Assembly: GCA_002101205.1 (NCBI GenBank)
Contig: LWTM01000072.1
Span: 1 to 64,000, forward strand
Reading direction: 5' to 3'
DNA from: Cycloclasticus sp. symbiont of Poecilosclerida sp. N
GTDB lineage: Bacteria; Pseudomonadota; Gammaproteobacteria; Methylococcales; Cycloclasticaceae
DNA: 64,000 nt
Shown: one piece after another, positions 1-64,000 of the stretch
Layout of the letters: the number at the start of each line of letters is the position of its first letter
Numbering within the stretch: the first letter of the stretch is position 1
Program-made: the position numbers and the translations under genes
Notes under the pieces: model-generated
What the model was told of the DNA's origin: nothing
The model's database searches: none
Seen by the model: the letters and a program-made list of their open reading frames with translations, nothing else

Positions 1-291
1 TAAGCGGGGGATTTTACCCATCAAAGCGACAAAGACGTCATCCAGCGGAAACCGAGTTATCCGCCTAAATTCACACACGGTCTTTTCTTCTAATTCACTT
101 AATACCGTTGACCGCGGACGGCTCGGGCCACTTTTCTTATCGGTAATACGGCCTGTGTTTTTCCATTTTGCAACGGTTTTAACATTCAGGTTATATTTCT
201 TAACTAGGGCTTTTAGTGTCTGGTTAGACGCTTGTATTTCTTTTCTGATTCTTGGCGTGGTCGTGGCGTTAGCGTGTAATATACTTCCCAT
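1..291 (-). CDS. IS481-family transposase, N-terminal part, cut by window edge
   Basis: Reading the minus strand from an ATG at 291 gives 97 uninterrupted codons running off the left edge. The protein begins MGSILHANATTTPRIRKEIQ and continues with a helix-turn-helix stretch (LKALVKKYNLNVKTVAKWK) and the segment PRSTVLSELEEKTVCEFRR, then a PLDD motif. This is the DNA-binding N-terminus typical of IS481-family transposases, in which a C-terminal DDE integrase core follows. The core is outside the window, so intactness cannot be judged. A decayed IS481 C-terminal fragment lies at about 23930-24351. The 280 bases between this start and phaC presumably contain the element's end, but I could not define its inverted repeat. 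Confidence 0.8.
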   Translation of the reverse strand, partial: MGSILHANATTTPRIRKEIQASNQTLKALVKKYNLNVKTVAKWKNTGRITDKKSGPSRPRSTVLSELEEKTVCEFRRITRFPLDDVFVALMGKIPRL

Positions 292-521
292 AAGTCGACC
301 CCTTCTAGGTCATTATAACTGCGTCCAGAAGAGTCCGGCACTAAACAATGAGGCTTTAACGGCTGATAAAAGCAAAAATTGGCTAAAAAATACAGTTTCT
401 CTGGTGTGAATGGGCATTTTGAGCCGATTTTTACCCACTGTAAATCCCTTAAGCAACGCCGTATTATCTAGCTCAGTACTTATGTTGAGGTCTCAACCTA
501 GCTAATAAAATATAAACCGCC

Positions 522-527
522 TATAAT
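522..527 (+). promoter_or_regulatory. Candidate -10 box for phaC
   Basis: A perfect TATAAT lies 44 bases before the phaC ATG. No good -35 hexamer is visible at 16-18 bp upstream, so this is a plausible but unproven sigma-70 promoter. The spacing leaves a short leader with the ribosome-binding sequence ACTGAGGCAA before the ATG. Confidence 0.4.
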
Positions 528-570
528 GACGCGTTGCAATAAATAATTAACCTTACTGAGGCAAACTAAA

Positions 571-2292
571 ATGAACGATAAAACCCCACAAGAAATATTT
601 GAAAAAATGGCTTCCAAAGGCCAAGGCATGTTTAAAGATTTTTCAGCGTCAGAGTCAAAAGAAATGATGATGCAGTTTGGTAATTCTTGGAACACGATTA
701 TGACCCGTGCGATGGAAAGTCCAGAAGAATGGGTGAAAACAATGTCTGGTTTTTATCAGGACCAATTTAATCTTTGGTTGAATATGTTTAACCCTTCCGC
801 GCAAGGTAGCGTTCAGCCTGCACGTGGAGACAGACGTTTTTCAGCTGATGAGTGGGAAGAAAGCCCTGTTCATAACTATTTAAAGCAATCTTATTTATTG
901 TCTAGCCGTTGGTTAACAGGCATGGTCGAAGATTCAACGTTGGATGATAAAACGAAGAGAAAATGTGATTTTTATACGCGCCAATTTATCGATGCGTTAT
1001 CGCCCTCTAACTTTGCGCTGACAAACCCAGAGGTTTTAAAAGAAACCGTTGAAAGTAAAGGTCAAAACCTAGTCGCGGGTCTTGAAAACTTAATGCAGGA
1101 TATGGACAAAGGCCGCATCAGCATGACGGATGAATCTAAATTCACATTGGGCGAAAATTTAGCAACAACACCGGGTGCGGTTGTATTCGAAAACAAACTC
1201 ATTCAGTTGGTTCACTTTAAACCCATGACAAAGAAAGTTAACGAATGCCCTATTTTAATTATTCCGCCTTGTATTAATAAATATTATGTTTTGGACTTAT
1301 CTGAACACAACTCTTACGTAAGATACTGTTTAGAGCAAGGCAATGACGTGTATATCATTTCTTGGAGAAACCCTGATGAAACGCTTGGCGATGTCACTTG
1401 GGACGAATACATTTCAGAAGGTACCGTTCCAGCCATTGATGCGATTAAAGACATCTCAGGCGCTAAGAAAATTAACGGCGTTGCGTGGTGTATTGGTGGA
1501 ACAATGTTGGCAACAACCATTGCTGTGCTTGCAACTAAGCGCAAAAAACCCTTTGCAACAGCAACCTTCTTTACAACACTTCTAGATTTCTCTGACCCAG
1601 GTGAACTAGGCGTGTTTATTGATGAGTCTCAGGTTCAACAACACGAACATAAACTAAAAGAAGGCGGCGTGATGCCAGGTAAGCAGTTAGCATCTACTTT
1701 TGCCATGTTGCGTGCAAACGACCTTATTTGGAGCTACGTTGTTAACAACTATTTAAAAGGTAAAACACCGCCACCGTTCGATATTCTTTATTGGAATAGC
1801 GACTCTACAAATATGACGTCTGCTATGTACACGTGGTATTTACGTAATATGTACTTAGAAAATAAGTTGGCTGAGCCCAATGGTGTAGAACTATGTGGCG
1901 TTGGCGTTGATTTAGGTAAAATTGATTGCCCCGTGTATTTCTTATCTGCGATTGAAGATCATATTGCGCCTTGGAAAACGACGTTCTTTGGTACTGAATT
2001 AGTATCGGGTAGCGTGGAGTTCGTATTAACTGCGAGTGGTCATATTGCGGGTGTTATTAACCCTGCGAGCAAAAACAAACGTCACTTTTGGAAAGAAGGT
2101 GAATTAGGTAAAGGTTCTGATCATTGGTTAGAAACAGCGACGGAAATTCCAGGCAGCTGGTGGGGCCATTGGGACGATTGGTTAAAAGCTCAAGGGAATA
2201 AAACCATTGATGCACCTAAAGCTTTAGGCAATAAGAAATATGCTGAACTTGAGCCAGCGCCAGGTTCATTTGTATTGGCGAAAGCAAGTTAG
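571..2292 (+). CDS. phaC: Poly(3-hydroxyalkanoate) synthase, class I type
   Basis: This 573-residue protein is predicted to polymerise (R)-3-hydroxyacyl-CoA into polyhydroxyalkanoate on the surface of cytoplasmic granules. It has the N-terminal PhaC_N region followed by an alpha/beta-hydrolase core. The lipase-like box reads WCIGG with the nucleophile at Cys307. The expected Asp (EDHIAPW, about D463) and His (GHIAGV, about H491) complete the triad. Length fits class I synthases of roughly 560-600 residues; class III enzymes are far shorter and need PhaE. No phaB, phasin or phaR adjoins it, so it looks monocistronic, bounded by its own promoter and a strong terminator. Monomer supply could come from the thiolase at 5765 and a reductase elsewhere (inference). 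Confidence 0.93.
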   Translation: MNDKTPQEIFEKMASKGQGMFKDFSASESKEMMMQFGNSWNTIMTRAMESPEEWVKTMSGFYQDQFNLWLNMFNPSAQGSVQPARGDRRFSADEWEESPVHNYLKQSYLLSSRWLTGMVEDSTLDDKTKRKCDFYTRQFIDALSPSNFALTNPEVLKETVESKGQNLVAGLENLMQDMDKGRISMTDESKFTLGENLATTPGAVVFENKLIQLVHFKPMTKKVNECPILIIPPCINKYYVLDLSEHNSYVRYCLEQGNDVYIISWRNPDETLGDVTWDEYISEGTVPAIDAIKDISGAKKINGVAWCIGGTMLATTIAVLATKRKKPFATATFFTTLLDFSDPGELGVFIDESQVQQHEHKLKEGGVMPGKQLASTFAMLRANDLIWSYVVNNYLKGKTPPPFDILYWNSDSTNMTSAMYTWYLRNMYLENKLAEPNGVELCGVGVDLGKIDCPVYFLSAIEDHIAPWKTTFFGTELVSGSVEFVLTASGHIAGVINPASKNKRHFWKEGELGKGSDHWLETATEIPGSWWGHWDDWLKAQGNKTIDAPKALGNKKYAELEPAPGSFVLAKAS

Positions 2293-2307
2293 ACGGCACT
2301 TTACTAT

Positions 2308-2337
2308 GAAAAAAGCCTGCCTTGCAGGCTTTTTTTT
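2308..2337 (+). terminator. Rho-independent terminator after phaC
   Basis: A near-perfect hairpin AAAAAGCCTGC-CTT-GCAGGCTTTTT is followed by a run of T. It starts 16 bases after the phaC stop and is A/T-flanked on both sides, so it could work in either direction. Confidence 0.9.
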
Positions 2338-2364
2338 GCCTCGTGTAGACCGTAGAATACGAAT

Positions 2365-2562
2365 ATGAAATCCCCCTGTATACGCATGTGCACACTGAGT
2401 GAGTCGAACCTATGTTTGGCTTGTGGCCGTATGCTTAATGAAATAACCTCCTGGATATCGTATTCAGAAAAGCAACGTGAAGACATTATGAAAAAATGCA
2501 AAACAAGGCTGTCGACTCTCGATAATGAGCCGCCCTTCATGGCGCAGGCTAGAAAGAGGTAG
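2365..2562 (+). CDS. DUF1289 family small cysteine protein
   Basis: A 65-residue protein with the DUF1289 pattern: SPCIRMCTLS, then LCLACGRMLNEITSW, then a short helix ending near CKTRL. The four N-terminal cysteines (CxxxC then CxxC) look like a metal or Fe-S site; the family has no firmly established function that I know of. In many proteobacteria such genes are single small ORFs beside metabolic genes. Here it follows the phaC terminator on the same strand and is probably transcribed separately. The match to the family pattern and the length are good; any role would be speculation. Confidence 0.75.
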   Translation: MKSPCIRMCTLSESNLCLACGRMLNEITSWISYSEKQREDIMKKCKTRLSTLDNEPPFMAQARKR

Positions 2563-2696
2563 ACGGTTTTTTTTGTTTAATTCAATGCGGTATTTGAATA
2601 GTATGAGCTGCACTGTAAAGGAAGGTAAAGAGTTCCCACTGTGTCAGCTTTAAGGGTAAACTAAATGTGTCAATTCAAAAAAATAAGGGAAGTGTC

Positions 2697-3080
2697 ATGA
2701 ATGCCGAAAAAATCGTTTTTAGTTTTTTTATTGTTTTAGCACTGACCTTGAATTTTGGATTCTTTATGGGTGAGCTAGATGATCTTTCTCATCATAATAT
2801 TTATGAGCTATTCGCAACGATTGTTGTAAACCTTATTGCGGTTGGACTGAAGCTCGGAGATCGCACGCAAGTTGGTGCGGTATTATTATCTACGAGCTTA
2901 GTGGCTAATATGCAATTAATAGCGGCAGCGCTTGTTTGGGGCTATGTGACACAAATCCTAGGGACAGATTTAACGCCTGACAATACTTCGGTCATTGTCT
3001 CTCTATCTGGTGGGGCCTTAATTGCTAACGTTATCTCGGTCGTTATGCTGGTATCAGAAACTCTCATGTCACGCAGATAG
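2697..3080 (+). CDS. Small integral membrane protein paired with the downstream channel (DUF6394-like)
   Basis: A protein of 127 residues, mostly hydrophobic, with about four predicted membrane segments: residues near 5-22, 35-50, 60-85 and 100-122. I chose the ATG at 2697 because GGGAAG lies just upstream; an in-frame GTG at 2667 would add ten polar residues. It ends six bases before the RCK-domain channel gene, so the two are almost certainly co-transcribed. From memory the sequence resembles proteins annotated DUF6394 that sit beside TrkA-type channel genes; I cannot confirm this without a search. It may be an accessory subunit of the channel, but that is inference from the pairing alone. 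Confidence 0.7.
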   Translation: MNAEKIVFSFFIVLALTLNFGFFMGELDDLSHHNIYELFATIVVNLIAVGLKLGDRTQVGAVLLSTSLVANMQLIAAALVWGYVTQILGTDLTPDNTSVIVSLSGGALIANVISVVMLVSETLMSRR

Positions 3081-3086
3081 GATTTA

Positions 3087-4805
3087 ATGATGTCCGACTC
3101 ATCACTGGGCAGAGTATCGTTTATCGTTTTGCGCCACATGCGCGCACCGATTATTGCGCTTATTTGTGTGTATGCGATTGCAATGTTGGGCATGGTTCTT
3201 GTCCCTGGTATATCTGATGAAAATGGACAAACGATGTATATGTCGTTTTTTCATGCGTTCTACTTTTTAGCTTATACAGCTACCACGACGGGATTCGGCG
3301 AGTTACCTATAGAGTTTAGTAATGCACAAAGGATGTGGGCCATTGTTTGTTTGTATACCAGCGTTATTACGTGGTTGTATGCAGTCGGTAAAATCATTTC
3401 TTTGCTTAAAAACCCCCATTTACAGTCAGTGCTTGAAGAGGAAAGTTTTGTTCGGTCGGTGAGAAAAAAGTCTAATGACTATTATTTGGTGTGTGGGTTT
3501 GGTGACACAGGGAGTCTGTTACTTAGGGGGCTAACAGATGCTGGGCTTTCTGCAGTTGTGCTTGACTCAGATGCAGAAAGAATTAAGGCGCTAGATTTGC
3601 GCGACTACCAGACTAAAGTACTTGGTTTATGCGCTGATGCGACAATTCCAAGGCTTTTATTGGATGCAGGGGTAGAAGAGAAACGTTGTGTGGGTGTTTT
3701 AATACTCACGCACAGTGAAGAGGCGAATTTAAAAATAGCCGTTTCTGTGCGCTTATTGCGCCCGGATATAAAAATTATTTGTCGCTCAACATCGCCTGAG
3801 AACGAAGGTGAGATATTAGCCGTTGGTGGAGACGTTCATGTTGTTGACCCATTCAGAGTTTTTGCAAGCTACCTAAGCATGATGATTTATAACCCCACTA
3901 TTCAGACATTAAATGAATGGTTGTCGGGTGCCCCTGATGCAACATTAGAGCAGAATATTTGTCCGCTAAAAGGAGGTAAGTGGGTCCTGTGTGGCTATGG
4001 GTCGATGGGAAGTATTGTGTATCAACGACTAAAAGAGAAGGGTATCGATGTTACTGTGGTTGAAGAGCGCGTTGAAAATATTCAGGAGATAACGCATAAC
4101 GCCGTATTGGGTAGAATTAATTTAGAAACCTTAAAACGCGCAGGGCTCAAAGGGAGTGTCGGTTTGATTGTGGGAACGAATAGCGATACGTTTAACCTGA
4201 ATACGATTCATCTAGCTAATCAGGTGAACTCATCAGCTTTTAAGATAGTCCGGCAAAACCAGCATGCAAATGAAGTGTTGTTTAAAAAAGCCGGAGTTGA
4301 TTTTATTTTGCAACCCAGTTTAGTAATAGCGAGGATGGTGCTATTTATGTTGACAGCACCTTTGTTAAGACCGTTTTTTAGGCGGTTGCGTTTGTTGTAC
4401 GATAATGACCCAGCAAAACTGGCCGATATTATGACCCGTTTAGTAACGAATATTGGTGGGAGTAGGCCAACGGTTAAAACCTATCACGTTAATCAGAGTA
4501 TGCCGGCGGTTCTTAATTTTTTGGATGAAAAGACAGTGGTGACGCTGGGAGATATTTACCGAGACGTATCTGAGAGAGAGTCTTTTTTGCAAATGGTTCC
4601 GCTGGCTCATCAACGAGGAGAGGTGTTTAAAGAGATGCCTGAAAATGATTTACAGTTACGCCAAGGTGACGAGATACTCTTTTGCATTAAGCCTGGCCAA
4701 AAAAACTTATTTGACGCGAATATCAACAATATTCACACGTTAGGTTATTTACTAACAGGAAAAGAACCTATAAAAAGCAGTTTCTTTAGATGGGCTATGA
4801 GGTAA
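3087..4805 (+). CDS. Ion channel with two RCK (TrkA-N/TrkA-C) modules, atypical pore motif
   Basis: A 572-residue protein. Residues 1-110 hold two membrane helices flanking a pore loop, the layout of a bacterial 2TM potassium channel. The filter position reads TTTGFGELP (residues 66-74) where a standard K+ channel has TVGYGD. Two Rossmann-like RCK N-domains follow, starting near residue 132 (VCGFGDTGS) and near 299 (LCGYGSMGS), each with a later acidic residue expected for nucleotide binding, and a TrkA-C-like segment near 500-560 (LRQGDEILFC). It is probably a ligand-gated cation channel in the inner membrane that responds to nucleotide or ion binding. ATGATG allows a start at 3087 or 3090; AGGA precedes both. 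It is coupled to the small membrane gene upstream. Confidence 0.8.
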   Translation: MMSDSSLGRVSFIVLRHMRAPIIALICVYAIAMLGMVLVPGISDENGQTMYMSFFHAFYFLAYTATTTGFGELPIEFSNAQRMWAIVCLYTSVITWLYAVGKIISLLKNPHLQSVLEEESFVRSVRKKSNDYYLVCGFGDTGSLLLRGLTDAGLSAVVLDSDAERIKALDLRDYQTKVLGLCADATIPRLLLDAGVEEKRCVGVLILTHSEEANLKIAVSVRLLRPDIKIICRSTSPENEGEILAVGGDVHVVDPFRVFASYLSMMIYNPTIQTLNEWLSGAPDATLEQNICPLKGGKWVLCGYGSMGSIVYQRLKEKGIDVTVVEERVENIQEITHNAVLGRINLETLKRAGLKGSVGLIVGTNSDTFNLNTIHLANQVNSSAFKIVRQNQHANEVLFKKAGVDFILQPSLVIARMVLFMLTAPLLRPFFRRLRLLYDNDPAKLADIMTRLVTNIGGSRPTVKTYHVNQSMPAVLNFLDEKTVVTLGDIYRDVSERESFLQMVPLAHQRGEVFKEMPENDLQLRQGDEILFCIKPGQKNLFDANINNIHTLGYLLTGKEPIKSSFFRWAMR

Positions 4806-4839
4806 GGGGCGGGCAAGATAAGCGCGTTATGCGGAGACT

Positions 4840-5682
4840 TTATGTGCCTAACCAGCGCTCAATCATTCCAATGTCATGTTTGTTCATTAGCGCAGGCGCG
4901 TGGCCTGTATTTGGAATAATCACGCGCGTAGCCTTAGGTCCCGTTGTGGTCATTTTCTCAGAGATTTCATTGGATAATAAATCAGAGTTTTCACCTTGAA
5001 TAACTAAAACAGGTTGTTTGATAGTGCTCCAAACTGTCCATAAGTCTATGTCGTCTAATGGCTTATCAATGAAGTTTCTCGAAATATCGGGGTCATGATT
5101 AAGCGTTAGTTTGCCGTTATCTAATGTTCGTTGCCCAAAAGCCAACATGTTGTCCCACTGCTGATCCGTTAAATCACCAAAACCAGCGTAAACAGTGCGC
5201 ATGTACAACCCTAATTCCTCGGCGGTGTCGAAATGTGCTTGTTGTCCAACATATTCAGCGATGCGTATTAAAGCTTCTTTTTGGATATAAGGCCCCACAT
5301 CATTAATAATGAGTTTTCTAATGGGTGAGTTAGACATAGATGACAGCGCCATGCCTAATAGACCACCCATAGAACTACCTAACCAATCGACTTGTTCAAC
5401 ACCACTTGTCGCGATCGTCATCAAAGCATCTACGGTGTATTGGGTGTAGTTATAGGATGATTTATTGTTTAACCAGCTGCTTTCCCCGCGTCCGGGTAAG
5501 TCAAAACAAATAACGCGACGTTTTTTGGATAATTTCTCAGCTAACACGTCAAAATCGTGCTTATTACGCGTTAAACCGTGCGAACAAATTAGTACATTAG
5601 GGTTATTTGCCTCGCCCCAAGACGTATAAGCAATTTTATGTAATCCACCGATAGAGCAAGAGGTAAGGTATTGGGTTTTCAT
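4840..5682 (-). CDS. Alpha/beta hydrolase
   Basis: A 280-residue alpha/beta-hydrolase fold protein without a signal peptide, so probably cytoplasmic. The nucleophile elbow is GSSMGG with Ser104. Upstream are HG (SHGLTRN, about 35-41, oxyanion region) and DLPGRGES (about 61-68), and the catalytic His is in NTGHAP near residue 264. It is convergent with the channel gene, 34 bases away, and divergent from the thiolase gene at 5765. The substrate cannot be read from sequence; candidates include esters or acyl-CoA thioesters given the neighbouring PHA and thiolase genes, but that is guesswork. The family call is firm. Confidence 0.85.
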   Translation of the reverse strand: MKTQYLTSCSIGGLHKIAYTSWGEANNPNVLICSHGLTRNKHDFDVLAEKLSKKRRVICFDLPGRGESSWLNNKSSYNYTQYTVDALMTIATSGVEQVDWLGSSMGGLLGMALSSMSNSPIRKLIINDVGPYIQKEALIRIAEYVGQQAHFDTAEELGLYMRTVYAGFGDLTDQQWDNMLAFGQRTLDNGKLTLNHDPDISRNFIDKPLDDIDLWTVWSTIKQPVLVIQGENSDLLSNEISEKMTTTGPKATRVIIPNTGHAPALMNKHDIGMIERWLGT

Positions 5683-5715
5683 GATATTTCAGGTGATTTT
5701 TTGTTGCGATGCGTC

Positions 5716-5721
5716 TATAAT
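5716..5721 (+). promoter_or_regulatory. Candidate -10 box for the thiolase gene
   Basis: TATAAT lies 43 bases before the ATG at 5765, in the 82-base gap between divergent genes. The -35 region is not consensus. The ribosome-binding sequence GGAGAG precedes the ATG. Confidence 0.4.
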
Positions 5722-5764
5722 TACGCAGTTGTATTCAAGCATAACCTAATTAACGGAGAGACGC

Positions 5765-6952
5765 ATGAGTGAAGTAAGAGAAGTGGTAGCCCTAAGTGCT
5801 GTTAGAACAGCGATTGGCGATTTTGGTGGTAGTTTGAAATCTGTTGCGCCGAGCGCATTAGCAGCCATTACGCTAAAAGAAAGTGTTGCAAGAGCGGGCG
5901 TTAAGCCTGAAGAAGTAGGCATGGTTGTGATGGGTCATGTTATCCCATCAGAGGACCGTTACGCTTACACAGCACGTGTTGCACAAATTGAAGCAGGTAT
6001 TCCATGCGAAACTTCATGCATTGCAGTTAACCGCTTATGTGGCAGTGGTATGCAAGCGATTGTAAATGCTGCGCAAGGCATTATGGTCGGCGATCATGAC
6101 GTGGCTATTGCTGCTGGTGTTGAGTCTATGAGTAATGGTTTTTACGCATCAACGGGTATGCGCTGGGGTCAAAAAATGGGCGACGGCAAAATGTTGGACC
6201 TTATGGTAGCTGCGCTAACTGACCCTTTTGGCACAGGCCATATGGGTATGACGGCTGAAAACCTAGCGGATAAATACAGTGTGTCTCGTAAAGATCAAGA
6301 TGAATTCGCAGCAGAAAGCCACAAACGTGCAGCGAATGCACAAAAAGAAGGTCGTTTTGATTCACAAATCGTTCCTGTTGAAATGAAAACGCGCAAAGGC
6401 GTGACTGTGTTTGATAAAGACGAACACGTTCGTCCAGACATCTCTGCTGAAAAATTATCCGGTATGCGTCCAGCATTCAAAAAAGACGGCACAGTAACAG
6501 CGGGTAACGCATCCGGTATTAACGATGCATCTTCTGCAATGGTATTAATGGAAAAAAATGCAGCGCAAGCGCGCGGCTTAAAACCGATGGCTAAATTAGT
6601 TGCTTACACACACGCAGGTGTTGAGCCTGAAATCATGGGTATTGGCCCTGTTCCTGCTGTAAAGGAAATCTTGAAAAATACTGGTTTGACAATAGCTGAC
6701 ATTGATGTATGGGAAGTGAACGAGGCATTCGCAGCACAAGCATTAAGCGTATGTCGTGAGCTTAAACTTCCAATGGATAAAGTAAATGTTAACGGTAGTG
6801 CTATTTCTTTAGGTCACCCTATTGGCGCATCTGCAAACATCATCGTTGTTAAAGCACTTCACGAATTAGAACGTATACAAGGTAAATATGCATTGGCTAC
6901 TTTATGTATTGGTGGTGGGCAAGGTATTGCGACGCTATGGGAACGTATGTAA
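5765..6952 (+). CDS. Acetyl-CoA C-acetyltransferase (thiolase, PhaA/BktB/AtoB type)
   Basis: A 395-residue thiolase. The acyl-accepting cysteine is in NRLCGSGMQ (Cys92); the second half carries the conserved NVNGSAISLGHPIGA with His351 and CIGGGQG with Cys381. These residues define the thiolase active site. The enzyme either condenses two acetyl-CoA units (first step of PHA synthesis) or cleaves short 3-ketoacyl-CoA. It lies about 3.5 kb from phaC but in a separate transcription unit, so a PHA role is plausible rather than shown. A second, distinct thiolase is encoded at 54242. Length and motifs match the biosynthetic/AtoB group well. Confidence 0.92.
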   Translation: MSEVREVVALSAVRTAIGDFGGSLKSVAPSALAAITLKESVARAGVKPEEVGMVVMGHVIPSEDRYAYTARVAQIEAGIPCETSCIAVNRLCGSGMQAIVNAAQGIMVGDHDVAIAAGVESMSNGFYASTGMRWGQKMGDGKMLDLMVAALTDPFGTGHMGMTAENLADKYSVSRKDQDEFAAESHKRAANAQKEGRFDSQIVPVEMKTRKGVTVFDKDEHVRPDISAEKLSGMRPAFKKDGTVTAGNASGINDASSAMVLMEKNAAQARGLKPMAKLVAYTHAGVEPEIMGIGPVPAVKEILKNTGLTIADIDVWEVNEAFAAQALSVCRELKLPMDKVNVNGSAISLGHPIGASANIIVVKALHELERIQGKYALATLCIGGGQGIATLWERM

Positions 6953-6965
6953 ATATACGTTTCTT

Positions 6966-7146
6966 TATACGAGAGCGTTGCATAATTTGTTCAAGGGTCG
7001 CCAATTTAGTAAAATAACAACTATCTAATCATCAGCAACAAAAGCAAGCTGGTAAACAACGCTCATCCATTTGCTACGTCGTTGAGAGGACCTTTGGCCT
7101 GATTAAACTTCATCACGGATTAGACAAGGCAAATATCTTAGATTAG
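6966..7146 (+). mobile_element. Remnant of an IS5-like insertion sequence
   Basis: A short, decayed scrap directly after the thiolase gene. In one frame it ends SICYVVERTFGLIKLHH and then GLDKANILD before a TAG at 7144. This resembles the C-terminus of IS5-group transposases, which carry an ERxFGxxKRHHG-like motif. The left end GAGAGCGTTGCATAATT looks like an element terminus. Most of the transposase is missing, so the element is dead. A related end-like sequence recurs at 8535-8598. Confidence 0.55.
6977..7040 (+). repeat. 64-base repeat, copy A (flanks the barrel gene)
   Basis: By eye this matches 8535-8598 at about 50 of 64 positions without gaps. The best shared block is TAACAACTATCTAATCA. 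Both copies are in the same orientation on either side of the gene at 7362. It is probably the end of an insertion sequence present twice. Confidence 0.65.
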
Positions 7147-7361
7147 AAAGAAACAAGACCGGAGCGAAATTGATTGCCATGAATCATAATCCTAAAACTG
7201 GAATGAATATTCTTAAACAAATACAAAATTTGCAGGATTATTGCGCCTAATGAGTGGTAAAAGGGTAAAAAGTAGGAAAAAACAAGAAAATAAACACTAA
7301 AAGTGACAGTTAAAGGTGCTTTTTTTAAAATCAAAAAAACTGGGATTAAAGGTTAATAAAT

Positions 7362-8513
7362 ATGAATTATTTCAAGGTTGCAAATAGTATGATTAATTAT
7401 AATTTATCCATATACTTTGTAATATTTTTGATTGGTTTTTTGCCAATTCAATCCTATGCACAGTCGAATACACAGGTGGAAATTGGTGTGGGTGCTTTGT
7501 GGCTTGATTTGCCAGAATCTACGCCTTTTGTGGAAGTTAATGGTGCTGAGGAAGTACTTGGTTTTATTGATAATTATGATACGACTGACAAAGCAGCACC
7601 TTTATTGACTTTTTCGATTGATAACAACACTGACACCAGCCATATTAATTTTAGTGGTTTTTTTAGCCAGCTCAATACCCGTGATAGCAAAGAATATAGC
7701 GGAGATAGGGGCTCTTGGACTACGACTGCTGAAACGTGTGGTGTGCCGTTTGGGGATGGTATTCCTCAGTGTTTGAGTGATGCAATAAGTGCAAACCCTG
7801 ATAATTTTCGCCTATTAGGTTGGGTTGGTGCGATTGATGGCAGTGCATTGCGCGGAACACCTAATTTTGCTTGGGGCGACCCAATTCATATTACAACTAA
7901 GAGAAATATGAAGTTTTTCGGTATGGATTTAACCAGCAAAGCGCTTACCAGAAAACAAGGCATTAGTATTGGCCCTAGTTATCAAAGGTTAATACAAAAA
8001 ACAGATATCTATGCTTATGAGTCTAATCGTAAACCTGATGTTAATTATACGAGTTTAACAGAAAAACTAGACGCCTCTTACTATGGCGGCGCTATTAAAA
8101 TAGACAGTGATATTGAACTCAATCAATCTATCCGTTTTTCTGCCAAGGGTTCTTTAGGGTTTTATTATTTGGATAGTAAGTATCGTGGCACTCAGCTAAC
8201 ATATCTGTCAGCAAGTGCACTTGACCCAGATATTACTATTAACCCGGCTATCACTGTTAATCCTGATTTAAACATAAACGATGATAGATTTGCACTAACA
8301 GCTCAATTAAATATGCTCGTATCCTACGCCTATAGCGAAGATATTGATTTTAATATTAATGCTGGTATCAGGTATCTCAGCCATGTGCCTTATATTCGTT
8401 ATGTTGATAAAGGGGCTGTCCTAGAAGGTGGATCAACCCATAATCCAGCTTATATTGATTATAAGCATGCTTTAGGGTATCAGATTAGTTGGTCAGCGAA
8501 TTGGAGGTTTTAA
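7362..8513 (+). CDS. Outer-membrane beta-barrel protein, unknown function
   Basis: A protein of 383 residues with an N-terminal hydrophobic signal segment (about residues 13-34, ending QSYAQ) and no other long hydrophobic helix. The rest shows alternating polar/hydrophobic strands, and it ends in WSANWRF, a terminal Phe typical of outer-membrane barrels. A later ATG at residue 10 could be the true start. The pattern is loosely like Legionella-type pore-forming outer-membrane proteins, but I cannot assign a family with confidence. It stands alone between an IS remnant and a bidirectional terminator, with related 64-base repeats on both sides, which suggests it arrived or moved with mobile DNA. 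Its AT-rich leader fits that view. Confidence 0.6.
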   Translation: MNYFKVANSMINYNLSIYFVIFLIGFLPIQSYAQSNTQVEIGVGALWLDLPESTPFVEVNGAEEVLGFIDNYDTTDKAAPLLTFSIDNNTDTSHINFSGFFSQLNTRDSKEYSGDRGSWTTTAETCGVPFGDGIPQCLSDAISANPDNFRLLGWVGAIDGSALRGTPNFAWGDPIHITTKRNMKFFGMDLTSKALTRKQGISIGPSYQRLIQKTDIYAYESNRKPDVNYTSLTEKLDASYYGGAIKIDSDIELNQSIRFSAKGSLGFYYLDSKYRGTQLTYLSASALDPDITINPAITVNPDLNINDDRFALTAQLNMLVSYAYSEDIDFNINAGIRYLSHVPYIRYVDKGAVLEGGSTHNPAYIDYKHALGYQISWSANWRF

Positions 8514-8534
8514 ATAATCTTCTCCATAGGGATC

Positions 8535-8598
8535 TTTGCATAATTCGATCAAGAACTGTCAATCCAGTAAAGTAACAACTATCTAATCACCAACAGCA
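8535..8598 (+). repeat. 64-base repeat, copy B
   Basis: The second copy of the repeat at 6977-7040 (about 78% identical by eye), directly oriented. It starts 22 bases after the stop of the barrel gene and runs up to the terminator. Confidence 0.65.
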
Positions 8599-8602
8599 GA
8601 CA

Positions 8603-8633
8603 AAAAAAATGAGGACGCTTTGTCCTCATTTTT
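8603..8633. terminator. Bidirectional rho-independent terminator
   Basis: The stem AAAAATGAGGAC / GTCCTCATTTTT encloses the loop GCTTT, with A-rich and T-rich flanks. It lies between the convergent barrel gene (plus strand) and the autotransporter-like gene (minus strand) and can serve both. Confidence 0.88.
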
Positions 8634-8656
8634 CCTTGGGTTTTGTTATCTACTGA

Positions 8657-10945
8657 CTAAAACTTAAGGTCGACACGTAACTGTATGCTGTCGTCCGTTT
8701 GTTTATGCTCGCCTATTAAGTCTAGGTTCAACGTAGAATCTATTGTCCAGCGTCCGCCTATATTATAGCTTTGTCCATCGTTTGCCATGTTTAAGCCAGC
8801 GTAAGGGGTGAATAAGCCACGGCCAAAGAATCCAGGTAATCCGTAGCCTAGCTCGGTGTTTAACTGTAGGCTTCTATTGTTGCTGTTATCTTCATCGTTT
8901 GCGTAGTCAGTGACAGCTGATGGTTGCCATATTCTATCGGCAACATTGCTTGGGGTGTCGCCCCAGGCGGGTTGTAGGCTTAACCACAGACCTTGACCAC
9001 TGCTGTTAGCTTGGTATTTGACCAGACCGCTGAGCCCCCATTCTTTGTAATTTGACTCATGTGCCAGTAAACCGTGCGCACGTAGTTCCATTTCCAGCCC
9101 TTGTGGGTTGCTGTAACGGTAGCTACCTGCTAACTCTACGCCACCGCCAGCTTCATCGGTGCCATCGTCATAGAGTATCCCCAGTTCTATGGATGGGCTG
9201 ATGCTGGCACCGCTGGCTAGGGTTTGTTTATGGTTGCCTTCTAATGCGATACGGTAACGATGGGCATTGATGGACAATGCTTTGGCACCGGTTAAATTGT
9301 TTTTGTCCACCTTAATATTAGACAATGAGACCTCGCCTTTAAGGCGTAAGGTGGTGGTGCCAGACATATTTAGCCAGTTATCGCTGGATGAGAGATCACG
9401 ATTACCACCAAAGGCAAGACTATATAGCTCGGTGTCACGGTTCCTGGTTTCGGTGCTGGTGGTCGTGGTCTCGCTAATTTCTACCTCGCCTTGACCATAG
9501 CCTAATGTGCCCCATACACGTCTGCCTTGTGATAAATCATAAGCAATATAGGGATGGATGCTGGTTAGCGTATTGGTTAAGGTGCCTTTGCTATTATTTG
9601 CGTCATCGCGTTTGTAGTCAACATCGCCTTCGCTGTAAGACACAGCGGCGCCTGCGACTAGGTTTCGGCTTAGACGGGCATCAATACCCACGCTACCACC
9701 GACTATTTCACCTTCCCAGTCAACACCAGAGGTATCATCCGAAAGATTAAGGTAATCACCACTACCCCATAGCGTCATATTATTAGCACCGTAGTTATTA
9801 TCCCCTGCTACGTTCAGCGGTATGAGGAAAGAAGAACTATTAAGCATTTGCTTAATATCCAATTCGCTTTCCAGCACAGTGCGGACATTGTTATTGATGA
9901 GCTCTTGCAAGTTTGAGCTACCACCTAGATTAAGGCGGGTGTCTGTCCTTACAGATGGACCTAATGCTTGTCCAATGCGGTTGATGATATTGTTCCTTGC
10001 CAATGTTGATGTTTCTCTTAGAATTTCTGGTAAGACGGTGTTTAGCACTTGTGTTTCGGCAGCTGGGGCAACAGTATCAACAGTATCAACAGTATCAACA
10101 GTATCAACAGTATCAACAGTGGCGCGGGTGACGATGATGGTGTAGTCCTCAGTGGTCGTGCCATCTATGGCCGTGACCACTATGGTGATGGTGTTAGCAC
10201 CCACAGCCAGTCTAATGTCGGCACTGGCCTGACCGCTGGTGGCGGTGAGTCCGTCCACTGTGACTGTGGCATTAGGCGCACTAACCGTTGGCGTGACGGT
10301 CAGGACGGTTACTGTGTTAGCAACTCTGGCGGTGTAGTCAGTCTCGTCGCGGTCAAAGCCTGGGACTAAGGTGCCTGCGGACAAGGTTAAGGTGCTCAAG
10401 CTAACATCGATATTACTAAATACAGCGAAAGGTGAAAAACTACCTGTCTCGCCACAGACGAGGGTACCTTCAACCCCTTGGGATGGTACCTCAGCCCATG
10501 CACCGCTAACGGCGTGATACAGACCTGGGTTCTCTATGCCGTGGTGAGGTAGGCAGATTTTTACTGGGTTAGCCGTGAGGTCAGCATTAGCACTAGTCAA
10601 CTCAATCTCCACTAGGCTACGTTGGCTGTCCGCGACAGTCTTAGCGGGTGGATTGGTCGGCAGGGTTGTACTATCCCCAGCTAAGGCCGCGAGGATAACT
10701 GTAATCGTAGTGTCATCCAGTGCCATTGGTATGGTGATGGTTCCACCATCGGCGGGATTATCGAATAAGCCAAACTGTGACCCTATAGTGACTACTGCTA
10801 CGCCCCCATTGGTAGTGATAAAACTTCCTATATTTGTCCCCTGAACATTTAGCACAGGCGGCGCTGCCTGTGCGCCAGCACTGAATAAAAACCCCGATAA
10901 CAGTAATAGTGTAGTAACAATGTGGCGAGCAATTGTTGTTGGCAT
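8657..10945 (-). CDS. Autotransporter-like surface protein with cadherin-like domain and VDT repeat
   Basis: A 762-residue protein with a signal peptide (about 1-27, ending AGAQA). Residues 30-180 form a beta-rich region. Residues about 180-275 match the cadherin-like beta-sandwich pattern (LSTLTLSAGTL, then TDYTARV, then DYTIIVTRA). A VDT tripeptide repeat follows at about 277-292. The last 280 or so residues alternate like an autotransporter barrel and end in LRVDLKF. It is therefore likely anchored in the outer membrane with the N-terminal part exposed or passed to the surface. There is no adjacent partner gene. A role in adhesion or surface interaction is inference. The gene is flanked by 600 bases of non-coding DNA upstream and a terminator downstream. 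Confidence 0.75.
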   Translation of the reverse strand: MPTTIARHIVTTLLLLSGFLFSAGAQAAPPVLNVQGTNIGSFITTNGGVAVVTIGSQFGLFDNPADGGTITIPMALDDTTITVILAALAGDSTTLPTNPPAKTVADSQRSLVEIELTSANADLTANPVKICLPHHGIENPGLYHAVSGAWAEVPSQGVEGTLVCGETGSFSPFAVFSNIDVSLSTLTLSAGTLVPGFDRDETDYTARVANTVTVLTVTPTVSAPNATVTVDGLTATSGQASADIRLAVGANTITIVVTAIDGTTTEDYTIIVTRATVDTVDTVDTVDTVDTVAPAAETQVLNTVLPEILRETSTLARNNIINRIGQALGPSVRTDTRLNLGGSSNLQELINNNVRTVLESELDIKQMLNSSSFLIPLNVAGDNNYGANNMTLWGSGDYLNLSDDTSGVDWEGEIVGGSVGIDARLSRNLVAGAAVSYSEGDVDYKRDDANNSKGTLTNTLTSIHPYIAYDLSQGRRVWGTLGYGQGEVEISETTTTSTETRNRDTELYSLAFGGNRDLSSSDNWLNMSGTTTLRLKGEVSLSNIKVDKNNLTGAKALSINAHRYRIALEGNHKQTLASGASISPSIELGILYDDGTDEAGGGVELAGSYRYSNPQGLEMELRAHGLLAHESNYKEWGLSGLVKYQANSSGQGLWLSLQPAWGDTPSNVADRIWQPSAVTDYANDEDNSNNRSLQLNTELGYGLPGFFGRGLFTPYAGLNMANDGQSYNIGGRWTIDSTLNLDLIGEHKQTDDSIQLRVDLKF
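10071..10120 (-). repeat. 9-bp tandem repeat encoding (VDT)n
   Basis: Five perfect copies of ACAGTATCA (plus-strand reading) plus a partial sixth, inside the gene at 8657-10945. The unit is three codons, so copy-number change would lengthen or shorten a hinge-like Val-Asp-Thr stretch without a frameshift. It sits between the cadherin-like domain and the region leading to the barrel. Confidence 0.95.
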
Positions 10946-11546
10946 TTGTCACCTCTGTAACATTTGATGATGCTTTAGAGTGTACCTTGATGTTTGCCCC
11001 TTGGCTATATTAATGAATAAGCTGGTTATCATTGAGCATGTCTCGGTTAGTGGTAATCGCACGGTAATATAGAATCGTCATGGCTAACCTCTTGTGAGTT
11101 GTCTTGTAGTAATAAGCTCAGCCTTTGTAATGGTCAACTAAAACTGCAAGGGTTCTAAGCCACCTTCAGTAATTTCTGTCTTTTCTGTATTGGCATCATA
11201 TAACCAATAGCAAAATTGGGTCGATGATGAATATTCGCTCAAGCTTGACGTCTATTGCAACGGGTGATTAGGCTATATTCCTCTCTAAGGCGCTTTTTAA
11301 GCAAGTAGGCTGTTTTCCAGCAATAGATTTGATGGAATATATTACTATCAGTAAAAAACATGCGTCTATGATCTGTATAAGCGAACCAGTAACGACATCA
11401 AGTCGTCGATGGCTTGAGCTGGGTGTGTTTAGAACAGTGTTGCTGATGTGGTCTTTAAGGTTGGCGTATTTCTTAAGGGTAAGTCCGTTAGTTTTATCGG
11501 AAAAATATAAACATGCGAGAAAAGGCGAAGGCTTAACGTAGACTTT
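10946..11546. other. Non-coding gap, no gene recognised
   Basis: About 600 bases between the autotransporter start and the glnD stop. Both strands are broken by stops. I see no transposase motif, tRNA or strong hairpin. The right half should contain nothing needed by glnD; the left part presumably carries the promoter of the autotransporter gene. Confidence 0.6.
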
Positions 11547-14159
11547 TTAAGAAAGTTTCTCTAAAAGTAACTTTTCTAGCAATTTTAAAGTGTCGGCCTG
11601 TTGGATCATTTCTCCATTTTCATTGGTGAGATAAAAAACATCTAAGACCTTGGCGCCAGTTGTGGTGATTTTTGCATTTCTAACATTAATTTCACAAGCG
11701 CTAAAGCATTGTCCAATGGTGGATAAAACGCCTGGCTCATCATGCGTTTCAATTTCTAATATGTTGTAACGTTTATTGTGGTCTTCTTTAAATTCAATGA
11801 GGGTTTTCGTTTTAAAATGTTTCAACTGACGAGATTTGCGGCGGTCTACAGTCAGTACGGTTTGATCTGGGTTTAATAAGTTATTGCGTAGGATATTAAC
11901 GATTAGCTGTTCACGAGATAAATCTGCAATGGGGTTGCCATCACTTTCAAGAACATGAAAGCTAATCAGCGCAATGCCCTCATGAGTTGAAATAATGCGA
12001 GCATCTAAAATATTCAAGCTGAGCTGATCCAGTGTTGCGGTACAAACAGCAAACATGCCGCTACGGTCGTTCACATACATGAACAGTTCGGCGCAGCCAC
12101 GTTGAGTCTGAGGGCGCAACAAAACAAGTGGTAAGTCCCCTTCTGAACATGACGAAATAGCAAGTGTGTGCCATATGCTGTCCTCAACTGAGAACCGTGA
12201 AAAGTAGTCTTTGCTGATGGTTTTCCAAACGGCATCAATTTTTTCGTCATTGAGACCACGGGTGTTTAAACCTAGCCGTGCTTGATATTGCATCTGTTCA
12301 ATCTCATCTTCTTGCGAGGACGACTGTAGTCCTCGGCGTAAAAGCTTATGCGTGTTATTGTATAGTTGCTGAAAAAGTGATTCCTTCCAGTCATTCCAAA
12401 GAGTGGGGTTTGTTGCCCTTATATCGGCAACGGTGAGCAGGTAGAGATAATCCAAGTACTCTAAGCTACCGACTTTAGAGGCAAATTTTTGAATAATAAC
12501 GGGGTCGTTGATGTCTTTGCGTTGAGCCGTCATAGACATAATTAAATGATTTTGTACGACCCAGCCAACGAGGTTACTATCGTACTCGTTGTAATTGTGC
12601 TGATGACAGAACTCGATAGCATCTTCCTTACCAAGTTCAGCATGGTTGCCTCCGCGGCCTTTAGCAATGTCGTGGAATAGACCCGCTAAATACAATAATT
12701 CTGGTTTCCCGATGTGCTGAAACACCTCGTAGCAATGAGGAAGCTCATCTTTGTGTTTTTCTAAGGCAAAACGTCGTAAGTTTCTAACAATAAAGAGCGT
12801 GTGCTGATCAACCGTGTATGCATGAAATAAATCGTATTGCATACGCCCGATAATGTCGTCAAAAGCTGGGATGTACGCCGCTAGTACCCCGTAACGGTTC
12901 ATTCGTCTAAATTGATGGGTAATACCTTGTGGTTGGCGAATGATGTCTAAAAATAAACGTTGGGCTTGAGAGTTAGCTCTAAAATTATCATTAATTAAAT
13001 GTAAGTTTTCTCGTATTGATCGAATCGTCGCAGATCGAACGCCCTTAATCTGTTCATTTTTTTGCAGTTGAAGAAAAATATCAAGCAAGGCGGTCGGTGT
13101 TGTTTTGAAGGTGTCTGGGTGAGTAATTTCAATGTATTCATTAACGATTCTAAAGGACTCGTTAATGGGCGTGACGTCCATTGTTTTATTCTCTAAAGCC
13201 TCTGTAAATATTTGAAGAATAAGTTCGTTGATGCGCTCAAGATCTATAACAGTTCTATAGTACAACTGCATAAAACCCTCAACAGCAAGGTTGTTTTCGC
13301 CATCTTCAAAACCAAAAGCGAGTGCTAAGCTTTTCTGGTAATCAAAAAGCAATCGGTTCTCAGCTCGATTAGCAAGGAGATGGAGTTCGAAACGAACTTT
13401 CCATAAAAAGCGTTGCCCTTTAATGAGTAAACGGTATTCGCTTTTAGTCAAAAATGCGTGATTGATGAGTTCACCCAGAGAATTCGAACTGAAATACCGC
13501 TGAGTTATCCATTGAATTGTTTGAATATCTCGAAGCCCACCCGGGCCTTCTTTAATGTCAGGTTCAAGGTTATACGCGGTGTCACCAAACTTTAAATGCC
13601 TTTTATGCTGCTCGTCGACTTTTTCATGAAAGAACTCGGTCGGCGACCAAATTTTATCGGCAGAAATCTCTAATTGCATTTGATCGAATAGGTGTTCAGA
13701 ACCGGTAATCAGTCTCGCTTCCATCAAGTTCGTGATAACGGTAACGTCTAAATTAGATTGCTCAACGCAGTCATCAAGGGTCCTCACGCTTAAACCTGGC
13801 TTTAAGCCTATATCCCAAAGAAAGGTAGAGAATATCTCAAGTGATGGCTTGCACTGTTCGAATGATGCTTTGTCAAAAATGATGAGTAAGTCAATATCTG
13901 AGAAAGGATGCAGTTCTGCTCGACCGTAACCACCTGTTGCGACGAGTGAAATATCATTACTGAAACCAGCTAAAATATCAATCCAGCAAGCGGTTAAGAG
14001 CTTATCAATAAAGTCGCTACGTTTTTCGAGCAATTCCTCGATGACGGTATCATCAGCTTTCGCGCGCTCAATGAGTTCGTCATTAAATTGCTGGATGCGC
14101 TTTTTTATATTGCTAATATTGTGCGGTGTTATCGCCTCAGAAGCATTTCGACTGCTCAT
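11547..14159 (-). CDS. glnD: Bifunctional [protein-PII] uridylyltransferase / uridylyl-removing enzyme
   Basis: An 870-residue nitrogen sensor that uridylylates and deuridylylates PII proteins in response to glutamine. The nucleotidyltransferase motif is GGYGRAELHPFSDIDLLI near residues 77-94. The HD phosphohydrolase domain shows FHDIAKGRGGNH near 497-508. Two C-terminal ACT domains follow (starting near residues 690 and 800), the second with EIETHDEPGVLSTIG. Length agrees with the E. coli enzyme at about 890. Its ATG overlaps the map stop by four bases (ATGA), so it is translationally coupled to map. The order map-glnD is common in gammaproteobacteria, though the usual divergent rpsB is not seen here. 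Confidence 0.97.
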   Translation of the reverse strand: MSSRNASEAITPHNISNIKKRIQQFNDELIERAKADDTVIEELLEKRSDFIDKLLTACWIDILAGFSNDISLVATGGYGRAELHPFSDIDLLIIFDKASFEQCKPSLEIFSTFLWDIGLKPGLSVRTLDDCVEQSNLDVTVITNLMEARLITGSEHLFDQMQLEISADKIWSPTEFFHEKVDEQHKRHLKFGDTAYNLEPDIKEGPGGLRDIQTIQWITQRYFSSNSLGELINHAFLTKSEYRLLIKGQRFLWKVRFELHLLANRAENRLLFDYQKSLALAFGFEDGENNLAVEGFMQLYYRTVIDLERINELILQIFTEALENKTMDVTPINESFRIVNEYIEITHPDTFKTTPTALLDIFLQLQKNEQIKGVRSATIRSIRENLHLINDNFRANSQAQRLFLDIIRQPQGITHQFRRMNRYGVLAAYIPAFDDIIGRMQYDLFHAYTVDQHTLFIVRNLRRFALEKHKDELPHCYEVFQHIGKPELLYLAGLFHDIAKGRGGNHAELGKEDAIEFCHQHNYNEYDSNLVGWVVQNHLIMSMTAQRKDINDPVIIQKFASKVGSLEYLDYLYLLTVADIRATNPTLWNDWKESLFQQLYNNTHKLLRRGLQSSSQEDEIEQMQYQARLGLNTRGLNDEKIDAVWKTISKDYFSRFSVEDSIWHTLAISSCSEGDLPLVLLRPQTQRGCAELFMYVNDRSGMFAVCTATLDQLSLNILDARIISTHEGIALISFHVLESDGNPIADLSREQLIVNILRNNLLNPDQTVLTVDRRKSRQLKHFKTKTLIEFKEDHNKRYNILEIETHDEPGVLSTIGQCFSACEINVRNAKITTTGAKVLDVFYLTNENGEMIQQADTLKLLEKLLLEKLS

Positions 14160-14959
14160 GCTTGGAAATGTTCGGGCAAAATATACGTCGGCTCTATTGT
14201 TTCGTTATTACGGACGGTGAAGATTTCAAAGCCAGTCGATGTGACGGCAAGCGTATGTTCGAACTGAGCGGATAAAGAGCGGTCTTTAGTGACGACGGTC
14301 CATTCGTCTGGTAGGACTTTAACGTGCCTTTTGCCGGCATTGACCATCGGTTCAATGGTGAATGTCATACCTTCTTCCAAAGTTATACCGGTGCCAGCCT
14401 TTCCATAATGTAGCACTTGAGGCTCCTCATGAAACACGCGCCCAATGCCGTGGCCACAATACTCGCGGACAATGGAGTAGCGTTTTCGTTCAACAAAGGT
14501 TTGAATTGCATGGCCTATATCACCTAGTTTTATTCCGGGTTTGACCATGCTAATACCAAGGTATAAGGCTTTTTGAGTGCAGTCTATGAGGCGTTTTGCA
14601 AGTATGCTAGTCTCACCAACGGCAAACATTTCGCTGGTGTCACCGTGATACTCATCTTTAATGACAGTGACGTCAATGTTAACAATGTCACCTTTTTTTA
14701 GCTTTTTATGGCTTGGAATGCCGTGACATACTTGATGATTGACGGAGGTGCAAATAGATTTTGGAAAACCGTGGTAATTCAAAGGGGCAGGAATGGTTTT
14801 TTGTTGGTTCAGCATAAACTCGTGACAACGGCTATCAAGCTCCTCCGTTGTGACACCAGGAATAACGTACTGTGCAATCATCTCAAGTACTTCAGCGCCC
14901 AAACGGCCGGCAATGCGCATTTTTTCAATTTCTTCTGGTGTTTTTAAAATAATGCTCAT
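14156..14959 (-). CDS. map: Methionine aminopeptidase, type I
   Basis: A 267-residue cytoplasmic enzyme that removes the initiator methionine. It shows the MetAP pattern: NYHGFPKSICTSVN, then HGIPS, the metal ligands in DVTVIKDEYHGDTS (two Asp), the His in CGHGIGRVFHEEPQV, and glutamates in TFTIEPMV and QFEHTLAVT. It lacks an N-terminal zinc-finger extension, which fits type Ia. It is the first gene of a two-gene operon with glnD and overlaps it by four bases. A 228-base gap separates it from the divergent acyltransferase gene and must hold promoters for both directions. Confidence 0.97.
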   Translation of the reverse strand: MSIILKTPEEIEKMRIAGRLGAEVLEMIAQYVIPGVTTEELDSRCHEFMLNQQKTIPAPLNYHGFPKSICTSVNHQVCHGIPSHKKLKKGDIVNIDVTVIKDEYHGDTSEMFAVGETSILAKRLIDCTQKALYLGISMVKPGIKLGDIGHAIQTFVERKRYSIVREYCGHGIGRVFHEEPQVLHYGKAGTGITLEEGMTFTIEPMVNAGKRHVKVLPDEWTVVTKDRSLSAQFEHTLAVTSTGFEIFTVRNNETIEPTYILPEHFQA

Positions 14960-15187
14960 GGAGAGAATATCAAGACGAGTTTGAATTTTTAAGTATAACG
15001 CCTTCTTGCTACCAAGCTCCAGTTTGCTAGTGTTTTTATTCGGGTTTGAATATTTAACTTCCTACTGATAACTTCGGTTATAAAATGGCGATTATTATTC
15101 TAGGTTGTTACAAAAAATTTTATGACTATAATGGCATTCTTGCAGACTTACCCTTTAGAGACACCCCCTATATAAGAGTTTTTGACA

Positions 15188-16252
15188 ATGAATAATCAAC
15201 ACTTTGAGCGTTTAGATAGCATTAGATTTTATGCGGTATTTGCCGTCATATTTGCCCATATTTTCCAAATATGGACTTGGCCAGAAACACAGGTTTTCTT
15301 GCTACCTCTGGGCAATGTTGGGGTGCAGGTGTTTTTTGTATTAAGTGGTTTTTTAATCACTAGAATCTTACTTTCAGAACCTAAGGGGACACCCATACAA
15401 ACCAGTTTTAAGAATTTTTATCTGAGACGATCACTGCGAATTTTCCCAATCTATTATCTCTATCTTCTAATCGTTTTTAGTTTTAATTTAGAAAACATCG
15501 GTGAAACCAGTTTTTATCCTTGGCTTTACCTGACCAACATCTATATTTTTACGCAAGATACTTGGCTTCTCGCTAATAGCCATCTATGGACTTTATCGAT
15601 TGAAGAGCAGTTTTATATTGTTTGTCCATTTCTGGTTTTGTTACTGCAACATAGGGCCAAACTATTAGCCACTATTTTTGTCGGCATCATCCTTGTCGCA
15701 ATGTCGACGCGCGTTTATTTATATCTCAATAATTACAGCATATCACCGCAAATAGAGGTGTTCACTTTGGCAAATTTAGACGGCCTGAGCTTTGGCGGGT
15801 TGTTAGCATTGGCGTATCTTAATTATGGCAAACTAATGCAACGCTATGGTTTGCCAATGATAATAGTCGGTCTGTTAGGCTACTATTTGAGTTTTTTGCT
15901 AAAATATAATGGTCACTTAGAATGGTTATTTTGGTCATTCGGAAAATTCTCCATTGCCATTTTTGCGGGTGGATTGATTATTTATGCACTGTTTAGCCAA
16001 AACAATCGCCATATTTTTCACAACGCCACGACCATCTATCTCGGTAAAATAAGTTATGGACTCTACTTATATCACAATATTATCGTCGCTCATTATGACA
16101 AAATCCTCGGTTTTTTCGGCATAACGCTCAGCGATAACATAATCATAAAAATCATCGTATCCATTGCTCTAACAATATTCATTGCTTATTTATCGTTCAG
16201 CATCATAGAAAAACCGTTGCTTAGACTGAAAAGTAAATTTAAATCGGGTTGA
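15188..16252 (+). CDS. Acyltransferase 3 family membrane protein (OafA/YrhL-like)
   Basis: A 354-residue integral membrane protein with about ten predicted transmembrane helices. The N-terminus has the acyltransferase-3 signature RLDSIRFYAVFAVIFAHIFQ, including the conserved Arg and His, and later SIEEQFYIVCPF and ISYGLYLYHN. Family members O-acylate envelope polysaccharides, lipid A or peptidoglycan. No fused SGNH domain is present. I took the ATG at 15188; a TTG two codons earlier is less likely. It stands alone: map is divergent, and a 490-base repeat-rich gap follows. The substrate is unknown. AT-rich coding compared with neighbours may hint at acquisition. Confidence 0.85.
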   Translation: MNNQHFERLDSIRFYAVFAVIFAHIFQIWTWPETQVFLLPLGNVGVQVFFVLSGFLITRILLSEPKGTPIQTSFKNFYLRRSLRIFPIYYLYLLIVFSFNLENIGETSFYPWLYLTNIYIFTQDTWLLANSHLWTLSIEEQFYIVCPFLVLLLQHRAKLLATIFVGIILVAMSTRVYLYLNNYSISPQIEVFTLANLDGLSFGGLLALAYLNYGKLMQRYGLPMIIVGLLGYYLSFLLKYNGHLEWLFWSFGKFSIAIFAGGLIIYALFSQNNRHIFHNATTIYLGKISYGLYLYHNIIVAHYDKILGFFGITLSDNIIIKIIVSIALTIFIAYLSFSIIEKPLLRLKSKFKSG

Positions 16253-16745
16253 AGCGGGCACATAATGTCTGATTTGACTGGATGTTTTCTCGCATGGTAG
16301 AGAGGTAGGAACGCCCCAAAAAGGCTCCATTGTTGCCCACATGAGACGGCTCATAATCATCCTTACACACCAGTATAAGTTTCATTGAAACCGACGCAAA
16401 GACTTCCGTTTAATTCGGCTTTAATACGAGGGTTAAAAATAAGGCTGTTTGGGATACAAAAAATTTAGCCTGGAAATTGACCTTTAACCGCACCCCACAC
16501 AACCGGACCCAAACCATCTGATAAGTCCGCAAGACTTTACAAAGTTCGGGCTGTGTTGAGAATGATTTTTACATCTCGTATTTTAATAAAACTCATTGCC
16601 GATTTAGTGAGTTACGCTGTCAGCACTAGCACTGTCAGCACTAGCCCGCCAGTGCCCGTACCGCCGGCGGTGTAAGTGCACGCGTAGCGGGTGCTGCCTG
16701 CGCCGGCGGTGTAAGTACACGCGCTGAGGTCTTATTCCCATACCT
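16253..16745. other. 493-base gap with short and dispersed repeats
   Basis: No protein-coding signal on either strand. It contains two exact copies of CTGTCAGCACTAGC at 16617-16630 and 16632-16645 (period 15), then the GC-rich dispersed repeat at 16661-16734. The left 350 bases hold nothing I recognise. Confidence 0.7.
16661..16734 (-). repeat. 74-bp dispersed GC-rich repeat, copy 1
   Basis: Its reverse complement matches 53320-53393 at 70 of 74 positions, from TAAGACCTCAG through two blocks of ACTTACACCGCCGGCG spaced 39 bases apart. It begins just downstream of the MMPL stop codon, in the gene's own orientation. The core CGCCGGCG is palindromic. Confidence 0.93.
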
Positions 16746-19148
16746 TTAGGTCGTTGGTTTTTCAGCCTTTGACACCAGCAACCACCTTGCCAATGCGGGT
16801 AATATGAGAATAGCCCCCAGCATATTAACTAAGAACATAAAAGTGAGCAGAATACCCATATCGGATTGGAACTGTAAGGGTGCAAAAATCCAAGTACAAA
16901 CACCCGCACCAAGTGTCATGGCGGTGAAAATAACGGGTTTGCCGGTCAAGCGCATTGCTTTGTAAAAAGCGGTTTCCAAGGTGTCGCCTATATCTAAAAA
17001 CTCACTCATCCTGCTATAGATATAAATGGCATAATCGACTCCGACGCCGACACCAAGAGCGACTATTGGTAAAGTATTAACCTTCAAGCCAATTCCCATT
17101 ATCGCCATTAATGCATAACAAAGTAACGAAACTAATGCTAACGGTAAAATTACGCATAAGGTGCCACCAATAGATCTAAACGTTAAGAACGTTAATATAA
17201 AGACTGCTGTGTATACCCAGATCATTAAGGGCACTTGCGCCGCTTTTACGGTATCGTTCGTTGCCGCAATAATACCAACGTTACCGCTGGCTAAACGAAT
17301 ATGAAAGCGGTCATCAGGCAGGTTGGGTTGGTAAGCATTAATGCCTGCGATAATGTCATTTATTGTTGTTGCCTTGTGGTCTAGCGTGTAAATATTGATA
17401 GGCATATTAGCGCAAGGCGCGTCCATAAATTCATCACCACCTGCCCCCATATGGTAAAGGCTCGCGCCCATTGAGCTCGCGTTGCGAGAAATAGAATACC
17501 AACGCTGGCTACCTTCGTTATTGGCAGCAAGAATCACTTTTTGCTTATCAACCAAGGAAACGACTGATTGCACGCCGGGTAAATTACGGATATGCCAAGA
17601 AAAACGGTCCATCTCATCCATAATCTCATAATCAACACAGGCGTTATCAACCGATTCAATCATCACCGTCAGCTTATCTACACCGACTGAAAATCGCTCA
17701 GTAATAACTCGACTATCCACGTTATAACGCGCATCTGCTCTTAATTCAGAAACACCGGCTTGAGAGTCACCAATATCCAGGTCATATTGTTTGCTCAAAC
17801 CCCACGCGGTTAAACTCACAACAATAAAAATAACGAACAACGATGGCTGTGTACGTGTAAGTTTTGATAATGCGCGCCATAAAAAGTCACGGCTATTGTC
17901 AGACTTCTGATGTTTTGCTCGATACTTTTCTGAATCCTTTAATGTGACATACGACAAAAGAATTGGCAGCAGAACAAGGTTTGTAATGATAATAACCGCG
18001 ACACCTAAACTGGCCGCGATGGCCATTTCCTGGATAATACCAATCGGGATAAGCAATACCGTTAAGAAACCGACCACGTCGCTCACTAAAGCGACACTAC
18101 CTGGCACAATTAAACGTCGGAACGTGCGTTTAGATGCTTCAATACCTGAGATACCCTGTGCATTAGCTAGCGCGGGCACAATAGGGTGTCCATGCTTATC
18201 TTCATTACCACCGTAAAGAATTTCACCCATCCAGCCACTGATCATCTGCACACCATGACTCACGCCAATAGCAAACACCAAAAAGGGGACTAAAATACTC
18301 ATAGGGTCTAACCCAAAGCCGAGTAATGGCAACAAACCCACCTGCCAAACAACGGCGACAGTTGCACTCACTAAAGGCAATAATGTTAAGGCTAAAGAGT
18401 GCGAGTAAAGCCAAAGTAAGACTGCCGTAATCAAGAAGGTGACGATAAAAAACTTAACAACATCACGCGCACCATCTGCAATATCACCGGTAGATTTTGC
18501 GAAACCAATAATATTAACGCTAATATCATCCGTCTCTACCGTTTTCCTAATCTTCTCTTCAAGATCAGCCGCTACCTTTTGATAATTTAAAGGCCGACGT
18601 GTTTTAGGGTCGATATCAATCAATTCAGCACGAATCAATGCACCTGAGAAATCATTTGCTACTAAATTACCTAAACGCCCTGATTTAATAATATTATTAC
18701 GAATAATAGGAAACCACTTTTCGTTGGCTCTAAATTCGGCAGGTACAACATTACCTCCCTGAAACCCATCCTCAACCACTTCGATGAAACGCACATTAGG
18801 TGTCAAAATTGAAGTTACTGAACTTCTAGCAACACCGTGTAGGAAGAACATTTCTTCATTCGCTTTTTTTAGAGCGGTAAAAAAATCAGCGTTAAACATG
18901 TCCCCTTTATTCTGCGTAACGGCAACAATTAATTGGTTACCACCTCCAAACTCGACACTGTAATGCCGCAAGGTTTCAATATATTCATGTTCGGTTGGTA
19001 ATAATTTTTCAAAGCCTGCATCCATACGTAGTTTTAAGCCGTTATAGACCATAAATGCTGTTAACAGTAAAAGCACTATTAAGATCGTCTCACGATTAGA
19101 GAATAAAACGCTCTCTAACCACGATGACTTTTTATTCTGTTTACTCAT
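16746..19148 (-). CDS. MMPL/RND-type exporter of the DUF1302/DUF1329 cluster
   Basis: An 800-residue inner-membrane RND-superfamily protein. It has one N-terminal helix (about 18-38), a large periplasmic loop, five clustered helices near 225-420, a second periplasmic loop, and a second helix cluster near 640-790. That is the twofold MMPL layout. It contains GLDPMSILVPFLVFAIGVSHG and LPIVALGVGVGVDYAIYIYSR, both typical of MMPL/sterol-sensing-like segments. Proteins of this group co-occur with YCF48-like, DUF1329 and DUF1302 genes in lipid- and hydrocarbon-using proteobacteria, as they do here. The likely role is moving a hydrophobic substrate across the envelope; substrate and direction are unknown. 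The dispersed 74-bp repeat follows its stop. Confidence 0.85.
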   Translation of the reverse strand: MSKQNKKSSWLESVLFSNRETILIVLLLLTAFMVYNGLKLRMDAGFEKLLPTEHEYIETLRHYSVEFGGGNQLIVAVTQNKGDMFNADFFTALKKANEEMFFLHGVARSSVTSILTPNVRFIEVVEDGFQGGNVVPAEFRANEKWFPIIRNNIIKSGRLGNLVANDFSGALIRAELIDIDPKTRRPLNYQKVAADLEEKIRKTVETDDISVNIIGFAKSTGDIADGARDVVKFFIVTFLITAVLLWLYSHSLALTLLPLVSATVAVVWQVGLLPLLGFGLDPMSILVPFLVFAIGVSHGVQMISGWMGEILYGGNEDKHGHPIVPALANAQGISGIEASKRTFRRLIVPGSVALVSDVVGFLTVLLIPIGIIQEMAIAASLGVAVIIITNLVLLPILLSYVTLKDSEKYRAKHQKSDNSRDFLWRALSKLTRTQPSLFVIFIVVSLTAWGLSKQYDLDIGDSQAGVSELRADARYNVDSRVITERFSVGVDKLTVMIESVDNACVDYEIMDEMDRFSWHIRNLPGVQSVVSLVDKQKVILAANNEGSQRWYSISRNASSMGASLYHMGAGGDEFMDAPCANMPINIYTLDHKATTINDIIAGINAYQPNLPDDRFHIRLASGNVGIIAATNDTVKAAQVPLMIWVYTAVFILTFLTFRSIGGTLCVILPLALVSLLCYALMAIMGIGLKVNTLPIVALGVGVGVDYAIYIYSRMSEFLDIGDTLETAFYKAMRLTGKPVIFTAMTLGAGVCTWIFAPLQFQSDMGILLTFMFLVNMLGAILILPALARWLLVSKAEKPTT

Positions 19149-19296
19149 AATCTATACCCTTGGAATAATTTGATCTTTCATACAATTAAGAAGTCATTTA
19201 AAATGCTAGACGAGGCCGCCGCATAACGTAGAGAACGCAGGCAAGACACCAAAAGCAAGCGCTTGAGATGAGGCAATTATGGCGAAAAAGCGCAGT

Positions 19297-20325
19297 TTAC
19301 TGACTAGTACCTATCGTTAATTTCTTCACACCAGATGATCCAAACACAAGCAATTCATTACCTTGAACTAACTCTCCGGACATAAAGCTATCGAAGCCTA
19401 GGTAAGATTGTTTCTCCGTCACAGTTTCTCCACGTTTAAGCGTCAAAATAGTGCCACCTGAACCTAGAAAAACCACACTTCCATTTTTCATATCAATACA
19501 GTCATAAATGTTCGTAACGACACCTGTTTCGATTTTATTCCAACTAGTACCAGCATCTGAAGAATGATAAACATTCCCTCTAAGCCCGTAAATATAAAGA
19601 TCATCAGAGACTAATGACGCTCCAAAAAACGAACCCACATAAGGCGAATCAAGCAATGTCCAGCGAGAATCTTCATCTTCTGCGGCTGGATCAAACATTA
19701 AAAGAGTTCCCAACTCACCGGCAATTAATAGTCTATCGCCAAAAGGAATCAAGCTGTTAAAGTTTGGCTCAGGCTCCATTTCCAAATCCATCAACTTTTC
19801 ATATAAAGCATCGGTTGCAACTGGACTCCAATCTTTTCCGCCATTGTTTGTTTTAAGCATCAAACCATAAGCACCAGAAGCAAAACCATTATTTTCATCT
19901 GCAAAGTAAACATCTAACAAAGGCTTAGGAATATCGCCACCGGGAATAGGGTCTTCATATTGAAGCTGCCAATTTATTCCGCCATCGTTTGTATGCAAAA
20001 TAACGGCATCATGCCCCGTAACCCAGCCCAACTTATCATTCAGGAAAAAGACATTAGTCAATAAGATTTGTACTGGTGACCTTGCTTGCGACCAAGTATT
20101 TCCATTTTCTGAATAGACTATATGTCCATAAAGTCCAACACCTACATACCCAGTATTTGCGCTTAACTTTTCAGAGCCTGTTAATAAAACCTTACTTGAA
20201 AGCCCAGACATCAGCGCAGGTTTCTGAATAGATATGGGCGCTGCTGCAACGGGCAGCGTACAAATAAAAAGTGAAAGCACAATATATTTACGCGATTTTT
20301 TAACAAAATTTAAAATCATATACAT
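19297..20325 (-). CDS. YCF48/BNR-repeat periplasmic protein (photosystem II stability factor-like)
   Basis: A 342-residue protein with a signal peptide (about 1-29, ending PVAAA). The mature part has beta-propeller-type repeats: SENGNTWSQ, HTNDGGINWQ, KTNNGGKDWS and HSSDAGTSWNK, the sialidase/BNR Asp-box pattern found in YCF48 (HCF136-like) proteins. It should be periplasmic or exported. The position between an MMPL exporter and DUF1329/DUF1302 genes suggests it acts in the same envelope system, perhaps as an assembly or substrate-binding factor (inference). The gap to the MMPL gene is 148 bases with no obvious terminator, so the two may be co-transcribed. Confidence 0.85.
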   Translation of the reverse strand: MYMILNFVKKSRKYIVLSLFICTLPVAAAPISIQKPALMSGLSSKVLLTGSEKLSANTGYVGVGLYGHIVYSENGNTWSQARSPVQILLTNVFFLNDKLGWVTGHDAVILHTNDGGINWQLQYEDPIPGGDIPKPLLDVYFADENNGFASGAYGLMLKTNNGGKDWSPVATDALYEKLMDLEMEPEPNFNSLIPFGDRLLIAGELGTLLMFDPAAEDEDSRWTLLDSPYVGSFFGASLVSDDLYIYGLRGNVYHSSDAGTSWNKIETGVVTNIYDCIDMKNGSVVFLGSGGTILTLKRGETVTEKQSYLGFDSFMSGELVQGNELLVFGSSGVKKLTIGTSQ

Positions 20326-20380
20326 AACATTATTTATAATTTTTTAAACATTCTGGCCACTATCATTTAAGAGGCCTAAT

Positions 20381-20405
20381 AAAAAATAGCTGGGAGCCAC
20401 CCAGC
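20381..20405 (-). terminator. Terminator after the DUF1329 gene region
   Basis: On the minus strand the hairpin GCTGGG-TGGCT-CCCAGC is followed by TATTTTTTATT. It lies after the decayed second copy of the DUF1329 3' end, so it was probably the original terminator of that gene. It separates DUF1302-DUF1329 from YCF48-MMPL at the transcript level. Confidence 0.75.
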
Positions 20406-20425
20406 CATTTATTATTACATTTTTT

Positions 20426-20577
20426 CTAACGAATACCGTTACGCCTTACTGTCGAAGTCGTGTAATGTTTGTCGCCCGCTCTCCAAGCGAAACACTGTCC
20501 TTTGCCCACATCAGCGCAATCATACGGCCCGCTTGCATCTCGTATTGAACTTCAGTCGTTGCATTCATAAAAACTAC
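20426..20577 (-). pseudogene. Duplicated, decayed 3' end of the DUF1329 gene
   Basis: About 150 bases that repeat the last part of the adjacent DUF1329 gene (20594 to about 20751) at high identity. The frame reads MNATTEVQYEMQAGRMIALM, then a small deletion after GCAAAGGAC shifts the frame. The restored reading would again end in HYTTSTVRRNGIR and a TAG. There is no upstream part. It is either the tail of a lost second paralogue or a tandem duplication of the gene end. Confidence 0.88.
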
Positions 20578-20593
20578 TTTACTAGTTTATTTT

Positions 20594-21988
20594 TTAACGA
20601 ATACCGTTACGCCTTACTGTCGAAGGCGTGTAATGCTTGTCACCCGCTCTCCAAGCGAAATCTGGGCCATGGTCCTTATCCCACATCAGCGCAATCATAC
20701 GGCCAGCTTGCATATCGTATTGAACCTCAGCAGCTGCGTTCATAAAAGCCACATCGTAATAGTTAACATCGTGAGACTCCCAATAACGCCAAATTTGATT
20801 ACGACGATCATAGCCATCAACCGCCATAATCCACCATGAATCCTCATCTAAGAAGTATGTACGGCGTGCATACGCATGGTTAGTGCCTTCTTTCAACGTT
20901 GCTTCTACAACCCACACGCGGTGCAATTCATAACGTGAATAGTCCTGGTTCAAACGGCCTTCCGCTGTAATAACTTTATCAGGCGTTGCACCTTTAGCAT
21001 GCAATTTATAAGCGTTATAAGGGATATAAACCTCTTTACGGCCAATTAGTTTCCAATCAAAGCGATCTGTTGGCCCATTCCAGCCCCATTTTTGATCAGT
21101 CGTCGCTAAGCCATCACTCGCTGTTAAAGGATTATCATATAACACTTGAGGCGCACGTTTTACACGGCGTTGCCCTGGGCTATAAACCCACGCTTTACGC
21201 TGAACTGAAGATGTATCATGTGGGTCTCTTACTAATAATACTTGACCGGCAACTTTTGCTGGTGCCATGATTGTTTGGTAGAAACGTAAACCATCGGCAT
21301 CTTTATTAAATTCAGCATCTGAAATTTCAGGGTCACTCCATTTGTTTCTTGTTTGAATATTCAGCTTATTAACAACGTAGGCACCCGATGAAGTAACAGG
21401 GATTGTTATTTCATAAGAATTCAACCAAGGCACTAACGGACGAGTAAGGTTATTTAGGAATGCTTCATTGCCATTATGAGGCACTGGAAAAGCCCAAGCT
21501 GCACGTGCATTGTTATACCCAAGCCCACCTGTTGCGCCAACAACAGCTTCTGCAGTTTTTGCATTTTTCAACGCTGCATCATAAATATACGGCTTAAAGA
21601 CAGCTGAACGTCTCGTTGGATAAATGTTCATAAAGTAATCAGGATAGGTCTCAAACATATGCTGCTGACCAACTGTTAACTTATCCGCGTGTTCTTTGTA
21701 ATGACTCGCAGTGATTTTAAACAGCACCTTATCGTCGGCAAATGGATCAGGATGATACATCCCAGCCTTAAAGCTTGCTGGTGCAGTGATCGGCGTGTTT
21801 TTCCACTCAGGAATCGTGCCCTCAGCATTTCCAGCACGAATAGCCCCTGCGGGTGTCAGCTCAGTACCACTAATACCTAACTTCGCTAATTCAGCGCCTG
21901 ATATTTTAGCAAAAGCGAACCCTGTTGCCCCTACCAGTGCAAATGCACTAGCAAGAAGGACAGAATTTTTCATTGCGTTTTTTTTCAT
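20594..21988 (-). CDS. DUF1329 periplasmic/outer-membrane-associated protein
   Basis: A 464-residue protein with a signal peptide (about 1-27, ending GFAFA). The sequence shows the DUF1329 hallmarks: an early ELAKLGISGTELTPAGAIRAGN segment, a middle RVKRAPQVLYDNP motif and a late AYARRTYFLDEDSW motif. The family is thought to resemble lipoprotein-carrier folds such as LolA/LolB, which would suit binding of a hydrophobic ligand; that is family-level knowledge with no direct proof. The ribosome-binding site AGGAGGT is very strong. It starts 12 bases after the DUF1302 stop, so the two form one operon. Its 3' end is duplicated downstream. Confidence 0.9.
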   Translation of the reverse strand: MKKNAMKNSVLLASAFALVGATGFAFAKISGAELAKLGISGTELTPAGAIRAGNAEGTIPEWKNTPITAPASFKAGMYHPDPFADDKVLFKITASHYKEHADKLTVGQQHMFETYPDYFMNIYPTRRSAVFKPYIYDAALKNAKTAEAVVGATGGLGYNNARAAWAFPVPHNGNEAFLNNLTRPLVPWLNSYEITIPVTSSGAYVVNKLNIQTRNKWSDPEISDAEFNKDADGLRFYQTIMAPAKVAGQVLLVRDPHDTSSVQRKAWVYSPGQRRVKRAPQVLYDNPLTASDGLATTDQKWGWNGPTDRFDWKLIGRKEVYIPYNAYKLHAKGATPDKVITAEGRLNQDYSRYELHRVWVVEATLKEGTNHAYARRTYFLDEDSWWIMAVDGYDRRNQIWRYWESHDVNYYDVAFMNAAAEVQYDMQAGRMIALMWDKDHGPDFAWRAGDKHYTPSTVRRNGIR

Positions 21989-22000
21989 TGATATTACCTC

Positions 22001-23629
22001 CTAGAAACTATATTTAAATGTTGCCGCTACATTATCCCTATCACCAAAGGTACCGTCTTCGCTGATCCATTTAGTCGCTGCGATATTAAGTGACATCGTG
22101 CTCTGGTAGTCAAACGTCACCCCAACCTTAACAACACGTTGATCTTCAGTTATCGCACCGTTATTGAATGGCATTCTACCTTCAACATCGTGCCTGAAAA
22201 CGAACACAGGGTTAACGTTTAAATTCCAGAATAGGTTGTTATAGGTATAAGAAGCAACGGCAGTATAACCAAACGCGAAATCATTGATTGGGCGATCTAG
22301 CTGATCAACACCGTCAGCATGAGGCCTCATTGTGTCCGAATAATTACCGTCCAAACCATCGATCCAAACAGCCGCCATATCTAAGATATAAGCTTGCTTA
22401 TTCGCACCAAACAGCGGTTTTCCACCTACATAAGTAAACGCACCTAATAAAGTCGTTACGTCTGCAGCTTCAATTCCGCAACCCTTTTTTGGTGTTGTAT
22501 CTGGGAATTTTGTCGGTGAAGATAAACCATGTCCATTACGACACCCGCGTGTATCGAAAAAGTCAGGTTTATAGTTCAACTCTGTCTGGAAAGAGATACC
22601 CGTACTGCCCACTTCACCATTTAATGAAACAGCATAAGTATCTTGACCTTCAGCATATACTGTACGGTATGTGTTATTAGTGAAGGCTTGCATATACGGT
22701 AGATGGGCATGCGTACGAGTATAGTAAAAGCCCAAATCCATTTCGTCAAAGTTCTCTAAAATAGTATGCATAGAGATACCAAATTGACCGCCACGTTCTG
22801 GGTTATCAGACGATACATTGGTTGTATCACCTAGCTTTGCATTATCGCCTTCGCCTTGGAAATCGAAGGGGCTGAAGAAAGTGCCAACTGGCATAAACTC
22901 TGTTCTACGCCAGTTCCATATATAAAAAGCCTCAAGACTGGTGGTGTCAGATAGTTCGTAGTTTGCATACACCATTTCTTGTGGTAGCAAGCGCTCTTTT
23001 ATTTCTGAACCTGGTGTTGTGCTTTTACCTAAATCGACGGGATTAATCATTTGAGTAATACCGCCACCGGCGAAATTACTCTCACCCCAGTTCATCACTT
23101 GCTTACCGACTCGGACATTTAAACTATTTCCATTAACATCAAAGTTTTTATATGCGAAAAAATCATATAATCTAAAACGATTGGCTTCTTCACGTGAATC
23201 TCCAGAAATGCCATCCATGGTGCCTGCAACTGCATTTTCATTGCATGAGCCAAGGCTACATTTATTAGCGCCGTCTCTTAAAACAAAATCGTAGGTGTAA
23301 CCGACACGAGTAAAAAACCCCATATCACGATAGTTAATACCAATATCAGATAAAACACTTAAGGGCACACTGTAAACATCGCCTGAACCATCAAACACTT
23401 TTTGTCGGCCACTCGACGAAGGTGTGTTTTTTGAGTTGGAATTTTTCAATGCCACCGCAGCACTGAATGATATGGTCGTATCGACATAACCACTTATTTT
23501 TGGGTTATCAAAAGTTAATTGAACAGCATTTGCTTGATATGACAGCGTAAGAGCCATTGCAAAAATGATGTGTTTCCCAGTTTTCTTTAAGTGTTGTCGA
23601 GTATTGAAATTATTTTTTATCGCTTTCAA
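22001..23629 (-). CDS. DUF1302 outer-membrane protein
   Basis: The proposed protein of 542 residues starts at a TTG at 23629 preceded by AGGAAAG. An ATG at 23719 in the same frame would add 30 residues before the signal peptide, which is implausible. The signal region ends near LSYQANA. The mature part begins VQLTFDNPKISGYVDTT and then shows DUF1302 features: NVRVGKQVMNWGESNF, then GGITQMINPVDL, and a barrel-like C-terminus ending in a Phe (ATFKYSF). DUF1302 proteins are predicted outer-membrane channels. With DUF1329, YCF48 and MMPL neighbours it should give the outer-membrane part of a trans-envelope pathway for a hydrophobic compound (inference). Confidence 0.85.
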   Translation of the reverse strand: MKAIKNNFNTRQHLKKTGKHIIFAMALTLSYQANAVQLTFDNPKISGYVDTTISFSAAVALKNSNSKNTPSSSGRQKVFDGSGDVYSVPLSVLSDIGINYRDMGFFTRVGYTYDFVLRDGANKCSLGSCNENAVAGTMDGISGDSREEANRFRLYDFFAYKNFDVNGNSLNVRVGKQVMNWGESNFAGGGITQMINPVDLGKSTTPGSEIKERLLPQEMVYANYELSDTTSLEAFYIWNWRRTEFMPVGTFFSPFDFQGEGDNAKLGDTTNVSSDNPERGGQFGISMHTILENFDEMDLGFYYTRTHAHLPYMQAFTNNTYRTVYAEGQDTYAVSLNGEVGSTGISFQTELNYKPDFFDTRGCRNGHGLSSPTKFPDTTPKKGCGIEAADVTTLLGAFTYVGGKPLFGANKQAYILDMAAVWIDGLDGNYSDTMRPHADGVDQLDRPINDFAFGYTAVASYTYNNLFWNLNVNPVFVFRHDVEGRMPFNNGAITEDQRVVKVGVTFDYQSTMSLNIAATKWISEDGTFGDRDNVAATFKYSF

Positions 23630-23929
23630 AATCTTTCCTATCAAAATTAGGTGAACGTTGGGATTATACAGATTTCTAACAAATGTCAAAAGCAAATCAC
23701 CTGCTCTATTAATTAACACGTGACCTGGCGGACTTATTCTGTCCCTATTTGGGGCTAGAAGGCCTGTGTGGCCGCAGGATGAATAGTCTGTCGACGCGTT
23801 GAGTTACAGGTGATGAGGTGTTCGCATTAACTGACCTATATTCCAATCGATATAACGCTTGGACGCTCGGCACTTTCACCGTTGCATCAGCGCGAACATG
23901 ACGGTTCACGCAGTTACAGATGTACATTC

Positions 23930-24351
23930 TTACCTACATAGTGATTATTCTCTTGCCATGGCTGTATCAGCCATTACAAGCACAGCGACAAAGCAGTTCT
24001 TTAAAGCCTGCTTTAAACTCAGTCCTTTTTGAGGTGGAAAAGATCATTGCCGACAACGATGGCGAGTTCAAAGGCGAGTTTGATTCAATGTTATCAGACG
24101 CGCAAATAACCCAACTTTGGACGTATCCAAGCACGCCCAAGATGAACGCCGTCTGTGAGTGTTTCAACCTAACCATACAAGAACAGTTTGTAGACTATCA
24201 CTAGGAGCTATCATTTACCGACTTAGCCGCATTCAATGAAAAATTGGCAGACTAGTTGGTGAAATACAACCGCATTGGATCGCATAAAGGCTTAGAGCTA
24301 AAAACACCCACGTAGTATATTATTGAAAATAAACCACAGTGTAATATGTGG
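23930..24351 (+). pseudogene. IS481-family transposase remnant, C-terminal integrase core
   Basis: The frame reads EVEKIIADNDGEFKGEFDSM, then TYPSTPKMNAVCECFNLTIQ, EQFVDYH, and after stops ELSFTDLAAFNEKLAD, GLELKTPT and MWWIRT. This is the rve/DDE core and tail of an IS481 transposase. Three in-frame TAG codons interrupt it, at least one at a position normally Trp and one normally Gln. The upstream half is missing or frame-shifted. It lies between the DUF1302 promoter region and adk. Confidence 0.85.
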
Positions 24352-24426
24352 TGGATTCGTACAGTCACTGGATTAAAAAGACCGTTTGTGCTACTTTTCA
24401 CTGTTAAAATTCACTCAATTACTTAG

Positions 24427-25083
<657 letters not shown>

Positions 25084-25130
25084 GCCGTAATTTTTACAGA
25101 TAACATCTACTCATAGCAAGAAAACGGCGT

Positions 25131-25151
25131 CATCTCATTTTAAATGAGGTG
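25131..25151 (+). other. Hairpin between adk and asd
   Basis: CATCTCATTT and AAATGAGGTG can pair over ten positions (one G-T) around a tiny loop, followed by AGGCTTTTAATTT. It could be a weak terminator of adk or a leader structure of asd; the T-run is poor. Confidence 0.4.
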
Positions 25152-25193
25152 AGGCTTTTAATTTAGATAACGACGTTTTATAGAGGAAATTAA

Positions 25194-26231
25194 ATGAAAA
25201 CATACGATGTTGCAGTCGTTGGCGCTACTGGTGCTGTTGGCGAAGCCATGCTCTGTATTCTTGAGCAAAGAAAATTTCCCGTTGAGAAGTTATACCCATT
25301 AGCCAGTAGCCGTAGTGCTGGCGGAAGCATTCAATTTAACGGTAAAAATATAAAGGTTGGTAACTTAGCTGATTTTGATTTCAGCCAAGTTCAAATAGGC
25401 CTATTTTCAGCTGGTGGCTCGGTCTCTGCTCAATACGCGCCAAAAGCTGCTGCTGCGGGTTGCGTGGTTATCGATAACACATCCCACTTTCGTTATGACG
25501 ATAAGGTCCCTCTTGTTGTGCCCGAAGTTAACCCTGAGACCATCGCTCAACACACGAACAAAGGCATCATAGCTAACCCCAATTGCTCTACTATTCAGAT
25601 GTTGGTTGCGCTTAAACCTATTTACGATGCGGTGGGTATAGATCGTATCAATGTATCCACTTACCAAGCTGTTTCTGGCTCAGGTAAAAGCGCTATTGAA
25701 GAGCTCGCCGCTCAAACTGCCAAGCTATTAAACGGTAAACAGGCTGAAGCTGTTGTTTACCCAAAACAAATTGCCTTTAATGTCTTGCCTCAAATTGATG
25801 TGTTTCTTGCAAACGGCTATACCAAAGAAGAAATGAAAATGGTCTGGGAAACAAAGAAAATCTTCAACGACGAGTCTATAAAAGTGAATGCCACTGCTGC
25901 GCGTGTTCCTGTTTTCTACGGTCATTCTGCAGCCTTGCACATCGAAACGAAAACGAAAATCAGCGCTAAAGAGGCCCGTAAGTTAATGCAAAATTTCGAA
26001 GGCATCACGCTAATGGATGACCGCACGCTAATGGGTGACCCCATTGATGGCGGCTACCCTACTGCTGTTACAGAGTCTGCGGGCAACGACGACGTGTACG
26101 TTGGGCGTATCAGAGAAGACATATCACATCCAAATGGTTTGAATATGTGGGTGGTTGCGGACAATGTGCGCAAAGGCGCCGCGTTAAATAGTGTGCAAAT
26201 TGCTGAGATACTGGTAAAAAAATATCTTTAG
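25194..26231 (+). CDS. asd: Aspartate-semialdehyde dehydrogenase
   Basis: A 345-residue enzyme that makes aspartate-4-semialdehyde for lysine, threonine, methionine and diaminopimelate synthesis. The NADP-binding motif is VVGATGAVGEAML (residues 8-20), the catalytic Cys131 is in NPNCSTIQ, and the C-terminal region contains HSAALHIET with the conserved His. Length suits the group common in Pseudomonas and relatives. The gene is followed by fimV, an order often seen in gammaproteobacteria (asd-fimV-truA), but truA is not next here. The strong ribosome site GAGGAAAT precedes the ATG. Confidence 0.95.
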   Translation: MKTYDVAVVGATGAVGEAMLCILEQRKFPVEKLYPLASSRSAGGSIQFNGKNIKVGNLADFDFSQVQIGLFSAGGSVSAQYAPKAAAAGCVVIDNTSHFRYDDKVPLVVPEVNPETIAQHTNKGIIANPNCSTIQMLVALKPIYDAVGIDRINVSTYQAVSGSGKSAIEELAAQTAKLLNGKQAEAVVYPKQIAFNVLPQIDVFLANGYTKEEMKMVWETKKIFNDESIKVNATAARVPVFYGHSAALHIETKTKISAKEARKLMQNFEGITLMDDRTLMGDPIDGGYPTAVTESAGNDDVYVGRIREDISHPNGLNMWVVADNVRKGAALNSVQIAEILVKKYL

Positions 26232-26313
26232 GCTTATAGTTAAGGCTGATTAATCTTTTTAATGCCATGCGTTTTTTAACGGAATGAAACTGTCGTTAGT
26301 TTAGGAACAATAA

Positions 26314-28092
26314 ATGAACAACCCGACCAAGGCCTTCGCCCTTTTTTGCTTCCTCCATTCTGCGAGTATTCACGCACTAGAAATAGGTGGAATTGAAACG
26401 TATTCATTATTAAACGAGGCATTAAAAGCTAAGATTAGCCTCATTAGCTCTAAAAACGAAGACCCTAACAACTTGATTATCCATGTTGCTGCATCAAGGG
26501 ACTCATTAAAAAAAGCAGGTGTCGATAGAGCACCCTATTTGACCCAATTAAAATTCACTCCTACTGTGGAAAAAAATGGCGAGATTGCCATTGATGTAAG
26601 CTCTAGCGCTTCTATCAAAGAACCACTTATAAATTTCGTTCTTGAAGTTGAATGGCCACAAGGTCGAACTCTAAAAGAATTCACCATTATTCTAGACCCA
26701 CTTGTCACCACACCAAATATTAGAACAACACCCACTGTAGTATCCAGCATAAAAAGTTCTCAAACAACACCCCGTACAGGACCCGCTATACAGAACGCGC
26801 CACCTAAAAAATACGGCCCGACTAAAAATAACGACACTGTTTGGAGCATTGCTAAAAAATTAATCGGGAAAAACCAGTTCATCACTCATCAACAAATGGC
26901 GCTGGCACTATACGACAACAACCCTAATGCTTTTTACAAGAAAAATGTTAATGCATTAAAAAAAGACGTTATTCTTCAAGCTCCAAACGATGATCAAATC
27001 GCTAGCCGTACAATTGCACAAGCTCATACTGAATTTAGCAGACAAATCTCCTTGTGGTTAACCTCAAGCAAAATTATTGAAGCTAAAAACCTCGGTCAGC
27101 AAACAGCCACGAATAATGCTGTAAAAAATCCTGGAAATAGCTTGAAAAAAGCTAAACCAGTTCTACTGACTGCAAGGAAACAAACACAAGCGAATGTTCC
27201 TGTAAAGAGCAGTTCACCTAAAACACCTATCGGTTCAACAAATCCAAATGGACAAGCTAATAGCACGGCCATCGAAATCGCCACAGCGCTTGGAGAGGAA
27301 AATAAAGAAATAAAATCTCGTCTCAATAATTTAGAGTTCCAACTAAATAAGCTGCAACGCTTACTTGCATTAACGGACGAACAACTAGCCCCGTTACAGA
27401 CGCCGAAACTAACTCCACCTCAAGCCCTTGAAAAACCAATTCCGAAAGCCACACCTATCATAGACTATAAAGGAAGTAACTTTCCTTTATACGGAAGCAT
27501 TATAATTCTAGCTTTATTGGGCTTGTTTTTAGCCCGCCGTCGTAAAAGAAAGCCCCCTGCCGATACAGAAGAAACAGTATCAAGTGATACCTCTCATAAC
27601 AAGTCTGACAATTATACTAAAAATCAAGAAACTGACCCCTTAATAAAGTCCAGTGTCCACATTGATTGTGGGCGTTATCAACAAGCTGAAGACGTCATCC
27701 AAACAGCACTGGAAATAGACCCCGATAATTTAGAATACAAGCTTAAATTATTGGACATACATTTTGCGTCTAACAATGCCGGGGCATTTGAACAAATTGC
27801 AACAACACTAGTTTCACTTAAAGTGTCTGATAGCGAAACTTGGGAGTATATTGCTGAGATGGGTGAAGAGGTTTGCCCTGCATCACTACTTTTTAACGAC
27901 GATAGCAAACTAAAAAATAAATCGACTGAAGAAATAGAAACCCCTCCTCCTGTTCAAACAAAGTCACCTGAAAGCGGAACGCATAACTCTAAAATGGATA
28001 GTGGTGATGATTTTGTATTTGATTTTAAGTTGATAAAAGACAAGTCTCTAGATAGAACTTCTGGGGTTAATCCTGATAAGGTTAAAAAATGA
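26314..28092 (+). CDS. fimV: FimV-like peptidoglycan-binding protein, frameshifted before its C-terminal domain
   Basis: The open frame gives 592 residues. It begins with a signal peptide (ending near IHALE) and the FimV N-terminal domain (GIETYSLLNEALKAKISL). A LysM-like region lies near 165-230 (YGPTKNNDTVWSIAKKL), then a coiled coil near 330-360, one membrane helix near 390-410 followed by RRRKRK, and a cytoplasmic acidic/TPR-like part. FimV proteins scaffold polar assemblies, type IV pili and c-di-GMP signalling. The frame stops at TGA just after an A6 tract. The next frame continues directly with the conserved FimV C-terminal motif, so the true gene extends to about 28225 or is a recent frameshift mutant. 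Confidence 0.88.
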   Translation: MNNPTKAFALFCFLHSASIHALEIGGIETYSLLNEALKAKISLISSKNEDPNNLIIHVAASRDSLKKAGVDRAPYLTQLKFTPTVEKNGEIAIDVSSSASIKEPLINFVLEVEWPQGRTLKEFTIILDPLVTTPNIRTTPTVVSSIKSSQTTPRTGPAIQNAPPKKYGPTKNNDTVWSIAKKLIGKNQFITHQQMALALYDNNPNAFYKKNVNALKKDVILQAPNDDQIASRTIAQAHTEFSRQISLWLTSSKIIEAKNLGQQTATNNAVKNPGNSLKKAKPVLLTARKQTQANVPVKSSSPKTPIGSTNPNGQANSTAIEIATALGEENKEIKSRLNNLEFQLNKLQRLLALTDEQLAPLQTPKLTPPQALEKPIPKATPIIDYKGSNFPLYGSIIILALLGLFLARRRKRKPPADTEETVSSDTSHNKSDNYTKNQETDPLIKSSVHIDCGRYQQAEDVIQTALEIDPDNLEYKLKLLDIHFASNNAGAFEQIATTLVSLKVSDSETWEYIAEMGEEVCPASLLFNDDSKLKNKSTEEIETPPPVQTKSPESGTHNSKMDSGDDFVFDFKLIKDKSLDRTSGVNPDKVKK

Positions 28093-28225
28093 CGTGGATT
28101 CAAAACGAGTATTAGCTCAGGAATCCATAGACATGAAAGGCTTAGATTCCGCGCGTGATGTCATCAATGTCATTTTAGCAACTGGCAACGAGGAACAAAA
28201 AGCTAAAGCCATGTTAAATAGGTAA
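28093..28225 (+). pseudogene. Out-of-frame C-terminal FimV domain
   Basis: In the +1 frame the sequence reads NDVDSKRVLAQESIDMKG and then GLDSARDVINVILATGNEE up to a TAA at 28223. This matches the helical C-terminal FimV domain, normally fused to the protein upstream. Removing one A from the A6 tract at 28084-28089 restores VKNDVDSK. It could be a real mutation, a phase-variable site or a sequencing error. Confidence 0.85.
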
Positions 28226-28454
28226 ACTCAAGTTACAAGTGCTGCCGTCTTGGTTATTATAATATGGTGCCTTGTTCATACGCGACAATCCGAGCTTAAG
28301 GACCGAGCAGATCAGCAAGACCGGAAGAGGAACCTGACAGGTTTAGTCGACCATTACATCGTGAGGGAACCTGAGGTGAGACTTGTGTCTTTAGGGCGGC
28401 ATTCTTCTGATTATTAAAGTAACTCGCCCAAAGATAAATGCTTTAAGTACGAAC

Positions 28455-29471
28455 CTAAAACGACCCACCAAACTGCTCGCTATACTCTGCTTTAACATCA
28501 TCTAAGGTAACGAGATGATTTTGCGCACCCGCATGAGCAATTTTAACAGCGCCCATTAGTCCAGCGATACGGCCTGTGACTTCCCAGTCTAGCTCTTTCA
28601 TCAGGCCGTACAACAAACCGCCACGGTATGCATCACCGCAGCCTGTTGGATCCACTAGCCTTTCAGCCTTTGCTGGTGGGATTTGAATCCGCTTATCTTT
28701 GCTATAAATCAACGAGCCTTCGGCACCTTTAGTAATAATTAGAGCTTCTACTTGTGCTGCAATTTCATCCGCTGATAAACTCGTTTTTTCTTGTAGCATG
28801 GCTGCTTCATAGTCATTTAACGCCACCCACGTTGCTTGTTTAATGAATATTTTTAATTCATCGTTATCAAACATGGGCAAGCCTTGGCCGGGATCAAATA
28901 TAAAGGGGATGCCTGCGGCTACAAATTGTTCTGCGTGCTGAATCATGCCCGCTTTACCACCAGGCGATATGATGCCAATCTTGATCCCAGCATCTTTGGG
29001 CACTTGGTTTAGTTCTGAGCGCCACATAGCACCTGGGTGGAAAGCTGTTATTTGGTTATCATCGATATCCGTTGTTATATAAGCTTGCGCTGTGAACTCA
29101 TCATCTAGTACTTTAAGGTAATCTTGGCTAACGCCTTTTTGCTCCATCCACTTGGCATAAAGTGCAAAGTCTTTGCCTACCGTCGCCATGGGCAATGCGG
29201 TTGCACCTAGCAGATTCAAATTGTAGGCAATATTGCCCGCACAACCACCAAATTCACGGCGTAGCTCTGGTACAAAAAAAGACACATTTAGCATATGCAC
29301 TTTGTCTGGCAAAATGTGGTTTTTAAACTTATCGGGGAACACCATGATGGTGTCATACGCCATTGATCCACAAATTAAAGCTGAATTAGGCGAATTTTCT
29401 TTTCCATCCATCTCAATGCGAGGAGTTCTCTGGGTGACACTTCCGTCCTTCAGGCGTGAAGCACTCATCAT
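28455..29471 (-). CDS. PfkB-family carbohydrate/adenosine kinase, coupled to gcvPB
   Basis: A 338-residue PfkB (ribokinase-like) kinase. The N-terminal substrate motif is [17 protein letters not shown]; the C-terminal anion-hole motif is [12 protein letters not shown], with the catalytic Asp in GCGD. The sequence [19 protein letters not shown] resembles proteins annotated as adenosine kinase. The ATG overlaps the gcvPB stop (AAATGATGAG), so it is the last gene of the glycine cleavage operon. The first 30 residues are unusual; a later ATG at 29411 would remove 20 of them. Substrate specificity cannot be settled from sequence. The operon link suggests a role tied to one-carbon or purine salvage metabolism (inference). 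Confidence 0.85.
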
Positions 29472-30922
29472 TTAACCTCTCTTTTCCAAACTACGTCTAA
29501 TTGCTTTACCGCCTTTACATCATCTAGTCGTTTAACCGGTAATGTATACGGTGCTTGTTTTAGTAACTGCGGATCAGCTTCCGTTTCTTGTAGAATTATT
29601 GCCATCGTTTCTACGAAACCGTCCAGTGTTTCTTTTGCTTCTGTTTCCGTTGGCTCAATCAATAAGCATTCACTAATCAGTAATGGAAAATACGTTGTTG
29701 GCGCGTGATAGCCGTAATCTAACAAGCGCTTTGCCACGTCCATTGCCGTTACATTCAGTTCTTTTGCTTGCTTTTTCAGCGTTAGAATAAACTCATGTGT
29801 TGCGCGCCTGTTTGGATACGCCGCATCGTAACCCACTTCCATTAAGCGCTTTAAAAGGTAGTTCGCATTTAGCGTAGCAAAGTCTGCAACACGCGGCATC
29901 CCTTCACGGCCTAACATTCTTGCGTAAATATACGCACGCAGTAATACCCCTGCATTACCCGCAAAAGCGGACATTCGACCTATGCTTTGCGGACAATCGT
30001 TTTCATCCAGCAACACATATTGTTCATCTTTTTTGCCAATAATAGGCACCGGCAAGTAAGGCTTTAAACGCTTACTCACGCCAACCGGGCCGGCACCTGG
30101 TCCGCCACCACCATGCGGCGTTGAGAAGGTTTTATGCAAGTTCATGTGAATCACATCAAAACCCATGTCACCCGGACGAACTTTGCCTAAAATGGCATTT
30201 AAGTTGGCTCCGTCGTAATAAAGCAAACCACCCGCATCATGCACAATGTCGGCAATTTCTTTAATTTTGCGATCAAAAACGCCTAGCGTGCTGGGATTTG
30301 TTAACATAATTCCGGCTGTTCGCGGCCCAACCGCTTCTTTTAACGTTTCAATATCCACATCACCTTTTTTACCGGTAGGGATTTCTCGCACTTTATAGCC
30401 GCACATAACAGCAGAAGCTGGGTTCGTACCATGCGCTGCATCAGGCACAAGGATTTCGCAACGCGCCGTGTCGTTCCGCTCATCGTGGTAGGCTTTAATC
30501 ATTGCTACGCCTGCAAATTCACCTTGTGCGCCAGCCGCCGGCGATAGAGATACTGCTTGCATACCCGTCACGTCTTTTAGCATGCCTTGCAGCTCATACA
30601 TGCATTGTAAAAAACCTTGCCCATGCAAACTTGGACCTAGAGGGTGGCGACCCGTAAATTCAGGCAGACTCGCCAAGGAATTACATGCACGTGGATTATA
30701 TTTCATGGTGCATGAGCCCAACGGATAAAAGTGCGTATCAATCGAAAAGTTCTTTTGCGATAAGCGTGTAAAGTGGCGCACCACTTGCATTTCAGATACT
30801 TCCGGTAAGTTTGGCTTTGATGTTCTTAATGCATCAGTGGGAAACGATGGCTCAACATTATTAGCTAGCGGTAACTGAGCGTTAGATGCTCGGCCCCTAT
30901 GAGATTTCTCGAATATCAACAT
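29468..30922 (-). CDS. gcvPB: Glycine dehydrogenase (decarboxylating) subunit 2, P-protein beta
   Basis: A 484-residue subunit that carries the PLP site of the split P-protein. The conserved motif [20 protein letters not shown] contains the PLP lysine. The start region and the [13 protein letters not shown] segment are typical. It works with GcvPA to decarboxylate glycine and pass the aminomethyl group to the lipoyl arm of GcvH. It overlaps gcvPA upstream by seven bases and the kinase gene downstream by four, so translation of the three is coupled. Length agrees with other split subunits (about 480-500). Confidence 0.97.
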
Positions 30923-32298
30923 AACGACTCCCGGTGTTTGACAAGCACTTTATCGAGCGCATTAGCAAACTCTTCTATATCCTGTTTTGTGCGTGTTTCT
31001 GTCGCACAAAGTAAAATAGATTCACCTAACTCCGAGTAATCAACTGACAAATCAAAACCGCCTAGAATATGATGGTTCTGAGCCAAGTCATTTATTATTT
31101 GCTGCGCATTAGCTTTTATTCTCAACACGCATTCGTGGAAGTTATGCCCATTAAAAACTGGCGTTACACCGTCTATTTTTGTTAATTCATCTTGTAATAA
31201 TTGCAAATTTCCGTGTGATGCTAAGGCTACTTTTTTCAACCCTTCCGGCCCAAGTAACGACATATAAATCGTCGCTGCTGTCACCAATAAACCTTGGTTG
31301 GTACAAATGTTTGAGGTCGCTTTTGAACGCCTAATATGTTGTTCGCGAGCCTGTAGTGTTAGCGTAAAACCTTGTTTACCATCTAGATCGCTTGTACGAC
31401 CGATAATTCGCCCCGGCATTTGCCGAACGTGTTTTTGTTTGCAACACATAAAACCGAAGTATGGCCCGCCAGATGCTAGAGGAACACCTAGAGGTTGACC
31501 TTCACCACAAACAATATCTACACCTTCATCTGCCCATTCACCTGGTGGCTTTAATAGCGCCATCGCCATTGGGTTAACGACTGCAATTGAGAGCATTTTG
31601 TTTTCTACAGCCCACGCCGTTAGCGCGTCCACATTTTCCAACACGCCAAAAAAGTTAGGTTGTGGAATCACTAGTGCTGCAAAGTCTTCACCTGCGAATT
31701 TCGCCAAGGCGTTTAAATCTGTTTGACCCGTTTCTGCGTTATACGGGACTTCAACCAGTTCAATGTTCTGGTTTTTTACAATCGCGTTGGTAACCGAACG
31801 ATAAACGGGGTTCGTGGTTCTCGGCATTAAAATTTTGCCCGACTTGGACTTTTTATTCGCTCGGACAGCCATGAGTACCGCTTCTGCCAACGCTGAAGCT
31901 CCGTCATAAAGGGAGGCATTTGACACGTCCATCGCCATTAAACTCGCCATCATCGACTGATATTCATACAACAACTGCAAGGTGCCCTGCGATGCTTCAG
32001 CTTGGTACGGTGTGTAAGCGCTGTAAAACTCGCCACGTGTGGTTATTTCCCAAACCGCCGCCGGTATGTGGTGCTCATAAGCGCCCGCGCCCAAAAAGCA
32101 CAGCGGTAAGCCGTCTTGCGCTGCACGTGACCGCATCAGGCGCGATACTTCCATTTCGTTCATGCCACGCGGTATTTTATCAAGCTCACCGCAGCGTAAG
32201 TTTTTTGGAATTTCATCAAATAAATCATCTATGCTATCAACACCGATGGTGCTTAACATTTTCGATATATCGTGATCAGAATGGGGGATAAATGGCAT
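30916..32298 (-). CDS. gcvPA: Glycine dehydrogenase (decarboxylating) subunit 1, P-protein alpha
   Basis: A 460-residue subunit of the two-part P-protein. It starts [20 protein letters not shown] and has the family segments [16 protein letters not shown] and [20 protein letters not shown]. It has the aminotransferase-like fold but no PLP lysine, as expected for this half. It lies between gcvH (five-base gap) and gcvPB (overlap). The split arrangement differs from the single long GcvP of E. coli and is shared by many other bacteria. Confidence 0.97.
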
Positions 32299-32303
32299 TT
32301 TTA

Positions 32304-32696
32304 CTACTCGTCTTCTGTCAAACTTTGATAGCCGTCCGCATCTAGTAAATCATCTAGCTGTTTAACATCTGCTGGCTTGATAAGAAAAATCCAACCATCA
32401 TCGTAAGCCGAGTCATTAATCGCTTCTGGACTATCTTCTAACGCGGCATTAATCGCAACAATTTCGCCCGAGACTGGCGCGTAAATATCCGATGCGGCTT
32501 TAACTGATTCGACCACACTGCACTCGTCGCCTTTATCGATATTAGCGCCCACTTCGGGTAGTTCAACAAACACTAAGTCACCCAACAATTCTTGCGCGTG
32601 GTCGCTAATCCCTACACGAACATTGCCATCGGCTTCCAATAAAGCCCACTCGTGTGAGGCGGTGTATTTTCTATCATCAGGTGTATTAGACATCAT
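32304..32696 (-). CDS. gcvH: Glycine cleavage system H protein
   Basis: A 130-residue lipoyl carrier protein. It begins with [13 protein letters not shown], has VFVELPEVG, and carries the lipoylated lysine in [11 protein letters not shown] (Lys66), followed by SGEIVAIN. It shuttles the aminomethyl group from P- to T-protein and is reoxidised by lipoamide dehydrogenase (not in this window). It lies 12 bases after gcvT and five before gcvPA in the same operon. Confidence 0.97.
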
Positions 32697-32708
32697 TATT
32701 TCCTTTTC

Positions 32709-33800
32709 TTAAAGTTCTATTTGTACTGTGCCCTGGCGCACAAAACGGGGCTTTACAACACGAGCGGCTTTCAATTTACCACGAATATCAATTTTACATG
32801 TTTCACCAATACTTGCGGGGACGCGCGCTAACGCGATGGATCGCCCCAGTGTTGGCGAATAGCCTCCGCTGGTGATTTCACCTTGCGATCCATCGTCTAA
32901 TAAAACGGTTTGACGCCCTCGCAACACCCCTTTATCTTCCAGCAATAAGCCAACAAATTTATCGCTATCCGCTTTTTCTCTTATTGTTTCTAGCGCGACT
33001 CTTCCTATGAAATCACGGTTCGTGGGCTGCCAAGAGATTGTCCACGCAAGGCCTGACTCTAACGGGTTCGTTGTCTCGTCCATATCTTGCCCGTACAAGT
33101 TCATGCCCGCTTCAAGCCTTAGCGTATCTCGCGCACCTAACCCGCACGGCTTAACGCCCACTTCAAGCAACTGCTTCCAAAAGCCTTCGGCCACATCTTC
33201 AGGCAACATGATTTCAAAGCCATCTTCGCCTGTATAACCCGTTCTGCCGACAAACCACTCGCCATGCCAGCACGCATTAAACGGTTTTATTTCTGCGGCT
33301 GAAAGACCTAATCGCTCAGGCAATAAAGGGCATACCTTTTGACGCGCTTTGGGTCCTTGCACCGCAATCATCGCTAAGGCTGCTTTTTCATCTATCACTA
33401 CATCAAAGCTTTCAGCTTGCTTGTCTAACCATGCAATATCTTTATCGCGTGTTGACGCATTAACGACTAAACGATAATTTTTATCCTCTAGGAAGTAAAC
33501 AATCAGGTCATCAATAATGCCCGCATCATCATTTAACATACAGCTGTATAAGGCTTTACCCGGGCGCGTTAATTTAGCAACATCATTCGCCAATAGGTGT
33601 TGCAAATACGCCTTTGCTTGTTCGCCATTAACGTCCACCACTGTCATATGCGACACGTCAAACATGCCGCCAGACATTCTTACGGCATGATGTTCATCAA
33701 TTTGCGAAGTATAATTCACCGGCATATCCCAGCCGCCAAAGTCGACCATGCGGGCGCCTAATTGACGATGCGCTTCATTTAAAATTGTTTTTTTAGTCAT
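32709..33800 (-). CDS. gcvT: Aminomethyltransferase, T-protein
   Basis: The chosen start at 33800 gives 363 residues beginning [20 protein letters not shown], which matches the family's N-terminus. GAGAAAAG lies upstream. An ATG 60 bases earlier in frame falls inside the riboswitch expression platform and is rejected. The protein has the folate-binding and GCV_T C-terminal domains, with [18 protein letters not shown] and [14 protein letters not shown]. It transfers the C1 unit to tetrahydrofolate. It is the first gene of the gcvT-gcvH-gcvPA-gcvPB-kinase operon and lies directly behind a glycine riboswitch. Confidence 0.97.
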
Positions 33801-33814
33801 TACTTTTCTCAACA

Positions 33815-33847
33815 CAAAAAAGGACGGCACGCGAAAACCACATGCCG
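33815..33847 (-). terminator. Intrinsic terminator, expression platform of the glycine riboswitch
   Basis: On the minus strand CGGCATG and CGTGCCG pair around TGGTTTTCG and are followed by TCCTTTTTT. It sits between the second aptamer and the gcvT ATG. Its left arm touches the end of aptamer 2, so glycine binding could prevent hairpin formation and allow read-through, as known for other gcvT riboswitches. Confidence 0.8.
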
Positions 33848-34040
33848 CCCCTCTGTCCAAAACCTGAAAGTTTAACGGCGCTTATACAGCCCTCTTTCCT
33901 CTTAGGTGGTCGCTATATAGCGCCTCTCTCCAGAGCTAATTGGCTGCTTAGTACAAAACAACCCCTCTTATGGTCCATTTGCCTGAGCGATTACGGACGG
34001 GTTACGCCTTCGGCGTCGGCCTAACACCGAGTTCTCCCAA
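33848..34040 (-). promoter_or_regulatory. Tandem glycine riboswitch (gcvT motif)
   Basis: Two aptamers are visible on the minus strand. Aptamer 1 (about 34038-33962) contains GGGAGAACTC, GCCGAAGGCGTAA and CTCAGGCAAATGGACC, closing with AAGAGGGG. Aptamer 2 (about 33935-33849) contains CTCTGGAGAGAG, CACCTAAGAGGAAAG, AAACTTTCAGGTTTTGGAC and AGAGGGG. These are the signature sequences of the cooperative two-aptamer glycine riboswitch. It precedes the gcv operon, and a terminator hairpin follows, so it is probably a glycine-induced on switch. A possible -10 (TACAAT) lies at 34061-34066. Confidence 0.95.
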
Positions 34041-34225
34041 AAGAGTTAAATTAATGTTTTATTGTACGCTGGACGAAACCTTTTTTCTACACCTGCCGGG
34101 TAGGCACCACCTATGAATATTGCCCCACCTACAGATCAAGTAGATACCAATTTATTCGTATTTTCCGTTCAAAGCAGGGCTAAAGTCTCAGCTATAGTTC
34201 TGCTAATTTAATGATTATCTAGCAA

Positions 34226-35413
34226 TCAGCGCTCAGTAAATGCGCCACCAAAAGCCCTTGTAATCGGCTTGGCCAAATACGCCAAAACCGTTCGTTTATT
34301 CGTTTGAATATCTATCGACGCCGTCATGCCTGGCTTGAGGGTGATGTCTGCCAATTTATCATTATCTTTTTTCGAGTCCTCATCAAGAGTTACTTGAGCA
34401 CGATAATAGGTTGCCGCTTGGTTATTTGAATTCTCTACCAAAGTATCTGAGCTAATATAGCTTAACGTGCCTGACAAACCACCATAAATTGAATAGTCAA
34501 AAGCATCCAGTTTGATGGAAACAGGCATATCTAAAGACAATTGACCAATATCCACTGGATTAATTTTAATCTCCACTATCATGCCATCCTCTGTTGGAGA
34601 TATTTGCATCAGTTCATCACCAGATCGCAACACTCCTCCGAGAGTATTAAACTTAAGGTATTTAATAATTCCAGTCACAGGCGCTTTGATTTCAGTATGC
34701 TCTAATACACTTTGCCGCTCATCCTGTTTATACTTGGCAATATCTAACTCCGCCTCAAGTTTTGTTATTTCCTGATGAACTTTGCTCAGGTATTTATTGC
34801 GCGTGTTAGTGATTTTTCTTTGTCCTTCATCCACCTTCTGGCGAGCATTCATAACCTCGAGTTCACTGGTGCTTCCCGACGCCATCAGGTTCTCCTGCAT
34901 ACCAAGTACCGCCCGAGCCATACTTAAGCCAGATTTCAAACCTTCTATTTCATCGCTCAGGCTCTGTTTACGCTGTTCGTACAATCTTTTTTGGGCTTCA
35001 ACAAAAACAGAAAAGCTTTTAAATTTTTCTCCGAATACAGGATCTTGACCACTCGCCTCTGCCTCTGCTCTGACAAGCGCAACACTTAAAGATGCTACTT
35101 TTGAACGACTTTCTTCAAAGGTAGCGCTAATGCGCCGCTTCTCTAAAATAGCGAGAATCTGTCCTTCAATGACAGCATCACCTTCTTTCACTAAAATTTC
35201 TGCCAGCACACCGGCATTGGCCGCTTGAACAATCTGTGTCCGCCCACTCGGAATTATTGCTCCGTTCGTACGAACAGTTTGGTCAATTTCAAATATTGAA
35301 GCCCAGGCAAAAAACATCACCAAACCAAAAAACAAAAGCAATGGCATCGAAAGCCCATCGCTATCCTCATCACTTGCGACAACCGAAACCTCTTCGCCAG
35401 CATCATCACTCAT
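34226..35413 (-). CDS. Type I secretion membrane fusion protein (HlyD/LapC-like)
   Basis: A 395-residue adaptor. One membrane helix near residues 24-42 is followed by a lipoyl-like half (QAANAGVLAEILVKEGDAV), a long helical hairpin at about 95-235, the second lipoyl half (APVTGIIKYLKFNTLGGVL) and a beta-rich end with LKPGMTASIDI. It should link the inner-membrane ABC transporter to the TolC-like channel. Its ATG overlaps the ABC gene's stop by four bases, so the three secretion genes form one operon. It ends in ITRAFGGAFTER. No substrate gene is downstream. Confidence 0.92.
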   Translation of the reverse strand: MSDDAGEEVSVVASDEDSDGLSMPLLLFFGLVMFFAWASIFEIDQTVRTNGAIIPSGRTQIVQAANAGVLAEILVKEGDAVIEGQILAILEKRRISATFEESRSKVASLSVALVRAEAEASGQDPVFGEKFKSFSVFVEAQKRLYEQRKQSLSDEIEGLKSGLSMARAVLGMQENLMASGSTSELEVMNARQKVDEGQRKITNTRNKYLSKVHQEITKLEAELDIAKYKQDERQSVLEHTEIKAPVTGIIKYLKFNTLGGVLRSGDELMQISPTEDGMIVEIKINPVDIGQLSLDMPVSIKLDAFDYSIYGGLSGTLSYISSDTLVENSNNQAATYYRAQVTLDEDSKKDNDKLADITLKPGMTASIDIQTNKRTVLAYLAKPITRAFGGAFTER

Positions 35414-37497
35414 GCTACTTTCTCTCTTGATTGCATTTGACTTTTTAGCTTTTCAAGCACTTCTTTTTTAGGTCCGCTCATCACAATTTTGTTATTAGAA
35501 ATAACCAAAATATCATCAACCAAATCCAACATTTCCATTTTATGCGTCACTAAAACCAACGTATGTTCAGCCTTCACTGATTCTCGAAGCGCTTTTCGAA
35601 CGTTGACCTCTAACGGCCTATCCATTGATGCCGTAGGTTCATCTAGAAGCCATATTTTAGGTTTGCGCAAAAACACACGAGTAAGGTTAACTAGCTGTTT
35701 TTGCCCACCAGAAAGCCCTGTACCACCTTCGTAAATTAGTTGCTGTAAACCTTTCGGATTAGGCGCAATAACGGCTGCCAACAATCCCGTCATCCTTGCT
35801 ACTTCTAGAATTTCTTGATCTCCAGGGTCGAGCATCCCTAGCGTCAAATTTTCACGTAAAGTACCGGCAAACAAACGCCCCTCTTGCTGAACTAAGCCTA
35901 CATATTCAGATAGTACCGGTTTAGCAACATGAGCAAGGTCTATATCATCAAGCAAGATACGGCCTTGCTGTGGCTTATACATGCCTGATAACAACCGCAA
36001 TAATGTTGTTTTTCCTGCACCTATCGGACCGAGAACACCAATTTTTTGACCCTGCCTGATGGTTAATCCTGGCACAACAAGAGCAACACGCTCTCCATAT
36101 TGAACAATTACTTTTTCAAACTGAAAATTTCCTCGGACATGCTCCAGAACCACCGGCTGTTCTTGACCGTGATGGTCATCCTCCAATGCCCATAGGTGGT
36201 CCAAACCTTTAATGGCCGCCTTACAGTGCGCCCATTGCACTAAGTGCCCAGGGATAGCTACTACTGGCGCAAGAATTCGACCCGAAAGAATTGAGCAGGC
36301 AATCAAAGCACCGAGTGTAATTTCTCCTTTACTGACTAATAAAGCACCCGTAGCCACAAGTAGCATGTAAGAAACTTGCTGAAACGATGCTGATAAAAAT
36401 TGTGTATGCTGACTAATTATACGCATTTTTGTTTCGTAATCCCGCGCTTCATCTGTCGTGCTCATCCACCTTGACAGCATGCGCCAACCACCCTGACCAG
36501 ATTTAATTGTCTCAGCACCCTCAACAGACTCTACTAACAAACCTGTTTTAAAATTAATAGCACTATTTGCATCACTTGCCAATTCATCAACTCGGCGACG
36601 GTAATATAGTCCAGTTAAGACACTGATAACGAAAAAGATAATAGGTATTATAGCGAGTGGCTTAGCAATCATAAACAACACTGATGCAAAAATGAAAACG
36701 AAGGGAGCATCAACAATCAAATGAGAAGTAGCCGATGTTAAAAACACACGAATCGTTTCATAACCACGCATTTGAGAAGCAAGCCCCCCAACACTATTAG
36801 GTAACTGATCAAGCCTGGCATTCAAAAAACGCATATAAACGCTTCTTGCCAAACGCTTATCAACCTCGTCTGTCAACCTATCGTAAAGTTTCGCCCGCGC
36901 TTTCTTTGTGAACAGCTCATAAAGGATAGCAACAAAGATACCAAGACTGAGCACCAGTAATGTTTGAGTTGCGCCTGTCGGCACAACACGATCATAAACC
37001 TGCATGGTATAAAAAGAAGCAGCCAAGGCCACAACGTTAACAACCACCCCAGCAAGAACAATCTCAAGAAGCCTGCGTTTATGAGAAAGTACTTCGTCAT
37101 AAATCAGTTTATACACGGGGCTATTGCTGGCACTAAAAGGACGAGAAAGTTGCAAGCTGGCTACCTGATAATCAACCAAATCATTATACGCAACCTCCTT
37201 CCATTCACTCCCACGCTCCTGATACCACTCAACCACCCACTGCTGCCGAGCATTAACACCTCGCAACACACCCCAGTCTCCACCAGAAGACAACAGTAAC
37301 GCAGGTGTTAATGCCGGGTCCGGCGAACTTAGCCATTGCTCAGGTTTCAGATGAAGCCGATTCATCACGTGTTTTAATCCATCTTTATGGCTATAGCCAG
37401 CACCTACAGGCACTGTTTCCACCGCCTCTTGCAATGCAAGCCTGTCAATAACAACATTCTGTAACTGCGCCAAGCGTGCTATGCAGGTAAGCAACAC
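35410..37497 (-). CDS. Type I secretion ABC transporter (LapB/LssB-like)
   Basis: A 695-residue permease-ATPase. The first 110 residues resemble a C39-peptidase-like domain but lack the catalytic Cys motif, as in exporters of RTX proteins and adhesins that are not cleaved. A six-helix membrane domain spans about 135-420. The nucleotide-binding domain shows Walker A GPIGAGKTT, the signature LSGGQKQ, Walker B WLLDEPTASMD and the switch His in LVTHK. It powers export of an unfolded substrate from the cytoplasm to the outside in one step. It lies two bases after the TolC-like gene and overlaps the HlyD-like gene. Confidence 0.93.
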   Translation of the reverse strand: MLLTCIARLAQLQNVVIDRLALQEAVETVPVGAGYSHKDGLKHVMNRLHLKPEQWLSSPDPALTPALLLSSGGDWGVLRGVNARQQWVVEWYQERGSEWKEVAYNDLVDYQVASLQLSRPFSASNSPVYKLIYDEVLSHKRRLLEIVLAGVVVNVVALAASFYTMQVYDRVVPTGATQTLLVLSLGIFVAILYELFTKKARAKLYDRLTDEVDKRLARSVYMRFLNARLDQLPNSVGGLASQMRGYETIRVFLTSATSHLIVDAPFVFIFASVLFMIAKPLAIIPIIFFVISVLTGLYYRRRVDELASDANSAINFKTGLLVESVEGAETIKSGQGGWRMLSRWMSTTDEARDYETKMRIISQHTQFLSASFQQVSYMLLVATGALLVSKGEITLGALIACSILSGRILAPVVAIPGHLVQWAHCKAAIKGLDHLWALEDDHHGQEQPVVLEHVRGNFQFEKVIVQYGERVALVVPGLTIRQGQKIGVLGPIGAGKTTLLRLLSGMYKPQQGRILLDDIDLAHVAKPVLSEYVGLVQQEGRLFAGTLRENLTLGMLDPGDQEILEVARMTGLLAAVIAPNPKGLQQLIYEGGTGLSGGQKQLVNLTRVFLRKPKIWLLDEPTASMDRPLEVNVRKALRESVKAEHTLVLVTHKMEMLDLVDDILVISNNKIVMSGPKKEVLEKLKSQMQSREKVA

Positions 37498-37499
37498 GA

Positions 37500-38783
37500 C
37501 TACACACCCTCCACGTCGTCAGACAATACTTGAGGTAAACCACGTACCGTCACAAACAAGCGCCAAAGAACTGTCAGACGCGATGCTTGAGTATCCGCTA
37601 ATTGCACTTGAGCTACCACTAGATCGCGAGCAGCATTCATAACATCGAGCCATGTTTTACGACCCACCAAAAATTGATAACCGTAGGATTCCGACACTAA
37701 ACGAGCCGCTTCTAAGGAGGACTCCAATGATAATATTCGACTTTCGAACGATAACATCAATGCATAATCTGAAGCCACTTGATCCGTCACTTCTAATCTC
37801 TGAGACTGGACCCTAGCTAACGCTGCCTCACGGCGGTGGCGAGATTCTTTTACACGAGAAAAATTGGATAAGCCCGCTCCAAAGCGCGTATTAAAACCAA
37901 CATACATTCGCGCTTCTGAACCGGTGCCTTCATAAACTAAGTTGCCCTCTTGATACTCTGCTCTTAAATACAGCTCTGGCCATTTGTCGGCTTTAATTTC
38001 TTTTAATTCTGCATCTGCAGTCAAAAGCTCAGCTTGCGCACGAACAATACTGGGGCTAACGGCCAGCGCATCAATCTTCATACTGTCCATGTCAATATTG
38101 CTACTTAAGCCTCTTGGTGATGGCTGATTGACGTCTAAATCTACCTTGCTGACCGTCCGTCCGGTTAATTGAGACAATTGTGACAGGGCGATTCTTTCTT
38201 GAGCTAGCGCCACTGAGACATCTGCTTTAGCGCTCGCCAAACGCCCTTGCGCTAGAGCTAAATCACTGCTTGATGAAACGCCTTCTTTTACTCGGCTCCT
38301 TACGCGCTCAAGCAAACTTTCATGCGTAGAAAGGCTGGTCTGCCTCGCTTGACGCCTCAAGGATGCAGACAGCCAAGAACCATACTGTTGAACAACACGT
38401 ATGGCTATTTCTTTTCGGGTTTCTTCAAGGGTAGCATAGCCAACGGCTTCTCTAGCCTCCGCTTTACTTAGCCCCGCCGTCAAACGACCGCCAGACCATA
38501 AAGGCTGAGTCAGCCGCACAGTGGCAACATAATCATCCCCTTGATAAGACCGGTCAGATTCGTCCGCATCAACCGCCTCCATACTAATTAAGGGCGTGGG
38601 GAAAAACTGCCAACGAGCCGTTTCCACGCCAGAGGCATACGAGCTAAGCTCCGCCTGGCGTAATTCGACTAACGGGTGCGACTTAACAGCTTCACCAATC
38701 ATTTCCTGCAGCGAACTAGCAGCAACAGACCAAGAACTCATTAATAAAAAAACGGCTGTTGCAGCCAAAAATCGTTTATACAC
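37500..38783 (-). CDS. TolC-family outer-membrane channel (LapE/AggA-like)
   Basis: A 427-residue protein with a signal peptide (about 1-21, ending SVAAS) and the twofold outer-membrane-efflux repeat seen in TolC proteins. Long helical stretches lie near 95-210 and 290-410, with SSSDLALAQGRLASAKADV as a typical segment. It is the outer-membrane exit of the type I system formed with the next two genes and is the first gene of that operon. The 588-base region upstream must carry the promoter. Confidence 0.9.
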   Translation of the reverse strand: MYKRFLAATAVFLLMSSWSVAASSLQEMIGEAVKSHPLVELRQAELSSYASGVETARWQFFPTPLISMEAVDADESDRSYQGDDYVATVRLTQPLWSGGRLTAGLSKAEAREAVGYATLEETRKEIAIRVVQQYGSWLSASLRRQARQTSLSTHESLLERVRSRVKEGVSSSSDLALAQGRLASAKADVSVALAQERIALSQLSQLTGRTVSKVDLDVNQPSPRGLSSNIDMDSMKIDALAVSPSIVRAQAELLTADAELKEIKADKWPELYLRAEYQEGNLVYEGTGSEARMYVGFNTRFGAGLSNFSRVKESRHRREAALARVQSQRLEVTDQVASDYALMLSFESRILSLESSLEAARLVSESYGYQFLVGRKTWLDVMNAARDLVVAQVQLADTQASRLTVLWRLFVTVRGLPQVLSDDVEGV

Positions 38784-39371
38784 GATAGCATTACCTTTAG
38801 TTCTGTTTAATTACGCGTCTCTTTATGACGGGTAGCTCTCGTTACTAGCACCTAAACCTTATGGTACACGCTTGCACATAATTCATCGTAGATTGTAGAA
38901 TATATCCGCACGGGAAACAATAAACATGTCTGGGTTTCATTGCCAGCGGGATAAATCAGGCCGTCTGTATAAGTTGTTGATAATACGCCATTAGGCGTTT
39001 CCAATTCTATGCCACCATAAGGCCTACAACTGGTGCCATACTGCCGATGGATTTCAAGTTTTCGATTAACAGTCTCTATGGCTAAAGTTGAATTGAGCAA
39101 AGAAGCCTCATCTATGCTCCATGAAACTTACAAGGTGAAATTGGCGTGAAGCGCCAAGGGAGGGCTCCATGGGGTATGCCCTATGGGTATAAAGCCCCCT
39201 CATTAAAAAAGATAAAACTCATAGCGCATCATGTCATTGACTCACTCCATGCGCCCGCCCACCTGAACACAGAGCAAGTCATAGAACCACTCCCTTGCTT
39301 AACTTGTCATGATCCAAAAATAAATTGCTTAACACCTGCTTTAGCTGACCATTACAGTAAGGCGTTTGACT
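38784..39371. other. 588-base gap between the secretion operon and the ferredoxin gene
   Basis: Contains one low-confidence small reading frame (38852-39100, minus) and short inverted repeats such as TTGGCG-TGAAG-CGCCAA near 39142-39158. I see no transposase motif or tRNA. Confidence 0.5.
38852..39100 (-). CDS. Possible small hypothetical protein or fragment
   Basis: An 82-codon reading frame; the open frame extends upstream past the ATG without a clear ribosome site. It contains RKLEIHRQYGTSC and GGIELETPNGVLSTTYTDG. I do not recognise it. The composition is protein-like, so it may be the remnant of a longer gene. It has no signal peptide or membrane helix. Confidence 0.25.
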   Translation of the reverse strand: MLNSTLAIETVNRKLEIHRQYGTSCRPYGGIELETPNGVLSTTYTDGLIYPAGNETQTCLLFPVRIYSTIYDELCASVYHKV

Positions 39372-39680
39372 TTAAATCAATAGGCGGGTTATACGCTCTC
39401 CCCGTTCAACTTGCCTTTCAAAAATCTCATCAATATCGGCTTTGTTTTTATATCGGTACCATGTTCCTTCGGGGTAGATAACTAAAACTGGCCCTTGTCC
39501 GCAACGATCTAAACAACCGGCCTTGTTAACGCGCACGCCATTAGGTTTTGCCAATCCTGCCGCTTTGATTTTTTCCTTTAGGTAATCACACAACTCTTGC
39601 GCACCATGGTCTTCACAGCTCGCTCGGCCATCTGTTCGCTTATTCGTGCAGAAAAACACGTGCTGTTTGAAATAGGACAT
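39372..39680 (-). CDS. Thioredoxin-like 2Fe-2S ferredoxin
   Basis: A 102-residue protein of the thioredoxin-like (2Fe-2S) ferredoxin family. The cluster cysteines are at about 11 and 22 (FFCTNKRTDGRASCED) and about 57 and 61 (NKAGCLDRCGQGP), followed by VLVIYPEGTWY. It starts 12 bases after the cysN stop on the same strand and is probably in the cysDN operon. Family members donate or accept electrons or help Fe-S assembly; the partner here is unknown. Its operon place hints at a role near sulfate assimilation, but that is inference. Confidence 0.88.
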   Translation of the reverse strand: MSYFKQHVFFCTNKRTDGRASCEDHGAQELCDYLKEKIKAAGLAKPNGVRVNKAGCLDRCGQGPVLVIYPEGTWYRYKNKADIDEIFERQVERGERITRLLI

Positions 39681-39692
39681 TACTGAGCAAGC

Positions 39693-41129
39693 TTACAAAT
39701 CATCTATCTCGCGACAACCCCATTCTGGGAATTGTTCACACACAAGCTTGTTCAAGTCTTTTTCGAATGCACTGTATTGCCTCGCTTGTGATGGCTGAGC
39801 TGTTTCTTGAGATTGGCGCTGAATCATGCCTGCCGCTAATGTGGCGTGTGTGTATTTGTCTATCACGATAAAACTACCTGTGCCTTTAATATCGCTATAC
39901 CCATCGAAAGCGATGGCTTGTTTTAACGAGAGATGACACTGCGCTATTTCATTCAGTTGTAATTTATTAGCGGCGATTTTCTCTAGCGTATTTACATCGA
40001 CTTTATGCTCAATTTTAACGAACTGCCCGGGCACAACGTTGCTCGCGCGCTTAATCAAATAATCGGTATTCGCCTGCATTGGCGTTTCGCTCATCCACAC
40101 CAAGGTCACATCGAACTGGCTGGATATTTGAGGAATATCGGTTGTTTTAACAAGCATATCGCCACGGCTAACATCCACTTCATCTTCGAGCGTTAGGGTG
40201 ATTGCCATAGGCGCAAACGCTTCGTCAATCGCCATATCGGTTTTGCCAATCGCTGGCTGAATCACTTGTTTAACCACCGAGGTTTTATTCGACGGTAAGA
40301 CGGACACAGCGTCGCCAACTTTGATGCTACCTGCAGCAATCGTCCCACAAAATCCTCTAAAATCTGGATGTGGACGATTAACGTACTGAACTGGCAAGCG
40401 GAAATTTTCAAGATTAACCGTATCTTCTAATCGAATAGTGTTCAATTGCTCCATTAAGGGCACATCGCTATTCCAAGGCATATTTGCGCTGGCGTTAACG
40501 ACGTTATCACCAGTAAGCGCAGAAACGGGGACAAAAACAGGGTTATCAATACCGATGCTACCAGCAAAATCCAAATACTCAGCTTTAATTTCGTTAAAAC
40601 GCTGCTCACTAAAGTCGACCAAATCCATTTTATTCACGGCAACAACGATATGTTTAATGCCCAGCAAACTGGTAATGTAACTGTGGCGGCGCGTTTGTGT
40701 CTGCACGCCATGGCGCGCATCAATCAAGATAATCGCCAAGTCCGCCGTTGACGCGCCTGTTGCCATATTGCGCGTGTACTGCTCATGCCCTGGGGTGTCT
40801 GCAATAATGAATTTACGCTTATCAGTGGCAAAGAAGCGGTAAGCCACATCAATAGTAATGCCTTGCTCTCTTTCAGACTGAAGGCCATCCACCAGCAAAG
40901 CAAGGTCAATCGTTTCGCCTGTTGTGCCGTGCTTTTTTGAGTCTTTATTGATGGCCGCAAGCTGATCTTCAAAAATCATTTTACTGTCGTGTAATAAGCG
41001 GCCGATTAACGTACTTTTGCCGTCGTCCACGCTGCCGCAAGTAATAAAGCGCAGCAGCTCTTTGTTTTCATGCAGATGAAGGTAGGCTTCAATATCTGAC
41101 TCAATCAGCTTGTTTTGCTCAATCGCCAT
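39693..41129 (-). CDS. cysN: Sulfate adenylyltransferase subunit 1 (GTPase)
   Basis: A 478-residue GTPase subunit of ATP sulfurylase. The P-loop is GSVDDGKST (about 32-40), followed by switch DTPGHEQYTRNM and NKMDLVD, then EF-Tu-like beta domains. GTP hydrolysis drives adenosine-phosphosulfate formation by CysD. The protein ends without a CysC kinase domain, so APS kinase, if present, must be encoded elsewhere. The start codon overlaps the cysD stop (TAATG), which ties their translation in a 1:1 way. Confidence 0.96.
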   Translation of the reverse strand: MAIEQNKLIESDIEAYLHLHENKELLRFITCGSVDDGKSTLIGRLLHDSKMIFEDQLAAINKDSKKHGTTGETIDLALLVDGLQSEREQGITIDVAYRFFATDKRKFIIADTPGHEQYTRNMATGASTADLAIILIDARHGVQTQTRRHSYITSLLGIKHIVVAVNKMDLVDFSEQRFNEIKAEYLDFAGSIGIDNPVFVPVSALTGDNVVNASANMPWNSDVPLMEQLNTIRLEDTVNLENFRLPVQYVNRPHPDFRGFCGTIAAGSIKVGDAVSVLPSNKTSVVKQVIQPAIGKTDMAIDEAFAPMAITLTLEDEVDVSRGDMLVKTTDIPQISSQFDVTLVWMSETPMQANTDYLIKRASNVVPGQFVKIEHKVDVNTLEKIAANKLQLNEIAQCHLSLKQAIAFDGYSDIKGTGSFIVIDKYTHATLAAGMIQRQSQETAQPSQARQYSAFEKDLNKLVCEQFPEWGCREIDDL

Positions 41130-42043
41130 TAGAAGTACCCCTCAATTTTTTTCTTTTCCATCGAGCCTGACTCATCATGATCAATCAATCTACCCTGGCG
41201 TTCAGACACTTTAGTGAGCAGCATTTCTTGAATGATTTCTGGCAATGTTTCTGCTGATGACGGCACAGCACCCGTTAAAGGGTAGCAGCCTAAGGTTCTA
41301 AAGCGCACTTTTTCCATCTTAGCGGTAGCGCGTAATTCTTCTGGCATCCGCTCGTCATCCACCATGATTTTAGTACCTCCGTATTCGACAACAAGCCGTT
41401 CTTTGGCGAAGTACAAATCGGGAATGTGGATGCCCTCTAAATAGATGTACTGCCAAATATCCAGCTCTGTCCAATTAGACAGGGGGAATACGCGGATAGA
41501 CTCGCCTTTTTGGTGGCGACCATTGTAGGTGTCCCACAACTCTGGACGTTGCTTTTTGGGGTCCCAGCGATGGTTTTTGTCGCGGAATGAGTAAATACGC
41601 TCTTTTGCGCGCGATTTCTCTTCATCGCGCCTTGCACCACCAAAGACGGCATCATACTTATATTTATCAAGTGCCTGACGAAGCCCTTCGGTTTTCATCA
41701 TGTCGGTGTGCATGGATAAGCCGTGCTCAAAAGGCGAGATACTCAGTTTCTGCCCTTTAGGATTGATGTGGACTATCAACTCCATGCCCACTTCTTTTGC
41801 CCGTTTATCGCGAAACGCTATCATTTCTTTAAACTTCCACGTTGTGTCCACGTGCACCAAAGGAAACGGCGGCTTTGCTGGGTTGAATGCTTTTTGCGCC
41901 AAATGCAACATAACTGAAGAGTCTTTACCCACGCTATACAACATGGCCGGATTATCAAACTCAGCCACGACCTCTCGCATAATATGAATGGATTCCGCCT
42001 CAAGCCGCTTAAGATGCGTAAGTGGTTTTTTACTTATAGCCAT
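41129..42043 (-). CDS. cysD: Sulfate adenylyltransferase subunit 2
   Basis: A 304-residue subunit that adenylates sulfate, the first step of assimilatory sulfate reduction. It has the PP-loop [13 protein letters not shown], then [17 protein letters not shown], and the C-terminal half with [16 protein letters not shown] and [15 protein letters not shown]. Length matches E. coli CysD at 302. It is the first gene of cysD-cysN-ferredoxin and divergent from coq7 across 139 bases that hold an inverted pair GTTCATAT/ATATGAAC. Confidence 0.96.
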
Positions 42044-42182
42044 AAAGAATATTAAATATTGTTCATATGATTCTTAATTATATTGGATTTATGCCGTTTT
42101 TGTTCCGAAAATAACGTTGTAATTTAGCACTAAATATGAACATCCGTTATCATTAACTTACACAATACTATAAGGTTTAATC

Positions 42183-42824
42183 ATGCAAAGAACTTTTTCA
42201 CCTGCCGACATTCTTATTACTCATGCCGACCGCGTTATACGTACGTTAAGCGGCCACGCAAAAACAACTGGTCGCGCAAATCCTGCCGACGGTTTGGCCG
42301 AAACCGAACTATCAAAACAAGAAACCAAGCTATCAGCACAGCTAATGCGCGTTAACCACGCGGGCGAAGTCGCCGCTCAAGCCTTGTATCAAGGACAGGC
42401 GTTGACCGCTAAAAACAAGGCGACACAAGAAAAGTTAAATCAAGCCGCTGAAGAAGAAAACGACCATCTCGCTTGGTGTAAAAAACGCGTTAACGAATTG
42501 GGTGAGCGAACCAGTATATTGGACCCTTTATGGTACGCAGGCTCTTTAACACTTGGTGCTGTTGCTGGGCTTGCAGGCGATAAGTGGAATTTAGGCTTCC
42601 TTGCGGAAACGGAAAAACAGGTGGTTAGCCATATTGAGCGCCATCTAGACAAGCTACCTAAGGGTGATGAAAAAACACGCGCTATTCTCCAGCAAATGCG
42701 CACTGATGAGAACGAGCACGCGACAACCGCTATAGAAAACGGTGGTGCAGCCTTACCCGAACCGATCAAACAAGGCATGAAGCTCATCTCTAAAGTCATG
42801 ACTAAAACGTCTTTTTGGATTTAG
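42183..42824 (+). CDS. coq7: 3-demethoxyubiquinol 3-hydroxylase
   Basis: A 213-residue di-iron monooxygenase of ubiquinone synthesis. The iron-binding glutamates and histidines are in VNHAGEVAAQALYQ, EEENDHLAWC and RTDENEHATTAI. This Coq7/UbiF-replacing type is common in gammaproteobacteria outside the enterics and hydroxylates the ring before the last methylation. Short hydrophobic helices suggest it sits at the membrane face. bioA starts six bases after its stop, so the two may be co-transcribed. There is no obvious functional link between them. Confidence 0.95.
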   Translation: MQRTFSPADILITHADRVIRTLSGHAKTTGRANPADGLAETELSKQETKLSAQLMRVNHAGEVAAQALYQGQALTAKNKATQEKLNQAAEEENDHLAWCKKRVNELGERTSILDPLWYAGSLTLGAVAGLAGDKWNLGFLAETEKQVVSHIERHLDKLPKGDEKTRAILQQMRTDENEHATTAIENGGAALPEPIKQGMKLISKVMTKTSFWI

Positions 42825-42830
42825 CACCTT

Positions 42831-44111
42831 ATGCAAGATTGGGCAGCACGCGTTGAGTTCGACAAGCGACATATCTGGCATCCTTACACCAGTTTGAACC
42901 ACCCAGAGCCCATTTTCCCTATTGTGTCGGCATCTGGCGTTCGCCTAAAGCTCGCCGACGGACGCGAGTTGATAGACGGCATGTCGTCTTGGTGGGCGGC
43001 CATTCATGGTTATAACCATCCTGTGTTGAATACTGCTGTAGAGAATCAACTAAAGTCCATGTCGCACGTTATGTTTGGCGGGCTCACGCATCAACCTGCT
43101 ATTGATCTAGCTGCGACGCTTACCCATATAACGCATAAGGATTTACAACACGTTTTTTTTGCTGACTCCGGATCTGTTGCTGTAGAGGTTGCCATTAAAA
43201 TGGCCATTCAATATTGGGCATCACAAGGTCACCCCAAAAAGCAACAACTGCTAACCATTAAAAACGGCTATCACGGCGACACCTTCGGTGCGATGGCGGC
43301 GTGCGACCCCGACAATGGCATGCACCATTTATTTAGAGGCGTTTTGGCTCAGCACCTGTTTGCAAAAAGCCCCAACGGTTTCGAGCAAGACGATACTGAT
43401 GCGATTTCTCATTTCGAGCAGTTACTAAAAGAAAACCTTTCAACTATTGCTGCCGTTATTTTAGAGCCGCTCGTGCAAGGCGCAGGCGGTATGCGATTTT
43501 ACAGTGCCGCTTATTTAAAGAGAATTTGCGCATTATGCAATGAACACGGTGTATTACTCATTCTGGATGAAATTGCCACCGGCTTTGGCCGAACAGGCTC
43601 TTTATTCGCTTACCAACAAGCCAATATAACGCCCGATATTCTATGCTTAGGAAAAGCGCTCACGGGTGGTTATTTGAGCCTAGCGGCCACATTATGCTCC
43701 CAAAAGGTTGCAAGCGGTATTTGCGACGGCGAGTACCCCACCTTGATGCACGGCCCAACTTTTATGGCCAATCCCCTAGCCTGCGCTGTTGCTAATGCTA
43801 GTTTAAAGCTGCTACTTAATTCACCTTGGCAACAACGCATCAACGCAATACAAAAGCAGCTTCAGCGAGAACTAGAGCATTGCCGCTCACTCGGCGCGGT
43901 TAAAGATGTTCGCGTAAAAGGCGCTATTGGTGTCGTCGAATTACATAAACCCATCGACATTAACTGGGTCCAGCCGCGCTTTGTCGAACTTGGTGTTTGG
44001 GTCAGGCCTTTTTCAAATTTAATCTACGTTATGCCACCCTATGTTATTGATGAGTCTGACTTGACCCGTATTACATCCGCCATGTATTCGGTTGCCTTAG
44101 AGATACACTAG
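42831..44111 (+). CDS. bioA: Adenosylmethionine-8-amino-7-oxononanoate aminotransferase
   Basis: A 426-residue PLP aminotransferase that makes 7,8-diaminopelargonate in biotin synthesis, with S-adenosylmethionine as amino donor. Typical BioA segments are DKRHIWHPYTSL at the start, DGMSSWWAAIHGYNHP, and the PLP lysine in LCLGKALTGGY (Lys275). HGPTFMANPLACAVA is a BioA substrate motif. It is separated from other bio genes in this window and probably shares a transcript with coq7. Confidence 0.95.
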   Translation: MQDWAARVEFDKRHIWHPYTSLNHPEPIFPIVSASGVRLKLADGRELIDGMSSWWAAIHGYNHPVLNTAVENQLKSMSHVMFGGLTHQPAIDLAATLTHITHKDLQHVFFADSGSVAVEVAIKMAIQYWASQGHPKKQQLLTIKNGYHGDTFGAMAACDPDNGMHHLFRGVLAQHLFAKSPNGFEQDDTDAISHFEQLLKENLSTIAAVILEPLVQGAGGMRFYSAAYLKRICALCNEHGVLLILDEIATGFGRTGSLFAYQQANITPDILCLGKALTGGYLSLAATLCSQKVASGICDGEYPTLMHGPTFMANPLACAVANASLKLLLNSPWQQRINAIQKQLQRELEHCRSLGAVKDVRVKGAIGVVELHKPIDINWVQPRFVELGVWVRPFSNLIYVMPPYVIDESDLTRITSAMYSVALEIH

Positions 44112-44330
44112 CTTTACATCAAACCTCTTCGCTGGTGATAATAAAGGCTACATTATTATTGTGACCGTGATTTTCACACGTTGGCAGCGAAGTGGTGCTA
44201 ATAGCTGAGCAACTATTTTCGATGGCTTGCTGAGGCTGGTTAAACAAAATATTCGTTGCAACGTCCTTTAACCATATAGTTAAGAGGAAGTACCCGTAAA
44301 AGGGTGAATAATCTCATCATTGTGCTTCCT

Positions 44331-46496
44331 TCACAATGTATCCAGTTTTGCATACGCTAGCATCAACCATTTACTACCTTCTGATGCAAAATTAACTTGG
44401 ATACGCGCCTGCGCACCACGGCCCTCAATATTCAACACAACGCCTTTACCAAATTTTGCATGAGCCACCGCTTGCCCCATTCTAAAGCCGCCAGACGATT
44501 CACCCTTCAAACCCACGTCATAACTTTGACTAACAGGTCTAGAGACTGTCGTACCTAAACGAACTTCTTGCATTAACTCGCTTGGTATTTCACGAATAAA
44601 TCGCGACGGCATTGGATACGTTTCCTGCCCATGCAACCGGCGGGACTCTGCATACGTTAAGTACAATTGCTCCATTGCCCGCGTAATGCCGACGTAGGCT
44701 AAACGTCTCTCTTCTTCCAGCTTACTTACGTCATCCACTGAACGCTGGCCGGGGAATAAACCTTCTTCCATGCCCGTTAAAAACACTAACGGAAACTCCA
44801 GACCTTTTGCTGAATGCAAAGTCATAAGCTGCACACAGTCTTCGAATTTATCCCCTTGTGCGTCCCCTGCCTCTAAGGCTGCGTGCGCTAAAAAGGAATC
44901 CAATTCGCTAAGGTTTTCGTCTACTTCCGCCTCATAAGAAAATTGCCTCGCCGCATTAATCAATTCTTCTAAGTTTTCTACCCGCGCCTCACCCTTCTCA
45001 CCTTTCTCTTTTTTATGGTGCACAATAAGCCCTGAACGGCTAATCACCTGTTCGACTTGTTCATGTAAAGCCAATGAATTCAGGTCACTTGAAACTTGAC
45101 GAATAAGAGATAAAAAACCGGTGAGTGCGCTCAAAGCACGGCCGCTTAGCTCTGTTCTCTCGCACAATTTACTGGCGGCTTGCCATAAGCTAATACTTTG
45201 CGCACGCGCTTGTTCACGAATAATATCTAAGGTGCGCGTACCTAAACCACGTGTTGGAGTATTGACGATACGCTCGAACGCCGCATCATTTTCATGATGT
45301 GTCGCCAATTGCATATAGGCCAGCGCATTCTTTATTTCCATCCGCTCGAAAAATCTGTGGCCGCCATACACGCGATACGGAATGCCCGCCGCCATTAAAC
45401 ATTCTTCAAACAAACGAGACTGCGCGTTGGAACGATACAAAATCGCACTTTTTGCGCGGGCATGACCGCTTGTTATCCATTCTTTAATTCTATCCACCAC
45501 AAAACGCGCTTCGTCTTGGTCGTTGTAACCCGCATAAAGTGAAATTAACTCACCGTCTTCGCCATCGGTCCAAAGCTCTTTACCCATTCGACCATCGTTG
45601 TTAACAATCACCGCATTCGCAGCTTTTAAAATGGTACTGGTTGAACGATAATTTTGTTCAAGTCGGACAATTTTATGCGCGGCATAATCTTTTTGGAAAC
45701 GATAAATATTCTCAATTTTTGCACCGCGCCAGCCATAAATGGATTGATCATCATCACCCACAACATAGAGGTTTTCTGACTCTTGGGTTAGTAAGCGTAA
45801 CCACGCATATTGAATGGTATTGGTGTCTTGAAATTCGTCGACGAGAACGTGTTTAAAACGCTGCTGATAGTGTCCACGCACTTCATCGTTATCGCGCAGC
45901 AATTCATGCGCACGCAATAATAATTCTGCAAAATCAACCACACCAGAACGCTTGCACTGTGCTTCATATTCCGCATAAATTTCTAACATTTTTTGTTCGA
46001 AATGGTCACTCGATGGCGCAATATGCGCAGCGCGACGGCCTTGGTCTTTTTGCGCATTAATAAACCATTGAACTTGGCGCGGCGGCCAACGAGAATCGTC
46101 CACATCCATCGCTTTAAGCAAGCGCTTGATCATACGAAACTGGTCGTCTGAATCGAGCACTTGAAAAGCATCGGGCAAATCTAATTCTTGTGCATGCATT
46201 CTTAATAGGCGATGAGCAATGCCGTGAAAGGTGCCAATCCACATCCCGCCCACAGGTGTCTTTAACATCGTTTGCACGCGCTCGCGCATTTCACCTGCTG
46301 CTTTATTAGTAAACGTTACCGCTAAAACACCAAATGGCGACACACCTTCCACTTGTATTAGCCACGCGATCCGGTGCACCAACACTCGTGTCTTACCACT
46401 ACCCGCACCGGCTAAAATTAATGCCGCTTTTTCTGTGCCACTCACCGCGTCACGCTGCGCGTCATTTAAACCATCTAATATGTGTGTAATATCCAT
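44331..46496 (-). CDS. uvrD: DNA helicase II, UvrD
   Basis: A 721-residue SF1A helicase for nucleotide-excision and mismatch repair. Walker A is LAGAGSGKTR (29-38), the Q motif LNDAQRDAV precedes it, and motifs VTFTNKAAGEM, VDEFQDTN, VGDDDQSIYGWRGA, LEQNYRST and LMTLHSAKGLEFPLV are all present. The C-terminus ends in a Tudor-like GQAVAHAKFGKGVVLNIEG segment typical of UvrD. Length matches E. coli (720). It is convergent with bioA across a 219-base gap with no gene. Confidence 0.97.
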   Translation of the reverse strand: MDITHILDGLNDAQRDAVSGTEKAALILAGAGSGKTRVLVHRIAWLIQVEGVSPFGVLAVTFTNKAAGEMRERVQTMLKTPVGGMWIGTFHGIAHRLLRMHAQELDLPDAFQVLDSDDQFRMIKRLLKAMDVDDSRWPPRQVQWFINAQKDQGRRAAHIAPSSDHFEQKMLEIYAEYEAQCKRSGVVDFAELLLRAHELLRDNDEVRGHYQQRFKHVLVDEFQDTNTIQYAWLRLLTQESENLYVVGDDDQSIYGWRGAKIENIYRFQKDYAAHKIVRLEQNYRSTSTILKAANAVIVNNDGRMGKELWTDGEDGELISLYAGYNDQDEARFVVDRIKEWITSGHARAKSAILYRSNAQSRLFEECLMAAGIPYRVYGGHRFFERMEIKNALAYMQLATHHENDAAFERIVNTPTRGLGTRTLDIIREQARAQSISLWQAASKLCERTELSGRALSALTGFLSLIRQVSSDLNSLALHEQVEQVISRSGLIVHHKKEKGEKGEARVENLEELINAARQFSYEAEVDENLSELDSFLAHAALEAGDAQGDKFEDCVQLMTLHSAKGLEFPLVFLTGMEEGLFPGQRSVDDVSKLEEERRLAYVGITRAMEQLYLTYAESRRLHGQETYPMPSRFIREIPSELMQEVRLGTTVSRPVSQSYDVGLKGESSGGFRMGQAVAHAKFGKGVVLNIEGRGAQARIQVNFASEGSKWLMLAYAKLDTL

Positions 46497-46952
46497 CGAT
46501 ACAGTTTACCTACATTGAGTGCTGTTGACCTTGCTTGTTTGACAATCATTAGCCAGCGACTTAACCCTGGCATCAGTTCTTAAGTTCATAAATATAAGCG
46601 GTCCGCTAACTAAGGAAATTTTCACTGCCCTCCCCTTTGTTGTACAAAAACTTACCAAAGGGTTTCTTCAATTAATGGTGTTTTACGCGACCCATGAAAG
46701 GCTATTTTCGCTATTTCATCAATCTGGGCTAATTTTTTACGCATGAATTTTCCTAGGTATGCGAAAGATAGTGTTCGTAGTATCACTCAAATTAACAGCA
46801 GCCATCCTTTGAAAAAAGACCTAATAAATCGCTATATGCACATCAATATATTGTTCGTAACTCAAGCTGGACCTCCTTACGGAGGAGACAAAAGGAGTTC
46901 CACCTTAAAACGAAGAGTAAAACAGCGCACTTTGATTATTTAACTAGCAACA
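46497..46952. other. 456-base gap, no gene recognised
   Basis: Lies between the uvrD start and the thiC stop. A minus-strand stretch near 46620-46745 reads MRKKLAQIDEIAKIAFHGSR and then stops; it may be a gene scrap. A small hairpin CTCC-TTAC-GGAG lies near 46876. The region near uvrD must hold its promoter. Confidence 0.5.
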
Positions 46953-48860
<1,908 letters not shown>

Positions 48861-48949
48861 TCATATTACCCTGATTCCCATGTAGAACAACTAAAAATGA
48901 ATGAAGCCTTGGCGGTATAATGGATTGCAACTAACCCATCCCATCACCC

Positions 48950-49465
48950 AACAGGTGCAGCCAAGACAGTCGAATATATTACCGTACAAACTTAAAACAA
49001 CCAACCAGCAATTGACATCAAGAGCAGGATTGTTAGTTGTTGGGCAGATAATGAAACAATTAGAATGATCAAAAAAGTATTGGCCACCACTTTGAGGCGC
49101 CCAAAAGCAATCAAGGTATACGTGCCTATTCATACCTAGAAACCCTTATTTTAATGCAACATGAAGGTTCTTTTCATTTAGATGAAGTAAAGCATTTTCA
49201 TGATGACCCAACGCTAGTACAGACGCTTGGCACACAACAGATGCCCAAAGCCTGTGCACTTAGCAACCGGTTAAGGCGTATGGGTAATAACGGACAAGGC
49301 TTAGCACCCTTATCTAATGTGAATAAAGGCGCATTGAAAGCAGCATTACATCACTGTAAAGAAATCACGCTTGATATTGATGCCACACAAATCATCAGCC
49401 ATAAGGCGGACGCTCAATATGCTCTTGCAGCCAAACTCGTTAAAACAGGCAGGCAGTTTTTTTAA
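48950..49465 (+). pseudogene. IS1380-family transposase remnant, N-terminal part
   Basis: One frame reads KLKTTNQQLTSRAGLLVVGQ and LRRPKAIKVYVPIHT, broken by a TGA at 49066. After a frame change at about 49140 it continues MQHEGSFHLDEVKHFHDD, ALSNRLRRMG and EITLDIDATQIISHKADAQY. These match the N-terminal half of IS1380 transposases, with a catalytic-Asp region DIDAT. It ends abruptly near 49420, and the rest of the transposase is missing. The element is inactive. Confidence 0.85.
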
Positions 49466-49773
49466 AATAAAAGAAAGACACCACGTTTTACTTGACGCAG
49501 TATTAACTAGAATAAGAATGATTGAACCTCTTGTTATCTAGTTATTAACTTCACTCTAGGGTAAATTGACAAGATAGATCCGTCTAAAAATGATATTTTT
49601 AGGCAAAGAAGTCAAAAAAACCAAATGTTATGTCATTGCGAGAAAATAGGGCTCGAAAATTTAATTACCGCCGCTAAATTAACAAAAAAACGGACATTTA
49701 ATGGCTGGAAATCAAAGTTGAGACTCTATGTGTGAATTTAGGCCTAATGCTTAATTTGTCATGACCACTTGTT
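49466..49773. other. 308-base AT-rich gap
   Basis: No gene on either strand. It contains a perfect inverted repeat CTAAAAAT-GAT-ATTTTTAG at about 49585-49603, without a T-run that would make it a clear terminator. It lies between the IS1380 scrap and the stop of the SDR gene. Confidence 0.5.
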
Positions 49774-50619
49774 TTAATCTAAAAATAAATCTGCCTGCAG
49801 AGACTTCGTCGAATCAATCGCATATTGGTCAAAATTAGTCACGCCTTGTTTGCGTAATATTTCCTCATCGCCAAAGAAGTTTCCTGTACACGTTGTGCTG
49901 CCTTGTTTGAAAATTTCACACGCCGCATCCGCAACAATTTCTGGTGTACGGCAATTCCCCACATTAACCATATCACCCAGCATCGCCAGCGCCGCCGTTC
50001 CAATCACAGTTCGAGGCCATAGCGCGTTAACGGCAATACCTTGCGACTTAAATTCTGCTGACATACCCAATACACACATACTCATGCCATATTTTGCGAT
50101 GGTGTACGCTAAATGGTTTTTAAACCATTTAGCCTTCAGGCTTAACGGCGGTGACAGCATTAAAATATGCGGGTTATCCGATTTTAACAAATAAGGTAAC
50201 GCCGCCTGTGAACAAGCATATGTACCGCGCGTATTAACATCCATCATTAAGTCAAACCGTTTCATCGGTGTATCTGCCGTACCCGTTAAACTGATAGCAC
50301 TGGCGTTATTTACTAACACGTCAATGCCACCGAAATGTTCTGCTGTTTGTGCCATTGCTGATGTAACACTCTCGCCATCTCTAATATCTAATTTAATAGC
50401 TAAAGCCTTACCACCAGCTTCTTTAACCGATTTTGCAACAGTATGTATTGTGCCAAGAAGCTTCGGGTGTGGCGTATCCGATTTTGCTGCAATAACAACA
50501 TTTGCACCCTCTTTTGCAACGCGCAACGCAATAGCCTCACCAATCCCACGGCTGGAACCTGTAATAAAAACTGTTTTACCTTTTAATTTAGACACCTTAC
50601 CCTCTTCATGATTCGCCAA
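49774..50619 (-). CDS. Short-chain dehydrogenase/reductase (HSDL2-like)
   Basis: A 281-residue SDR. The nucleotide motif is TGSSRGIGEA (about 19-28), followed by DVLVNNASA, and the active-site Tyr/Lys is in YTIAKYGMS. The segment AAKSDTPHPKLLGTIHTVA after the second strand is typical of HSDL2/SDR proteins linked to fatty-acid metabolism. It overlaps the enoyl-CoA hydratase gene upstream by 14 bases, so they form an operon and may act on the same acyl intermediates. Substrate unknown. Confidence 0.85.
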   Translation of the reverse strand: MANHEEGKVSKLKGKTVFITGSSRGIGEAIALRVAKEGANVVIAAKSDTPHPKLLGTIHTVAKSVKEAGGKALAIKLDIRDGESVTSAMAQTAEHFGGIDVLVNNASAISLTGTADTPMKRFDLMMDVNTRGTYACSQAALPYLLKSDNPHILMLSPPLSLKAKWFKNHLAYTIAKYGMSMCVLGMSAEFKSQGIAVNALWPRTVIGTAALAMLGDMVNVGNCRTPEIVADAACEIFKQGSTTCTGNFFGDEEILRKQGVTNFDQYAIDSTKSLQADLFLD

Positions 50620-51403
50620 ATTTAGCTTTTCTTTTTTCGCTGAACGCCGTCACGCCTTCTGCGAAATCTTTCTCTAACATACTTTGTCGGAAGTTTATGG
50701 CTTCTTGGTCTAATTGCTCGTTCAGGCTTACATCAAACGTTTGGTTAAGTAATTCCTTCGAGCGCCTCAGCGCATATTTTGGGCCGCAACAAAGTTGAGT
50801 GGCGAGCTTTTCAGTCTCAGAATCTACCTCGACACTTGACACGACCCGATTCAACATCCCCCACGATTGCGCTTGTTGCGCGGAAAACCTATCGCCGGTA
50901 AGAATCAGTTCTGCTGCTTTTTTCTGCCCGACTGCTCGTGGTAAGAAATATGTCATGCCACCATCTGGGCTTGCGCCAATATGACAATACGCTGCAGTAA
51001 ACACACTATCCTCAGCAGCGATCGCAAGGTCACAGGCCAACATAAGACTTAAGCCAAAACCTGCGACAGCACCTTTAATGCAAGCGATTACTGGCTTATC
51101 CATTGATACAATGTTACGAATAGTGCTGTGCACATTATCAAATATATCTTTTGGGTACGCCGACTCCCCTTCTTGCGCATATGCATCGGCTAACTTTTTA
51201 AAGTAGCTAATATCGCCACCTGCCATAAAATGATCACCAACGCCCATCACAACAACACATTTAATCGTTTTATCATTTTTCAATGATAGCGCTGCTGCTT
51301 TTAAGCCTAGCGTCATATCGTAATCCAAAGCATTCATCACATGAGGCCGATTTAAAATTAAATAACCTATCGGTCCTTTCGTTTTAATTTGAACAGAAGA
51401 CAT
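50606..51403 (-). CDS. Enoyl-CoA hydratase/isomerase family protein
   Basis: A 265-residue crotonase-fold protein. The oxyanion-hole segments are HFMAGGDISYFKK (about 72-84) and IACIKGAVAGFGLSLML (about 107-123). The catalytic region shows the residues HIGASPDGGMTYFLPRAVG, where usual hydratases have Glu at the P-D-G position; the Asp here may support a hydratase, isomerase or other activity. It is the first gene of a two-gene operon with the SDR. It is divergent from the acyl-CoA ligase gene by 242 bases. Confidence 0.88.
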   Translation of the reverse strand: MSSVQIKTKGPIGYLILNRPHVMNALDYDMTLGLKAAALSLKNDKTIKCVVVMGVGDHFMAGGDISYFKKLADAYAQEGESAYPKDIFDNVHSTIRNIVSMDKPVIACIKGAVAGFGLSLMLACDLAIAAEDSVFTAAYCHIGASPDGGMTYFLPRAVGQKKAAELILTGDRFSAQQAQSWGMLNRVVSSVEVDSETEKLATQLCCGPKYALRRSKELLNQTFDVSLNEQLDQEAINFRQSMLEKDFAEGVTAFSEKRKAKFGES

Positions 51404-51645
51404 ACCTTTTCCTTCGCTGCACTATTAACTTATACCAACGGCATAAGTTTTATTCAGCCTTAATACTGAACATATTTGTTGTTTTTGCAACCAAAATCGC
51501 ACAACGTTTCGCACGTATACAGTGAATTATATAAAACACCTATGCACTAACACTGATTAATTAGGTCTATTAACTGAGGTTTTTTGTTGTAAGATTGCTC
51601 AGCAATAACTTACTTTTTAACATCTGACCGACAAGGAAAAGCAAC

Positions 51646-53307
51646 ATGGATAGACCTTGGTTAAGTAGTTACCCAGACGGTGTTAGCGCCGATATCGACA
51701 TTAACAAATATTCGTCTGTTGTTGAAATTTTAGAAAAGAGCGTTATAGAGTTTTCAGATAAGCCTGCTTTGAGCAATTTCGGTAAGACCCTCAGTTATTC
51801 AGAACTCTCACGCGCCACTACTTCTGTAGCAGCCTATCTGCAAAACACACTGTGTCTTAAAAAAGGCGACTGCGTTGCGATTATGATGCCCAACTTATTG
51901 CAAAACCCCATCTCTATTTTTGCCGTGCTCAAAGCAGGTTTAACCGTTGTTAACACCAATCCTTTATACACTCCACGCGAACTTCGTCATCAATTAAAAG
52001 ACTCTGGTGCTAAAGCTATTATTGTGGTCGAAAATTTTGCCCATACTGTCCAAGAGGTGCTTGATGATACAGAGGTAGAGCACGTCATCGTAACCAAAAT
52101 GGGCGACATGCTCGATTTCCCAAAATCAATCGTCATTAACCTAGTTGTTAAATACCTTAAAAAAATGGTGCCTGATTTTTCTCTGCCTAAGTCGATTCCA
52201 TTCAAAACCGTTTTATCTGAAGGCTCGCAATTGAGTTTAACGCCCACTCATCTCACGCATGATGATATAGCCTTTCTACAATATACTGACGGAACAACAG
52301 GTGCGGCCAAAGGCGCCATGCTGACGCATAAAAACATGGTTGCCAATATGCTGCAGGCCTCCGAATGGATTAAAAATGATGTTATTCCAGGCCAAGAAAT
52401 TATTATTACCGCCTTACCGCTTTACCATATTTTTTCGTTAACCGCTAACTGCCTCGTCTTTATGGAGGCTGGTGCAAGAAACATTCTTATTACCAATCCC
52501 AGAGATTTCAAAGGCTTTGTAAAAGAACTCAGCGGCGTCCCCTTTACTGCCATAACGGGTGTTAACACTCTATTCAATGCGCTCATCAATACCGAGGGTT
52601 TTAAAGAGATTGATTTTTCCAGTCTTAAAATAACCATTGGCGGCGGTATGTCAGTGCAGCGTGTTGTTGCGGCTAAATGGAAACAAATTACGGGCTGCAC
52701 TCTTGTTGAGGCGTTCGGGCTAACTGAAACGTCGCCCGCTGTTTGCATCAATCCATTAAACATTAAGGAATACAACGGCAGTATTGGCCTGCCGGTTTCC
52801 TCTACGTATTGCAAACTCATTGATGATCAAGGTGGCCTCGTTGCTGATGGCGAAGCTGGAGAGTTATGCATTCAGGGCCCACAAGTAATGCAAGGTTATT
52901 GGAACTTACCTGATGAGTCAGCCAATGTTTTTACTAAAGACGGCTGGTTAAAAACAGGTGATATTGCAAAAATGGACGATAACGGCTTTTTCTATATCGT
53001 AGACAGGATTAAAGACATGATTTTAGTGTCTGGCTTTAACGTTTACCCTAACGAAGTTGAAAATGTCATCGTTGAACACGAAGGTGTTTTAGAGTGTGGT
53101 GTGATTGGCGTTCCTGATGGAAATCACGGCGAATCAGTTAAAGCCTTCGTCGTACGAAAAGACGATTTTCTCACCGAAGAAGCACTATTAGATTTCTGCA
53201 AAGAAAGCCTAACCGCTTACAAAAAACCCAAAGAAATTGTCTTTATTAAAGAACTACCAAAAAGCAATGTTGGCAAGGTTCTTAGGCGTGCACTTAGGTT
53301 TATGTAG
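51646..53307 (+). CDS. Long-chain acyl-CoA synthetase (FadD-like)
   Basis: A 553-residue AMP-forming ligase that activates fatty acids to acyl-CoA. It has MDRPWLSSYPDGV as in FadD, a linker, the AMP-binding motif LQYTDGTTGAAKGAMLTH, the VEAFGLTETSP motif and the C-terminal DMILVSGFNVYPNEVE with the catalytic Lys late in LPKSNVGKVLRR. The P-loop has Asp where FadD usually has Gly or Ser. Length matches E. coli FadD at 561. It stands alone, divergent from the enoyl-CoA hydratase gene. The dispersed 74-bp repeat and an IS5 scrap follow its stop. Confidence 0.92.
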   Translation: MDRPWLSSYPDGVSADIDINKYSSVVEILEKSVIEFSDKPALSNFGKTLSYSELSRATTSVAAYLQNTLCLKKGDCVAIMMPNLLQNPISIFAVLKAGLTVVNTNPLYTPRELRHQLKDSGAKAIIVVENFAHTVQEVLDDTEVEHVIVTKMGDMLDFPKSIVINLVVKYLKKMVPDFSLPKSIPFKTVLSEGSQLSLTPTHLTHDDIAFLQYTDGTTGAAKGAMLTHKNMVANMLQASEWIKNDVIPGQEIIITALPLYHIFSLTANCLVFMEAGARNILITNPRDFKGFVKELSGVPFTAITGVNTLFNALINTEGFKEIDFSSLKITIGGGMSVQRVVAAKWKQITGCTLVEAFGLTETSPAVCINPLNIKEYNGSIGLPVSSTYCKLIDDQGGLVADGEAGELCIQGPQVMQGYWNLPDESANVFTKDGWLKTGDIAKMDDNGFFYIVDRIKDMILVSGFNVYPNEVENVIVEHEGVLECGVIGVPDGNHGESVKAFVVRKDDFLTEEALLDFCKESLTAYKKPKEIVFIKELPKSNVGKVLRRALRFM

Positions 53308-53319
53308 CTAACGGCCTCT

Positions 53320-53399
53320 TAAGACCTCAGCACGTGTACTTACACCGCCGGCGCAGGCAGCACCCGCTACGCTTGTACTTACACCGCCGGCGCAGGCAG
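53320..53399 (+). repeat. 74-bp dispersed GC-rich repeat, copy 2
   Basis: TAAGACCTCAGCACGTGTAC then two exact 25-base copies of GTACTTACACCGCCGGCGCA(GGCAG) at 53336-53360 and 53375-53399 (period 39). It matches the reverse complement of 16661-16734 at 70 of 74 positions. It starts 13 bases after the acyl-CoA ligase stop, in the gene's orientation. Confidence 0.93.
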
Positions 53400-53401
53400 A
53401 C

Positions 53402-53605
53402 AAAGAGCGTCACGCTCGTATTGCAGTCACTCGTGCCGAAGGAGGGCCTCCTTTTACAACAGACAAGCGACACTATGGGCTGACACGAACTCGATTCATG
53501 GGGCTAGATAAAAATGCCACCGTCTATGGCCTCGCTGCTATGGCGTTAAACATTCGTAAAGGCGCAAATTTTCTGACGCGGTATGGTTTGCCTTGCCTGA
53601 ACTAA
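53402..53605 (+). pseudogene. IS5-family transposase remnant, C-terminal
   Basis: A 67-codon open stretch ends RHYGLTRTRFMGLDKNATVY, GLAAMALNIRKGANFLTRYG and LPCLN before TAA. This is the C-terminal tail of an IS5-family transposase. GTTGCATAAAA just downstream may be the element's right end and echoes the ends seen at 6977 and 8535. The front of the gene is missing and abuts the dispersed repeat. Confidence 0.75.
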
Positions 53606-53797
53606 GTTATATAGGATAGATTCGCTGTGTTGCATAAAAAACCCAAGAAACGATCAAAATCAGCTTAAATTAAGGACATAACCACATATTTATGCAAAAA
53701 ATATAGAACATAAAACAAAAACACATGTTTAACAATAAAATTGAGATGCTATGCTGAGGTCTGTCTTACATAAAGAAAATGCCTTGTATCTTTTAAA

Positions 53798-53813
53798 TTA
53801 ACGTTAGCGTAAA
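53798..53813. promoter_or_regulatory. LiuR-like palindromic operator upstream of the MerR operon
   Basis: TTAACGTTAGCGTAAA is an imperfect palindrome that agrees with the LiuR-type consensus as I remember it (TTTACGTTAACGTAAA) at 14 of 16 positions. It lies 31 bases before the ATG of the MerR gene. MerR-family LiuR proteins regulate branched-chain amino acid and fatty-acid degradation genes in gammaproteobacteria. The assignment is from memory and unverified. Confidence 0.5.
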
Positions 53814-53843
53814 GTAAGGGCATATTAAGTAACAAGGCTTGAC

Positions 53844-54245
53844 ATGAAAGATACTTTATATACAGCAACTGAATTAGCAGACACTCTTGGCGTCTCGTCC
53901 CGCACACTCAGGTTTTACGAAACAAAACTCCTTATTAACCCTAATCGCGTAGGTAATAGGCGTATTTACAATTACCAAGACCACGCACGAATGCAACTTA
54001 TCTTAAGAGGTAAGCGTATAGGTTTCTCATTGGACGATATACGGGAGTTTTTAAACCTCTATGACAGCAACACCGATAAAACCGCTCAGATACAATTACT
54101 CGTCAATAAAATCTCACGCCGAATTGACCAACTAACTGAGCGGCACAAAGATATCGAAACAACCTTGTGCGAATTAAAGGAAATTCAATCAATGGCTCTA
54201 GAAACACTTAAAAATAAACCCAAAATTAGATGGAGCGCACCATGA
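53844..54245 (+). CDS. MerR-family regulator of the acyl-CoA degradation operon (LiuR-like)
   Basis: A 133-residue regulator. The N-terminal winged-helix shows YTATELADTLGVSSRTLRFYE and then NRRIYNYQDHARMQLIL, the MerR DNA-binding pattern. The C-terminal half is a coiled coil (INKISRRIDQLTERHKDIET-like) with no cysteine cluster, so it is not a metal sensor of the MerR/CueR type. Its stop overlaps the start of the thiolase gene (ATGA), so regulator and enzymes share one transcript. A palindrome upstream resembles LiuR boxes. It probably controls this operon in response to an acyl-CoA (inference). Confidence 0.88.
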   Translation: MKDTLYTATELADTLGVSSRTLRFYETKLLINPNRVGNRRIYNYQDHARMQLILRGKRIGFSLDDIREFLNLYDSNTDKTAQIQLLVNKISRRIDQLTERHKDIETTLCELKEIQSMALETLKNKPKIRWSAP

Positions 54246-55369
54246 AAAACGTCGTCATTGCAGCTTATGTACGGTCCCCACAAACTTTCGCGCACAAAGG
54301 TGCCTTAGCTTCGGTTAGGCCAGATGCCCTTGCAGCGCAAGTCATCGCAGGGTTGCTCGATAAAACGGGCATTGATCCGAGCACGATTGAAGACGTCATT
54401 ATGGGCTGTGCCTTCCCAGAAGGTGAGCAGGGCCTTAATATTGCAAGACTGTCCGCTCTTATGGCTGGTATGCCACAATCTGTTGCGGGCGTTACCGTTA
54501 ATCGCTTTTGTGGTTCGTCTATGCAAGCCATTCATATGGCCGCAGGTGCTATTCAAATGAACGCAGGTGATGTGTTTATTTGCGGTGGTGTTGAGTCGAT
54601 GAGCCGTGTCCCGATGGGTGGCTATAACCCCATGCCGAACCCAGCTTTACCAACAGCCTATATGAGCATGGGAGAAACCGCAGAGAACGTTGCAAAACAG
54701 TACAACTTAAGCCGAGAGCAACAAGACAAATTCGCCCTTCTTAGCCAGAAGAAAGCCGCAACGGCTCAAGAGAACGGATACTTTAATGACGAAATTATCG
54801 CTATTTCCACAAAACAAGGCACGGTCACAAGTGATGGCTGTATACGACCTAATACCAGCATAGATGACTTGGCCAATTTAAAACCAGCTTTCTTAGCTAA
54901 TGGAGGCACTGTCACCGCAGCAAGCACATCGCCTCTTACCGACGGCGCTTGTGCTACATTAGTTTGCAGCGAAAATTATGCAAAGCAGCATGGCTTAACC
55001 CCGCTTGCGCGTATTAAAAGCATTGCCGTTGCAGGTTGTGCCCCAGAGCTTATGGGGCTTGGGCCTATTGCCGCAACTGAAAAGGCTTTACAACGTGCCT
55101 CTTTGAACATTGAAGACATCAATATTATTGAAATTAACGAAGCCTTTGCCAGCCAATCTATCGCCTGTATTGAGGCGCTGAAAATAAACTCTAATCGCGT
55201 CAATATAGACGGCGGCGCAATCGCATTAGGACACCCGTTAGGTGCAACTGGCGCACGTATTACCGGCAAAGCCGCCGCATTACTGGCACGTGAGAAAAAA
55301 CAGTATGCGTTAGCTACTCAGTGCATTGGCGGCGGGCAAGGTATTACAACCATATTGGAGTCCATCTAA
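54242..55369 (+). CDS. Acetyl-CoA acyltransferase (beta-oxidation thiolase)
   Basis: A 375-residue thiolase. I chose the ATG at 54242, which overlaps the MerR stop by four bases and follows GGAG; an ATG four codons earlier is possible. Active-site motifs are VNRFCGSSMQ, ALGHPLGATGAR and QCIGGGQG. It has SSTRSP-like AAYVRSPQTFAHKG at the start and resembles FadI/FadA-type 3-ketoacyl-CoA thiolases more than the biosynthetic thiolase at 5765. It should catalyse the last step of beta-oxidation, with the HADH fusion and acyl-CoA dehydrogenase encoded after it. Its stop overlaps the next start (TAATG). Confidence 0.92.
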   Translation: MKNVVIAAYVRSPQTFAHKGALASVRPDALAAQVIAGLLDKTGIDPSTIEDVIMGCAFPEGEQGLNIARLSALMAGMPQSVAGVTVNRFCGSSMQAIHMAAGAIQMNAGDVFICGGVESMSRVPMGGYNPMPNPALPTAYMSMGETAENVAKQYNLSREQQDKFALLSQKKAATAQENGYFNDEIIAISTKQGTVTSDGCIRPNTSIDDLANLKPAFLANGGTVTAASTSPLTDGACATLVCSENYAKQHGLTPLARIKSIAVAGCAPELMGLGPIAATEKALQRASLNIEDINIIEINEAFASQSIACIEALKINSNRVNIDGGAIALGHPLGATGARITGKAAALLAREKKQYALATQCIGGGQGITTILESI

Positions 55370-57693
55370 TGGAAATTAAAACCGTTGCTGTTATTGGCGC
55401 GGGAGTCATGGGTGGCGGTATTGCTGCCCAAATTGCCAACGCAGGTGTCAAAGTATTGTTATTGGACATTGTTCCAAAAAATACCGATAACCGAAGCGTC
55501 GTCGCCCAATCAGCCATTCAGAAATTGCTAAAGGTTAAGCCTGCAGCGCTCATGCACAAACGCAATGCCAAACTTATTACAGCGGGTAACTTGGAAGATA
55601 ATTTAAACGATTTGGCGCACGTCGATTGGATTATTGAAGTCATTATTGAGAATTTGGATTTAAAACAAGCGCTCTACAAAAAAATTGATGCCGTTCGAAA
55701 AACAAGTTGTATCGTTTCATCCAACACATCAACATTGCCGTTAGCTGACTTAGCGGTAGGGTTATCAAAAAGCTTCAGGCATCATTTTTTAATCACCCAT
55801 TTCTTTAACCCGCCACGCTATATGCGTTTGCTTGAGATCGTTGAGGGCCCTGATACGAAGCCAGGCATTACGGATACTCTCTGTCACTTTTGCGACCACC
55901 AATTAGGTAAAGGCATTGTTAAGTGCAACGACACACCCGGTTTTATAGCCAATAGAATTGGTGCGTATTGGATGCAAACCGCCATGCTTGAGTGTATGCG
56001 ACTAGACCTAAGCGTGGACGAAGCCGATGCCATTTGTGGTCGCCCTATGGGCTTTCCTAAAACAGGCGTGTTTGGTTTAATGGATTTGATAGGCCTTGAT
56101 TTGATGCCTCATATTTTGGATTCCATGATGCACTCCTTACCAAAGAGCGATGCTTTTCATGAGCAGGCACATATTCCAGACGTGGTGAACAGCATGATTA
56201 GCGAAGGTTATACCGGTCGTAAAGGCAAAGGAGGCTTTTATAGGTTGAATAAATCCGCAGGTAAGAAAACTAAAGAGTCTGTGGATTTAAAGACAGGAAA
56301 ATATGCGCGTAGCGAAACAGCGGCGCTTGATTCATTGAAGCCCTCTATTGCAAACGAGTTAAAAAAACTAGTGAGTTTTGACGATAAAGGCGGTGAATTT
56401 GCATGGTCTGTTCTGTCAAAAACACTAACTTACAGCGCAGGGCTCATTCCAGAAATAGGCGATAACATTGAAGCTATCGACCGCGCAATGAAGTTAGGTT
56501 ACAACTGGAAACACGGTCCTTTCGAGCTGATCGACAAAATCGGCGTTGACTGGTTTATTGATAAACTGGAATCTAAACAACAGCCCATCCCAGCCATACT
56601 TGCCGCAGCAAAGAACAAAACCTTCTACCGTTTTGAAGCGGGTCAACGCCAATGTCTTAATTTAACAGGCGAGTACCGAACACTAAAACGAGAAGAAGGC
56701 ATTGTACTCCTCGAAGACATTAAACGGCAGCAACAGCCCGTTAAGAAAAACGCCTCTGCCAGCTTGTGGGATATTGGCGATAGCGTTCTATGTCTAGAGT
56801 TTCACAGCAAAATGAACTCTATTGATCCGGATATTCTTGCCATGATCGATACCGCTGTCGCTATTATTCCGAATAAATACAAAGCCCTTGTTTTGTATAA
56901 CGAGGCTGATAACTATTCTGTTGGCGCAAATATTGGTTTAGCCTTATTCGCCGCTAATGTAGCCGCTTGGGCGCAAATAGAGGCGATGGTTAAGTCGGGC
57001 CAAGATACTTACAAAGCCTTAAAACACGCCCCCTTTCCTGTCATTGGCGCACCAGCGGGTATGGCGCTTGGCGGCGGCTGTGAAAGCTTACTACATTGTG
57101 ATGCGATACAAGCGCACGCCGAGTCGTATATCGGCTTAGTTGAAGTCGGTGTTGGGCTTATTCCAGCTTGGGGTGGCAGCAAAGAGGTACTAACACGCTG
57201 CATGCTAGACCCTAAGCGCGCTAAAGGCCCTATGCCTGCCATCAGCAAGGCATTTGAAATTATTAGCACGGCCACCGTTTCCACCTCTGCTGCGGAAGCT
57301 AAAAGCCACTTATTTATGGCAAAGTCCGATGGCATCACCATGAACCGTGAGCGCTTATTATTCGACGCAAAGAACAAAGCATTATCTATGCTACCCGATT
57401 ACTCACCTATTGAAGTTGAGGAAATATCTTTACCAGGTGCAACGGCACGTACCGCGCTTAATTTAGCCGTTGCCAGCTTTGTGCAAGCAGGCAAAGTAAC
57501 TGAATACGACGGCGTCATTGCTGACCAACTTGCATTAGTGCTTAGTGGCGATGAAACAGACATTGCCGATCTTCATAGCGAAGATGACTTACTAACACTT
57601 GAACGCAAAGCCTTTATGGCACTCATCAAGCAAGATAAAACGCTCAACCGCGTTCAGCACATGCTCGAAACAGGCAAACCTTTAAGGAATTAA
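55369..57693 (+). CDS. 3-hydroxyacyl-CoA dehydrogenase / enoyl-CoA hydratase fusion (FadB-like)
   Basis: A protein of 774 residues when started at 55369, where the ATG overlaps the thiolase stop (TAATG); the motif begins at once with VAVIGAGVMGGGIAAQIANA, the NAD-binding fold. The 3HCDH C-domains follow with FFNPPRYMRLLEIVEG, CNDTPGFIANRIG and GRKGKGGFYR. The last 300 residues form an enoyl-CoA hydratase domain (SVGANIGLALF, then MALGGGCESLLHCD, then EVGVGLIPAWGG). The order HADH then ECH is reversed compared with E. coli FadB and typical of the FadN/FadB2-like group. It does steps two and three of beta-oxidation. The acyl-CoA dehydrogenase gene begins two bases after its stop. Confidence 0.92.
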   Translation: MEIKTVAVIGAGVMGGGIAAQIANAGVKVLLLDIVPKNTDNRSVVAQSAIQKLLKVKPAALMHKRNAKLITAGNLEDNLNDLAHVDWIIEVIIENLDLKQALYKKIDAVRKTSCIVSSNTSTLPLADLAVGLSKSFRHHFLITHFFNPPRYMRLLEIVEGPDTKPGITDTLCHFCDHQLGKGIVKCNDTPGFIANRIGAYWMQTAMLECMRLDLSVDEADAICGRPMGFPKTGVFGLMDLIGLDLMPHILDSMMHSLPKSDAFHEQAHIPDVVNSMISEGYTGRKGKGGFYRLNKSAGKKTKESVDLKTGKYARSETAALDSLKPSIANELKKLVSFDDKGGEFAWSVLSKTLTYSAGLIPEIGDNIEAIDRAMKLGYNWKHGPFELIDKIGVDWFIDKLESKQQPIPAILAAAKNKTFYRFEAGQRQCLNLTGEYRTLKREEGIVLLEDIKRQQQPVKKNASASLWDIGDSVLCLEFHSKMNSIDPDILAMIDTAVAIIPNKYKALVLYNEADNYSVGANIGLALFAANVAAWAQIEAMVKSGQDTYKALKHAPFPVIGAPAGMALGGGCESLLHCDAIQAHAESYIGLVEVGVGLIPAWGGSKEVLTRCMLDPKRAKGPMPAISKAFEIISTATVSTSAAEAKSHLFMAKSDGITMNRERLLFDAKNKALSMLPDYSPIEVEEISLPGATARTALNLAVASFVQAGKVTEYDGVIADQLALVLSGDETDIADLHSEDDLLTLERKAFMALIKQDKTLNRVQHMLETGKPLRN

Positions 57694-57695
57694 AT

Positions 57696-59480
57696 ATGCT
57701 TATTTTCAAACCTCCCATTGAAGACACCAAGTATCTCATTGACGAATTTTTAGATACCTCTGAATTATCGAATATAGGCGTGTTCAAAAACATGACACCA
57801 GACTTAACCGATGCCATATTTGAAGAAGCCGGAAAAATATCCGAGTCGCTACTTTTCCCCCTTAACAGAAGTGGCGATGAACATGGTTGTACATTAGACA
57901 GTGGAAACGTTACAACAGCTGACGGATTTAAAGAGGCCTATCAAGAAATAACACAAGCAGGCTGGGGAAACTTAACCTGTCACGAACAGTACGGAGGACA
58001 AGGGCTTCCGCACTACATCGCTAACGCAGTGGATGAAATGATGGTATCTGGCAATATGTCATTCAGCATTTACTTCGGTCTTACTATCGGTGCTTACAAT
58101 GTGATAGAACGCTTTGCTTCGGATGATATTAAAGAGCAATATTTGCCAAATATGGTATCAGGCAAATGGAGCGGCACCATGTGTTTAACTGAGCCGCATT
58201 GCGGAACTGACTTGGGACTTATTCGATCAAAGGCCAGCCCCCAAGACGACGGCAGCTACAATATCAACGGTAGTAAAATATTCATTTCTGCTGGCGAACA
58301 TGATTTAACTGAAAACATATTGCACCTCGTTCTTGCTCGAACGCCTGATGCGCCTAAAGGCATAAAAGGCATTAGTCTGTTCCTTGTTCCTAAAATCAAC
58401 GTGTCTAAAAATGGAGAGCTTGGTAAACATAACAATGTTACTTGTAGCGGTATTGAACATAAGATGGGCATTAAAGCATCTTCCACTTGTGCGATGGAAT
58501 TTGATAATTCTAATGGGGTTCTTGTTGGAGAGTTAAACAAAGGTATGAAAGCCATGTTTATTATGATGAATAGCGCTCGCATTCACGTTGGCATTCAAGG
58601 GCTAGCGGTTGCTCATACATCTTATTGTGCTGCCGTTGATTATGCTAAACAAAGGCTTCAAGGTCGTGCATTAACTGGCGCAAAAAACCCAGGAAAGCCA
58701 GCAGACTCACTCATTGTTCACCCCGACGTGCGGCGCATGCTGATGACCATGAAAGCTTATACCGAAGGGGCCCGCGCATTAAGTACATGGTTATCCTTCA
58801 AACTCGATGTTTCGCATCATTCGCCAGACCTTATAAAAAAACAACAAGCAGACCAGCTCGTTTCACTACTAACCCCTGTGTTCAAATCATTCTTAACCGA
58901 CATGGGCGAAACTGTCACTAGCCTTGGTATGCAAATATACGGCGGACACGGCTATATTCGCGAGAACGGCATGGAACAATATTTGCGCGATGTGCGAATT
59001 TGCCAAATTTACGAAGGGACCAATGGCATACAGGCGCTTGATTTAGTGGGTAGAAAACTCCCTGCTCATATGGGCAAATCATTACGTTATTTTTTCCATC
59101 CCTTATCCACTTTTCTAGAACAGCACGCTGATGACGAACAATTAAGCGTGTATATAAACCCACTTTCAAAGTCATTCTTCAGATTACAAAGCGCAACCTT
59201 ATTTATTGCACAAAGAAGCCTATCCAATCCGGATGAAGCAGGCGCAGCTGCAAGCGATTACCTGAAATTATTTGGCTTCGTCGCTATGGGTTATATGTGG
59301 GCGCAAATGGCCGAAAAATCCATCTATCACAAAGCAAACATGTCTGATGAATTTTATGATGCAAAGCTTAAAACAGGTTTGTTTTATATGCAGCGATTAC
59401 TACCCCAAACAGGCTCGTTGCTGTCTAGTATTATGTCTGGGTGTGGCAACACAATGAGTTTAGCGGAAACTCAGTTTTAA
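57696..59480 (+). CDS. Acyl-CoA dehydrogenase
   Basis: A 594-residue FAD enzyme for the first beta-oxidation step. The middle domain shows MCLTEPHCGTDLGLI, and the C-terminal helical domain shows GMQIYGGHGYIRENGMEQYLRDVRI and IYEGTNGIQALDLVGRKL. The extra C-terminal region after residue 460 is typical of the long (about 590-600 residue) acyl-CoA dehydrogenases that often accompany FadN/FadI-type genes. It is the last gene of the MerR operon and is convergent with lapB across 34 bases. Confidence 0.93.
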   Translation: MLIFKPPIEDTKYLIDEFLDTSELSNIGVFKNMTPDLTDAIFEEAGKISESLLFPLNRSGDEHGCTLDSGNVTTADGFKEAYQEITQAGWGNLTCHEQYGGQGLPHYIANAVDEMMVSGNMSFSIYFGLTIGAYNVIERFASDDIKEQYLPNMVSGKWSGTMCLTEPHCGTDLGLIRSKASPQDDGSYNINGSKIFISAGEHDLTENILHLVLARTPDAPKGIKGISLFLVPKINVSKNGELGKHNNVTCSGIEHKMGIKASSTCAMEFDNSNGVLVGELNKGMKAMFIMMNSARIHVGIQGLAVAHTSYCAAVDYAKQRLQGRALTGAKNPGKPADSLIVHPDVRRMLMTMKAYTEGARALSTWLSFKLDVSHHSPDLIKKQQADQLVSLLTPVFKSFLTDMGETVTSLGMQIYGGHGYIRENGMEQYLRDVRICQIYEGTNGIQALDLVGRKLPAHMGKSLRYFFHPLSTFLEQHADDEQLSVYINPLSKSFFRLQSATLFIAQRSLSNPDEAGAAASDYLKLFGFVAMGYMWAQMAEKSIYHKANMSDEFYDAKLKTGLFYMQRLLPQTGSLLSSIMSGCGNTMSLAETQF

Positions 59481-59514
59481 ATAGATGAATAACGTCGTTA
59501 AGCTATTCCCTACG

Positions 59515-60654
59515 CTAGACCACCACAGGTTTCGTAGTACCCCATTGTTTACAGCTTGGGCAATACCAATTTAATTCAACAGAGCTAAAGCCGCAGTTCT
59601 TACACTCAAAGCTAATGGGCTTTTCTTCAAAATTTTGAATAATATTGCGTAAAAAGCTGGACTCCGTGTCTCCATTCTCATCACCGATTTTTGCATACAG
59701 CCTTAAATACCCTTGATTCGGATTCTCGAGCAATCGTTTATGTAAAAATGTCGCCGCTTCCTTGCTGCTTTTTTGCTCCACCAACACATCAATAAACCGG
59801 CTCATTACAATCGTTGAGTCGTTACCCGCTTGCAAGTCAGCTAAAAAATTAAATTTCGCTTTCGGTTTGCCAATTTGATCAAAGCAAGTAAGAATTAAAT
59901 TGAGGTAAACAGGAATAAAACGCTTATCTTGCTTCGATATGGCCATTATCAATTTCAAAGCATGTTTATAATCACTCTTTTCTACTGCAAGCTCTGCACT
60001 AATTACATTAGCCCTAACGCATGACGAGTCTATTCTTAGCGCCTTCTTTAAGTCATTACGAACGGCGACATCATCACCTTGTTTTTTATGGAGCAGCGCC
60101 AATTCACAATGCAATTGTGATAATAAAACAGGCTGTTTACCAGCACCCATCATTTCCAACTTAAACGTGTAGTCAATCGCTTGTTGCCACTCTTTCTCTT
60201 GTTGAAAAATTGATAGCAGTTGCTTAACAGCATGGACACGAAATACTGTGTCTTTTTCAAGCTCAAGGAAAATATTCTCTGCTCTATCGAGCAAGCCGGC
60301 TCGCATATAATCTAAGCCCAATTCGTTTAACGCATTCGAGCGAGCTTGCTGATTAATTTGGGGACGTGCAATAAGGTTTTGATGAAGGCGTATCGCCTTT
60401 TCTACTTCACCACGTTGACGAAATAACGTACCAAGCGCCAAATGAACCTCTATTGTTTCATCATCAACTTCTAACAAGTCGATAAAGACACTGATCGCCT
60501 TATCTGGCTGTTCATTTAAAAGGAAGTTCAGGCCTTTAAAGTAACCATCATGCTCGCTCGAAGATGACTTTTCTTTCGAATGATAATGTTTTGAGGCAAC
60601 GTACCATCCGCTGGCAGCTGCTACAGGTAACAGCATAATTGCAATTTCAAACAT
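59515..60654 (-). CDS. lapB: LPS assembly regulator LapB (YciM)
   Basis: A 379-residue protein with an N-terminal membrane anchor (about 1-20), tetratricopeptide repeats at about 30-330, and a C-terminal rubredoxin-like zinc/iron site (CKNCGFSS, then WYCPSCKQWGT). In E. coli LapB guides LpxC for degradation by FtsH and balances lipopolysaccharide synthesis. The start abuts the lapA stop (60654/60655), so lapA-lapB are coupled, as in E. coli. Length agrees with E. coli LapB at 389. Confidence 0.95.
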   Translation of the reverse strand: MFEIAIMLLPVAAASGWYVASKHYHSKEKSSSSEHDGYFKGLNFLLNEQPDKAISVFIDLLEVDDETIEVHLALGTLFRQRGEVEKAIRLHQNLIARPQINQQARSNALNELGLDYMRAGLLDRAENIFLELEKDTVFRVHAVKQLLSIFQQEKEWQQAIDYTFKLEMMGAGKQPVLLSQLHCELALLHKKQGDDVAVRNDLKKALRIDSSCVRANVISAELAVEKSDYKHALKLIMAISKQDKRFIPVYLNLILTCFDQIGKPKAKFNFLADLQAGNDSTIVMSRFIDVLVEQKSSKEAATFLHKRLLENPNQGYLRLYAKIGDENGDTESSFLRNIIQNFEEKPISFECKNCGFSSVELNWYCPSCKQWGTTKPVVV

Positions 60655-60945
60655 TTAATTTATACGCTTAGTAGGATACGTTCGTAAACTTGAGACTTCT
60701 TTCTTACTGATAGCGGCTTCTTTGGTTAATTTCGAATAACGACGGCGCCAGACTAAAGTGCTCCAAACTTTTGAGCTCAATCCCACCAAGGTACCAAGGA
60801 TAAATGCACCGAGAAGCGCAAATGACAAGGGGATTTCCAACCAACCGTAGTAGTAGTTGATTTTAATGGGTGCCGAATTTAGTATAGACAGCACAAAACC
60901 TACAACCAAAATAGTGACAAATAATAATAAGTATATAAATTTCAT
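60655..60945 (-). CDS. lapA: LPS assembly protein LapA (YciS)
   Basis: A 96-residue inner-membrane protein with two hydrophobic helices (about 4-24 and 38-58) followed by a basic cytoplasmic tail (VWRRRYSKLTKEA). The size and place before lapB fit E. coli LapA (YciS, 102 residues). The ATG follows GGAG in AAGAAGAGATC-type leader sequence. A strong terminator of ihfB lies upstream, so lapA-lapB probably have their own promoter. Confidence 0.93.
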   Translation of the reverse strand: MKFIYLLLFVTILVVGFVLSILNSAPIKINYYYGWLEIPLSFALLGAFILGTLVGLSSKVWSTLVWRRRYSKLTKEAAISKKEVSSLRTYPTKRIN

Positions 60946-60996
60946 GATCTCTTCTTGGAGCTATTCCATTAAAAAGCTTGCTTAATTATAGCTAGT

Positions 60997-61023
60997 AAAA
61001 AAGCTCCTAAAAGGAGCTTTTTT
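60997..61023 (-). terminator. Rho-independent terminator after ihfB
   Basis: On the minus strand AAAAAAGCTCCT-TTT-AGGAGCTTTTTT, starting two bases after the ihfB stop. The stem is perfect and the T-run is good. It separates ihfB from lapA. Confidence 0.9.
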
Positions 61024-61024
61024 A

Positions 61025-61327
61025 CTATTTAATTCTGTAGTTATCTTTCGCTTCATCAACCCGAACCCTTAATTCCTTACCTGGTTTAAAGTGAGGGACA
61101 TATTTACCTGATAGAGCAACTGGCTCACCGTTTTTAGGATTTCTTCCAACCCGTGGCGGACGATAATGTAAAGAAAAGCTACCGAAGCCTCTTATTTCAA
61201 TTCGTTCTCCAGATGCTAATGCAAGACTCATTCTTTCCATGATGCATTTAACCGCCAACTCAACGTCCTTATAAGGGAGATGGTCTTGTTGGTCTGCTAA
61301 TTTTTCAATTAATTCTGATTTTGTCAC
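61025..61327 (-). CDS. ihfB: Integration host factor subunit beta
   Basis: The chosen GTG at 61327 yields 100 residues beginning [12 protein letters not shown] after the initiator, just as in E. coli IhfB; AAAGG lies eight bases upstream. A TTG at 61342 would add five residues. The DNA-bending arm is [19 protein letters not shown] and the tail FKPGKELR. It dimerises with IhfA and bends DNA in replication, recombination and promoter control. It lies next to rpsA in the conserved cmk-rpsA-ihfB order. Confidence 0.96.
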
Positions 61328-61417
61328 ATCATCACCTTTCAAACTAAATCAACTGGAATCCTTACGTATTCCTGTTCAATGAAACTTATCTTCCCGCCGC
61401 CTCGGCACGAAATAAGA

Positions 61418-61435
61418 GTGGGAATAATTTCCCAC
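61418..61435 (-). terminator. Hairpin between rpsA and ihfB
   Basis: GTGGGAA-TTAT-TTCCCAC (minus-strand reading equivalent) is followed by TCTTATTTCG. The stem is perfect but the T-run is poor. It may reduce read-through from rpsA to ihfB. Confidence 0.5.
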
Positions 61436-61451
61436 CCTATTTCTATTCGAG

Positions 61452-63119
61452 TTACTTATCATCCATAGAACTTTTAAAGATATCACCCAATGTCGGCGCA
61501 CTAGAACTTTGAGTAGCGTAATCACTGATCACTGCTTTTTCCTCATCGTTATCTTTAGCTTTTATTGATAAATTAATTATTTTGTTTTTGCGGTCAATAC
61601 CAATGAATTTAGCTTCTATTTCATCACCTTCTGTTAATACATTTCTTGCATCATCAACGCGGTCTCGATTTAGTTCTGAAGCACGTAGATAACCTTCAAT
61701 ACCATCAGCTAGTGTAATCACAGCGCCTTTAACATCAGCTTCTTTCACAATACCTTTCACAATACTGTTCTTGCCGTTTTTATCTAAGAAGTCTTGGAAC
61801 GGATCTTGTTCAAGCTGTTTGATACCTAATGAGATTCTTTCACGGTCTGAGTCAATCGCTAAAATGACTGTTTCAATTTCCATACCTTTCTTATAGGTCA
61901 ATAGGTCTTCTTCACTATTTTCATCCCATGAGATGTCAGATAAATGAATTAGACCATCAATGTCACCATCTAAACCGATGAATACACCGAAGTCCGTGAT
62001 AGATTTGATAAGGCCAGTGATTTTATCGCCCTTCTTATGGATAGCTGAGAAGTCTTCCCAAGGATTGCCTTTACATTGCTTCATACCCAATGAGATACGG
62101 CGGCGACTGTCATCAATTTCAAGCACCATAACTTCAACTTCATCACCCAATGCAACCACTTTTGCAGGGTTTACATTTTTGTTTGTCCAGTCCATTTCCG
62201 ATACGTGAACAAGGCCTTCGATACCATCTTCAATTTCGATAAAGCAACCGTAATCTGTTAAATTTGTCACACGTCCATTGATCTTTGATTGCACAGGATA
62301 ACGACTTAAGATGTTCACCCAAGGGTCTTCACCTAATTGTTTCATGCCTAGAGAGACACGTTGCTTCTCTTCGTCGTAACGTAAAACAATCACTTCAATA
62401 TCTTGACCAATTTTAATCACTTCAGATGGATGCTTAACGCGTTTCCAAGCCATATCAGTGATATGTAACAAACCGTCCACACCGCCTAAATCGATAAATG
62501 CGCCGTAATCTGTAAGATTTTTAACCATACCTTTAAGCACAGCACCTTCTTTCAAGTTTTTAAGCAATTCTTCACGTTCTGCGCTGTATTCTGTTTCTAG
62601 AACAGCGCGACGAGACACAACAACGTTATTACGTTTTTCATCAAGTTTAATCACTTTAAACTCTAGATCTTTACCTTCTAAGAAGGTTGTGTCACGTAAG
62701 GGTCGCACATCAACAAGTGACCCCGGTAGGAACCCGCTTAAGCCGCCCACTTCAACTGTGAAGCCGCCACGCACTTTGCCGGTGATAACACCTATAACTG
62801 TTTCTTTTTCTTCCGCTGCTTTTTCAAGGAATTTCCAAGCGGCTGCTTTCTTCGCTTTATCACGTGATAATAGCGTTGAACCCAAGCCATCTTCAACCAT
62901 CTCCAAGACCACTGCGACTTCATCGCCAATAGCAACTTCAAGTTCACCTTTTGCGTCAACAAACTGCCAACGCGGGACATTACCTTCAGATTTTAGATTT
63001 GCATTTACAATCACTGAGTCGTTAGTGATATCCACCACTAGACCTGTAATTAGCGTGCCTGGGGTAAGTTCTGCGGATTTAATACTTTCTTCAAATAGTT
63101 CTGCGAAATTTTCGCTCAT
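61452..63119 (-). CDS. rpsA: 30S ribosomal protein S1
   Basis: The proposed start at 63119 gives 555 residues beginning [17 protein letters not shown], the usual S1 N-terminus; an upstream in-frame ATG would add 24 unlikely residues. Six S1/OB-fold RNA-binding domains follow in order, with repeated signatures such as [40 protein letters not shown] and [20 protein letters not shown]. Length agrees with E. coli S1 at 557. It brings mRNAs to the 30S subunit. A palindrome lies in the leader at 63212-63227. Confidence 0.97.
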
Positions 63120-63211
63120 GCCATTCTCTTTATTTATTTTTAAAAACAGAATAGTTTTTAAAAACGGTTCGTTAAAAAAAGCTTGAGCCATATGAACTCA
63201 AACCACCTGTT

Positions 63212-63227
63212 TCTCAATTTATTGAGA
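63212..63227. promoter_or_regulatory. Palindrome in the rpsA leader
   Basis: TCTCAAT-TT-ATTGAGA is a perfect inverted repeat 93 bases upstream of the rpsA ATG and just after the cmk stop. It could be an operator or an RNA hairpin. S1 represses its own translation in E. coli through leader hairpins, so a regulatory role is plausible but unproven. Confidence 0.4.
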
Positions 63228-63234
63228 CGTTACT

Positions 63235-63918
63235 TTATTTATTATCTAAGGAGTCTAGAACCTGCTGAACAACCTCATCAATCGTGCTACTAGACGAATC
63301 TATGTAAATCGCACCATCTGGAACCGTTAGCGGGGAGGCCGAACGATTTTTATCTCGCTCGTCTCTTTGCTCTATATCTTCAATAACATTGTGTAGGTTA
63401 GCACTAATTCCTTTCTCAATCAACTGCTTATAGCGCCTTTTACCCCTTTCCTCGGCACTAGCTGTTAGATAAACCTTATGTCGAGCATTAAAAAAAACAA
63501 CGCTTCCCATGTCTCTACCGTCCGCTACTAGCCCGGGGGCTTTCTGAAACCCTTGTTGCTTTGCCAATAAGCCGCGTCTAACCATTGGAAATATGGCTAT
63601 TTTTGAAGCAGTATTGCCAACCTCTTCTGTTTGCAGTTTTTTCTGTACCTGTTCACCATCAAGGTAGGCGGCCCAAGCACCCGAAGCACTTTGCTTAAAC
63701 TCTATATCAATGCGCCGAATTAATGCTGCAATCTCAAACTCATTGCTGATATCTATATCGTTTTTGATTGCCGCAACACCTAATGCCCTATAGATCGCTC
63801 CACTGTCTAAATAGTGCCAACCTAGTTTTTCTGATATCCGCTTAGAAATTGAACCTTTCCCAGAACCGCTTGGTCCATCAATGGTCAGTACGGGAGCTAA
63901 TTCATCTGAACCGCTCAT
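63235..63918 (-). CDS. cmk: Cytidylate kinase
   Basis: The ATG at 63918 overlaps the aroA stop by four bases (ATGA), which decides this start; it gives 227 residues, the same as E. coli Cmk. The P-loop is TIDGPSGSGKGSI (about 12-24), followed by HYLDSGAIYRALG, VADGRDMGSVVF and the CMP-binding RDERDKNRSASPL. The enzyme phosphorylates CMP and dCMP. The order aroA-cmk-rpsA-ihfB is conserved in gammaproteobacteria. Confidence 0.96.
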   Translation of the reverse strand: MSGSDELAPVLTIDGPSGSGKGSISKRISEKLGWHYLDSGAIYRALGVAAIKNDIDISNEFEIAALIRRIDIEFKQSASGAWAAYLDGEQVQKKLQTEEVGNTASKIAIFPMVRRGLLAKQQGFQKAPGLVADGRDMGSVVFFNARHKVYLTASAEERGKRRYKQLIEKGISANLHNVIEDIEQRDERDKNRSASPLTVPDGAIYIDSSSSTIDEVVQQVLDSLDNK

Positions 63919-64000
63919 TGCGTAGAAATCTTGAAACCGCAAAACAGAGCCAATTCCACAAAGCTCGGAAAAGACGTGCCGACATTCTCGCAATTATTTA
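63915..64000 (-). CDS. aroA: 3-phosphoshikimate 1-carboxyvinyltransferase, C-terminal end (partial)
   Basis: The last 28 codons read through the right edge on the minus strand. The sequence NCENVGTSFPSFVELALFCG followed by FKIST and a TGA matches the C-terminus of EPSP synthase, where VxTSFPxFVEL is conserved. The stop overlaps the cmk start. The position before cmk is the usual one. Only the tail is visible, so nothing can be said about the active site. Confidence 0.85.
   Translation of the reverse strand, partial: NNCENVGTSFPSFVELALFCGFKISTQ

Follow-up and report, generated by a model that had tools for sequence, protein, structure and literature searches.

Arrays of a 15-nucleotide GC-rich unit in the terminal inverted repeats of decayed IS5-family insertion sequences, and in host genes, of a Cycloclasticus symbiont of Poecilosclerida

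Two GC-rich repeats are found just past the stop codons of two unrelated genes in the window (the whole 64,000-nucleotide stretch of contig LWTM01000072.1 that was analyzed), and the question was what kind of element they represent. The similarity on which the earlier note had remarked was confirmed, with identity at 70 of 74 positions between 53320-53393 and the reverse-complemented 16661-16734. The two 39-nt units ascribed to each copy were also recovered, with ACTTACACCGCCGGCG present twice in each at a spacing of 39 nt (four matches in the window at ≤3 mismatches, versus 0.3 in window shuffles). Each repeat runs in the same sense as the neighboring gene, starting 11 nt past the stop of the MMPL gene (gene end at 16746) and 12 nt past that of the acyl-CoA ligase gene (53307). 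The note's reading holds insofar as the repeat is a multi-copy, dispersed and apparently undescribed GC-rich family.

Three features had been overlooked. The family is dispersed with variable length, a whole-genome BLAST search returning 28 places; transposase remnants continue from both copies; and copy 2 ends on the right in a matching terminus and is flanked by duplicated TCTT. Both copies are the left ends of degenerate IS5-family insertion sequences (Table 1), and the simplest explanation for their location just past stops is that two IS copies landed there.

Table 1. Coordinates in the window of the two IS5-family remnants and their parts
Feature	Coordinates	Strand	Remarks
Copy 2 in full (443 bp), an IS5-family element with an internal deletion	53321..53763	+	Inverted ends AAGACCTCAGCA / TGCTGAGGTCTG, flanking TCTT, transposase remnant inside
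Target-site duplication TCTT, left	53317..53320	.	Sequence flanking copy 2
Target-site duplication TCTT, right	53764..53767	.	Sequence flanking copy 2
Copy 2, left terminal inverted repeat AAGACCTCAGCA	53321..53332	+	
Copy 2, GC-rich block: 15-nt units and 24-nt module	53333..53398	+	
Copy 2, C-terminal remnant of IS5-type transposase, 68 codons and stop, abutting the block	53399..53605	+	
Copy 2, right terminal inverted repeat CAGACCTCAGCA, block-free, then TAGC	53752..53763	-	
Copy 1, left terminal inverted repeat AAGACCTCAGCG	16722..16733	-	
Copy 1, GC-rich block, 107 nt	16615..16721	-	
Copy 1, inner IS anchor TAACTCACTAAATCGG and decayed 5' end of transposase gene	16541..16614	-	Comparison with intact relative

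The transposase remnant of copy 2 encodes DKERHARIAVTRAEGG...GLPCLN and has 24 matches in the genome of the Poecilosclerida symbiont, in which IS5-type transposase remnants are present; the decayed stretch beyond copy 1 corresponds to the 5' part of a transposase gene of this kind. The transposase was identified as IS5-family because of the fullest copy found in this genome (C67:57495-58953) and an intact 340-aa relative encoded on LWTL01000122.1, from the congeneric Cycloclasticus symbiont of Bathymodiolus heckerae. The latter protein scored 228.7 bits against NF033581 (cut-off 140) and matched the Pfam models DDE_Tnp_1 and DUF772. Its insertion sequence measures 1,205 bp, has the ends GAGACCTCAGCATAAC...GTTATGCTGAGGTCTC and contains no GC-rich sequence. 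At the ends of intact relatives, GAGACCTCAGC is joined directly to ATAAC, and related insertion sequences in other genomes are likewise block-free. The terminal inverted repeats and short target duplications that characterize the IS5 family were found in the carrier: the ends are GAGACCTCAGC, and TCTT, TTTAC and ATCCT are duplicated at three elements, a target duplication not being recognised in several others. The TTTAC element (C75:3410-4034) bears a 114-nt block; an 82-bp element (C73:29921-30002) consists of ends and array and nothing else. The assembly is a draft of 77 contigs, several of which end inside the carrier, and intact copies may be missing from it.

Several other sequences related to this family were noted. 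At C63:32145-32845, a 335-aa frame passes from the N-terminal part of an IS5 transposase through a GC-rich block into a HIT-domain protein; the element may have fused two genes here. Candidatus Endonucleobacter, which parasitizes the nuclei of deep-sea mussels, has a related IS5 transposase (JASXSU010000003.1; 82% identity across part), and transfer between mussel-associated bacteria is possible. The window also contains, at 350-494, 145 bp with IS5-like ends (GAGGCTTTAACG..TGTTGAGGTCTC) and no GC-rich block, resembling MITE-like sequences elsewhere in the genome (e.g. C77:181820, C68:2845 and C67:7108). Two 140-bp MITE-like sequences with IS5-type ends and 5-bp duplications (ATTAC, GTAAT), at C76:24499-24638 and C75:169829-169968, apparently belong to a single larger segment that has been duplicated.

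The GC-rich block is located exactly at the joint between GAGACCTCAGYA and TAAC, inside the terminal repeat, at left and right IS ends alike, and it occupies one or both ends of a given IS copy. Its GC content is 65%, compared to 43% for the window. The block is a degenerate tandem array of CNNGYRCYGRCRGTR, 15 nt in length. Block lengths were compiled from the 33 ends at which both anchors could be located, after removal of two chance matches; they were 0, 15 (six ends), 28, 30 (five), 39, 45 (five), 53, 59, 64 (two), 75, 84 (two), 94, 107, 114 (two), 115, 181 and 192 nt. Multiples of 15 account for 17 of the 32 non-zero lengths (2.1 expected), and 22 of the 32 are of the form 15n or 15n+9; the associated p-values are nominal, as the IS ends share descent. 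Lengths of 28, 53, 59, 64, 94, 107, 115 and 181 nt fall outside this 15/24 rule. The shortest blocks are single 15-mers (e.g. CGTGTACTGACAGTA), and the 24-nt module is composed of CAAGCGTAG and a 15-mer variant (9+15). In long blocks, both orientations of the unit are represented. Ends of a single element can be unequal: the blocks of one C67 element are 28 and 192 nt long, and copy 2 has one block-bearing and one block-free end.

An exact 15-mer pattern matched 100 times in the 1.92-Mb genome, versus six times for a reversed control. Clustering placed 37 sites at IS5 ends and 26 elsewhere. On inspection, three of the 26 proved to be diverged IS5 ends, and two are probably native gene sequence; the hits in the genes for aconitase (C65:28990) and NagZ (C66:50870) seem to be native, judging from homologues, and were discarded. 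Most of the 100 matches fall at about 40 IS5 ends, and about 20 further sites remain. Tandem pairs of the unit occur at 43 places in this genome versus none in 17 congeners; among 293 further genomes of the order, two have a single such place each. They are essentially absent from these 310 genomes, as judged by motif-based searches that miss diverged inserts. A BLAST search of plasmids with a block gave no match. Nine IMG/VR contigs had a single match each, which was taken as chance, and no description of the 15-nt unit was found in the part of the literature that was covered. The tandem-repeat frame at the end of one contig (C55:6940-7427; repeats of ~84-96 nt in a 180-nt super-unit, open to the contig end) was set aside because its repeat is unrelated to the 15-mer; it perhaps encodes a repetitive surface protein.

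Units outside the insertion sequence were found in host genes and in other transposons. In the single-copy DHFR gene, 54 nt are inserted in frame, between NF and the ANGVIIV region; this insert is absent from all 15 congeners with a recovered DHFR gene (14 by alignment and one more by split matches). Alignment to solved DHFRs placed it in a surface-loop region, which we take to be the CD loop. The insert-bearing protein scored 155.7 bits against the type 3 DHFR model (cut-off 168), a shortfall that we infer was caused by the insert. A cytosine methyltransferase similar to HindV-type enzymes has a 30-nt in-frame insert, i.e. exactly 10 residues or two 15-mers, between RDYLGN and IGLDYYY, and homologues from Morganella and an E. 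coli plasmid do not have it. Among three IS1595-type transposases, one has five units after MKQ, one has a single unit and one has none; the five-unit copy also has a 126-nt internal insert. The 24-mer is carried by TnpB-like genes (IS605/TnpB-type) and by two other repeat families. Inserts in TnpB at C75:122176 and C77:128735 are likely, their homologues being too distant to fix the boundaries, and a candidate insert was noted at C55:4747 in an adenine methyltransferase-like gene whose phage homologues begin past this point. Because frames and orientations differ among the non-IS sites, the unit is not a protein domain. At C71:26374, an IS5-end block gives way to a different repeat family inside the 24-mer that the two have in common, a junction that suggests recombination or template switching within units.

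The combined data were considered to be explained best, and with reasonable confidence, by decayed IS5 ends that carry a 15-nt array, spread with the insertion sequence and dispersed a second time by copying, the units being passengers and not regulatory. A founder unit would have entered the joint between GAGACCTCAGYA and TAAC of an active IS copy; the array length would then have changed by slippage or unequal exchange between tandem units, and transposition would have carried the array along with its IS. The second dispersal, to other transposons and host genes, would have come about by copying, with template switching at replication forks in GC-rich, quasi-palindromic sequence as the likeliest route. 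In genes, survivors would be limited to in-frame insertions tolerated in loops, and the units would be selfish or neutral passengers rather than gene-regulatory signals. This account is supported by the block-free intact relative, the quantised lengths at the 33 ends, the restriction to one lineage, the in-frame genic inserts, the 0/1/5 units of the IS1595-type copies, the excess of unit matches over the reversed control, the C71:26374 junction, the unequal ends of copy 2, and the duplications at copy 2 and C75:3410-4034. The block lengths that break the 15/24 rule, and folding no stronger than that of shuffles, count against it.

The earlier note had favored a free-standing intergenic element of REP/BIME or integron-like type that may affect mRNA 3' ends. 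The repeat is indeed GC-rich, partly palindromic and multi-copy, and the two copies in the window lie just past stops in the sense of the gene. However, the block sits within an IS5-family terminal inverted repeat, a context that makes the integron-like reading unnecessary, and units also interrupt coding sequences, where they take several frames and either orientation, an outcome that the note itself had listed as refuting. A stable hairpin was rejected as the basis of the element, and a hairpin-driven model is left without energy support, because its folding has no clear advantage over that of shuffled sequence (z of +0.6 to -1.7). Three loci carrying the repeat had no Rfam match. An influence on mRNA 3' ends is thus unsupported, and an extragenic palindrome with that function is highly improbable. 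Only slightly better is the prospect that the block is a functional IS part, supplying extra transposase-binding sites that improve transposition, with the genic copies left by abortive events. Its position in the terminal repeat at both ends and the target duplication of a block-bearing element fit such a role, but lengths range from 0 to 192 nt and one element can have ends of unequal length, relatives transpose block-free, and the genic inserts lack terminal sequence; we regard it as very unlikely.

A more serious contender, albeit still an unlikely one, is an autonomous or helper-mobilised mini-element that resembles the Rickettsia palindromic elements, is moved by an unknown recombinase and merely favors IS ends as targets. 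It would account for the in-frame inserts in DHFR, the methyltransferase and transposases without an IS terminal repeat, and for the filling of the same joint at both IS ends. On the other hand, neither the DHFR site nor the methyltransferase site showed a recognisable target duplication, and the inserts begin and stop at differing points of the unit. The broader proposition that a lineage-specific 15-nt (5-codon) unit disperses itself by its own mechanism, nesting in IS ends and in-frame in essential genes, is put forward tentatively, as a possibility that we consider less probable than its converse.

Several known systems share some of these properties. BOX elements of Streptococcus pneumoniae have IS-like ends and a variable number of tandem modules flanked by distinct end modules, boxA and boxC (PMC3049150); they have in common with the present arrays short ends that resemble IS terminal repeats, a variable number of tandem modules, variable length and occasional overlap with reading frames, and the 82-bp element at C73:29921-30002 is closest to this layout in having ends and array alone. 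Here, however, the unit is 15 nt, no equivalent of boxA or boxC is defined, most arrays lie inside an IS with transposase remnants, an essential gene has received an in-frame insertion, the host is different, and the sequence is probably different as well. The palindromic elements of Rickettsia and Wolbachia are dispersed in-frame at tolerated positions in unrelated protein-coding genes (PMC3767692, PMC10969869), as are the DHFR and methyltransferase inserts. The Rickettsia elements are 100-150 bp long, whereas the present units grow in tandem (15n/24), have no significant fold, are mostly nested in IS ends and differ in sequence and lineage. The carrier is a member of the IS5 family by its transposase, inverted ends and short target duplications, but minisatellite arrays inside the terminal repeat were seen in none of the related IS ends examined. 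REP/BIME sequences are likewise short, GC-rich, multi-copy and partly palindromic; the present units are not mainly extragenic and have no stable tagged stem-loop, and thus differ from REPs as defined (PMC3733652). The family resembles BOX in architecture and the Rickettsia palindromic elements in behavior, but it probably belongs to neither.

The best-known cases of selfish sequences inserted in frame into genes come from Rickettsia and Wolbachia, and a comparable process appears here in a gammaproteobacterial lineage, one congener being a mussel symbiont. The units are much smaller and quantised, and block-free versions exist in close relatives; the insertion boundaries and their effects can therefore be read directly. 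The arrays would be an instance of a minisatellite that hitch-hikes in the ends of transposons and also alters proteins, a source of new loops in enzymes such as DHFR. If the unit does disperse itself, protein-compatible selfish micro-elements would gain a new class that lies outside the Rickettsiales.
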